A DNA stretch of 64,000 nucleotides from Siphonodentalium dalli (lineage: Eukaryota > Mollusca > Scaphopoda > Gadilida > Siphonodentaliidae), in contig CP136061.1 in the NCBI GenBank assembly GCA_032622095.1, forward strand, positions 50,479,762-50,543,761, in the 5' to 3' direction. The position numbers and the translations under genes were made by a program. This document shows, one piece after another, positions 1 to 64,000 of the stretch (positions within the stretch are counted from its first letter, which is position 1; every line of letters starts with the position of its first letter). The notes beneath the pieces are model-generated. The model ran no database searches and had not been told where the DNA came from. It saw only the letters and a program-made list of their open reading frames with translations.

Positions 1-509
1 TAATAATGATTAGATGTAGAAGAAATAGTATATAGGTATGGGTTAGTATGATTAGATGTAGAAGAAATCATATATAGGTATGGGTTAGTATGATTAGATG
101 TAGAAGAAATCATATATAGGTATGGGTTAGTATGATTAGATGTAGAAGAAATCATATATAGGTATGGGTTAGTATGATTAGATGTAGAAGAAATCATATA
201 TAGGTATGGGTTAGTATGATTAGATGTAGAAGAAATCATATATAGGTATGGGTTAGTATGATTAGATGTAGAAGAAATCATATATAGGTATGGGTTAGTA
301 TGATTAGATGTAGAAGAAATCATATATAGGTATGGGTTAGTATGATTAGATGTAGAAGAAACCATATATAGGTATGGGTTAGTATGATTAGATGTAGAAG
401 AAATCATATATAGGTATGGGTTAGTATGATTAGATGTAGAAGAAACCATATATAGGTATGGGTTAGTATGATTAGATGTAGAAGAAATCATATATAGGTA
501 TGGGTTAGT
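1..509 (+). repeat. 42-bp minisatellite, 12 copies
   Basis: Twelve nearly perfect copies of a 42-bp unit (core GATGTAGAAGAAATCATATA) run from the window edge to 509. The array probably continues to the left. Each unit contains one GGGTTAG, but the period is not telomeric. Variants are mostly a single T/C change at one position. Confidence 0.97.
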
Positions 510-595
510 CTTTCATATTAATACCTCTAGAATTCTGATTAAAATTTTGCATCTTTATTACCACTGGAAGTGGAATTGGAAAAGTGGAATACCAT

Positions 596-1030
596 ACTCG
601 TATTTTTATTCGTGCAGTACTATTTTTCACTCAGTTTTGAATTCACGCACTTTAAATTTGCGCATCTATCTATAACTAACTCAGACTGTATGGTCATGCA
701 CTGTGTCACTCCAGAGTGGTGAATATGGGGGGCATTCTTTGTGCACATGCAATCTAGGATATGTGTATTTCTTACGAGCATTTCAACATCATCAACATGA
801 CAATGATTTGTACATGGCTTGGCATTGAGCAATGGTTTGACATTGGTTGACCAAGCATAATTGCCTATTAAGTGTCCATCCTTTCGTAACACATCAACAT
901 AACCCTCGATCGTGTATTCCTTGTGGTTAATTAGTATAAACTCAGGATTCATACTATTTTTGGCTCATTTTTAAATTCACGCAACGACGGGTGAGCGAAA
1001 AAATAGTACTGTGCGAATTTAAATATGAGT
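596..1030. mobile_element. Terminal inverted repeat element
   Basis: Ends of about 38 bp (ACTC.TATTT..GTACTATTTTT) are inverted copies at 596-635 and 992-1030, about 80% alike. A third, direct copy of the motif lies at 948-983. A 110-codon open frame lies inside (952-620, minus) but resembles nothing I know. Probably a non-autonomous DNA transposon. Confidence 0.65.
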
Positions 1031-1044
1031 AAGGTATACGCACC

Positions 1045-1551
1045 GGAATCAACAGCAGGGTAAGTAATTTAGATTCTCATCACTCTCTCAGTATCATGGA
1101 CATGTTATGTAATGGTATTTTCCTTAGACAATATATTTCCAATTGCATAAGAAGGCGAGATGTGTTGGCTCATTGCTGTTTTCGAGAAATATAAAACGAA
1201 AGTATAAAACTCACATGTAAATAATGCAGTCTTCCACTTTCCAGCATACCGCCATACACTAACATGCTACAGAAGCAGATTTTAAATACGCATAGAACCG
1301 TAAGAGCGGCAGAAAATGCAACATGAACACAATGTACATAAATATCAGTTATTATCTGTGAAGATACACATTGAAGTGGAAGACGGCTTCATTTACATGT
1401 GAGTTTTATACGATAACAGCAAATGAGTGGATACAACTTGTCTGCTGTATGTAATTGGACATATATCGTCTCAGGAAAAAACATTATATAACATATCCAT
1501 GATACGGAGAGAGTAATCAGAAGCCAAAACACTTGTCCTGGTGTTGATTCT
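1045..1551. mobile_element. Foldback (long imperfect palindrome)
   Basis: Two arms of about 200 bp are inverted copies: GAATCAACA..TATCATGGA..CATGTTAT at the left and its complement ending TGTTGATTC at 1550. Spacing and mismatches suggest an old element. It abuts the previous one. Confidence 0.75.
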
Positions 1552-3124
1552 GAAGCGGATATTCCACTTGTCTAATTCCTCTTCCAGTTATCGAATGTAC
1601 ACATTGATTACAGGAGCCCCCCAACCAGTGATTGGTTGGTATCAAACCATGCTTTATTTCACTGACCTGTGAACCTTTATCAACATCCAAGATACAAACA
1701 TCCTTTTCCGGACATTACAAACCCAGAATTTTGATAAATACAATGGCACAGTTTTTTTATCAGGGCCATATTTTATATGAGTTCAATGCATCTTTCTGGG
1801 ACATTTAATGCTCATAGAAAAGTAGTTCAGGTATTTTTCAACCTATTTCGAAACCTGGAACAATTCACAAGCGAATATTATAAGGCTATATTGGAGATCA
1901 AACCGCCATGTGGCTTTAAATGTATTTACATTATGTTTTATCTTCTCCAGATGCAATATATCATTTTAGTCTGCAATAACGATATATATGTAAACTTTAA
2001 TATGTAGAGCTAAAAAAATACACATTCCATTTTCAAAGCTATTTCGTATTTCATGTAACAAGTTCTAAGAGTGTAGAAAATGGTATCCATCCTTCTATTC
2101 GGTGGGACATTAAAAGTTTTATCAGAGATCATCCTTCATAGCCCTTGTGGCCGAATCTTACAGTCCCCTTTCCCAATGCCAAAAGTACCCCATTTCCCCT
2201 CCCCAATTTCTAATTTAAAATTTCCCACAATTTACCAGTATGCGGATCCTCAATTTACTTCAAATTTTGTCTATTGGAAGTGATTAGTTAGTTGATGTGC
2301 TAGTATAGTACACATCGCTTGACAAATTGGTTTTAATATTTTACTAACAGTTGTTGTTGTAGCTATGGCAACATAACCTGTTCAAAAAATGCCAATTTGA
2401 CCACAGTTTGTTAAGTTTTTCCCCCAATGGCAGGGGCTTTCCCAATTATGGTAGGATAATCCCTCTTAAATGTTATATACTAAATGGAATCTGCCAGTCA
2501 GTTAAAAAGTGTACCTATGAATTCATAACTCAATATAACATATATTTTTACACAATTAATTTATACAGACAATGAGTTATTGGGGATGGCATAACCTGTA
2601 AAGGCTGTCTTCCTGCCGTCCCCAAGGTGATAAAATGACAGGTAAATATAACTACTGAAGGAGCCCTATTTATTGAGGAAAATGTATAGATAATAAGTTC
2701 AACTTTATATGTTCATTTGTTAAACGTATTATCTGAACATTTCCTATGGGATAACTACTCATCAATGATGCTTTAGTATAGAAAGGGTTAATATTCCCCA
2801 CTTCCACCCGAAAACATTGTAAATGAGAAACAACGAGAAAAATACAAGTATGAGACACATCAGATAACTAGAAAGTGGTTAAAACAAATGAATAAGAGTG
2901 ATTAAAAATATTAGTTCAACGAGGTGAGTCAATATGATCTGAAATGGAGATTCGTAAATATAACATAAATTTAGTGAAATGTTAAAATGATGATAACGAT
3001 GACAACCCATTCAGAAGGGAATGTTGATGACTTCAAGATATTAACATAAACTGAATATTAAATACAAAATAAAGCTGTAACAGAAATTCTATAGAAAAAC
3101 ATGAGCAACAAATTATTAAGAAGA
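1552..3124. other. Unassigned flanking sequence
   Basis: AT-rich and without a supported gene. Short open frames here show no known motif. A fragment near 2640-2793 ending GTATAGAAAGGGTTAA resembles the end of the TTAA repeat seen at 55335-55615. Confidence 0.5.
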
Positions 3125-3440
3125 CTAACCCTTTCATGGTGGGAGCTGCGCTGGTGCAGCATTAAATATCCTGTGACATTCTCTTATATATGCGAGTCTC
3201 CCATAGACTGTAGATTCCTGAAATTTTGCGAAAACCTTGTGCCAATGCATTCTCTTATATATGCGAGTCTCCCATAGGGAGCCTCACATATATAAGAGAA
3301 TGCTTTTGCCTAAAAATATTTACCCCTTAACCTTGTAAGCATGTGCATTCTCTTGGGAGACATATGGGAGACTCGCTTATATAAGAGAATGTACTGGCAC
3401 ATGATCTTTAATGCTGCAGCTCCCGTCATGAAAGGGTTAA
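3125..3440. mobile_element. TTAA hairpin MITE, type 1
   Basis: Ends CCCTTTCATG and CATGAAAGGG with flanking (T)TAA. Internal hairpins are built on GCATTCTCTTATATATGCGAG and its complement. One hairpin is intact (about 3247-3305) and the others are partly lost. Piggybac-like by target sequence. Confidence 0.85.
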
Positions 3441-3915
3441 AAAGCTATGTGTGCAGATTGAAGTTTGCTGTTTTACAATCTAAACTTCTCTATTTATGGC
3501 CATTTTGCAATAGAAAATATCATATAAAATATATTGTGACAACCTGAAAACTGCCTCCATACAAACGATAATAGCGAGGTTCAGTTAAATGTGACCTGTG
3601 TTACTGTGATATTACTTTTAGAGATGCATCTGTTCCAACATAGCCTAGACTACTATAGTTCCAAAATAAATAAATGTAAATCATCTAAGACTATGTAATT
3701 GCAAATGAGTTAATAGGCAGGAAATCAAAGGCAATAATTCCAACCAACATTGCTCAACATGATCTTTCAAATGCCTTAGGTAACTTTTTTTTGCGACAAG
3801 ATTTCGGAGCTTCGGAGTCAGCTTGATGCATTGAACGCACAGCTGGAATTCAGAACTTCCAATGGAACATCATTATTCAAATTCAAAATTTAAATTCAAA
3901 AGGAGGTTATAAATT

Positions 3916-4258
3916 TCTCAGAGTGTGTCAAAAATCTCGGAGTACATCTCAACGGAACTCTCTCCATGAAACAAACACATCAACAATCAGTGCCAGTCTA
4001 TTTTCTTTGAACTTAGGCACCTTGGTCAAACACGTCGCTACCTTACTGTCGATGCAGCAAAGAAATTGGCTGTATCATCAGCCAATTGATAACTTTATTA
4101 CCGTGTTGTTCCACCTCCACTAAGATCACACAAACTCTTGTTCGTCCAACATCAGCTGTCCGATGACTCACCCCAGATTTGTTGTGTATTTCATGTGCTT
4201 ATGTATATTTTCATGTAAAGTGCTTTGGGCCCGTCCTGGGGATATATTTATTTAAAAG
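3916..4258 (+). pseudogene. CR1/Jockey-like reverse transcriptase remnant
   Basis: The plus strand reads SECVKNLGVHLNGTLSMKQ and then, after a frameshift, FELRHLGQTRRYLTVDAAKK. This is the segment after the catalytic centre of CR1-like reverse transcriptases (VKNLGV..LR.I.RYL..DAAK). Stops and a frameshift are present. The 3' part ends AAAGTGCTTTGGGCCC, typical of such tails. Confidence 0.8.
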
Positions 4259-4285
4259 CTACATGATTTAGTGGCAGGAAGACTA

Positions 4286-4711
4286 GACAGTGAAAATTCT
4301 GAGTTTAGTGTGCCTGTCATTTGCAGAATGAGGTCCCCAGAGGGTGAATTTAGTGACTATATCCAGCATAGTGGGCTAGCATCACCTCATTTTGCTTAGG
4401 AAAGTTTCTTTATTATCAAATTTCTATAGAAACTTCTTCACATAGATTCTATTTCTTTTTTAGTTTAGATTCTCTATATCCCCAAATTGGCAGACGGAAT
4501 ATTGCATAATCAAGGTTCCCAATGGGTGTACATCCCAATATTCACCATTTGGCAACTTCAATCTGAGTCCATGTCTCCCAAAGCAGATGAGGCCCTCAGA
4601 AGGTGAATTTGAAGATGCTAGCCTGCTATGGGGGATAGTGTCACTAAATTCACCCTCTGGGGACCTCATTCTGCAAATGACAGTCACACTAAACTCAGGC
4701 TTGGACAGTGA
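4286..4711. mobile_element. Double-hairpin element, long form
   Basis: Element 4294-4703, flanked by a perfect 8-bp duplication GACAGTGA (4286-4293, 4704-4711). It contains two copies of the GCAGAATGAGG..CAGAGGGTGAATTT hairpin arm set, separated by a spacer with TTCCCAATGGGTGTACAT. The left end is eroded relative to the CAAGCCTG end of other copies. Confidence 0.88.
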
Positions 4712-4980
4712 AGTCATACAGTGATCGTGTAGCAAGAATGTATAATCCAATGACAAAACTGGCTCAGGCTCCGGCATAAATCAATGGAATGACCACCATT
4801 TGAACTTATGCTCTAAATTGGTCATAAATGAACAAACAAGAATTTTGGCAGAATGTAAATTTTCATGTATGAAGCAGCATTATTCAGAATCTATTTGCTG
4901 CCATTTAACCACAATATTTTCTTTCTTCAACAGATCTTCTTGCAGATGAGACTGACCCTGACACAATAGCAAAACCACTG

Positions 4981-5100
4981 TTGGTTTGAAATCGTACATG
5001 GATGCCACTCTGTGCGGCCATTTGGCGACATTGTCTTTGTAACGTGGGTCCTCGTCATGATATCATAACTGGTTCACGCTGTTGAATGCCAATGGAAGCA
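4981..5100 (-). pseudogene. Broken duplicate of ARFGEF3-like last exon
   Basis: About 120 bp resembles the 3' part of exon 28 (compare 6115-6235). The minus-strand reading gives ..AFNSVNQL, a TGA stop, then DEDPRYKDNVAKW and MYDFKP. It has an in-frame stop and no stop at the normal place, and similarity ends sharply at 5100. It lies about 1 kb downstream of the real last exon between two transposons. It is a dead partial duplication. Confidence 0.88.
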
Positions 5101-5184
5101 GGTGGGAATCCGACTCATAACATCTACACACCATTCTAACAACCACATCACTACCATTGATGAATCAATATAAGACATGTATGT

Positions 5185-5713
5185 AAGCCTGGATATAGTG
5201 TGTCTGTCATTTGCAGAATGAGCTCCCCAGAGGGTGAATTTAGTGATGGTATCCGACATAGCGGGCTAGCATCAGCAATTTCACCCTCTGGGGACCTCAT
5301 TCTGCTTAGGCCTCAACCATGGGAGACCTAGGATCAGATTAAAGTTTCCCGGTTGGGTGATATTCACCCATTAGTCACCTCGATTATGCATTTTATCATC
5401 TGCAAATTAGGGGATATAGAAACTGAATAGAGAGGAAAAAGTAACTGAACACAATGTTAGTTTGAACATTTTCCATTCTGTTCAATTTCTTTATGCCCTA
5501 TTTTGCAGAAGATAACATGCACAATCAAGATGAATAATGGATGAACATCAACTTCAATTTGATCCTGGGTCTCCCATAGCAGTTGAGGCCTCAGCAGAAT
5601 GATGTCCCCAGAGGGTGAATTTGGTGATGCTAGCCCACCGTGTGGGATAGCATCACTGAATCAACCCTCTGGGGACATCATTCTGCAAATGTCAGACGCA
5701 CTATATCCAGGAT
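5185..5713. mobile_element. Double-hairpin element, long form
   Basis: Ends AAGCCTGGATATAGTG and CACTATATCCAGG. Two inverted-copy hairpins with the AGAGGGTGAATTT arms lie around a unique spacer. Flanks CATGTATG and CATGCATG could be a diverged 8-bp duplication. Confidence 0.85.
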
Positions 5714-6109
5714 TGCATGCATGATTAACATAAAATGGACTGACCCTCCGATAACTGGTCTGAGAACTCACTGATGGCGGATTAATTGATTCCCATTGAT
5801 TCATTTAGAGGGATTTTCAGCTAATATGTTTAAAAAATCAGCCTTTGTTGAACTAACCTACATAATAGATAAATAATTTAAACTTTGTGAACTGTTTCTC
5901 TGCCTGTCGTTGGCATATATTATGTGAGCATCCCAGCAAATGAAGAATGGATCATTCCAATGTTTTCTTTTGAAACAGAATGGGAGAATCCATTGTGATC
6001 GAAGGGTTAAACATAGCACTTCACATTGTAGATATATATTGCGACTGATGACCTTACACAGGTCTGATAACCTTACTGTGACCTCATGGCCTTACTGTGA
6101 CCTTTTCAC
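5714..6109 (-). other. 3' UTR and downstream flank of the ARFGEF3-like gene
   Basis: Sequence directly after the stop codon. A stretch at 5940-6010 ends GGGAGAATCCA..GAAGGGTTAA, resembling the end of the TTAA repeat at 55335-55615. No canonical poly(A) signal is evident. Confidence 0.5.
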
Positions 6110-6325
6110 TCATTTTGGTTTGAAATCATACATCGACCCTACTCGGTGCAGCCATTTGGCAAGGTTGTCTTTGATCCTTGGGTCCTCAGCATGACATACC
6201 AACTGGTTCACACAGTTGAATGTCATTGGAAGCATGGCCTTGAACTTGTCTTCTGGAAGCAATTGAAGCAGTTGGAGTATCGTGCAGATCAACTCACTCC
6301 ATGACTTAACGTGGGCCTCACTGTC
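6110..6325 (-). CDS. ARFGEF3: ARFGEF3-like exon 28 (last, with stop)
   Basis: A 216-nt coding part (acceptor TCTTTCCAG) encoding [31 protein letters not shown] and [14 protein letters not shown], ending TGA. It matches the C-terminus of BIG3 (RDAEAQIQAW..WLGRVGRVYDI). The 3' UTR extends leftward, with no clear poly(A) signal seen. Confidence 0.97.
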   Translation of the reverse strand, partial: DSEAHVKSWSELICTILQLLQLLPEDKFKAMLPMTFNCVNQLVCHAEDPRIKDNLAKWLHRVGSMYDFKPK

Positions 6326-9300
6326 CTGGAAAGATAGAAATGCAACGGTCATAATTAAACCATGAATTATCGCGTGGATAGCTGTCCTGAAAAAATAGGT
6401 ATTCAACCCTCTATATAAAGTCATGAATACTATTTTGGAAGACAGTTTAATAACAAATTTCTGAACTGTGTCATCCATTAGACCAACGTACATAGTTAAC
6501 GGCAGCCGGCTTATCAAATCTAATTTAGTGGACAAGGTTAAAAAAAATCATATAGAATTGCAACGAATTTGAGATCCATTTTATCACATAATGACATTTT
6601 AGCAAGGAAAAACCATCTCGAAAATGGTTGGGTAAATACAAATTAATATTGATTTCCTTATCACAACCAAAAGAGGAAGTAAAGACAACTTCAAGAAAAA
6701 ATATAGTTCCATTTTAAATGTGTCTTAAAATGTTGACAAAATTGTTCAACCACCCTTATTCCCCATGTTTATCTCACAGTCTACACTAAATAACCCACCA
6801 CAAATCGAATATCATAATTATATTCTAATTAACATAATAATAAAGCTCCAGCATTGATATGGATATCATAGCATTAAGAACTTATGCCACTGTGCATGCT
6901 GATAATACATGTGTGTCTTACTAAAAAATTTGAGGCTGGATTTAGGGGCTAATTACGTGATAAAAATGCATCGATTATTATTAATTTATTGCCTTCATGA
7001 TGCATCGATTATTATTAATTTACTGCCTTCATGACGCATCGATTATTATTAATTTATTGCCTTCATGATGCATCGATTATTATTAATTTATTACCTTCAT
7101 GATGCATCGATTATTATTAATTTATTACCTTCATGATGCATCGATTATTATTAATTTATTACCTTCATGATGCATCGATTATTATTAATTTATTACCTTC
7201 ATGATGCATCGATTATTATTAATTTATTACCTACATGATGCATCGATTATTATTAATTTATTACCTTCATGATGCATCGATTATTATTAATTTACTGCCT
7301 TCATGATGCATCGATTATTATTAATTTATTGCCTTCATGATGCATCGATTATTATTAATTTATTACCTTCATGATGCATCGATTATTATTAATTTATTGC
7401 CTTCATGATGCATCAATTATTATTAATTTATTACCTTCATGATGCATTGATTATTATTAATTTATTGCCTTCATGATGCATCGATTATTATTAATTTATT
7501 GCCTTCATGATGCATCGATTATTATTAATTTATTACCTTCATGATGCATCGATTATTATTAATTTATTACCTTCATGATGCATCGATTATTATTAATTTA
7601 TTGCCTTCATGATGCATCGATTATTATTAATTTATTACCTTCATGATGCATTGATTATTATTAATTTATTGCCTTCATGATGCATCGATTATTATTAATT
7701 TATTGCCTTCATGATGCATCGATTATTATTAATTTATTACCTTCATGATGCATCGATTATTATTAATTTATTACCTTCATGATGCATCGATTATTATTAA
7801 TTTATTGCCTTCATGATGCATCGATTATTATTAATTTATTACCTTCATGATGCATTGATTATTATTAATTTATTGCCTTCATGATGGATCGATTATTATT
7901 AATTTATTGCCTTCATGATGCATCGATTATTATTAATTTATTACCTTCATGATGCATCGATTATTATTAATTTATTACCTTCATGATGCATCGATTATTA
8001 TTAATTTATTGCCTTCATGATGCATCGATTATTATTAATTTATTGCCTTCATGATGCATCGATTATTATTAATTTATTACATTCATGATGCATCGATTAT
8101 TATTAATATTACCTTCATGACGCATCGATTATTATTAATTTATTGCCTTCATGATGCATCGATTATTATTAATTTACTGCCTTCATGATGCATCGATTAT
8201 TATTAATTTATTACCTTCATGATGCATCGATTATTATTAATTTATTACCTTCATGATGCATCGATTATTATTAATTTACTGCCTTCATGATGCATCGATT
8301 ATTATTAATTTACTGCCTTCATGATGCATCGATTATTATTAATTTATTATCTTCATGATGCATCGATTATTATTAATTTATTACCTTCATGATGCATCGA
8401 TTATTATTAATTTATTGCCTTCATGATGCATCGATTATTATTAATTTATTACCTTCATGATGCATCGATTATTATTAATTTATTACCTTCATGATGGAAG
8501 ATTTCTGTTGCTTTGTGATCTCCTCGTCCACAATCGGAGCTTTCCCTCTGTTTAATATTTCCTTCCGTTGTTTTGTCATTTTCACGAAGCTTGGCATACA
8601 GTGTTGTTGTTTGCGCCGTTTATACTGAGTCATCAGCGTTTTAATGAAGTTATCGCTCGCCAGGGTGTACACCTTCCCCTCCTGATCGTACTTGGCTTCT
8701 CGTTTACTCTTGCTGTGTACCGGTGAATCACACGGAGTGCTGGGAAATGACTCATTATCAGAGCTCTCAGACTCCGACATCTGACCTAAATACAAATATA
8801 AACGAGGATATAATTGTTAGCCTACTCCTTATCTGGCCACCCTGGTTCTGTCATATTCCAGCCCACAAATAGTGTGTCTTCATTTGCAGAATGAGGTCCA
8901 CAGTGGGCTAGCATCACCTAATTCACCTTCTGGGGAACTCATTCTACTTAGGCCTCATCTTCTGGAAAGTATCTATAGTCTCAAATTAACATTATTTGCA
9001 GACTTAAATCTGATCCTAGGTCTTCCACAGCAGTTGAGACCTAAGCAGAATGAGGTTCCCAGAGGGTGAATTTGATGATGCTAGCCTGCCGTGCGGGATA
9101 TTGTCACTAAATTCACCCTCTGGGGACCACATTCTGCAAATGACAGACACATTATTTGCAGGTTCTGTTATGTTCCAGTCCACAATTTAATGCTGTCACT
9201 TGAATGTCGCAACAACAAGATGTCACCTCGCAATCCCACATGGCATACTGCCTAGCGTTGGCATATGCAGATAGATTGAATATAAAGGTAACTTTATAAC

Positions 9301-12300
9301 TGAATTTGTTTTGAAAAGTTTTGAGAGATGTCAATGAGATCCAGAAAGTCATGGTTGAAATATCTGCGCAAACGGACAAAAAAATCTAGCTTTCCAAATA
9401 AAGAATAACTCTAAAACCGAAAATGATAACAACAACATTTAAAGGCCCTCGTCATGGTGAACATCCACAACAAATTTCATTGGAATCTGATAGCTATTGG
9501 CTGAGATGTCACATGCCCCAAATTTACTGAGTTTAAGGTCCTTTAAAAATATCGTTGATTTTCTTTTTAAAAATGTTATAGTTATCGAATGAATAACGGC
9601 AGATACATGTAAACTAATCGTCAAATAATACAAACCTTCAACAGTGACAGTTTCCGTTATTGCTGGATACATCGATGACGTTTGATTGACAGGTTTCGAT
9701 TTCTTCGGCAGATGCATGAAATCAGAGACCTCTTCATTCTGAGCCAGCAGAAAAAACAAAGGTTGATCGGACATCCGGTCAGCGCTGCTGGTCCCTTCCT
9801 TATCTACGAGAATATTAATATACGTCTGACATAACTCGTCACCCACTCTCTGTAATAGGTGTATGAACAACTCAATGTTATCTAGAACTCCCTTCTTAGA
9901 ATTTCTAAGGGAGCTTGTAACATCCATATCTTTCGCATCATCAGTATGTCTTTTGCTTCCTTCTGAAGTTTGCCCCATAGACATTTGGCTTTCTTCTGAA
10001 GTTTGCCCCGTAGATGTTTGGCTTTCTTCTGACGTTTGCCCCGTAGAAGTTTGACTTTCCTCTGAAGTTTGACTAGATGATTCACTTGGAGTAGATAATT
10101 TCTTTATAGTTTCTTGCACCTTCTGCAGAGTTATGTTTTCCCATTTGGAGTTTATCTCGACTAGTGTGTGAATATAGAAGGTCATCGCAGCACCTGCTTG
10201 TTTGTAAAGGTTGGTGGCTACATCAGTCCGTGCAACCTTCTGCACCAAGAACTTCATCCCTGGTCGGTTGTCAAAGTCACATGCCAATAGATAAGAAGAA
10301 CGGAGACTATCCAATAGGCTGACGACATTCCTCGTGGATAAATAAGATACCATACCTATGGAAAATACAAGAAAGGATGAAAGTGTTTTATCTTACTGCT
10401 GTGTGATCAAGCTAATTTTTAGAAGCTGAAATGCCTTGTGCACAGAGAGGTAATTGTACATAGAGCTGAACATACTTCAAGGGGATCTTAAAGTTGTGGT
10501 GGTGGCAAATTTGTTTTACCCTGTGCCAATGCATTCTCTTATATATGTGAGTTGACCATAGGTCGCCTCGCATATATAAGAGAATGCATTGGCCTAATAA
10601 TTTTTTACAATTTTAATAATTTGTTCTTGTATTCTTTAACAATTTTATAATTTCACCCATACAGAGCCCCAGACAATCGTGAGCAGACAACACTCTTCTA
10701 TATGCTTCTATATATGTGTGGGGCTCCCTGCGGGGTAATGGTTGTTTTTTTAATTTTATGTCCTAAAAATTTTAAGAAACATTTATTTAAAAAACATGAT
10801 AAAAAATTGTTAGGCCAATGCATTCTCTTATATATGCGAGGCGACCTATGATCGACTCGCATATATAAGAGAATGCATTGGCACAGGGTAAAAAATAATA
10901 ATATAATAATAAATAATATGTGTGCCTCCGGTTTCCGGATGATAACTTTAGATCGTCTCAACTGAATGTAATGACATTTTGTATATGTAATTACTATCAC
11001 AAAATACAGGTCAAGTTTCGGAATTTGGGTTCTGCCTGCCAATTTCACAAGAGTTATGGACCTTTAATGGAATTACCACACACATATTTTGCCAAACCCT
11101 AGAGACGCTCTTGTTAAAAATCATTCACTAAACGATTAGTCTTTTGAGTTGCTATGATTTTTAATTTCTCTATCTGACTCGACTACAACTGATATTGCTC
11201 ACTACTGATATGGGCACCATAAAACAAATTCATATAAAGGAGAGTTAATCCAAGGTATTTTAGTCTGTTATATTCTAAACTGCCACAGGGCAGACTTCTC
11301 TAGACATCATTAGTGAATTTTCCACTACCAGAGTCCAAGACCTCTACTGTAGGCCCGGGATAAGAGCATCCCCCTGCTCATATTATATGGGTGTCACAAA
11401 ACGAAAATAATTTACTATATAAATACCTGGAAGCTTGGAGAAGGAGAAGTTTTTATCTTTGGTATTAGCTAAGGGAGACGTTGGTTGGTCGAAGGACGTC
11501 CCAGCTGCGCCCTGAAGTAGGATATAACCGACCGTCTGTATGAGGAGCTGGTGTGAGAGAAGTCCGATCACTATACTTCTGAATGGTATCCTGAAAAATT
11601 ATCCAGACATTAAAGTTTTCATGACGGGAGCTGCGCTGATGCAGCATTAAAGATCCTGTGCCAGTGCATTCTTTTATATATGCGAGTCTCCAATACAGAG
11701 CATTGCATATATAAGAGAATTCACTGGCTTACAATGTCAATCAAGGTGATTATTGTTAGGCCAATGTATTCTCTTATATATGCAAAGCTCCCTATGGGAG
11801 TCTCGCATATATAAGAAAATGCATTGGTACAGGGTTTTCGCAAAATTTCAGAAAGCTCCAGTCTTGGAATGGTTAAGATATTATAAGCAGATTACAGGCA
11901 CATGAACAATCTGAGCAGATTACAGGCACACAAACAATCTGAGCAGATTACAGGCACACAAACAATCTGAGGATTCATTTGACGGGATGTTCAGCTGAAA
12001 TAATCAACAAACTAGGGCTCCAAAAGACAGGCTTTGAAAGAAAAATTATCCATTCATCAATTTATGCATTCATCAATTTCTTGGTAAAAATAAAAATGAA
12101 AAGCCTCACTCACTTAAAGCTTGTCCAATTTTGAATACATAATTGTTATAGATGTATGGGTGACTCACCTGGCGAGGATATCATCTGGGTTGACACTCTC
12201 TTCACAGTTAGGAGGATACAGGAGGAGGATATAAGATTTATCTTCCTCCATGTCGTAGTGGATAGGATCCATATCACATATCTGACAGTCCAACAGGAAT

Positions 12301-15300
12301 ACCTGTCAATTTACATATTTTTAGTTTTATCAAAAGCTATTGAGAGAAAATAGTGTTTATAGGACTATTAAAAATTTAATAACTGCCAAACATGTCTTTT
12401 AGTCACCTTACTTGGTGCCAAGCTTGGCTATTATCCACACTTGCAACATGAAGTAAACCGGAATCACTGACGGACCTTCAACATACGACGACAATGTCAA
12501 TATCTCATAATTCTCTGACAGTAATTCTTATTCAAATGCGGTACCCTCTGGAATATCATCATCCATTGGCTGTCACCATTTTCAGCGATAAGGTACAAGT
12601 AAACAAAACACACATGAGTTTACGTAAGTATTTTTGCACTACGGGTTACACTACGTTATGTTTATGGAACAATTTTTGAGTTACGTGTTGAAAGGGTTAA
12701 GTTTGTGACTCGATCGTACCTGTTGAGCCAGCTGCCTCAGCCGCTCACATTCCATCACAGTACAGTCATTCCTTGTCGCGACCTTGACCTGACCTCTATC
12801 TCCATAAAAGTTCTCAGATTGTTCTCGGAATAATGTCATCAGCTGCCGCAGGCTGAATGAGGTGGCATCCAATGCTCGCTGTAGTGACTGAACACACATC
12901 CGCCACATCGACTCAGATAAATACGGCCCAGCAGTTAACAGCACATGTCTACAAGTAAAGGATTTTGAGTGAATAAATTGTCTCTCAGTGGTTTTAACCC
13001 TTCCATGACTAGAGCTTCCTGAAATTTTACGAAAACCCTGTGCCAATGCATTCTCTTATATATGCCAGTATCCTATAGGGAGCCTTGCATATATATGAGA
13101 ATACATTGGCATAACAATATTTACCTTGACTGTGTAACCATTCTCTTATATTTGCGAGGCTCCCTATGGGAGACTTGCATATAAATACGAGAATGCACGG
13201 GCACAGTATCTTTAATGCTGCACTAGCGCAGCTGCCATCATGAAAGGGTTAAGGCTAAATTCTCTGTTGTTTTGGGATAGGTAACTTCTTATTTACACAC
13301 AGTACCTAAACCAAGGGTGTGTGAAGTAACCAAGGGTGTGTGAAGTAACCAAGGGTGTGTGAAGTAACCAAGGGTGTGTGAAGTAACCAAGGGAAAGGGG
13401 AGCATGAATTCCAGAAAATGTAACTTTCTTGTCAGGTAACAAATAAATTCCGAAAGGGCAAAACAATTTGGGAATCAAACATCATTATTTTAAACTATAT
13501 CAAAGGTTAAACTTTTTCACACTTCTATCTCAACAAGGTTTATTTTGCTTCATTCACAGTGACATATATGCCAAAAACCACAGGGTGAACATAAATGAAT
13601 TAACTCATATTGAGTTGTGATTGGTGAATGATTTTTATCGTTTCTTACAAAGTTGAAATTTTTTCTAATAATATAGATGTAATAAATTATTAAAAACATA
13701 TCGCTGTAGTGACAAATAAATTTCAAGTGGATGAACTCAAGTTAGGAAAACTACAACCTTGTCGATCCGAGGAAGAAATAATACTGAAGAATACTGGTCC
13801 AGGCTAGAAATTTATACTTCTCCATGCTAGTGTCAAGACAGAAGAAAAAGTTTAAAGATACGGTAAGCATTGGCAGTGGGTATTGCTTTTAAAATAGCCA
13901 CATGTTAAAAAAAATTTAAAACCGCCATAAACAGAACAACTATTATATTATAGACAATTTTTTTACTTATACCAATAATAAATATTGCGTAAATTGCTTG
14001 TTATTGTCATGTTAGTACTCTGTGTTTAAACAAACACCACGTTATGTGAACAAACAGTACGTAAGGAGTATGTGATAAGCAAAACACTCAATGCTGGGGA
14101 GACCCCACCCACTCAGTGAACTCTGATTAGAAATGCCAACAAGCTGATTACAACATACCAGTGCATGAAGATCATATGACAATTTATAAGAAACAAAGTG
14201 TGGTCAGAGATTTTATTAATCAGCTCAAAAGTAATACATGTGTAAGTCGTGATTCTTTTATCACTGATTGGAGCATCGCTGATTTTGAGGAGATACAATC
14301 TGCACAGTTCAATTTGAAGGGCCTCTTTGCCGGAAAATTAAATTGATGTCATACCTGATACATGAGCATCCGAGTCTGGAGATAACTTCTGCTTGCTGCG
14401 CACAGCACTCTGTCAGCAGCGTGAGTAACTGCTGAAGCATGAATTCTATGGAATTCTGATATTCGGTCTTAGCTGAAGACATAAATTAACATTTAATATT
14501 CGTCAGTTAAGCAACATAGAAACTTCTATAAATACATAAAATATAATATATGGACTTTATGTGTCTTGGAAAGGACTTGTTTAATTGAGATATTTATTAA
14601 CTGCTTTCAACTCTGGGATGAGACAAATGCTCTTTGTTATTGCATGTTAAAGACTAACTACAAATGAGTAGCATAAGATCTCACTAATACTCAGTTATTA
14701 ATATATTTGTTTTTTTTGCAACCCTGAAAAATTTGGTTCATGTGAGCAGCAACTCAATTTGCCTTTTTTCTATTCAATTTGTGTCCAAAAAAAAATGCAC
14801 TGACAAGTAGCTCACTTTCAAATGTTCAAACAGTAAGTTCAATAATAGTCTTAGCTGCTAATTATGTTAACCCTTTACCCAACAAACCGGCCAAATAAAG
14901 CTTCAACAGCCTAAAATATCTTGGGTCTGTCTCAATAAAACCATACAAATATGGATATCATTGGAACCGGCTCATTGACCACATTGTGATGGTTACAGTT
15001 ATGCCCTGTGCCAATGCATTCTCTTATATAAGAGAATGCATTGGCCTAAAAAAAATCTTTTTTTAACACTTTTTACCATTTTTTCTTACATTCTTTAACA
15101 ATTTAAAAATTTTTAATGTGTTAAGCCAATGCATTCTCTTATATATGCGAGGCGACCTATGGTCAACTCGCATATATAAGAGAATGCATTGGCACAGGGC
15201 CGTTCTGTTGGGTAAAGGGTTAACTTGGGAAATGTTTAGATAACCACTTATTTTATCACATAATTAGCCCCTAAACCCACCCTCATATTTTTTAGTAAGA

Positions 15301-18300
15301 CACATGTGTATTATTGGTCAAAAGCTCTTCAGAGCTTGTGTTTGTGATATGTTTAAATACCTCTGACTTTTAAATAAAAATTATCTTATCTTATCTTATT
15401 GGCATGTGCAGTGACGCAAGAGCTTAGAGCAATGATATTGATGTCAATGCAGGAACTTTATTATGATGTTAATTAGAACATAGATATGATATTTGAATTG
15501 CATTGGGTTATTTAGTGATGACTTTGAGACAAACATGGGTGATAACGGTGGTTGAACAATTTTGTCAACATGAAAAGACACATTTAAAATGGAACTATAT
15601 TTCTTGAAGGTGACTTTACTGCCTCTTTGGTTGTGATAAGGAAATAAATATTAATTTGTTTTAACCCCAGCTGTTTTGAGATCGTTTTTCCTTACTAAAA
15701 AATGTGATTATGTGATAAAATGGATCTCAAATTCGTCGCAATTCAAAACAAAATTTATTAACCTCATCCACTAAATTTTATATAGAGCCTTGCTAGAGCT
15801 CAGGTCGATTCAAATTTATTGCACTCGGTTAATAAATTTTGTTAAGAATTGTGACTCATTAGAGATCCTTTATATCTGAACATTCCGTCCCATCTATTAA
15901 ATTCCCTCCCAATGGGAATCTGATGTTTGGTGCACATAAAACATCTCTCCAAATTATACAGCACGACCATTCAAATGTATAATATTATAAATTTACAAGA
16001 AAATATTCAGTGATGAAATGTTTAACACGCTAACAAGAACACAATAAAAGGTCAGCTGACCACAGTGTCCCCCAAAAACGTGGCAAGTCGATGCCTCTTT
16101 GTTAAAGAAATTAAAAAAAATGTTGAAATTTTCTACGTCGAAAAGGGTTAAAACTCTGTAATTTTTTTTTTCTTTTTCCGTCATCTATATAAATGTTGCA
16201 CATCTCCAATATGTGGGTAACAATACTCTGAAGTTTCAAATATCTACGATCAAAACTGTAGGAGGAGTTGATTACACCATGAAGGTACCCTCATACAGAA
16301 AATTATAAAAAATGTTGAAATTTTCCAAGTCGAAAAGGGCCAATAACTCCATCAAAATGTTTTTTTTTCGTCATCTATATACATTTTGCACATCTTCAAT
16401 ATATGGGCAACAAGATTCTGAAGTTTCAAATCTCTGGGATGAAATCTGTAGGAGGAGATGATTACACCATGAAGGTACTCAAAAGTGTGACGGAAGGATG
16501 AACGGACGGCTAGACGAACGGACGGACGGACAGAGCCCGTTTCTATAGTCCCCCAAAAATATATTTTTCGGGAGACAACAAGAACATCATTCAAACACTT
16601 ACATGAGAATTGGATAATGAAATCTACAACAAGGTCAGCGGTGAGGCCATTACACTGCTTGAAGTTACTAGCACCAGTTATCCAGTATCCATACGTATGG
16701 GATCCCTGGCGTAACCAGCCTTGCATCATCGGAAGTAGTAGATGGTTAATGCAGTACATAGCAAATTCTGGACCTACAAAAATAAAATGTGAGTGTGTGA
16801 AAGACCAATGTATGGCATTAGATGACATTCTCCAATGTTTGTTTTCAAAATTTCAATAACTCTTTTATTACTCCTCAATCAGCAAGCCTGAAAATAGTGT
16901 GTCTGTCATTTGCAGAATGAGGTCCCCAGAGGGTGAATTTAGTGATGATATCCCACACAATGGGCTAGCATCACCAAATTCACCTTCTGTGGCCCTCATT
17001 CTGCTTAGGCCTCAACTGCTATGAGAGACCTATGATCAAAATGTGGTTCCCCAGTTGAAGTTGGTGATTAGTCACCTCGATTATGCATTTTATCATCTGC
17101 AATTTAGGGGATATAGAAACTTCCCAGAAGGGAAAAAGTAACTAAAAACAATGTTAATTTGAGACTATAAATACTTCCCAGAAGATGAGTCCTAAGCAGA
17201 ATGAGGTCACCAGAGGATGAATTTGGTGATACTAGCTCACTTTGCAGGATAGCATCACTAAAAACTCTGGACTCCTTTATCTTGGTGTTACTAATAGTGA
17301 GTTCTGATTGGTGTTACTGATGTGGAATCCCAGGGTTGCGGAATGAAAACTCTGTTAAAGGTCATCAGACCCACTATTTTATATGTGGGTATGTAGTTTA
17401 CTCCAGACTGACTATTTGCAGACAAGTCAATCAATCTGAGTGAACCGAGACTGCTACGCGATCGATAGTATGAAACAAACAGCAGGGAATCCCATTACTT
17501 TCACTGTCGGTGTCAACCAATCACAAATCTCGGCAGGATGCAGCCAAAGCCAATTAGAAGATAGTGATGTCAGGCCCCAAGCTTGGAGGCAACTGGGGCA
17601 AAGTTTTCGCCTTCTAGATGGCGACTTCGCCCTCGGATGTCAATTGTGTTTTGCAACGAAGTTTATGGTGGGCTACTAGTACGTCTTAAGAAGATGGGAT
17701 ACTCATATATATAAGAGAATGCACTGGCACAGGATATTTAATGCTGCACCAGCGCAGCTCCCATCATGAAAGGGTTAATACATGCTGATGAACAGTGCAT
17801 TTATTCCCACTTATTCATTTGTAGAAATGTTCAGTTAATACCTGGGACTTTGGAAGCATTCCGTAACAACTCAAACAACATCTCCATCGTCTGCGGCTGA
17901 AAACTTCGAGGACATGATGCGATAGCAGTAGCCAGGCCATCGACGACTAGAAACCACACATGAAGAACGCCTGAATGGTTACTTTCAATCAACTGTGCTA
18001 ATTTCTTCTCTGACTCCGTGTTATATTTCCTAGTTTCACTATCAATCCCAGAGTCCACTGAAGTAATACTCGTACATTCCTCGCTTCGATTGTCAGAGTC
18101 CGTCTCAAAATGACGAAGTGAAGAAAGACCACTATCAGGTTTGTTGTCACTATGAGAACCTTCAGAAAATACTTTCTGGAATTTCTCAAGGTCCATGTCT
18201 GGTATAATTTTGTCAACAACCTGGTTTGAAATATCAATCTGGATTCTGAAACAGAAGAACTAGATATTCTTAGAATCTGTGTTTTTGAGACAATGCACAT

Positions 18301-21300
18301 TTTTGGATTGGGTGGGAATTCATCCCCCGGTCCATGATGGCGAATGCACCTTGCAATGCACAAACAGCCACCGAAAAAAATCTGCAATTGTGCCAATATG
18401 CTACCATATAAATTTTCTTAGTTTAACCTTTTCATGATTGGAATATATTACAATGTCAAGGTAAATATTCAGGGCTTAAAATCTGACAAGAATCAGAACA
18501 ATTATTCTCAGTTTAATTCTCGTAAAAGCAGCTGACTAGAAATGCTATTTTTAGATTCTCATAAATGTTATGGATTTTAAGGCCTGTATTGTTAGGCCAA
18601 TGTATTATATTATATATACGAGGCTCCCTGTGGCAGACTCGCTGACATAAGAGAATGCATTGGCACAGGGTTTATCACAAAATTTCAGGAAGCTCCAGTC
18701 ATGGAATGGTTCTAGAGACATAAAAATACCTTTGTATTGTTGGATCTGATGAGGTAGACAAATACATGTACCAGCCCCGATCCATGACTATCTGTCTCCT
18801 ACTAATTAGCTTGTGAGAAAACATTGATAGCAAAGGAGTTCACAATACTAGAAGGGGACAGGCTCCTTTTAGAGTTACAAACCAAGCTTATATAAAATAT
18901 ATCTGTATTTGAACATACATACATGTCATCGTCTGTTCTTTTAAATTGGGGTTTCGTTATAGCAGATGATTCTATCTGATGAGAATATCATATTGAGTTA
19001 GCCGCTCTCACATAGGAAAAACATTTCTAATTTTTTATCAATTCAAATTTTGGGTAATAGATCTGTTAACCAAGTTGTAAAACAAGAGTACCGCTGTGGC
19101 ATGGCAAAATATGCCGATATGGCATGGCAAAATATGCCGATGGTAATTCAAATGGCCATAACTCTGGCAAAAATTGGCAAGCAGAACCCAAATTTAAACT
19201 TGACCTGTATTTTGGGGAATAAAATCACCTAACAAATTTCATTCCATTCAGTTCAGACTTTACTAAAGTTATCATCCAGAAATGAAAATTGAGTGCAAAT
19301 TCAAACAAAAATGGCCATAACTCTGGTGAAAATTGGCAAACGAAACCCGATTCGAACTTGACCTGTATTTTGTGCTAGTAAACCACATACCAAAATTCAG
19401 TCCATTCATTTGAGACTACCGAAAGTTATCATCTGGAATCCAAAAGCGAACGGACACAGAGACCTGTTTAAACAGGCATATAAAAAGAGACCCCCATGGT
19501 AACACATAATACTGACCTGTGAGCACCACTGAATGTTGGACAGGCCGGCATCTTCCACATGGATGACAGTATACTACACATCTGCTTCAGATATTTGAGA
19601 GCCGGGATACACAGGTTCTGGTTATCTTCCGCTACCGGGAAATAATCATTCTCTGAGTCTTCATCGCTGTCATTCTCTGCCCCTCCTAAAATAGAACAGA
19701 TACTTGAAACATGACAATGCAATCAAATATTGCTTACTGTGTACACCCGTCAGTAAGCCCGGGGGGGGGGGGGCATGAATTTTTTTAAACAAAAACATGG
19801 GACTGTGCTTACCTTCGAGGAACCCCCACATGCAACATCTCAGTTTGCATTCACAGTGCTAATCTAATGTTGTGTTAAATATGAATCATATGTATATTAT
19901 TTTATTTAATAATTTGTCTTGTGTTTTATTATGTTAGAGTATTTAAAATAAAGACACAAAGATCATCTTATTTATTGTAATACAGCATTATGTGAAACAT
20001 AATTGGGCAGGTAGTATTAATGAGTTTGCAATGGAAATTAGCTGGCGTAAAGCTTCTTTTTTTTTTTGCATGAATTTTTGTCATTTTCATTCAGAGTTAA
20101 CCTGAAATCAATGTATACTCGCCCTTTAACTTCTACAAATGGGGTGAGCTTATCTATGAGGACCACATTGACTGGACTTATCCTCAGGGACAGGCTTACT
20201 GACGTGTCTTACTGATGTGTCTTACTGATGTGTCTAAACTTATAGTTTAGAGGCAAGATCACCAAGTTCACCCTCTGGTGACCTCATTCTGCTCTGGCCT
20301 CATCTTCTGGGAAGTATCTATAGTATCAAATTAACATTGTTTTCAGTTACTTTTTCCCTTTTGTTCAGTTTCTATCGCCCCTATTAATTTGCAGAAGATA
20401 AAATTCATAATTGAGGTGATTAATGGGTGAACATCACCAACTGCAACTGGGGAACTTCAATCTTATCCTAGATCTCTCATAGCATTTGAGGCCTAAGCAG
20501 AATTAGGTTCCCAGAGGGTGAACTTGATGATGCTAGCTCACCATGCGAGATAGCGTCACTAAATTCACCCTCTGGGGACCTCATTCTGCAAATTAGACAC
20601 CATATTTCCAGACTTGAACAATAATAGAGCTAAATTTCAGTATACTTAACCCTTTCTGTGCCAAGTCCGATTTTTGCTTCAACCCATATTTCCTTGATCA
20701 TTTTTCAAATTTATTGATTATAATAATGTGATACATTGATGGAAAGAGCTCTTAGTTATTAGAGTTATGATTTGAACATAATTATTCCATATTTGAACCA
20801 TTGTTTCATCATTTTTATTTAGATATTACATTATCTCCTATTTTTGTTATATACCCTTAGGTGACGATCAATTTTGGTGGCTGGTCGATTTAAATTTTGT
20901 AAAGGCCACTTCGCCCTATTGAACACCCACTTCGCCTTATTTTCGTGACAGGGAGAAGTCACTTCACCCTGAAAATCAGGTCTAGGCTGGTCCCTGTATG
21001 AACAGGTAAAGGTTAATACACTTGTAAAACTTAAGCCTGCAATTCCAGCTTTATCATCATGTCACAATAAACTCGTACGATATTATTATATGATCCTAAG
21101 TTTCTTTCCCCAATTCCTATGTTAAAACGTAACGAAAAATCGAGATATCTAACGATGTTCACCTCATTAATTAAACAACAGGTTAACAACAGTTCCAAGT
21201 GATGTCAGATACTTCAGGGGTTAACATAACTTATTATCAGACCTGGATATAGATCAGGTTTTCCCAGCGACGTTCAACGTCACAACGACGGTCTTGTCCA

Positions 21301-24300
21301 ATCAAAACGCATTTCATATAATACAAGACAGTCAATGACTGTGGGGTCGCTCACCAGACTGCAAAGACTGATAAGACTGGGACTCTGGAGACCAAAACAG
21401 TGAGCACTTTTCATAATCACTTTAAAAGAAGTATATTTAAACAGGATATGTGGCTAGAGAGACTTCAAGTATGTAGCTTGGTAAAAAACCACCTTGAAAT
21501 GGCCAACTGTACACTACTGATCACCCCCCTCCTCCAGCTCAACAAGTCCCCTCCCGACCGGGATCCAGACTCCCAAGTCTTAGGTTGGAATTTCACAACC
21601 GACACCTCAAACTTTCTCAATTGTTGGAAATTTCCAATTTCACAAGCGCCTTTTTCTAAAACCATTTAAACATGTTTGAAGCCCAATTATCCATGGACCC
21701 AAAACACAATACATGTATGTCAGACCAATCAGTCAGGTGGTTCCAAGGTAGATGTTTTAATGAATTTGGTATTTCTATGATTTTATTGGACACAAAAGTG
21801 TTAACTCCCCATAGACTGCCATTTCTTGACAGGTTGACCTCATTTTAACAAATCTGTATCTCAGTCACTAAAGGATCTTCCTGATTCCTCCATACTATAT
21901 GTAAGCTAAATAGTCCAAAATCCCTTGAGAAGACATTTTAAGAATTACTATAGAGACATATAGTTATGTCCCTGGTCCCACCCTTTTAACCTGGTGACCC
22001 CATCTGAATAAATTTGAATCCCAGACACCAAAGAACCCTTCATACATATCATAAATATCAGTCAAATAGACCTGATGGTCCTTGTGAAGGAAGCATATTA
22101 AGAGGGAAACTGTCCTTCGCTTGGCCCCTATTTGACCAGGTGACCCCATTCAAAAAATCTGAATTGCAGTCAAGGAAGAACATTCCATTCTATATAAGCC
22201 AACTAGTTCTTGCAAACATATTTTAAGAATTACTATGTAGTGAAATAGTTAAGTCTCTTGCTCTGCCCTTATTTGACTTTATGATCCCATTTTCACAAAT
22301 CTGATAAGGATAAAAATTAAGTTCCCCAGTTGAAGTTGGGCACCTCATTTATGAATTTTATCTTCTGGAAATTAGGGGATATAGAAACTTCCTAGAAGGG
22401 AAATTTAACTAACAACAATGTAAATTTGATACTATAGATACTTCCCAGAAGATGAGGCCTAAGCAGAATGAGGTCGTCAGAGGGTGAATTTGTTGATGCT
22501 AGCCTGCTGTGCCGGATAGCATCACAAAAAGCGTGTCTGTTCCTACATTGTGTATGCCTGGCCTCAAGCAACACAATGTATTATACAACAAGCCTTGAAA
22601 TAGTGTGATAGTGTGTCTGTCATTTGCAGAGTGAGGTCCCCAGAGGGTGAATTTAGTGACGCTAAATTCACCCTCTGGGGACCTCATTCTGATAAAGTCC
22701 TCAACTGCTATGGAAGACCTAGAATAAAATTGAACTTCCCCAGTTGAAGTTGGTGATGTTCACCCATTGGGCCCCTCAATTATGAATTTTATCTTCTGCA
22801 AATTAGGGGATATAGAAACTTCCTAGAAGGGAAATTTAACTAACAACAATGTAAATTTGATACTATAGATACTTCCCAGAAGATGAGGCCTAAGCAGAAT
22901 GGGGTCCCCAAATGGTGAATTTGGTGATGCTAGCCTTGAATCAAGCTTTGAAATAGTCTGTCTGTTATTTGCAGAATGAGGTACCCAGAGGGTGAATTTA
23001 GTGAGGCTATCCTGCACAGCGGGCTAGTATCACTAAATTCACCCTCTGGGGACCTCATTCTGATAAGGCCCTCAACTGCTATGGAAGACCTAGAATAAGA
23101 TTGAAGTTCCCCAGTTGAAATTGGTGATGTTCACCCATTGGGCACCTCAATCATGAATTTTATCTTCTGAAAATTAAGGGATACAGAAACTTCCTAGAAG
23201 GGAAATTTAACTAACAACAATGTAAATTTGATACTATAGATACTTCCCAGAAGATGAGGCCTAAGCAGAATGAGATCTTGAGACTCTAGATACTTCCCAG
23301 AAGATGAGGCCTAAGCGGAATAAGGTTCTCAGAGGGTGTATTTGGTTATGCTAGCCTGCTGTGTAGGATAGCGTCACTAAATTCACCCTCTGGGAACCTC
23401 ATTCTACAAATGCCAGGCACTCTTTGAGAAAATGAAATTAATCTGATTTTAATGACCAATGAGTAATAATATAAACAACAAGGGTGCTTCATTGATAACA
23501 CCATTAATCTCATTTAAATTATGGATGACACGAATACACTCCCTTGGGACTCTGTCTAAGGCTGCAGAAGCTCTCTTTATCTCTCTATCTGCCTTGCCAT
23601 GTGTCATGTCTATCAGTTCATAGGAGAGTTGCCTTGTAATGGGAATTTAAATAAATATACTTTATTTACCTGTGAGTTAGGATATGAGATAGGGTGGAAT
23701 GCTGTTGGTTGGGGGTGGGGTTCTGGGTCATGTGGGGGGGGGGGTGATATTTTTTGTTTGTATGTTAAATTGATCAAGGAGTTCCTGAATTTTTTATTAT
23801 TTTTTGGGGAATTATGGCCCTGGCTCCACCACTATTTGACCCAGTGACCCCATTTGAACAAATCTGAACCCCAGTCATTCAATGACCCCCCACATACCAA
23901 ATATAAACTAAATCGGCTTAATGGTTATTGACAAGAAGTCGTTATAAGAATTACCAAGGAGGAATATAGTTATGGCCCTGGTTTCGCAACTGTTTGACAC
24001 AGTGACCTCATTTGAACAAATATTAATGACAGTCACCTAGGGAACATCCACCCCAAATATGATCAAAATGCAAAAATGTAATTTTTTGGTTTTTAGAGTT
24101 ATGTCCCTGGCTCTGCCCCTAATTGACCCAGTGACCCAATTTGAACAAATCTGATTCCCAGTCACCCAAGGTCCCTCAGTACCAAATATAAGCTAATTCG
24201 GCCCAATATTTTTGTAGAAGAAGTCATTGTAAGAATTACTATGAGTTATGGCCCTGGTTTCTCAACTAATTGACCGGGTGACCTCATTTGAACAAATCTG

Positions 24301-27300
24301 AACACCAGTCACCCAAGGACCCTCCATACCAAATATTAGCTAAATCGGCACAATGGTTATGGACAAGAAGTTGTTGTAAGAATTACTGTGGAGGAATAGA
24401 ATTATGGCCCTGGTTTCGCAACTATTTGACCCAGTGACCTCATTTGAACAAATCTGAATGAGAGTCACCTAGGGAACATCCACACCAAATATGAACCAAT
24501 TTGGGTTGATGGTTTCAGAGGAGAAGATGTTTTTTTAAAAAGTTGACGGACGGACAGACAGACGGACGGACGGATGTACGGACGGACGATGGACGAGGAG
24601 TGATGACTATAGCTCCACCGGAGACTTCGTCTCAGGTGAGCTAAAAACAGTTATCGCATTGTTTCTTGGTTGACACGAGGAATTGTCAGCCCTTGGAAGT
24701 CAATATTCACCTCGGCCTTGGTGAATATTGACTTCGTCGGGTTGACAATTCCTCGGGTCAACCTCGAAACAATGCGATAATTGTATAATGTCAACCAGTT
24801 CACATACATGTGGTGTTCTATTTAGTTATTGGCCATAAATCTCACCTGATCCTCGGACATACTTGAGCAGACACAGAATGCAGTCAACTGTGGCATTAGC
24901 AAACACCAGAACATTGTCTGTAGCTAAATACACATCAAACACATCTAAGACTGCAGTGATGTGCCTCTGTCTGACCTCGTTCACCGTTTCGTCGGCAGTG
25001 ACTTCAACTTTCACAGCTCTCAGTGCTCCGAACAGGGGGCGCCACCCAGACTGAATCTCCGCTGCACATGCTTCCACAAGCTCACATATGCAGCATACAA
25101 CCTAAAATGAAAGTGTCAATGACACTGTAGCTCAACTTGGGAAGAAGTTAAATTTTTGTGATGAGCAATAAATAGAATGATGAAAATGAGGGTAAAAAGG
25201 TTTAGTAAAACGCTTTGTGTTGTATATGTGTAGATGAAATTATGTTCATTGCAAACATTTCATCAATAAATGAGGGCTGCATGGTATGCAGCTGGCGGTG
25301 ATGTTTATGTCATTGTTTTTTTGCCAAATGACCCCAAAATGACTCGTTCCCATCTACATGTCAATGCCAACAGCCATGACAAATTTCATAATGATCTGAC
25401 CAAAGGTACGACCTGTAACCCGTGCTAATATTAATTGTTGACGGACTTCTCCAAGCACATATGGACGACGCACACATAGACGATGGATACCAAGCCATGG
25501 CAATAGCTCAAACTTTACAAGTAAAGTTGAGCTAATAAAATTCTCAAGATATGAAGATAGCTTAATTTGATGATGACTAATATTACAGAAAATTCCAACC
25601 AGTCAACAGTCGTACCATTTTGAAAACCCAACCTCTGAACTTCGCATATTTGTAAACATATAGTTCTTAATTCTGGATGAATTTAATGGGAATTATACAA
25701 ACAGCAATGATTTCGCCAAATTACCCTACATACAATTCATATATAACGATTAAAGTTGTATACTGCCAATTTGGATATCAAATCTATGAAAATAACTATT
25801 TTATGCCCCAGGCCTGTCAATTTCAGAATGAGGTCCTCAGGGGGTGAATTAAGTGATGCTGTCCACTCTGGAGACCTCTTAATGCTTATGCCTCATCTTC
25901 TCGGAAAAGTTTCACTTCTTAACATATCTTCTAATTCTGTTTTAGTTTAGTTTCTCTATATCCCCAAATTGGCAGACAACACATTGCATAATCGAGGTTC
26001 CCAATGGGTGTACATCACAATATTCACCATTTTGGAACTTCAATCTGAGTCTATGTCTCCCATGGCATATGAGGCCATGCAGAATGGGGTCCCCACAGAG
26101 TGAATTTGGTGGCGCTAGCCTGCCGTGTTGGATAGCGTCACTAAATTCACCCTATGGGGACCTCATTCTGCAAATGACAGGCACACTAAACTCAGACTTG
26201 TAAATATAAATGTACATTTATGCCCCAGGCACTGCAGAGAATCACACATTGCGGACTATGGAGTTCAATCGAAACAACACTTAATTGCGGTAAAGAGCTG
26301 TTTAATGGTAAAAACAGCCAGAAAAATGAGAAATATAAAAGTGTAGGTGAAAATATATTTGTTGATGTTCGCCAACGTGTGCATAGCGCACGGCTGGTAA
26401 CGAGTTAACGAAGTTGTTCAGTTTGTTTTGGTCATTCAAACTGGGTCAATATGCGCCGTCTGAACGATTTATTCACACGACTGATTTTTCATTAGTTTAA
26501 CTCGCTGACACGGCGGTCAAGCTTCACTCTATTCTTGAAGTTCCACGTTGTATCCCCCCCACCCAACCCATGATTGGGAGATGCTTATAACAAATGTAAT
26601 ACTATCATATTCATCATTTCATGTCTTATTTTTTTATATGACTGATCGTCTGCGAACCATATTTATCGCTACACTTCATGTTTGTCCATTAAAGTTTACA
26701 TTTAACATCATGCATTTGTTGTAGTTATTCCATAAATACTTTATGTTCGTTCGAGCTGCAAGTGAGTTAGAACATAAGGTGAGTGCAACAACAATCCACC
26801 ATAACAAATGAAAATTCCTATGGAAAACCTGCCACAGCTTATTGCTAAACCAATCAATAAGAGAGGCGGGAGGGAGGGTGTCTTAAAATTTACATAACTT
26901 AATTTATTTCATGGAATGAAAATGATTAATATTATCGATAGAAAATGGCGTCACAACAAAGGACAACTTATGTTAGACTGCGCTTATTGGCTATGTAGCA
27001 GAGAACGTAGAGAAAATGTATAGAGTCGAAAAGCACTGCAAAGAGCTTGTGTCTAAAAATACCTTGAACACCACAGCAATGATGGACCGAGGCAATGGCT
27101 GTGGGTAGATAAAACGGGCCGATCCTCTACCATGCCCAAGCATAAAAATGGTTATTAAAATAACGATGGATTTATTCTCTATTATCATTCAATCACACTA
27201 TGGGGAGTTTTCCACATGACTTTTAGTTTTTTCCTCACCTGATCTTGGACATCACCATCACAGAGTTCCAGACACAGCAGATTCTCGAAGGATTTACACA

Positions 27301-30300
27301 GGAATTCATTTACATGGAAATGAGCGAGCTCCTTGTAATTAGACAGCATGGCTATGATGTAGTCATGGATACACGTCACAGCCATCTTAGATACATTTCT
27401 GTCTGGGTGACTAGCAGCCTGTAAGAGGAAATCATATATTAAAACATTCTTGTGTGTAGAATATTTTCTTTCCTATTTCAAATCAAAACATTGTTATCGA
27501 TGTCGATAAGAAATCATGCATGAACTGCAGTCAGTAATAGATAGAGGATGTCTGCTCTAGACTAAGTACAAATACAACACATTTGTAGCAGATAGCCACT
27601 GGCTTTATTGGTGACAAGGTGAAAACAGACATTCCAATTCCAACAACGGCCTTCAGAAACATTTCGGGGCAGACAACTTTTCATGTTCATGCCTATAGTA
27701 TGGCTATTAACCTCATACTGTCTCATATGCTAATGCATTATACTGCATGCAGTTGGTAAATATCTTCTCAAACCTAGATTTTCAAACAACTTGATTGAAC
27801 TGACAGCCGTTTACAGAAGGCATTCAGGCATTAAAACAGAAATAAAACCAATGTGTGGAGAAAACAACTCTGAAAGCTTTGAATGCTCTTGCCTGCATAC
27901 ACCAAACATATACAATTGATACATTATATGCAAATATAAACATGATCAATAAGCATCCTATACGATTAGTTCCAATTCATAATAATTTGATTCCAGCAAT
28001 GCACTGAATTCCAAAATTAAGAAAAATCTACATAATAAAATATATACACTTCGGTCGGTTATCAGTCGAACATATTGTAACTGTTACTTATAATATATGA
28101 TGACTACTCATGATAAAATGTTCTGCTTTGTATACACGACCTTGGTACCGGCAAAGACATATACGTGAGTTCCATTTATTTGAAATATCCGCATGTTCTT
28201 TCAATTTAAATTAAAATTTGATACGTGCACCTTGCGAGACCAGACCGGCTAAAGTGACCAGAACAATAGCTCACCCAGTAAGCCCGACCACGGCTTACAC
28301 TCATTAACACTATTCACCTGCCTTTAGCATGTGATCGACAATGAACAATGACTCAGTTGTATTCATACGTTACGCTTCAGACAAAAGTTTTGTATTATAC
28401 TGCGAAACGTCAAAAACAAATACTCTAATGTGTCACAATTCTATACAAAATTTATTAACCGAGTGCACAAGCCTTGAAATAGGGTGTCTGTCATTTGCAG
28501 AATGAGGTCCCCAGAGGGTGAGTTTAGTGATGCTACCCCGCATAGCGGGCTAGCATCACCAAATTCACCCTCTGGGGATCTCATTCTGCTTACACCTCAA
28601 CAGAATGAGGTTCCCAGAGGGTGAATTTGGTGATGCTAGCCCACTATGCGCAGTAGCATCACAAAATTCACCCTCTGTGGACCTCATTCTGCAAATGACA
28701 GACACCCTATTTCAAGGCTTGTGAGTGCACTAAATTTGAATCGAGCCGAACTTTAGCGAGACTTGAATAAAATTTAGTGGACGAGGTTAATAAATTTTGT
28801 ATAGAATTGCGATGAATTTGAGATCCTTTTAACCACAATTTTAAAATTTTATCTCAAAACGGCTGGATTAAAAAAAGTTAAAATTTATTGATTTCCTTAT
28901 CACAACCAAAGAGGAAGTAAAGACACCTTCAAGAAAAATTATAGTTTCATTTTAAATGTGTCTCTTCATGTTGATAGAAATGTTCAACCACAACCCTTAT
29001 CACCCACCCTTATCACCACCCTTTTCACCAATGTTTATCTCAGTCAACACTAAATAACACACCCTTATCAACCATGTTTAAATCACAGTCAACATTAAGT
29101 AACACAACACAAAGTGAATATCATGATTATATTCTAATTAACATAATAATTACATTGATCGATATCATTGTGCTAAGCTCTAACATCACTGCGTGTGCCG
29201 TATAATACACGTGTGTCTTACTAGGGTCGAGTTTAGGGGCTAATTTTGTAATAAAAAGCGATAATTGTTATTAAAATATGAACAGGGACCACCACTTTTC
29301 GGCACCTACTGGAACTTGTACACAGTATCTAGACTAACATATTTTTTTGAAGCCCTTGCACTTAGTAACTGCTGTTTTAGCAGTTACTAAGTGCAAGGGC
29401 TTCAAAAAAATATGTTAGTCTAGATACTGTGTACAAGTTCCAGTAGGTGCCGAAAAGTGGTGGTTCCTGGCTTTGAGGGCTTATTACTTGGTAATTAGAA
29501 TGGACAATGATAATGGTGATGTTTTGACATTTTGAAAACATGTACATCTTACTTAATAGTATGCAAACATACATTATGCTTTTCTTTTCTATTAGAACAC
29601 ACACATACACTATATTAAATTTCTGAATTAAATCCTAAGTTATTCGGCCCTTTCATATGCTCTAAATTATTTTCAAAATTATTAAGACCCAACATGAGGT
29701 TCCAGTCCATTAATTTTCCAACTGTTAGTCATGTTCAAGCCTTGAAATAGTGAGCCTGTCATTTGCAGAATGAGGTCCCCAGAGGGTGAATTTAGTGATG
29801 CTACCCCGCATAGCTGGCTAGCATCACCAAATTCACTCTCTGGGGACCTCATTCTGCTTACACCTCAGCAGAATGAGGTTCCCAGAGGGTGAATTTGGTG
29901 ATGCTAGCCCATTATGTGGGGTAGAATCACTAAATTTACCCTCTGGGGACCTCATTCTGCAAATGACAGACACCCTATTTCAAGGCTTGATTTTAAACCT
30001 CAACTTTGCATGCTTCACTATTGTTATCAGTTGGTCATACACTATCTTAAATGTGAGCTTCTTTTCAAAAATCATTCCGCCGCCATGCCACCGATTATGC
30101 CACAGATTATTTGTTTGACACTGTTATTGTCCTTATGACATACCCCACAATGTACCCAAGAAAATGTATCATTGTGTATGCACTAGCGGTTTAGGACTGA
30201 CCCCCAAATGTCTACATATTGTGTACCATTCTGAATTTGTTTGAATTTTAGGCTAAATCTTAATTATTCAAAAAAATTATTTGGTCATTTTTAAAATTAA

Positions 30301-33300
30301 TTTGGCTTGTGTGTCCATACAGTCTTTGTAAACATACACTCAAATTCATACTGATACTGAGTCTATTGCACTCCCATCAACTTTTCATTTCTGTACGGTT
30401 GCGGGCTTCCCCCAAATTACGTCACACCGCGCTAAATATAAATGTAAAATTAGTCGTGATTGACAGGTGTAAACATGGTCACGTGCCAGTGCCGTCATGG
30501 CAGCTTCAACCCCTGTGAAGCCGATTCTCAGAATCGGAATTAATAGTTGCAGGGTTTGTGACTTTTCGTTCGGCGGTAGTTTTACCGACAATAAAGGTAA
30601 ACAGCATCCAGGTTCCAAAATAAAATGTATTTTAAAGACAGATCTGCTTTAAATTATAAAAAATGTCAATTTATGTGGATTTCTTGGACTTAGAACAAAT
30701 TATTTCTCTCTTCCGGTATAACATGACGTCATGGATACTATTTTTAACAACCTTTAGCCACACCTTCGGAATTTCCACATCAAGAGCATGTGACATGTTA
30801 ATAGTTTATTATTGGCGCACACATTTCTTAGAGTAAGTTTTGATTGGCGGTAAATACAAGGAATCCCGGGTTTGGGAAATGAAAACTGAACGAAAAGTCG
30901 TCAGACCCACTATTTTTTATATGTGGGTATGTAGTTTACTCCAGACTGGTGTCCATACCTCTACTAAATAAAGGGAGACAATCCCCCATGTTCTCATCAT
31001 ATGAAGCAGTGGTCGGGCGCTGTGTACAACTTTCATCAGGACCTCCTGTAGACGGTATAGATGCAGTGAATTTGTTGGTGGCTTGTAAGAATTCACTGAT
31101 AGATCTTCATCAACAGTATACCAGCATAACTTCTTCAGTTGATATTTGCTGGCTTCACACAGCTCATACAGAAAGTTGAGAAGACCTTTAAGGTTGAGCA
31201 TTTTAGCTGCATCCTCAAACAACCTGAAATTAATCATCATGAAACATATATCAGTACATTTTCAAGTGCATTCTCTATTATATGCGAGGATCCCTATGGG
31301 AGACTCATATAAGAGAATGCTCTGGCACATGATATTTAATGCTGCACCATGACAAATCTCATTGAAAGGGATTAAGGAAGTATGAAAGTGCATGTGGTCA
31401 ATCGATTATGAACTATGAAACCTGTATACTGTATGCACCCATCAGTAAGCCCATCCTTGAGGATAAGCCCAGTCTATGTTTTTGCTCATAAAAAAGTCAT
31501 GGGGTGGTTCTCATACATAAGCTCACCCCCATTTAGAAGGTGAGTATACATCGATGACAGGTTAACTCTGAATGAAGATTACAAAAAAAGATGCATTAAT
31601 AGCATTATTCCAGCTAATTTCCAATGCAAACTCATTAATACTACCAGCCCCATTTTGTTTCACAAAATGCTGTATTACAATATATAAGATGATCTTTGTA
31701 TCTTAATTTAAATATTTATCTAACATAATAAAATAAAAAACAAATTATTTTCATTAAATAAAATAATTTACATCATGGTTCATTAAAACACAACATTATT
31801 GCACTATGAATGCAAAATGGGATTTTGCATGTGGGGGTCTTCGAAGGTAAGCAAGCCTTGAAATAGCGTGTCTGCCATTTGCAGAATGAGGTCCCCAGAG
31901 GGTGAATTTAGTGATGCTACCCCGCATAGCGGGCTAGCATCACAAAATTCACCCTCTGGGAACCTCATTATGCTGAAGTGTAAGCAGAATGAGGTACCCA
32001 GAGGGTGAATTTGGTGATGCTAGCCCGCTATGCGGGGTAGCATCACTAAATTCACCCTCTGGGGACCTCATTCTGCAAATGACAACCACACTATTTCAAG
32101 GCTTGAAGGTAAGCCCTCCTCCCCCCCCCCCCCCCCCCCCCGGACTTACTGATGGGTGTATTGTATACAGTAATGCTTATATGAAGTACTCACTGATCAA
32201 CCTCCTGAGAGAGAGTGCATAGAGCTTTAGATGCGTAGTCTGCCATGAGGAGTCCACCACTCATCATGGTGCTACCCAGTCCCGACTCGAGACTGTTCTG
32301 ACTGATTAGCTCACGAATGTTAATCTTTGGTGCAACGGGTGTAATCGGCATGAACTGGGTGCTGTATATCTCACCATCCAATCTGCAACAGAATTAGAGA
32401 GATCATTTGAAGACTGACCTCTCAATCTTTTCTATGGGTGGAATAGTATAAGATGAATCAAATTCATATGTTGAGTGACATACTACAAATGTGCATCATT
32501 CTGTTACAAAAAATCAGAATCCAGTTCAAGCATTATTCCTATATTACCTCAATATTTTGATAAACTTTTAAGCATGTGCGTTCCACCTATGATTCTGAGG
32601 TATAAGACACAAGCTCTAACGGATGTTCCATCAAAAGATTTGAAAACTTATGGCAATAGACCATTCAGTATGCTCAAATGTTTGGAACTCAGTGAAATAA
32701 CATTTTCAAATAGAAAATATATATTCCCTAATAAGATACTTACACACTGAACAACATGGTATATTCATTTTTATTCACAAAGAAGGGATCTATGAGATCC
32801 GTTTAAAATTTATTATTTTGGTACGAAATAGCTTAAGTACGTTTTGAATCGTTATTATATGATGTAGCCCTTTTGGTCATGTGTCCTCTAGCTATATATA
32901 ATAGCATGTTGGCAGAGCTATCTTTCTCTTTCATCTTTGTGCGAACAAGATTACAGGGAAGTGCTATGAGTAACAATGAACCAAACATTATCGTCTTTTA
33001 ACCCGTTCCAAGTTTTTAACTTGTTGTGACTTCGTTTCAATTTGGGAAAAGACACATAATTATTAACTTATTATCAGAGCGACAATTCCAATCATTTAGG
33101 CCAAACAAAAAAAGTATTTTGATTCTCAGGCAATTTTTTTTGAGAATCGATGAGGGAGCGAGGTTTTTTCTAATTTTTGTTATGGGGATAATGCCCATAG
33201 TTAGCATGGGTTATTATACCTTCCCAGGGTAAGAAAATGTAAGGAGAACATTGTTTTGATATAAACTAATGTATTCCACTATAAATAATGACCATAATAA

Positions 33301-36300
33301 GATCGTTCTCAACGTTGTAGATGGACCAGTCTACTAACGTTTTATCACCTGTTGTCACATTGGGAAGAGAATATTTGCGTTTCTAATATTGTTTCGTTTA
33401 AACAAGCATGTTTAATAACAACAAACAGAGATAAATATCCGGTTCGATTACTCAAATAAAAATACGGAAATTGAATACAATCGAAACGAAAAGATATATA
33501 TAGTGATCTTCATAGAAAGTATGGAATGACTTATTCTGCCGTATCTGAATAAGTATTATGTGTCATTGTACCTCAATACATGCCAGCCATAAAAACTTCA
33601 AATATTAAACCAGCATACACATCGCCAATACGCACCATATTTCTTTCCGGTTTGCGTTCACGAAATTGTAAATCTCAGAATTGTTTACCGTTTACCTTTT
33701 CGAATTGATAAAATACCGAAAAATATTTGAACACATTTAACAACAACAAATTTGACTTAATAAACTTGGGGTTTGGGCAGCTTGTGGTGACAATATGCCT
33801 GGTAGTTATCATTGCCTAGTGTCAGTTTTTTTATTACCAACACATAAACCATTGTATGTCTATCATATTTGATGTTTGAAACATAACATAGTTTCCTATT
33901 TTCGTGTTATGATTATCATTTGACAGGTTCGGTCAAATTGAAAATCGTAATATAATGGTTCAAGGCGGGCCTATTTCCAGACGCGGCTATGCCCGAGAAT
34001 CAAATAACTTTTTTTTTTTGGCCTTACACTTGATTTTTATATCATTGTTCTTGTTGCGAATTGTGGGAAAATTTCCCAACTTCCAGTCGCAGCACGTGGT
34101 CTCACAAATCGACTTTTCGTGTGTAGAACTCTCTTCAAGAACACTGTTTATGCGGTCCAATTGCTATGTTATCTCTGTTCACGTGGTTTTAGAATTTAAC
34201 AACATTGGATTTTAAACTTAGTTTATGTTGGAATTATCACTCACAATGTTTCATGTTGACAATGTAGCGAATACGCAGGGAGCAAATTAACTGGCATCGC
34301 ATCGCAATTTGCTACCCACATTTGCAGACATTTGCATAATGAGGTCCCCAAAGGGTGAATTTAATGACGCTATTCTGCAAGGTGGGCTAGCATCACCAAA
34401 TTCACCTTCTGGGGACATCATTCTAATTAGGCCTCAACTGCCATGGGAAACCTAGGAACAGATTGAAGTTCTCCAGTTGAAGTTGGTGATGTGCACCCAT
34501 TGGGTACTTCGATTAACCATTGTATCTTCTGCAAAATAGGGGATATAGAAACTGAACAGAAGGGAAAAAGTAACTAAAAAATGTCAATTTGATACTCTAG
34601 ATACTTCCTAGAAGATGAGGCATAAGCAGAATTAGGTCTCCGGAGGGTGTATTTGGTGATGTTAGCCTGCTGTACGGGGTAGCATCACTAAATAATTCAC
34701 CCTCTGGGGACCTCATTCTGCAAATGTCAGTCACACTAAATTCAGGCTTGGGAACAGCAAGTTTGTTTTAATTTGATAATGAAAACAAATACCAGTGCTA
34801 GCAGTTGTTTACACAAGCCTGTCAGATGACATCTATTATTCCAATCTCAATTAATGACCTGTGTCTCTCTGCAGAGGGTTGGGGGCAGGGTGGGGGTCTG
34901 GGCCATGTGGAGGCGGTAATGGAATGTTTCCGTAATTTCATTAAATTTTCATAACTCTGCGGATGTTATAATGGTGTTACATTTTCAAATTCCACAATCG
35001 ACCCAGTGACCTCATTGAACAATTCTGGACCACAGTCACCCAAGGACCCTTTATACCAAATATGAACCCATTTGGCCCAATGGAACTTGAGAAGAAGTTG
35101 TTTGAAAAATTACTATGGTGTGAAAGAATTATTCGCAACTATTTGACCGGGTGACCTCACTTGAACAAATCTGAATGTGTGTCACCTAGGGAACATCCAC
35201 ACCAATTATGAACCCATTCGGTCTTATGGTTCAAGAGAAGAAGATGATTCTTGACAGACGACCGGACGGACGGACAAGGAGTGATGACTATAGCTCAACC
35301 AGAGACTTCGTCTCAGGTGAGCTAAAAACTTGTTAATTGGTGATAAAGATACTTTCCAGAGAAGATGAGACCAAAGTAGAATGAGGTCCAGAGGGTAAAT
35401 TTAGTGACGCCCCACTTTGCAGGGTAGCGTCACTAAATTCACCCTCTGGGGACCTCATTCTGCAAATGTCCGGGACCATATTTTGAGGCCTGGAAACAAA
35501 CTGTGCAGGGAAGCTTACCCATCAAGATCATCTGGCTGACTGGTATCTTTATATAACCCACAGGGATCCCCATACAGATAATAATAATAATAATAATAAT
35601 AGAGAACATTTATATAGCGCTTTTCCCAAAAGGCCCAAAGCGCTCAGCCACAACACAAGTTCACGCACATATATGCAATATACAAGTGGGTCACGTAATA
35701 ACATATGCAGAACTAAGAGGCATCACTCTCAGGGACGACGTTCCATAGTAGAATTCGAAAAGTTCCGAATTAAGTAATGTTTTAAAAGTGTCCATGGTAT
35801 CGGCTTTCTTTGTGTCGGCCTGTAGCCCATTCCAGACGGACGGAGCATGATATTCAAATGATCGTCTTCCGTAGTTTTCCGAGTCACGTCTAGGAACAGC
35901 CATCCGATTTAGATCTTCTGATCGCAATTCGCGCGGCGGAGAGTACATATTGAGAATAGAGTCAATATAAACCGGCAAAGGCTTTGTGATGTCATTTGAG
36001 AATTTCTTATAACAAAAAGTGGCACATTTATAATCAATTCGAGCTTCAATTGGAAGATAGTGTAGTTTCGCAAGAAGAGGTGTGACGTGGTCAAATTTAT
36101 GTTTTCGTAGAGCAATGCGAGCCGAAATGTTAATTATTCTCTGCAGCTTTGCCAATTGATCTTGTGGCAGACCAGCGAATAGAGCATTGCAATAATCCAG
36201 TCATGAAAATACAAATGAGATCAAAGTCTTCGTGGATTCTACCGACAGATGTGATCACATATGAGAAATACGCCGAAGTTCCAGAAATAAGGACTTGCAC

Positions 36301-39300
36301 AGTGTGTTTATATGGGACTTCATGGACAGTCCTTTGTCTAAAATCACTCCTAAATTTTTGGCGTTATCTGATAATTCGATGTCGGCGCTGCCAATGCGTA
36401 GGGAGGTAACCTTGATAGCTTTTAAACGCTGATCCGTACCACAAAACATTAGTTCAGTTTTGTTCTCGTTGATGTGAAGTTTGTTCACCTCCATCCACTG
36501 TTTGACTTGCATCACCCCTGACTGCAAATGTGCGAGTTTTAAGTCTATATCGCACTGCTTAAAAGAAATGAACATCTGGGTATCATCAGCATACATGTGG
36601 TAGCTGATACCGTTACCAGCTATTATGCTTCCGAGAGGTTGTGTGTATGCCGAATATAAAACGGGTCCCAGAACTGACCCCTGTGGAACACCGTATCGAA
36701 TAGATCGCGATTTCGAACACGCGTCACCAATCACCACAGTTTGCGTCCGACCAGTTAGATAAGAAGTGAACCAGGAGAGGACTGTGCCAGAAACTCCAAA
36801 TGTATCTGACAAGCGTTGGGTGAGAATCTGATGGTCAATCGCATGCAGATGGAAGCATGCACTAAAGAGTGTCGTCTGCTCCAGTCTATATGGGGCTCTC
36901 TATGGGTTAAACTGTGCAGGGAAGCTTACCCATCCAGATCATCTGGCTGACTGGTATCTTTTGATTGTTCTTGCTTCACTTTTGGTATATTAGACTTGTT
37001 CTGACCTGTACTGAAGTAAGTGTGTTCCAACTCCGAGATGTAAGCACAGCACCTAAAATACATTAAATATCGATTGTGAATTATACACTCTTTGGTCATA
37101 ACATCAAAAGAATTTACAAAATGCTCAATTTTGGATGACTTATAGCTCATGTCTCATGGTAATGATCAAGCCTTGAAATAGTGTGTCTGTCATTTGCAGA
37201 ATGAGGTTCACAGAGGGTGAATTTAGTGATGCTATCCTGCATAGTGGGCTAGCATCACCAAATTCACCCTCTGGGAACCTCATTCTGCTGAGGTGTAATT
37301 TGCGGTGTGCATCACTAAATTCACCTCTGGGGACCTCATTCTGCTATGCGGGCTAGCATCACTAAATTCACCTCTGGGGACCTCATTCTGCAAATGACAG
37401 ACACACTATTTCAAGGCTTGATAATGATATAGAGAATATCTAATGAGTCACAATTCTATACAAAATTTATTAACCGGGTAAATTTGAATCGAGCCAAGCT
37501 TTAGCGAGGTTCGATTAAAATTTAGTGGACGAGGTTAATAAACATTGAATAGAATTGCGATGAAATAGAGATCCATTTTATTACATAATCACATTTTAGC
37601 AAGGATAAACAATCTCAAAATGGCTGGGGTTCAACAAAATTAATATTGATTTCCTTATCACAAATAAAGTGAATGTAAAGACACCTTCAAGAAAAAATAT
37701 AGTTCCATTTTAAATGTGCCTTTCATGTTGACAAAATCGTTCTACCACCCTTTATAATGACCAATGTTTATCTCACAGTCAACACTAAATAATATTCAAC
37801 CATGGATATGTCATAATTGACATACTCACCCGTCATAAAGAGTTAATGAATACTGACCTGAAAACATGTTTCCAGCAGTCTGCGGAGTGACTCCCGATTT
37901 CCAGTCCGCTTGATAATACTGAATTGAGACTGAGTACGTGTGCCGCGTGAAGCTTTACCAGCTTTGGTTTGTTCTGCATGACCTGAGATTTCAGAGCAGA
38001 CTTCAGTTCAGGGAATATACTCTTTCTAACTTCCTCACTGACACATGATGTGTTTGCAAGCTCGTTAAACACACTTGCACATTTCCGCTGGAGACCTGTA
38101 ATTAGGACAGAAACTTTTCTGAAGTCTCAGCTAAAATAATTAGCAAAAAGATATTTGATTTGAACAAGTAACTAAACTTTCACACAACCAAGCCTTGAAA
38201 TAGTGTGCCTGTCATTTGCAGAATGAGGTCCGCAGAGGGTGAATTTAGTGATGCTACCCCGCATAGCGGGCTAGCATCACCAAATTCACCCTCTGGGGAC
38301 CTCATTCTGCATACACCTCAGCAGAATGAGGTTCCCAGAGGGTGAATTTAGTTATGCTAGCCCACTATGCGGGGTAGCATCACTAAATTCACCCTCTGGG
38401 GACCTCATTCTGCAAATGACACACACACTATTTCAAGGCTTGCAGACAACCAAGATTCAATCGTGCCCATGCTCACAACAGATCGTGAGTATAAAATGAA
38501 TATCAAGCAGTGTTTGATTTCACCTGCAAAATCGTGGTGTATCCTTGGTTACCTCAATTTGCGACTGAATCGCAGTCATGTGTATGCAAAAATTGTGCAT
38601 GGAAAGATCATAGGGTAACCATGTGGTTAACCATGGCTTACGATATCCTTATATGTGACGACAACGCAATCATGTGAACAGACTATCCACGATTTTGTCG
38701 GTCCTGATTCCTCCACTTACGATTGAATCGTGGTCGTCTGAAAATTCAAAAGTAATGATACACAATGATATTAAAGCTGAAAATCCCACTTTGTGTTCTA
38801 GATATCATTGGAGTTAACTAATCGTTTACTAACCACCGAATAGTGGGAGCAGGAAATTTGTTAATTGTTTCACTAATTAGTTTCCTATCAGCATTCATTG
38901 GTTTATTTGGGCAGTGATGTGACTGCCCAGAGAAATAAAGTTAAATCAATCCTGTGTTGCCTTTAATCAACGAGTAAACACTATCAATGTTGTGATATGG
39001 AAATAGTTGCTGAAAGTGACATAAAATCCCAATAAAACTAACCGACACTGTTATACTAATAGGTATGAGTATGAAAATGAGATAATAGCTTCATTAGCTT
39101 GTAACCAGTGTTCATGTTGGACTTAAATTCTATTGGCCAAATTAAATCCTCATTTACTGGTCTCACAATTAATGAATATATTTGTTTTATTTAACATCTA
39201 ACATTCTATACAATTATGTCCATACATTCAAATACCGTGTCTAGACTTCTTTAATCCCACCATTGTTACTTGACAATATACCTCTACCAACCATCTACCA

Positions 39301-42300
39301 TTCAGCCTTATGACAGACAATGGATTCATTAGTGTTAATCCTCATTACTGCTGTATTACATTGTTTGATAGTGCACCAGTAGTTGCCATGTGTGTCTTTT
39401 ATTACCCTTTAAATAGTATCACCTAATCAATTTGCAGATGGTCATACTATAAATTTTATTCTCATGTTGCTGCCATTACAAAAGGGACACCAGGGGACAC
39501 CCCCCCCCCCCCCCCCCCACCCCGTATTAGGCTCATGGGCTCTTCCCCATACAACATTCGATACAACTTTTACCACGTTCGGACATAATACATTCTATGT
39601 TCAGATATCCTCAAAACAACAAATCGTGGGGTGAAGGAGAAGATCACTCGATCTTTTCGACCATCCCGGGCACTTCACGCCCAACCACGCTCCTCTCTCC
39701 TCTCTCCTGTTTCAAAATCAATTTTGGCTTTTGAAATAGATTTCCGATTTTGGGGTGAAAAACAATTTGAAAAATGAACTCTTTTTTTTCCATTTTCCAA
39801 AAAAAAAATTCACATTGGCCAATTTGGCCTGTGACAGCGTGAACCCTGTTTGTAACTGTCTGCTAGCTACAGGCATGTTACACAGCAATAGTGGCACTCA
39901 TGACTTGTCAACTCAAACATAAAGATGATTAATGCTGAACCTATTACTAACCCAGCAAACAACAGAGATTAGCAGCTTTCTGCAGACCGTCCAGACTGAG
40001 ACAGATTGTCTCCCTTGCCTTCTGACTCTCCTCCTTTGCGACCTCTATACCGAGCATGAGTGCGAGACTGCTCGTTATTCCACACGATGAATTCCCATTG
40101 AGCAGCACAGACAGAACGTCCAGGATACTGTCCCAGCAGACGGTCAGCATTCGCAGGGTTAACTTTTTACCTATAAACAGAAAGCAGCAAAGTGTTTAAC
40201 ACTTTCAGTGCCAAGTCAGATTTTTGTATCAACCCATATTTCCTTGATCATTTTTCAAATTTATTGATTATAATAATGTGATACATTGATGGAAAGAGCT
40301 ATAAGAGCTCTTTCCATCAATGTATCACATTATTATAATCAATAAATTTGAAAAATGATCAAGGAAATATGGGTTGATACAAAAATAGGACTTGGCACTG
40401 AAAGGGTTAAGATATTCAATCAAGCCTTGAAATAGTGTGTCTGTCATTATTGCAGAATGACAGAAAATACAAAATAAAGGTATTGATATAATTATTATAT
40501 TCAATTAAACTATAGAAATATAAAACACAACTTAGCATAATATAACGACCAGCGCACTTAGCACAGGAAAGTTAAGAAACAAATAATCAATAATAAAACA
40601 ATTATAGTTCATATGACACGTTGTGTGTCTATAGTGCATGAACATGTCGTATGCATGCATATAAAAACTTTGAATTGCGGCTGCCGATACTGTTATCTTT
40701 GATTGGCAATTGCGCAATGATGCTTATTTATTAACGACATTGTCAATTTCATAACTAGTGTTTGTGTAAGTAATTCTACTAAATAGCATGTCTTTTGTTT
40801 TAACTTTTAACACTGTCTTTGCCGTTGCTGGTATATTGTATTGTATCATCTCTGTTAAATCATAGTGCGAGCTCAATTTAATTCAACTAATCGACTTGGG
40901 ATGCTGGAGTCAACTTTTGTTGAACAATTCGTCGACGTTGACCAATTGACAAATTGTTTCAACAATAGACCGAATTAGGTATTGGCATTTGGCATATTCA
41001 TTTTACTGTCACACAGCGAGTGAGATGGTATAACAATATGTTAATCGAGTAAAGGTCTACTCGAGTGGAAACAAGGCAGATGAATGTGAATCATCTTGCT
41101 TGCTGTAGCCTTAATTAAATTAAAGGCTTAAAATTATGACACAAAACAGAATTTACCAGCTGTGATAGCCAGGGATGATGAATCTTCGTCATCGTCATTT
41201 ATGTCGTTTTCTTTTTCTGATGCCAGGTACTGTGCACCGCATTCTGAGCTTTCTAAACCATCCAAATCTAGAGAAGAGAAGTGGAGAAAAATTCAATTGA
41301 TATGAATTGTATTTTGTTTAATCTCAATAAAAACCATACATATTCATATAGTATTTGAGATAAAAGACAACGTGAAGGAGAAATATGAGTTTTATATGAT
41401 TATATTCAGTGACAATATATTATTAACTGAAAAGTAAAATATAACTTTTGTTTTTCAAGAATCATTTTGTCTTGTTTGAGAAAATGGTGGAACTTTGAAT
41501 CAGGAAAAAGAGTAATTAATCATAAATGGTGCTATTAAACCTTGGAAATTCTTTCCACAAATATACCTGAGATCATTTCTATAAGGGAGAAGTATTCTTT
41601 GTCAACATATCCAGCATTCCCAAGTAAATCCTTATCCACGATAATTCTGTACACTTCACTGATCCACGTCGGTGAGATGTACAACAAAAGACCGCTTCCC
41701 AAAATATTATCAACAAACTTTGCCTGAAAAGTAAAGAGTACATGTATCTCAAATTGTAAGATTAATTCTCAATTAAAAAAAAAGAAATATAAAACTTAAA
41801 AGATACTAACACTGGCCTGGCAGATCGTTAACCCTTTACCCAACAGAAGGGCCCTGTGCCAATGCATTCTCTTATATATGCGAGTCGACCATAGGTCGCC
41901 TCGCATATATAAGAGAATGCATTGGCTTAACACATTAAAAATTATAAAATTGTTAAAGAATGTAAGAAAAAATGGTAAAAAGTGTTAAAAAAAGATTTTT
42001 TTTAGGCCAATGCATTCTCTTATATATGCGAGGCGACCTATGGTCGACTCGCATATATAAGAGAATGCATTGGCACAGGGCATAACTGTAACGATCACAA
42101 TATGGTCAAGGAGCCGGTTCCAATGATATCCATATCTGTATGGTTCTATTGAGACAGACCGAAGATATTTTAGGCTGTTGAAGCTTTATTTGGCCGGTTT
42201 TGGCCGGTTTGTTGGGTAAAGGGTTAATGGCAGGTGGGGGTACAAATAGCCCTCATGCTATTAGGATTATCATACTGAAAATTTCCATCAACTCCTGATG

Positions 42301-45300
42301 GTACTCTAATAACAGGCAAGTTCGCAGTGAAAACGACAGTATGCATTCACTTTCCAAATGCTACCAATAGGTCATTTGACATTCATTGGGAGAGAGCTGG
42401 ATTAGACTGCAGGACCATGATGTTACAAGTCGAGAATGCTGGTCACTGGAGCACCGTGCCACTAGGTAACTAGGTGAATTTGCGAATATGCCGATATTGA
42501 ATGCATAAATGTATGCGTATATTTCACAATTGTAGGTGTTATTTCACAAGTTATTGTTTACCTCCGGTCAACATCAGCTATATGTAAAATTTAACAAAAT
42601 TGCATGGGCTATTTATAAGTTATGTAGAACTATCATAAATGGGTGGCCAAATTTAAATAATATTGTAAATCAATAGATCCCGTCATGATTAGATTGTCGA
42701 ATTGACTAATATTTTGTTTTATTACACTCCTATGCACGATTTCCAGTAAAAACACTGTTAATTAAAAATGGTAATGTCACTAGTGAATTATGTCATTCTT
42801 GTGACGTTATGTCGCTTATTGATCTAGACTGAATTTTCTATGGTTGATCTTTCTCCACATCGGGACTTTCATGCATTATTTATGGGAGTTTTAATCATAT
42901 CTTGCGAACCAAATTGATGCAGAAGTGTAATAAATACAGTAATTGATTAATTCCGAGAATTACGTTAATTAATTCACTTTATATAAGAAATGTGTACTTG
43001 TTTCTTGCCGACGACTCTGGCCTCAAGTGAATTATTATTATTATTTAACATAATTCTTGGATCCAATTGATTACTCTCTATGTAACCAGGTATATTAAAA
43101 TTATTTCTATATGCCAATCAGTTAATGCTGTGATTAGGTTGTGAAGAATTCGTTTATTATGTTTATTAGTATCAAACTACTGGATTCACCCATTCAGATT
43201 GTCAGGCTTCAATTACACATATAATAAAGTAGCATAATGATAAACACAATACCTCAGTGATCGTAGCAGTCATATCCTCAGAGTTATAGACGTTCTGCTT
43301 GAGCAACAACAGGTTGAGAGACAGCGCTAGGAATGTGGTAATATAGACAGCATCGGCATTCAGAATTACGGATTGGTTTGTTGTCCCTGTATGATTCCGA
43401 TCACCAAATTTGTTGGCATGAGCTTCAAAATATAAATCAGATATTCAATGCTGATAATGCCATTAATATAACATATCTGTGTTCTCAGGCAATTAGATCT
43501 CAATTTGGAGATGAGGGAGGGAGGCAATTTATTTTTTTTAAATTCTCAAAATGTGGAAAACAAACTCCTGAAACAAAAAAGTTGTTCGTTGTTCAAATCC
43601 AATTTGTATTTATTTGGCCTGGGGGATATTATTATTTAAACTGTACAGAAATATATTTGAAGCTAAACAGAGTGAGCATGACAGGAGCTGCGCTGGCACA
43701 ACATTAAAGACCCTGTGCCAATGCATTCTCTTATATATGCAAGTCGACCATTAAAAAGATTTTTATTTTTTTTATATATATATGTTTATTCGTCCTTTGA
43801 AATATGCCACGATTTTACATAGCTCCATTACAGAACCCACGTGGCAGGGTTTTGTACTTCTGAAAGTTTTTGTTTTATTATTATTATTTTTTTCGATGGT
43901 TATTATGATTATTGTTGGTTCTGATCTCATGTACGGCTGCGGTGCCACTAGTGGAATTGATATCTCTACAATGTTCGGGATCGTGTTCATTAATCTAGTA
44001 AATACTATCTGTTGTTTGTATAGATTGTGACATATTTCAAGGAAGGAACAGTGATACATTTTATAGTGGTGTCGTGTCGGGATTCAAAGGGGGTGCAGAT
44101 GAAAGGAGTTATAGTCAGCAGAGTGTGTGACGTTGGTAGCATGCGATGAGTTTTCTGTTGTGTCAGATCCACATATGTAATTATGGGTGCAGTATAGGTT
44201 TCAGTATATCCCATCGATCTGCATACTTAGTTTTATTTTCAACATGTTGGAAAATTGTATAATATTCTTTTGCATAACTGATGAAAGATCTAACAGTAGG
44301 TTTATTAGGGTAGTGAAATTTACAACGAAATATAACTTTGATACAAGAGAATTGGTACCTAATATTTTATGAATAATTTTATATTGAAACCATATTAATT
44401 TGACCTCTATTGTTCCACATTTAAATGGCGCAGTTGTCAATTTAGGCCATATTGTGTTTGTTATTGAAAATTCTTGCCACTTATTTGAAAGCTTATCTAG
44501 TCACTTCGTTGTTTCGCTTGAGCGTTTTAGGTACTGATGTCCCTTAACTCCTGCAATAATACGGAAGCTATCAGATATACCAGGTCTATGTATTTTTGCT
44601 ATTATTCGACTCGATATGTTCATGCATTTCATATATTTCATAATACATTTGGTTATAGATATGAAGTGTAAATAATTCGGTTTCATTGAAAATTTATTAC
44701 CGAATTGTGAAATCTGAAGTATGTTACCGTTCGCGTCAAAAAAATCTAAAATCGTATGCACTCCTTTCGCTTCCCATTTGTGTATGTATATTGTGTCTCC
44801 GTTTATGACAATATCCTTATTGTACCACACTGACTGGAATAACACATTTGGATTGAAATCGTTGACTTTTTTATTAAATTTTGTCCATGCTGATAAGACT
44901 TCGACCCAAAACTTAAATTTTTGAATTTTCTTTGAAATCCGACAAATATATTCTTCATTATATACATTGCTGTAATTTTCGTGAAAAATATTTTCCGCAT
45001 TAAGGTCGAAATTAACACCTAGTAATTTGAAGTTGCAAGTAGTCACCAGTCCCGGACAACTGGAGCGGGGTCTAACACTTCTCTGTTTTGATCCAATCCA
45101 CACAAGCTTCGTTTTAATGAAGTTTATCTTTAGTCCAGATATTACCGAAAACCGTTCTAGGGAGTTGATGCATTGCATGAAGCTGGGATTAGAACCGTCG
45201 AGCAGAAAACATGTGTCATCGGCATATTGTGTCACCTTTATTTCACTATCACCTACTTCAATTCCTCGTATGTTATTATTTGTTCGTATGTGAGTGGACA

Positions 45301-48300
45301 GTATCTCTGCACAGAGAATAAACAAATAGGGCGATAGAGGATCACCCTGCCTGCAGCCCCGTTGTATATTAATTCTATCTGAAAGATGACAATATTGTTT
45401 GATTGATGAGTATATATCCGTGTAAAGAGTACGAACCCATCTAATGAAAGATGTACCGAAGTTAAATTCTTCTAAAGTCTTTTGTATAAAATCCCACGAC
45501 AAGGTGTCAAATGCTTTCTGAAAATCAATTAAAAGCAGACAGCCCGGTTGATTGTTTAGCTCTGTAAAATCGATCATATCTGCTACCAGTCTAATGTTAA
45601 AAAGAAATAGCCTCCCTCCCTCACCTCAAAATTGAGAGCTAATTGCATGAGAACATCGATATTTTATTTTAATAGCCTTTATTTTATACGGTATATTCGA
45701 TGGGGGTGACATGGTCACTCTAGACTGTCTTTGTAGATTTTTTTCCTATATTATATTACACTATACCATTGGAAATTATGTGCACTTAAAACGAATGATG
45801 ACATGGAATTTAATAGCAAAAAGAGTTTATACCACATCAGAGCTGAAGGGAGCATTTCACCTGAGTTGTTATTTCATGGGAGAATCTGGATTCAGAATCC
45901 AAAACCGATTACGGGGTGGGACTAAATCGAGATTACACGAATTCTAGGTCTGATTTTGAAATGCACGTGGTCGCCGGCACTGGATTTAATGTTCACCCAG
46001 CATCAAACATGGCTCATGTATTTGACACAAGTATCATTTGTTTCTTATATTTATAATGTTCATTGTGAAAGTCAAGCTTTTTTCTATGTGTATATACATT
46101 GCGCTTAATTAGCTGCCAATCCGACTTAATCGCATCTTTTTTTCAAGTTAAAGTGTTTTTATTGATGAGGGCAAGCATTTCTAATAGCTCTAGATCCCCA
46201 TAATCAAATTCCGATGACGCTGCAGAAAACGTGTCAGTTGTATACAGGGATGTGGCAACAGGGGTTGATTGGGATGTCACCACCAGGACCTTTGGTACAT
46301 TTCCAACAGTTGGAAATTTCATGCCTGACATAACATTAGTTGGACATTAATTTGACACTATATATAGGTTGGAATTGTTCTCATTGTTTGATTTTCCAAC
46401 CAGTAAAAGTTGGTAATGTTCCAATCTTAGGGTGTGTGAGGTTGGATATTTCCAAGGGGGTGCAAATGAAATCCTGCAAACATGTGAGTATATTGTTTGG
46501 TTCAAGTGAGTGGGTGCAGTTGGCCGGAAATTTGAAGGTGCACCCCCATGGCAACCGTCTAGCCATGTCCCTAGAACTTGTATGTGTGGGTATTTAATCA
46601 AATAGATTGACTGACATTTTCACTATATAGTCATGCGATCCTAGAATAAGCTATACATTTGTGTTTGTGCGATTGGGAGATGCAGCTCATGTGCGATCAC
46701 AAGACCACAACATTAGCTACATGGGCCAAGCTTTATTTTCCAACTAATGTTCAGTACGTTGGCCAAAAGGTGCCTGTGTTTCGGCACTACAAAGACTATA
46801 TTTTGAAAACGACTGCATTTAACGAAACAAAACATTTTAAATATGAAATTTTTATAGGACTAGATAGTACATACGTGTATCTGATAATCCATAGATATCA
46901 TATAATCCTACTATTTCTCAAATAAGAAGGAACATATAATTACGAACAAAGCAGAAGACATATCCAAGCAGGTTCATTGTATATTCGGTCAATGGTGACG
47001 TTTTCCGCCGAATTTGAAATCGACATGCGTTCGGGTGGTATTTTGTAGATGGAACTATGAAATGAACATGATGAAAGTGACAATGAAATTGACAAGGATT
47101 TGCTTCAAGCTCACCGTCAACTGAAGTGCTCCAGCGTTACTATCATTAACATTATTATTTGGCTAATTTCAGTAAAATTCTCCCCGTTTACACTCAATTA
47201 ACCCTTTACCCAACAAAACGGCCAAAACCGGCCAAATAAAGCTTCAACAGCCTAAAATATCTTCGGTCTGTCTCAATAGAACCATACAAATATGGATATC
47301 ATTGGAACCGGCTCCTTGACCACATTGTGGTAGTTACAGTTATGCCCTGTGCCAATGCATTCTCTTATATATGCGAGTCGACCATAGGTCGCCTCGCATA
47401 TATAAGAGAATGCATTGGCCTAAAAAAAAGCTTTTTTTAACACCTTTTACCATTTTTTCTAACATTCTTTAACAATTTTATAATTTGTAATGTGTTAAGC
47501 CAATGCATTCTCTTATATATGCGAGGCGACCTATGGTCGACTCGCATAAATAAGAGAATGTATTGGCACAGGGCCGTTCTGTTGGGTACAGGGTTAAATA
47601 AATTTGTCTCCGCATTTAAAATTCTTTGATATGGATTGTTTATATTCTGCAATAATTTGAACACAAGAGACGGATTCTTATGTTTTATTGTGTTTTAAAC
47701 TCCGAGGTTGGGAAATCTCAGTTTGTTTACATTATTAATGTTCTGATTCCGATTACGGAATCAGAATCTGAATCCAGATCACAACAAAATAACGATTATG
47801 GTCTGTTCGTTTACTGATTCTGGTCTGTTAGTTTACCAAGCCACTTCGTACAGAGTGTAAACTGTAATCTGAATCCAGATTCTCCCACGATATAACGACT
47901 CTGAGGCTGTCTGAGGAGCTCAATATGAGTGAAATCAGAACATTGTATACTGAACACATCCTTAGTGTAACTCAATCTGAGTGTTATCAGAACATCTCCA
48001 ACAAATAACATACAATTTATTGTAAGAATAATTCCGAACAACAATATCACAATGCAGTTCCATCACAAACTTTATTACAAACCTGAGCAGAAGTTTGAGG
48101 CAAACAACTGAAGCGCTTCATCCACTTCTAGAGCAGTATCCAACCTTAGAATCTGAGCCAGTATACTTTCTAGATTTTTAATATATTCCTGTGCATTCGC
48201 TCTTTCTCTGGCTTCCCGCTCTTTAGCTGAAGTTGTCCAATCTTTGTGTGAAGGCGTAGAGACTTGCTTGTCATTATCGTTGTCATCATCATCGGCACCA

Positions 48301-51300
48301 GAATCTTCTTTCTCCTCATCTCCCTGCTCATTTTTCTGTTCAGTGCGAAGAAACTTCGACAGGATTTCTGATTTGAGATTTTCATCGATGGCTAAGCTAT
48401 CTGAGGAGGAACTTGAAGGAACCTCTTGGATTTCTGCAGGGAACAATTCCACAAATATATTTTTTTTGTTTATTGCAAAATTCTTTAAAACATTCAACAA
48501 ATCAGGAAACATTTTTGCAAGATTGCTAGAAACAAGCCATGATATAGTGTGTCTGACATTGCAGAATGAGGTCCCCAGAGGGTGAATTTATTGATGCTAT
48601 CACGCACAGCAGACGCCCTGCTCTACATGTATTACCTTTGAGGGTGATTTATGAGGAGCCCTGCTCTACATGTATTACCTTTGAGGGTGATTTATGAGAC
48701 ACCCTGCTATATCCAGACTTGTCTAGTACATTCATCAAACTAAACCTTTTGATGTGACAAATTCAGAATTCTGTCCCATTCAGAAACAAAGTTCTATAAG
48801 TAGGTTTTAAAAATAAACCATTAATAAAAATAATTAGCCCTAGGGAAGTGCTCTAGTTCTCCAGTAAACCAATTGTTTGAAGTTGTACCGTAGCACTATT
48901 TCTGGATGATTTAGCTTTTTATAAAATGCAATTAACCTTTCACAATGAGAGCTGCACCAGTACCAGTGCATTCTCTTATATATGAGAGCTCCAAGAAGGA
49001 GCCTCACATATATAAGAGAATACATTGGGACAGACTTTTCAAAAAATTTCAAGAATCTCCAGTAATGGAAGGGTCAATGCAAAAATAAGCCCACTGTAAT
49101 CTCAACATTATCAGTCTTTTTAATGTATAGTCCCTCACCTGATGTGTAGGTGACGTCACCATTTTTCATCCTGCGTCTGACTGCCTCGGTCATGTGGGTT
49201 CCTCGACAGATGTCCTCGAGGGTGGAAATAAACTGATGTATACACTCCACGCTGACTAGACACACACTCGACTCGTTACATTGACAGCTCTCATGGATCG
49301 AGTCGATGATTCTGCAAAAGCAACCAATTCAGTAAGTTCTTTGTTCAAATTCCCAGACGAACAACCCCGGTCTCATAATAATAGACTCATTCTGTCTATT
49401 ATATAACCCATGTGCACTTCTGATGACCACTGTGGTCCACTTTTATTTTCTGGCATACCCAACTTTGTAATTGTGACATATTTCGGCCTGATCATAGCAA
49501 TTCTTCTCTAAAATAGCTCTCACACTGCCAAGCGACATTCACAGATCAGAATCTCTGTACTTATAATATTTTTATACAAAAACTATTTATCTGTGCCTTT
49601 TGTTCAACTGATAAGTCACTGTATTTTGCTTCTTTCTATTTTGTTGACTTTTAATTTGTTATTGCCCTTATGGTGCACTCCACAATGCGTACCCCAATAC
49701 TATACATTGCTTGTGTGCCGGTTTGTGGTTTACCCTCACTTTTTCGTGGCATTTCCAGCAACTGTTGAATATTATTATACACAAAATATCGCAGATCAAA
49801 CCCAAATTCGAACTTGGTCTGTATTTTGGGGTGAGGACCAAATTTGGTACTGATCAGATGAAAAATATTTAAGTCATCCTGGCTTGGATGAATTCTATTT
49901 AAAAACAAGAGTGGAAAGGGTTAACTAAACAATACCAAAATCCATATAGATGAAGAACGTGCTAAGAAAGACCTAGGTAAGAAATATGAGGCAGATCAGA
50001 AGAAAATTGTTTGACTTAGATGCATCAGATAGCATTTGTGTGCAGGGTTAATTAATTTATAAACTGATCAACCAATCGATACCAAAAACTATACAGGTGA
50101 GTAGTGCTGGGCGGTTTCCCGATTAATCGTCAATACCCGGTTAATATTTCAATATCGTCAGTAATATCGTCTAAACTAAAATAATCGTAATATCGTCGGC
50201 AATAGAGGGTGCCAGACCATCATTAGCGTATACAAACAAATAGTTTAACTCAAGCCTAAATCGAGTTATTTAAGTTTCAAATTCCAACTAAATCCCCGTA
50301 TCCTGACTTTTTCAATATTCAATAATCATAGTAAACAACGTTTAGGACGACTAACGAAATTAGGGGGATATGAAAACCCCGAATACGTCCCCCTTTCGCT
50401 CACAATATTACACAAACCCTCCGACTTCCCTGCGTACTTTTTATTACAAGAGAATTCACCAAATGATTGAAGACTGATCGGGTGATAGATCAATATGAAT
50501 GTCAGTTTTGCCACGCCTCTTCCTTCAGTACAATGATGCACATGCACCGTCAATCAAAATAGTAAATGAGCGAAGATACCGCCCCCTTCTCGTCTAGAAG
50601 AAACCACTCACGGCGATTGGTTAAAACCAATATTATAGAATTAGGGCTTCAAACCCGCCCAAAATACATGGTGTCCTTGCTTGGCCGAATTCCAAAAGTT
50701 ATGTACTACGTGTGTGTGTGGACTTCGCTAAAATTTGTCTTGACAGTAAACCATATTCCATTTGTCAAGCGACGCAAGTGTCATCAGGAACAACATATGT
50801 ATTTGCTCAACATAGTTGAAAATACCGAGTTAGAAAAGGATACTATATAGTATAGAACACTTTTAGTTTTGGCATAGACTAGATAATGGTTTTATTAATT
50901 ATCGGTATATACCAGAATTTGTCAAGTCACCGGAAAGAAATTGTCCGAATAGCGGAATTTAACCGGTGAATTTACTTTTCATTCCGAATATCGATCGAGT
51001 ATGAGGTTGTCACTGGTTGAAAGGTTGTGTATGTTATTATTGACGTCAACTTGTCAAAATTAATGACAATGATGTGATTCTAGCGAACAGTGAGAAACTG
51101 TTTAAGTTACTAGTATCTGATGTTTTAAAAAACCGCGATTATATCGTTAACCGCGATTTTAATTTCCAAAAATCGCGGTTTTTATTTTCGTTAATATCGT
51201 CCAGCCCTACAGGTGAGGGGTGTGTCATTATAAACCTGCATATCAAATATGAACACAATCGGACAAAAAATACTTAGGTTATAGCATTGGATAGCTCATG

Positions 51301-54300
51301 CCTATGTGTGGATGCAAAGTGTTAATAATTTCTAAACTGATCAACCGATCGATACCAAAAACTATACAGGTGAGGAGTGTGTCATCATAAACATATACAT
51401 AAAATTTGAACACGATCCGATAAAAAATACTTGAGTAATCGAATCGGATAGCAAGTGTCTACAGAGAGACGGATGGACTGACAGACGGTCAGACTGACGG
51501 CTAGACAGACAGACGGACGAACGACGGATAGTTGATCTGGACGTCAGCATTATGTGTACCATACATGGTATGGGTACACATAAAAAAGTTATATGAATTA
51601 TATAAAACCAATATAGAAAATTGTCCTCATTCTCATTCACTCATGGCCCTAATCCCCCTCCCTAAAATGTTTTAATTGGAAAATTTTGGTGTAACCACTG
51701 TCCTAATTATATTTTCTGATGCCAGGGGCCGATCTCATCGGCCCTAATTTATGGTCTGTAAAAAAAATAAAAAATAAAATTGAATTTTTTTGGGTATGCT
51801 TAAGCATGCTATGGCGAATTTAAAAACAAACTGAATAAAACCTTAGTGGCATGTTATAACTCAAAACTATCACCAAGTATTCATAGTAATAATAAGTTTG
51901 ATGCCCATGAAAAACGTAAGATTCCCTGGCACTAAACCTACAAAATAAGTCTGTTAAAGAATATAAGAAAAAAATATTAAAATTGTAAAAAATTCTAAAA
52001 AATAATAACAAATGATGAAAAATTGTTAGGCCAATGCATTCTCTTATATATGCGAGGCGACCTATGGTTGACTCGCATATATAAGAGAATGCATTGGCAC
52101 AGGGTATATGGGTTGATACAAAAAACGCACTTAGCACTGAAAGGGTTAACTGTTAAAGTATACAGATCAACTTATCATATGGTTCAAATTTAGCAGTTTA
52201 AAAGACCAAGGTATACGTAGATGGTATGATAAAAAGGTTAACTCTGCTTCAATTTCAGTATTGACAGAAATAAAACATAACAAGAACATTCCTAGAGTGT
52301 GGGCAAAATACGCCTGTGGTAATTTCAACAAAGAGCGATAACTCTGGTAAAAATTGTGGGCGGAAACCAAATTCAAACTTGACCTGTAATTTGTGCTAGT
52401 AAACACATACCAAATTGCAAATGGATGGACCAATAACATAATACGTTAAAACGGGTGTATAAAAAATAAAACTCACTCACCCACCCCAATTTAAAAAACT
52501 AATAATAATTATAATCTATAATAATATCTATTAATAACTAATAATAATAATCTATTTATTGTGGCCTAAACTAATTTTTAAGAAAAGTGTTGAGTCATGA
52601 TATTTGTTCCCATCATTATTCTTGCTGGTTTTCTCTGCAAAGTATATGTTCCGATGAACTATTATCTAAACATTTCCCACCAATAAATAGAAATCCTTCT
52701 GAACTTGTTTAATCTGTTTGTCATTCTGACGTCTGCTTTCCTGAATATCCCTCCAGATCAATAATAGACCATTCCAATTTATAATTTTATAACTGAGTGG
52801 GATAATCCATTTAGTGAAGTAAGGGTTTATACTAACATTTTTAGTAAGGCGACATCTCCATTAGGATTCTTTCTTGGTGATGCTGTCGGATCAGCGTACG
52901 GTGTTACCATACCAACAATGATCTCTGACGATCCCAATAGCTGAATAAGGAAAACAATAAAAAGAAACTTGATGGGCAATCATAAAGTCAATGTGGGATT
53001 TACTGATGTGGTGACACAAAGACTTGTTAGTTTCGATTCCATGTTTCATTTCTTTGCACGAGTCTTGTTGCTTTATCTAGGTAATAGTGCACTTATGATT
53101 AGTAGGAAGTATTCTTCCCGAGTATTGTTCAAATTGCTGTACTATTAAGAGTAATATTATATCATTTTATCACTCCCTTTATATCCTTACCTCTTTAACA
53201 ACCTTGAGGACATCAACACGATGTTGAGGTAGTGGATAGAGTAGCATCCTGTGAAACAATGACTCCAGCACAGGCCGCAGAGATCCAACACAACCAACCA
53301 ATCGTAACAACTCTCCACTTATACTGCAAAATAAGAGCAACTAATCATAACAACTCTACACTTAACCTGTAAATAAGAGCAACCAATTATAAAACTCTAC
53401 AATTGGTTTAAACAATATTTCTTTCTCTCTATATGAATATTAATATACAGTCAAACTTCGTTTAAGTCGAACGTCAGTAACTCGAAAACCCCACTTAGGT
53501 CATTTCCTGGTCCCGACTGAGCTTGTGTGCTAAGTCAATAAATAAAAACGGTGAAGTCGAAGGTGGATAGGTTGAAATTACGCTTAAGAAGAAACAAAAT
53601 TTGGGCCCACCATCCAGTTTATAACACTAATTACCATGGTTAAGTTGAAATGCCATCAGTGACGCATCGCCATGTGATTATCATTAGGTGTGATTAGGTA
53701 TGAGGTATGAGGTGTGAGTGCAAGTTTCCACTACTCTTTGTTTGTCTTAATGCAGTGTTATTTAACAAGGTGCATACAAGCCTTGAAATAGTGTGTCGGT
53801 CATTTGCAGAATGAGGTCCCCAGAGGGTGAATTTGGTGATGCTAGCCCACTATGCGGGGTAGCATCACTAAATTCACCCTTTGGGGACCTCCTTCTGCAA
53901 ATGACAGACACCCTATTTCAAGGCTTGTGCATGCATGGGTCAATTTCCACCACATGAGGATTAGTGTTGACATGGTACTAGTAGCATACAAAATAAAAAA
54001 TAATATTTAATCCACATGATATAGATAATAATTTCATTGTCATGTCGTCCCAAAATGGAAACGATGTTGTAAAACTCATATCTTAACAATTTGAAACCGC
54101 AAACGATATGACAAGCTTTATATAAAGAATGTGGTCTCCAGAGGGTGAATTTGGTAATGTTAGCCATCTGTGCGGGATACTGTCACTAAATTCACCCCAT
54201 GGGGACCTCATTCTGTAAATGATAGATGCACTATTTGCGGAAACTACAGTAATGCTCTAATTAATCGACCTCTTAACCACAGCAGAATTATGGGTAACTT

Positions 54301-57300
54301 TTCAGGATTTAGTCGGAAATATGGCTTGTTGCCATTCATCGGAAAGCTCTCTGCTGTGGTTAAGAGGTCGATTAATTAGAGCATTACTGTACATGTTTAG
54401 GCATTCAATTGTAATACTAACTTGTAGATTATTTTAGCTGTAGAACTGTGTAATGCTGGAGCGGAAGATGAGCAGCCAGTCCCACGACCAACCTCCTCTG
54501 ATGACAGAGATTTCGTTAACAGGGTACTCTTCTCTGCGTTAGGCGTCGACAGAAGAGAAATCAAGTTGGGACAAAGTTCTTTCCTGCAAAAAAAGAATTC
54601 ATAAAGTCTCATGTGAGATTTTTGTTATTCCTCAAACCTTTCATAACGGGAGCTTAGCTAGTGCAGCATTAACCCTTTACCCAACAAACCGGCCAAAACC
54701 GGCCAAATAAAGCTTCAACAGCCTAAAATATCTTCGGTCTGTCTCAATAGAACCATACAAATATGGATATCATTGGAACCGGCTCCTTGACCACATTGTG
54801 ATAGTTACAGTTATGCCCTGTGCCAATGCATTCTCTTATATATGCGAGTCGACCATAGGTCGCCTCGCATATATAAGAGAATGCATTGGCCTAACATTTT
54901 TTTAACACTTTTTACAATTTTTTCTTACATTCTTTAACAATTTTATAATTTTTAATGTGTTAAGCCAATGCATTCTCTTATACAATGTATATGCGAGGCG
55001 ACCTATGGTCGACTCGCATATATAAGAGAATGCATTGGCACAGGGCCGTTCTGTTGGGTAAAGGGTTAAAGATCCTGTGCCAGTGCATAATGTGCATTCT
55101 CTTATATATGCGAATGCACTGGGTTACCAGGTCAAGATAAATATTGTTAGGCCAATGTATTCTCTTATATATGCGAGGCTCCCTATGGGAGACTCACATA
55201 TGTAAGAGAATGCATTGGCACAGGGTTTTTTTCCCACAAAATTTCAGGAAGTCTCCAGTCATATAACACTTATATTTATGTATGTATTCTTTTGTTCAAT
55301 TTAAAAAAATACAGTGGAAATGTCTATTATTCATTTAGCAATACCATACTGATGTCTTAGTCCGGTCTGTATTGATCCTAGGTTGCCGTAACCATTTTCT
55401 TAGGAAATGATCAGATAAAAAGTTCAACGAAGTTGAACAAATGACCATTGAACTTAGTATATAAATATTTCCCTCAAATAAATAGGACACCTTTTGTACT
55501 TGTTTTATCTCTTGTCTGGTTATGTTTCCAGATAACCCCTCCAGAAGAATAATAGACCATTCCAATGAATACTTCATAACTGAGTGGGAGAATCCATTTA
55601 GTATAGAAAGGGTTAAATGGGTCACGTAACAGATGGGTGTATGATTAAATGGGCCACGTAACAGATGGGTGTATGATTAAATGGGTCACGTAACAGATGG
55701 GTGTATGATTAAATGTGTCACGTAACAGATGGGTGTATGATTAAATGGGTCACGTAACAGATGGGTGTATGACTAAATGGGTCACGTAACAGATGGGTGT
55801 ATGATTAAATGGGTCACGTAACAGATGGGTGTATGATTAAATGGGTCACGTAACAGATGGGTGTATAATTTTTAATTTGTGGCATGTGGCCACACTAGCC
55901 AAGATGAATAACTCTACAAGATTGTCCCTTTTGTTCCTCCGTACTTACCAGATTAAGTCCTGGAATATTTTGTGATCTCTCAAGATGACAGGAGAGTTTC
56001 TAAGAATGGCGTAGATTCCTTCCAAGAGTAACGGCACTGATTGCCTTTGAACAGGTCTAAAATGTAAAATTAGATGGAAGTTAACAAATACATTCAAGAC
56101 ATTTTATGTTTCTGCTGAATTCTGGGTTTAAAATTGAAATAAAAGCATATAGCTCACTTAGATGTAGATAAATCGAGGCCTAAGATGTATTTGATAAAAT
56201 GACACACCCAGCAAATATATAGAGAATCTACAACTCGCCCCCAGTTTATAGTGGAATTTACAAAAACTCGTCCAGTAAATTTGGTCTGGACTTGTTTTGT
56301 AAATTCCGCTATTTATGCGTTGTTTGTCCCAGATAAATACAGACTAGTTGACGTATTTAATGGTGTATATTTAATGAAATAACATTTCAAGTTCTTCATT
56401 CATTAGAGTTTGTTGGAATAATATTGGAAGTCATAGCATTTTGAGACGTAGCGTATGGGATGCAGACGACAAACCGACAAAGGTCAGTCAGAACTATTTC
56501 CTGCTATGCAATGAATGTTGTATATCACAATTTATAGAATGCATTTATTGACAGGACAGGATCATGTAATAAATAGCAATAATATATATATATGTAGTAG
56601 TAATATAGTAGTAATATATGCTAAAGTAAGGGTGAAATAATTCAACACTAGAATAATATTATGAATAAAAAAAGATTTACTTTTACTAAGATAGGTGTAA
56701 TTATTTTTCTTTTAAGCTGCTTAAACAATTTCAATTTGATTCATTCTGAGGGAAAATCTAATGTATGTCTGGATGTCATTGACCATATACAGATTGCAGA
56801 AACTGTGCGAATGGGAGAATCGGATTCTAAGTACCTGTTAGTGAAAATTATGCACAATTTTACTTAGCACACAAGGTCACGCTTGGTACCATAGTAATAT
56901 TCAGCACACGACAAAATGATGCACACAGCCCCATCAGCAATACTTACAATATAGCACTTTCAAGTTTTCCCACTAAGAAATTTAGCACTGACACATTCTC
57001 CTCAATAAGAGTTTCATACTTTCTGGCATCTGAAAGAATAAACATTTAAGTCATCCACACTGTAGGAGGAATTAACTTCAGTTGTGGGCAGAAATTAAAT
57101 ACAATACATGTATGGGGATTGTCGTGAAAAAGCCAACAATATATAATCAATGGCATAATTATCTGTTAACCCTTCTAGCTTCCTAAAATTTTGCGAAAAC
57201 CCTGTGCCAATGCATTCTCTTATATAAGTGAGTCTCCCAGAGGGAGCCTCACATATATAAGAGAATACATTGGCCTAACAACATTTACATTGACTTTGTA

Positions 57301-58968: not shown

Positions 58969-59014
58969 CTGAAACATGCATAAAATATATTTATTTTAAA
59001 CTAATTAGTTTTAT

Positions 59015-59290
59015 ATGGATCATCTGATGCAAGACATATGTTATTATCCTTTGACGCCAAAATTGTCTACTACAAAGCTAAAATACAGGTACCAGCATAA
59101 CATTTTGAAAACGAGACGCAAACAAAAACATGAAATAAATAAAATCAATAAGAATTCATGGAGGGTAATAATATATTACGGGTGCAAAATTTATTGAGCA
59201 AAATCCACACACACATCTTTAGCATGGTTTTAAGATATAATCTACTATTATATTAAAACTCAGTTATGAGAAATAAAGTCTAGTCATCAT
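59015..59290. other. Sequence upstream of exon 1 in window
   Basis: No further ARFGEF3-like exon could be recognised from here to 64000. Confidence 0.5.
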
Positions 59291-59292
59291 GT

Positions 59293-59339
59293 GCAAGCCT
59301 GGATAATTGTGTCTGACATTTGCAGAATGAGGTCTTATC
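59293..59339. mobile_element. Double-hairpin element, left stub
   Basis: CAAGCCTGGATAATTGTGTC..GCAGAATGAGGTCT, then cut by the TTAA element at 59340. Confidence 0.85.
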
Positions 59340-59587
59340 TTAAACCATTCATGACGGGAGCTGCACTGGTGCAGCATTAAAGACCCTGTGCCAGTGCATT
59401 CTCTTATATATGTGAGTCTCCCATAGGGAGCTTCGCATATATAAGAGAATGCACTGGCTTAAAGGTCAAGGTAAATATTTTTAGGCCAATGTATTCTCTT
59501 ATATATGTGAGGCTCACATATATAAGAGAATGCATTGGCACAGGGTTTTCACAAAATTTCAGGAAGCTCCAGTCATGGAAGGGTTAA
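59340..59587. mobile_element. TTAA hairpin MITE, type 1, complete
   Basis: TTAA at 59340 and 59584. Ends ACCATTCATGACGGGAGC and CCAGTCATGGAAGGG. Two hairpins; the second has a shortened loop. It lies beside a stub of the other family. Confidence 0.94.
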
Positions 59588-59717
59588 AGTCCAGAGGTTT
59601 AAATGGTTCAAATATATTAAACAGACAACAGGTGGTTGACAGTTTTAACAAGTTAAACAGTTCAAATATGACTTCAGGACAACTAGATCATGCCATGAAT
59701 CTCTACTCTGGCTAACG

Positions 59718-60172
59718 CCCGTAGAGATCATATTCCTCCACTATAAAACCTTGGAACTTTTTAAAGTTTAGACAGGGAACCTTATAAAGTAGAAAAAATA
59801 ACGCGGGGAATATATTTCTTAAGTTATTATCTTTTCCTTTATACTGGTAATGTACTTCACTGTAGGTGAAGGTCTCAACTCGAATTTCACGATTTAAGTG
59901 AATTTGTGTGAAATTTTGCTTTGTGTCGATTACAATTATGGAATTTCTCCTGGGTAATTAATTCAAAAGTTTATTGCGATATCGGCTCACCAAGTCAGAA
60001 AAAAACTATTTTGATTTGGGACATTTACCTGCAGTGAAGCACATTATTAAGGAACAGATAATAACTAAGAAATATATTCCCCGCGCTATTTTTCGATTTT
60101 ATAAGGTTCCCTGTCAAAACTTCAAAAAGTTCTAAGGTTTTTTGTACTGTTGGAATATGATCTCTAACGCCC
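59718..60172. mobile_element. Imperfect palindrome element
   Basis: Arms of about 170 bp: AGAGATCATATTCC..CAGGGAACCTTATAAA..CGCGGGGAATATATTTCTTA and its complement, about 85% alike, around a unique centre. Confidence 0.88.
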
Positions 60173-60291
60173 TACAGTAGTGATTCATGGCATAATCTAT
60201 AGAACAACGTGAAAATGAAATAAACAGATTATCATGAAAATACATAAACAAAAACAACATTGCACAACTTTTGGCCAGATATCATTCTAAC

Positions 60292-60376
60292 CTAAGATAA
60301 GATAAGATAAATATTATTTAAAAGTCGGAGGTAAAAACAATACACAAACACAAGCTCTGAAAAGTGTTTGATCGAC
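60292..60376 (-). mobile_element. LINE 3' tail fragment
   Basis: On the minus strand TTCAGAGCTTGTGTTTGTG..CTGACTTTTAAATAA.. type tail then (TTATC)n, the same as the 15318-15395 insertion. Confidence 0.8.
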
Positions 60377-60503
60377 TGTAAAAACAAATTCATATATAAA
60401 TTAGACAAAATACTACATCGAATGTGTCACATACTGCAATTAAAAGGATCCTAAAAAGACCAAATTTATTAAATAACAAGTAATTCCTGACTATAGTTGA
60501 ATC

Positions 60504-60558
60504 AATTACCATTCAATTACCATTCAATTACCATTCAATTACCATTCAATTACCATTC
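60504..60558. repeat. 11-bp tandem repeat, 5 copies
   Basis: Five perfect copies of CAATTACCATT. Confidence 0.97.
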
Positions 60559-60775
60559 TTCAAATTAATCTCTTAGTTCCCAAAATACTGATGTGAATAT
60601 ATAAACAGAACACAACATGAAATTTTTTAAATGATTTTCGAATGGTTTGAGGATATATTTTATAAGAACAGAAAGCTTGATTGAAATGTGATTACACGCT
60701 GACCACAGTGAGTTTGATAAAAGATTTGAGATTCCAAACGTCCGATGCATGTTATGTCCTGTACTGATTCTGCTA

Positions 60776-61158
60776 TCAAGTCTGACATTTGCAGAATGAT
60801 GTCCCCAGAGGGTTAATTTGGTAATGCTATCCCTCGCAGGCTAACATCACTAATTTCACCCTCCGATAATCTCATTCTGCTAAGGCCTCAACTGCTATGG
60901 GAGACCTAGGATCAGATTGAAGTTCCCCAGTTGAAGTTGGTAATGTGCACAAATTATGTCACCTCGATTATGAAATTTATCTTGATCAGAAGTAACTAAA
61001 ACAATGTTATCTTGAGACTGTAGATACTTCCCAGAAGATGAGGCCTAAGCAGAATGAGGTCCCCGAGGATGAATTTGGTGACGCTAGCCCACTGTGCAGG
61101 ATCGCATCACTAAATTCACCCTCTGGGGACCTCATTCTGCAAATGTCAGACACACTAT
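60776..61158. mobile_element. Double-hairpin element, long form
   Basis: CAAGTCTGACATTTGCAGAATGATG..CAAATGTCAGACACACTATGATCC with full spacer; hairpin arms partly decayed. Confidence 0.85.
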
Positions 61159-61784
61159 GATCCACTTTGAAATATTAGGTATGAGCTGTCAAACAAATAA
61201 CTATTAGCAGATATTCTCTACCAATCAATGATGAGCCGGTCTCTTGCTGCATTGAGAATCCTTTGTTAACCACTACTATTTATATCCAAGCATTCTCTCA
61301 GAGTTAAATTGCCTGTTTTGTTGTCAGATCATAATGTACTGAAATTTAGATTTGTGCAAAAATGTTGGAATTTCATCAATGATAATAACACTATTTTTTT
61401 AATTTTGCGTGACAGTCATAATATTTATCACAAATGAAGATGAAAGAAGGCCGGTACATGTATGATCTCAGGTGTATTATAGCATTATAGGCAAGCAGCA
61501 CTGAAAAACTAATTAAACTGTTTCTGCAGATGCCTTGTCTCTTAGCAACCATAGGCTGCTCCCACTAATGAATATATATGGATAATGTAAACCAATTTCA
61601 AAAGAGCATAGACAGTCACTTCAAGGAAGACGAGTCGAAAACAACATTAAATGCCAGTCCTAGCAGAAGCGGACGACAGACGTAAATTAAATGAGGAACG
61701 AAATTAATCAGAAGATCTGGGTATAGAGGTGTAAACCTGCACCCAGTTACTACATAAGGTAACATGAAAGTGTCAATGACACTG
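61159..61784. other. No feature seen
   Basis: AT-rich sequence before the pearl-like array. No exon, RNA or repeat family recognised. Confidence 0.45.
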
Positions 61785-64000
61785 TAGCTCAACTTAGGTA
61801 GGGGAATAATTTAATGGTTGACAGTAAATGGAGGAATAGGAAAGGTGCTAATTGAAATGTCTAACCTGCGCCAAAGGATTTAGTGATGCAAAGAGTAAGA
61901 TACAAGATGGCTGCTGGTGGCCATTTTTTTTTACCAATTGACCCCAAAAGGACTCGTTCCCATCTTCGTATAATTGTTAACATCCATGACAAATTTTATG
62001 AAGATCTGACCAAAGCTACGACCTACAAATTTCATAATGATCAGACGAACAGTACGACCTGTAGACCGCGCCAATGGATTGAATTTTGAAATCCAATATG
62101 GCCGCTGGCAGCCATGTTATTTGGCCGAATGACCCCACAATGATTCGTTCCCATCTACATGTCAATGTCAACATTCATGACAAATTTCATAAAGATTAGA
62201 CCAAAGGTACAACTCGTTCCCATCTACATGTCAGTGTTAACATCCATGACAAATTTAATAAAGATCAGACCAAAGGTATGACCTGTAGCCCACGCCAAAG
62301 GATTTAGTCATGCAAAGAGTAAAATGCTGGTGGCCATGTTTTTTGACCGAATGACCCCAAAACGACTCGTTCCCATCTACATGTCATTGTTATAATTCAT
62401 GACAAATTTCATGACCATCTGACCAAAGCTACGACCTGTAGCCCACACCAAAGGATTTAGTCATGCAAAGAGTAAAATCCAAGATGGCTGCTGGCGGCCA
62501 TGTTTCTTGACCGAATGACCCCAAAACGACTCGATCCCATCTACATGTCATTATTAACATCAATGACAAATTTCATGATGATCAGACGAACAGTACGACC
62601 TGTAGCCCGCGCCAATGGATTGAATCTTGAAATCCAAGATGGCTGCCAGCGGCCATGTTTTTTGGCCGAATGACCCCAAAATGACTCGTTCCCATCTACA
62701 TGTCAATGTCAACATTCATGACAAATTTCATAAAGATCAGACCAAAGGTACGACCTGTAGCCCGCACCCAACGATTTAGTCATGCAAATAGTAAAATCCA
62801 AGATGGCTGCTGGCGGCCATGTTTTTCGGCCGAACGACCCCAAAATCCCTCGTTCCCATCTACATGTCATTGTTAACATCCGTGACAACTTTCATGATGT
62901 TCCGATCAAAGCTACGACCTGTAGCCCGCGCCAAAGGATTTAGTCATGCAAAGAGTAAAATCCAAGATGACTGCTGGCGGCCATGTTTATTGGCCGAACG
63001 ACCCCAAAATGACTCGTTCCCATCTACATGTCAATATTAACATCCATGACAAATTTCATGATGATCAGACGAACAGTACGACCTGTAGGCCGCGCCAATG
63101 GATTGAATTTTGAAATCTAAGATGGCCGCCAGCGGCCATGTTTTTTGGCTGAATGACCCCACAATGATTCGTTCCCATCTACATGTCAATGTCAACATTC
63201 ATGACAAATTTCATAAAGATTAGACCAAAGGTACAACCTGTAGCCCGCGCCAAAAGATTTAGTCATGCAAAGAGTAAAATCCAAGATGGCTGCTGGCGGC
63301 CATGTTTTTTGGCCGAACAACACCAAAATCACTCGTTCCCATCTACATGTCATTATTAACATCAATGACAAATTTCATGATGATCAGGGGAACAGTACGA
63401 TCTGTAGCCCGCGCCAATGGATTGAATCTTGAAATCCAAGATGGCTGCCAGCGGCCATGTTTTTTGGCCGAATGACCCCAAAATGACTCGTTCCCATCTA
63501 CATGTCAATGTCAACATTCATGACAAATTTCATAAAGATCAGACCAAAGGTACGACCTGTAGCCCGGGCCAAAGGATTTAGTCATGCAAAGAGTAAAATC
63601 CAAGATGGCTGCTGGTGGCCATGTTATTCTGCCGAACGACCCCAAAATCCCTCGTTCCCATCTACATGTCATTGTTAACATCCATGACAAATTTCATGAT
63701 GTTCCGATCGAAGCTACGACCTGTAGCCCGCGCCAAAGGATTTAGTCATGCAAAGAGTAAAATCCAATATGGCTGCTGGCGGCCATGTTTATCGGCCGAA
63801 CAACCCCAAAATGACTCGTTCCCATCTACATGTCAATATTAACATCCATGACAAATTTCATGATGATCAGACGAACAGTACGACCTGTAGCCCGCGCCAA
63901 TGGATTGAATTTTGAAATCTAAGATGGCCGCCAGCGGCCATGTTTTTTGGCCGAATGACCCCACAATGATTCGTTCCCATCTACATGTCAATGTCAACAT
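61785..64000 (+). repeat. Expanded pearl-like tandem array (TAGCTCAACTT family), runs off window
   Basis: Preceded by GTGTCAATGACAC (61770-61782) and beginning TAGCTCAACTTA. About 14 units of roughly 155-165 bp, each with CTCGTTCCCATCTACATGTC and ACGACCTGTAGCCCGCGCCAA. Two unit types alternate (GGATTTAGTCATGCAAAGAG and GGATTGAATTTTGAAATC). A higher-order repeat of about 802 bp is visible (62550 onward against 63352 onward). Confidence 0.95.

Follow-up and report, generated by a model that had tools for sequence, protein, structure and literature searches.

Intron 27 of a BIG/ARFGEF family gene in Siphonodentalium dalli opens with 45 tandem copies of its own exon-intron junction. With moderate confidence, we regard this array as a locally born and largely neutral minisatellite of the IFI6 kind, which would give rise at most to occasional leaky truncated transcripts. 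In the window (the whole 64,000-nucleotide stretch that was analysed, to which all positions refer), Tandem Repeats Finder placed the array at 6966-8496, with a period of 34, 45.1 copies and 96% matches; on the minus strand the unit reads CATCATGAAG/GYAATAAATTAATAATAATCGATG, where the slash marks the junction. Cut at the donor on that strand, the array falls into 45 units, 44 of 34 bp and one (unit 12) of 32 bp, each composed of 10 nt of exon end followed by 24 nt of intron start. Unit 1 is exon 27's own junction, exactly CATCATGAAG/GTAATAAATTAATAATAATCGATG. The array begins at the exon-intron boundary and carries a donor position in every unit (GT in 23, GC in 21 and AT in one, the exon-adjacent unit being GT), and more than one unit therefore offers a plausible GT donor. 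Judged by its sequence, the array belongs structurally to the splice-donor minisatellites of IFI6 type, a known kind. The initial annotation, which had described about 45 tandem 34-bp copies of a 5' splice site built from the last 10 nt of exon 27 and the first 24 nt of intron 27, agrees with the repeat detection, the unit cutting and the position of unit 1 at the exon end, and its hand count of donor dinucleotides was exact; the span that it gave (6967-8786) covers a real array but at its upper end takes in exon 27.

The host gene is identified from its sequence as a BIG/ARFGEF family member, because two minus-strand exons match the halves of the BIG2_C domain (Pfam PF20252) in the right order. 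Exon 26 (9636-10355), corresponding to the first half, scored 24.4 bits, just under the 27-bit cut-off, and the last exon, exon 28 (6110-6519), corresponding to the second half, lies above the cut-off (E 6e-7) and is open up to its stop codon. As a best guess, the subfamily is presumably ARFGEF3 (BIG3). Comparison of solved structures with the C-terminus of the gene yielded no significant relative. Exons are numbered 24-28 as in the initial annotation, and the analysis covers these local exons. Exon 26 ends in phase 1 at its donor (TTGAAG/GTTTGT) and joins in frame to exon 27 (8487-8785, minus strand), whose frame ends KQQKSSIMK; its first donor, D0 (AAG/GTAATA, 8485-8486, minus strand), is in phase 0. 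Exon 25 seemingly ends in phase 0 (CAACAG/GTACGA) and exon 26 starts in phase 1 (window 12719-10355); probably they are separated by a small exon still unrecognised, unless exon 25 has its donor at another place. Minisatellites are frequent at the locus: one of 3.7 copies of 33 bp lies in coding exon 26 (9951-10071), where the 11-codon unit encodes a repeated peptide, and others lie at 6-509 (42 bp x 12) and 55613-55870 (32 bp x 8). Open frames resembling LINE reverse transcriptase were recognised by eye within the gene at 36315-36770 and 35694-36185 on the minus strand. The end of the last exon (6115-6234) recurs, 80% identical, in a 120-bp stretch at 4981-5100 on the minus strand; this copy contains an in-frame TGA and was rejected as an alternative last exon, being the decayed remnant of a partial duplication, which lies downstream of the gene.

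The junction unit was found only at this locus. A search of the whole 2.2-Gb genome with the unit pattern, allowing up to three mismatches, returned 44 matches, all within the array, and the same search with a reversed control pattern returned none; a DNA search of the genome found, beyond the array, a single weak match (68%), to a 33-bp AT-rich array on C4 whose unit differs. A dispersed satellite was rejected on this ground. The absence of the unit elsewhere in the genome indicates that the array was probably born locally. An assembly artefact, by which the array itself or its length would be wrong, appears very improbable: near-identical unit arrays are hard to assemble, and the misfit of the reading frame nearby leaves room for error, but distinct unit variants are arranged in an ordered pattern, and both flanking exons match here only, or best here, genome-wide.

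Between the array and exon 28 (6965 to about 6516, minus strand), intron 27 consists only of a high-copy transposable element, present as a 3'-truncated copy that begins at the array end and reaches the exon-28 acceptor. A first look at the genome gave more than 4,000 candidate places for this element, whose consensus CACTAAATT(T/C)GATT corresponds to CACTAAATTAGATTTGA in the intron 27 copy, whose 3' part is truncated at exon 28. The element comprises about 450 bp and a 3' end whose last part is an inverted copy of the preceding part, a large hairpin; further copies lie in the window at 15251-15777, 28771-29257 and 37519-37792. When the array was sought upstream of the element in 29 other copies, the sequence there was unrelated, which argues that the array was not borne by the element; an origin as an internal part of it, as in elements with internal tandem repeats of the TRC-MITE type, was rejected because these copies lack the array. 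The unit is flanked by CAT on both sides and fills nearly all the sequence from the CAT of exon 27 to the element, suggesting that the element was already in place when slippage between the two CATs started the repetition. Under the favoured neutral reading, slippage or unequal exchange would have multiplied the 34-bp segment across the intron 27 donor, lying between these short direct repeats, into 45 tandem copies; the copies are seen in the sequence, and the process is what we infer from them. A CAAT marker variant recurs in units 19, 25 and 31, and unit similarity is highest at lags 6 and 12 (permutation p ~0.03 for lag 6, uncorrected for the 15 lags examined). This recurrence and likeness make it probable that later growth took place partly in blocks, and a stretch of 6 units was probably duplicated as a whole.

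Intact GT copies pair with the 5' end of U1 at a predicted -6.6 kcal/mol, the same as D0 and within the best 4% of the window's GTs; GC copies pair at -3.0 kcal/mol, and the GCAGTA form at -4.8. Donor position +2 is the most variable site of the unit, being non-T in 21 of 44 copies (the next site varies in 5 of 44), which implies that donor loss was not purged. Since block duplication can spread +2 variants, this is not proof of neutrality; nevertheless, donor function across the array shows no sign of selection in the sequence and is probably not selected. The idea that many donors are maintained by selection thus runs against both the variability of +2 and the poor U1 pairing of the GC copies, two observations that, together with the restriction of the unit to this locus, the unrelated flanks of the element elsewhere, the block pattern of the variants and the IFI6 precedent, count for the neutral reading.

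A functional donor array, in which many U1 snRNPs would bind and the use of downstream donors would scale with array length, giving a tunable share of protein without the last BIG2_C block, is unlikely. The 23 copies that keep GT, most with U1 pairing equal to that of the first donor, speak for it and count against neutrality, as does the use of downstream repeat donors in IFI6 according to the passage on that gene in PMC4526556; moreover, downstream donors here converge on a single protein end. Against it stand the position of +2 as the least conserved site of the unit and the behaviour of the first donor, which truncates too when joined to the nearest acceptor, leaving no clear full-length product to be balanced.

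This last point follows from a phase mismatch at the exon 27-28 junction. D0 is in phase 0, whereas the nearest exon-28 acceptor (6519; TTAG/ATTTG, AG at 6520-6521, minus strand) is in phase 1, and their join reads AAG ATT TGA, an immediate stop (SSIMKI-stop). Joins of D0 to 6509 and 6386 also meet early stops, and of the four acceptors tested (6519, 6509, 6460 and 6386) only 6460 gives an intact C-terminus from D0; this in-frame acceptor (CAG/AAATTTG, AG at 6461-6462, minus strand) has a weak context and costs about 20 residues. The control joins of exon 24 to 25 and of exon 26 to 27 are both in frame. All 44 downstream donor positions lead to an identical end, SSIMKVIN-stop, whichever acceptor is used. 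The initial annotation had correctly predicted a TAA 10 nt into the extra sequence (AAG GTA ATA AAT TAA) and truncation before the last conserved block, as SSIMKVIN-stop precedes the last BIG2_C block. Its contrast between a full-length product of the first donor and truncated products of the others does not hold in this assembly, because the join of D0 to 6519 stops at once. The proposed action of the array as a dial for isoform output is not favoured by the sequence and conflicts with the assembled frame. A hidden micro-exon that would mend the frame between the array and exon 28 was rejected (nine formal candidates, all in the element, had no convincing sites), as were phase-1 donors earlier within exon 27, all of which are weak (best -3.6 kcal/mol among those scored).

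An error in the assembly or a damaged allele may explain the misfit, or the 6460 acceptor may be the one in use. Element-like sequence spans the nearest exon-28 acceptor, where the consensus has TTTG or TTCG, and the AG is therefore probably derived from the element. On the damaged-allele account, intron 27 would have lost its native 3' end, and exon 28 perhaps its opening bases, to the element and a deletion, so that the last exon of this haplotype would be out of frame, the protein would end early with any donor and the array would be a bystander. We consider this account fairly unlikely. The continuation of element-like sequence through the acceptor, the stops reached from D0 at 6519, 6509 and 6386, and the in-frame control joins all fit it; however, exon 28 is open over its full length with a significant BIG2_C match, an in-frame acceptor is present at 6460, and a one-base assembly error would look the same. 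For the favoured reading of a neutral minisatellite, the failure of the frame to close between D0 and the nearest acceptor counts as a difficulty, since it leaves normal splicing at this intron unexplained.

The array also concentrates potential polyadenylation signals, which the initial annotation had overlooked, as it had the transposable element and the phase mismatch. AATAAA occurs in 39 units, overlapping the donor (GTAATA), which amounts to 39 occurrences in 1.5 kb on the gene strand; the rest of that strand has 1.25 per kb, and the opposite strand of the array has none. According to the passage on U1 in PMC5499120, this snRNP protects transcripts against premature polyadenylation by suppressing nearby poly(A) signals. 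The array might accordingly form an intronic polyadenylation zone of about 39 signals, each beside a U1 site able to repress it; GC copies would retain the signal with only poor predicted U1 binding, and transcripts ending in the zone would encode a protein terminating in SSIMKVIN-stop. The strand-specific excess agrees with such a zone, as does the protective role of U1; but the motif may have arisen by chance from the AT richness of the seed unit, and when a GU-rich downstream element was looked for in the unit none was evident. Overall the zone is improbable. An even more speculative extension, to which we assign very little probability, would make the array a length-dependent switch with a U1 site and an overlapping poly(A) signal in each unit, GT copies silencing the signal and GC copies leaving it active; if this were true, the mix and number of copies would set the share of truncated BIG-family protein.

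The initial annotation did not recognise a 5' splice-site satellite from the literature, but any novelty is overtaken by the human IFI6 (6-16, G1P3) minisatellite, whose supply of multiple splice donors (Turri, Cuin and Porter 1995, Nucleic Acids Res 23:1854) is cited in passages of PMC4526556, PMC2915984, PMC2572611 and PMC3618361. The first of these passages states that two downstream repeat units serve as donors and that three mRNA species result (PMC4526556). In both systems each minisatellite unit carries a splice donor position, as judged here by sequence. The gene and the sequence are unrelated, and the 34-bp unit here is much longer than the IFI6 unit, which is reported to be about 12 bp. 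In the present array the unit is not a multiple of 3, every extension would truncate the protein, about half of the copies have GC rather than GT, and AATAAA is present in most copies. We know of no splice-junction minisatellite beyond IFI6 and this array. The human DDX3Y/MSY2 minisatellite was considered as a second precedent and rejected, as it provides a transcription start and not repeated donors. Tandem GYNGYN donors (PMC1779574, Genome Biol 2006) resemble the array in that neighbouring, nearly equal donors compete, but they comprise two donors a few bases apart that arise by motif overlap, whereas tens of donors are present here through amplification of the whole junction. Intronic minisatellites such as that of an earthworm metallothionein intron (PMC12783039) are likewise tandem repeats within an intron with unclear function; in contrast to them, the unit described here includes a splice donor and coding bases.

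Under the favoured reading of a largely neutral minisatellite, the array lies within the intron and would for the most part be spliced out or do no harm. As it adjoins the real exon, the first donor would be expected to act as the main one, and the 22 downstream GT copies would be potential leaky donors, all yielding the same truncated end. The array provides a natural test bed for splicing choice where a single intron offers many equal donors, and also for the seeding of a minisatellite by a splice junction.
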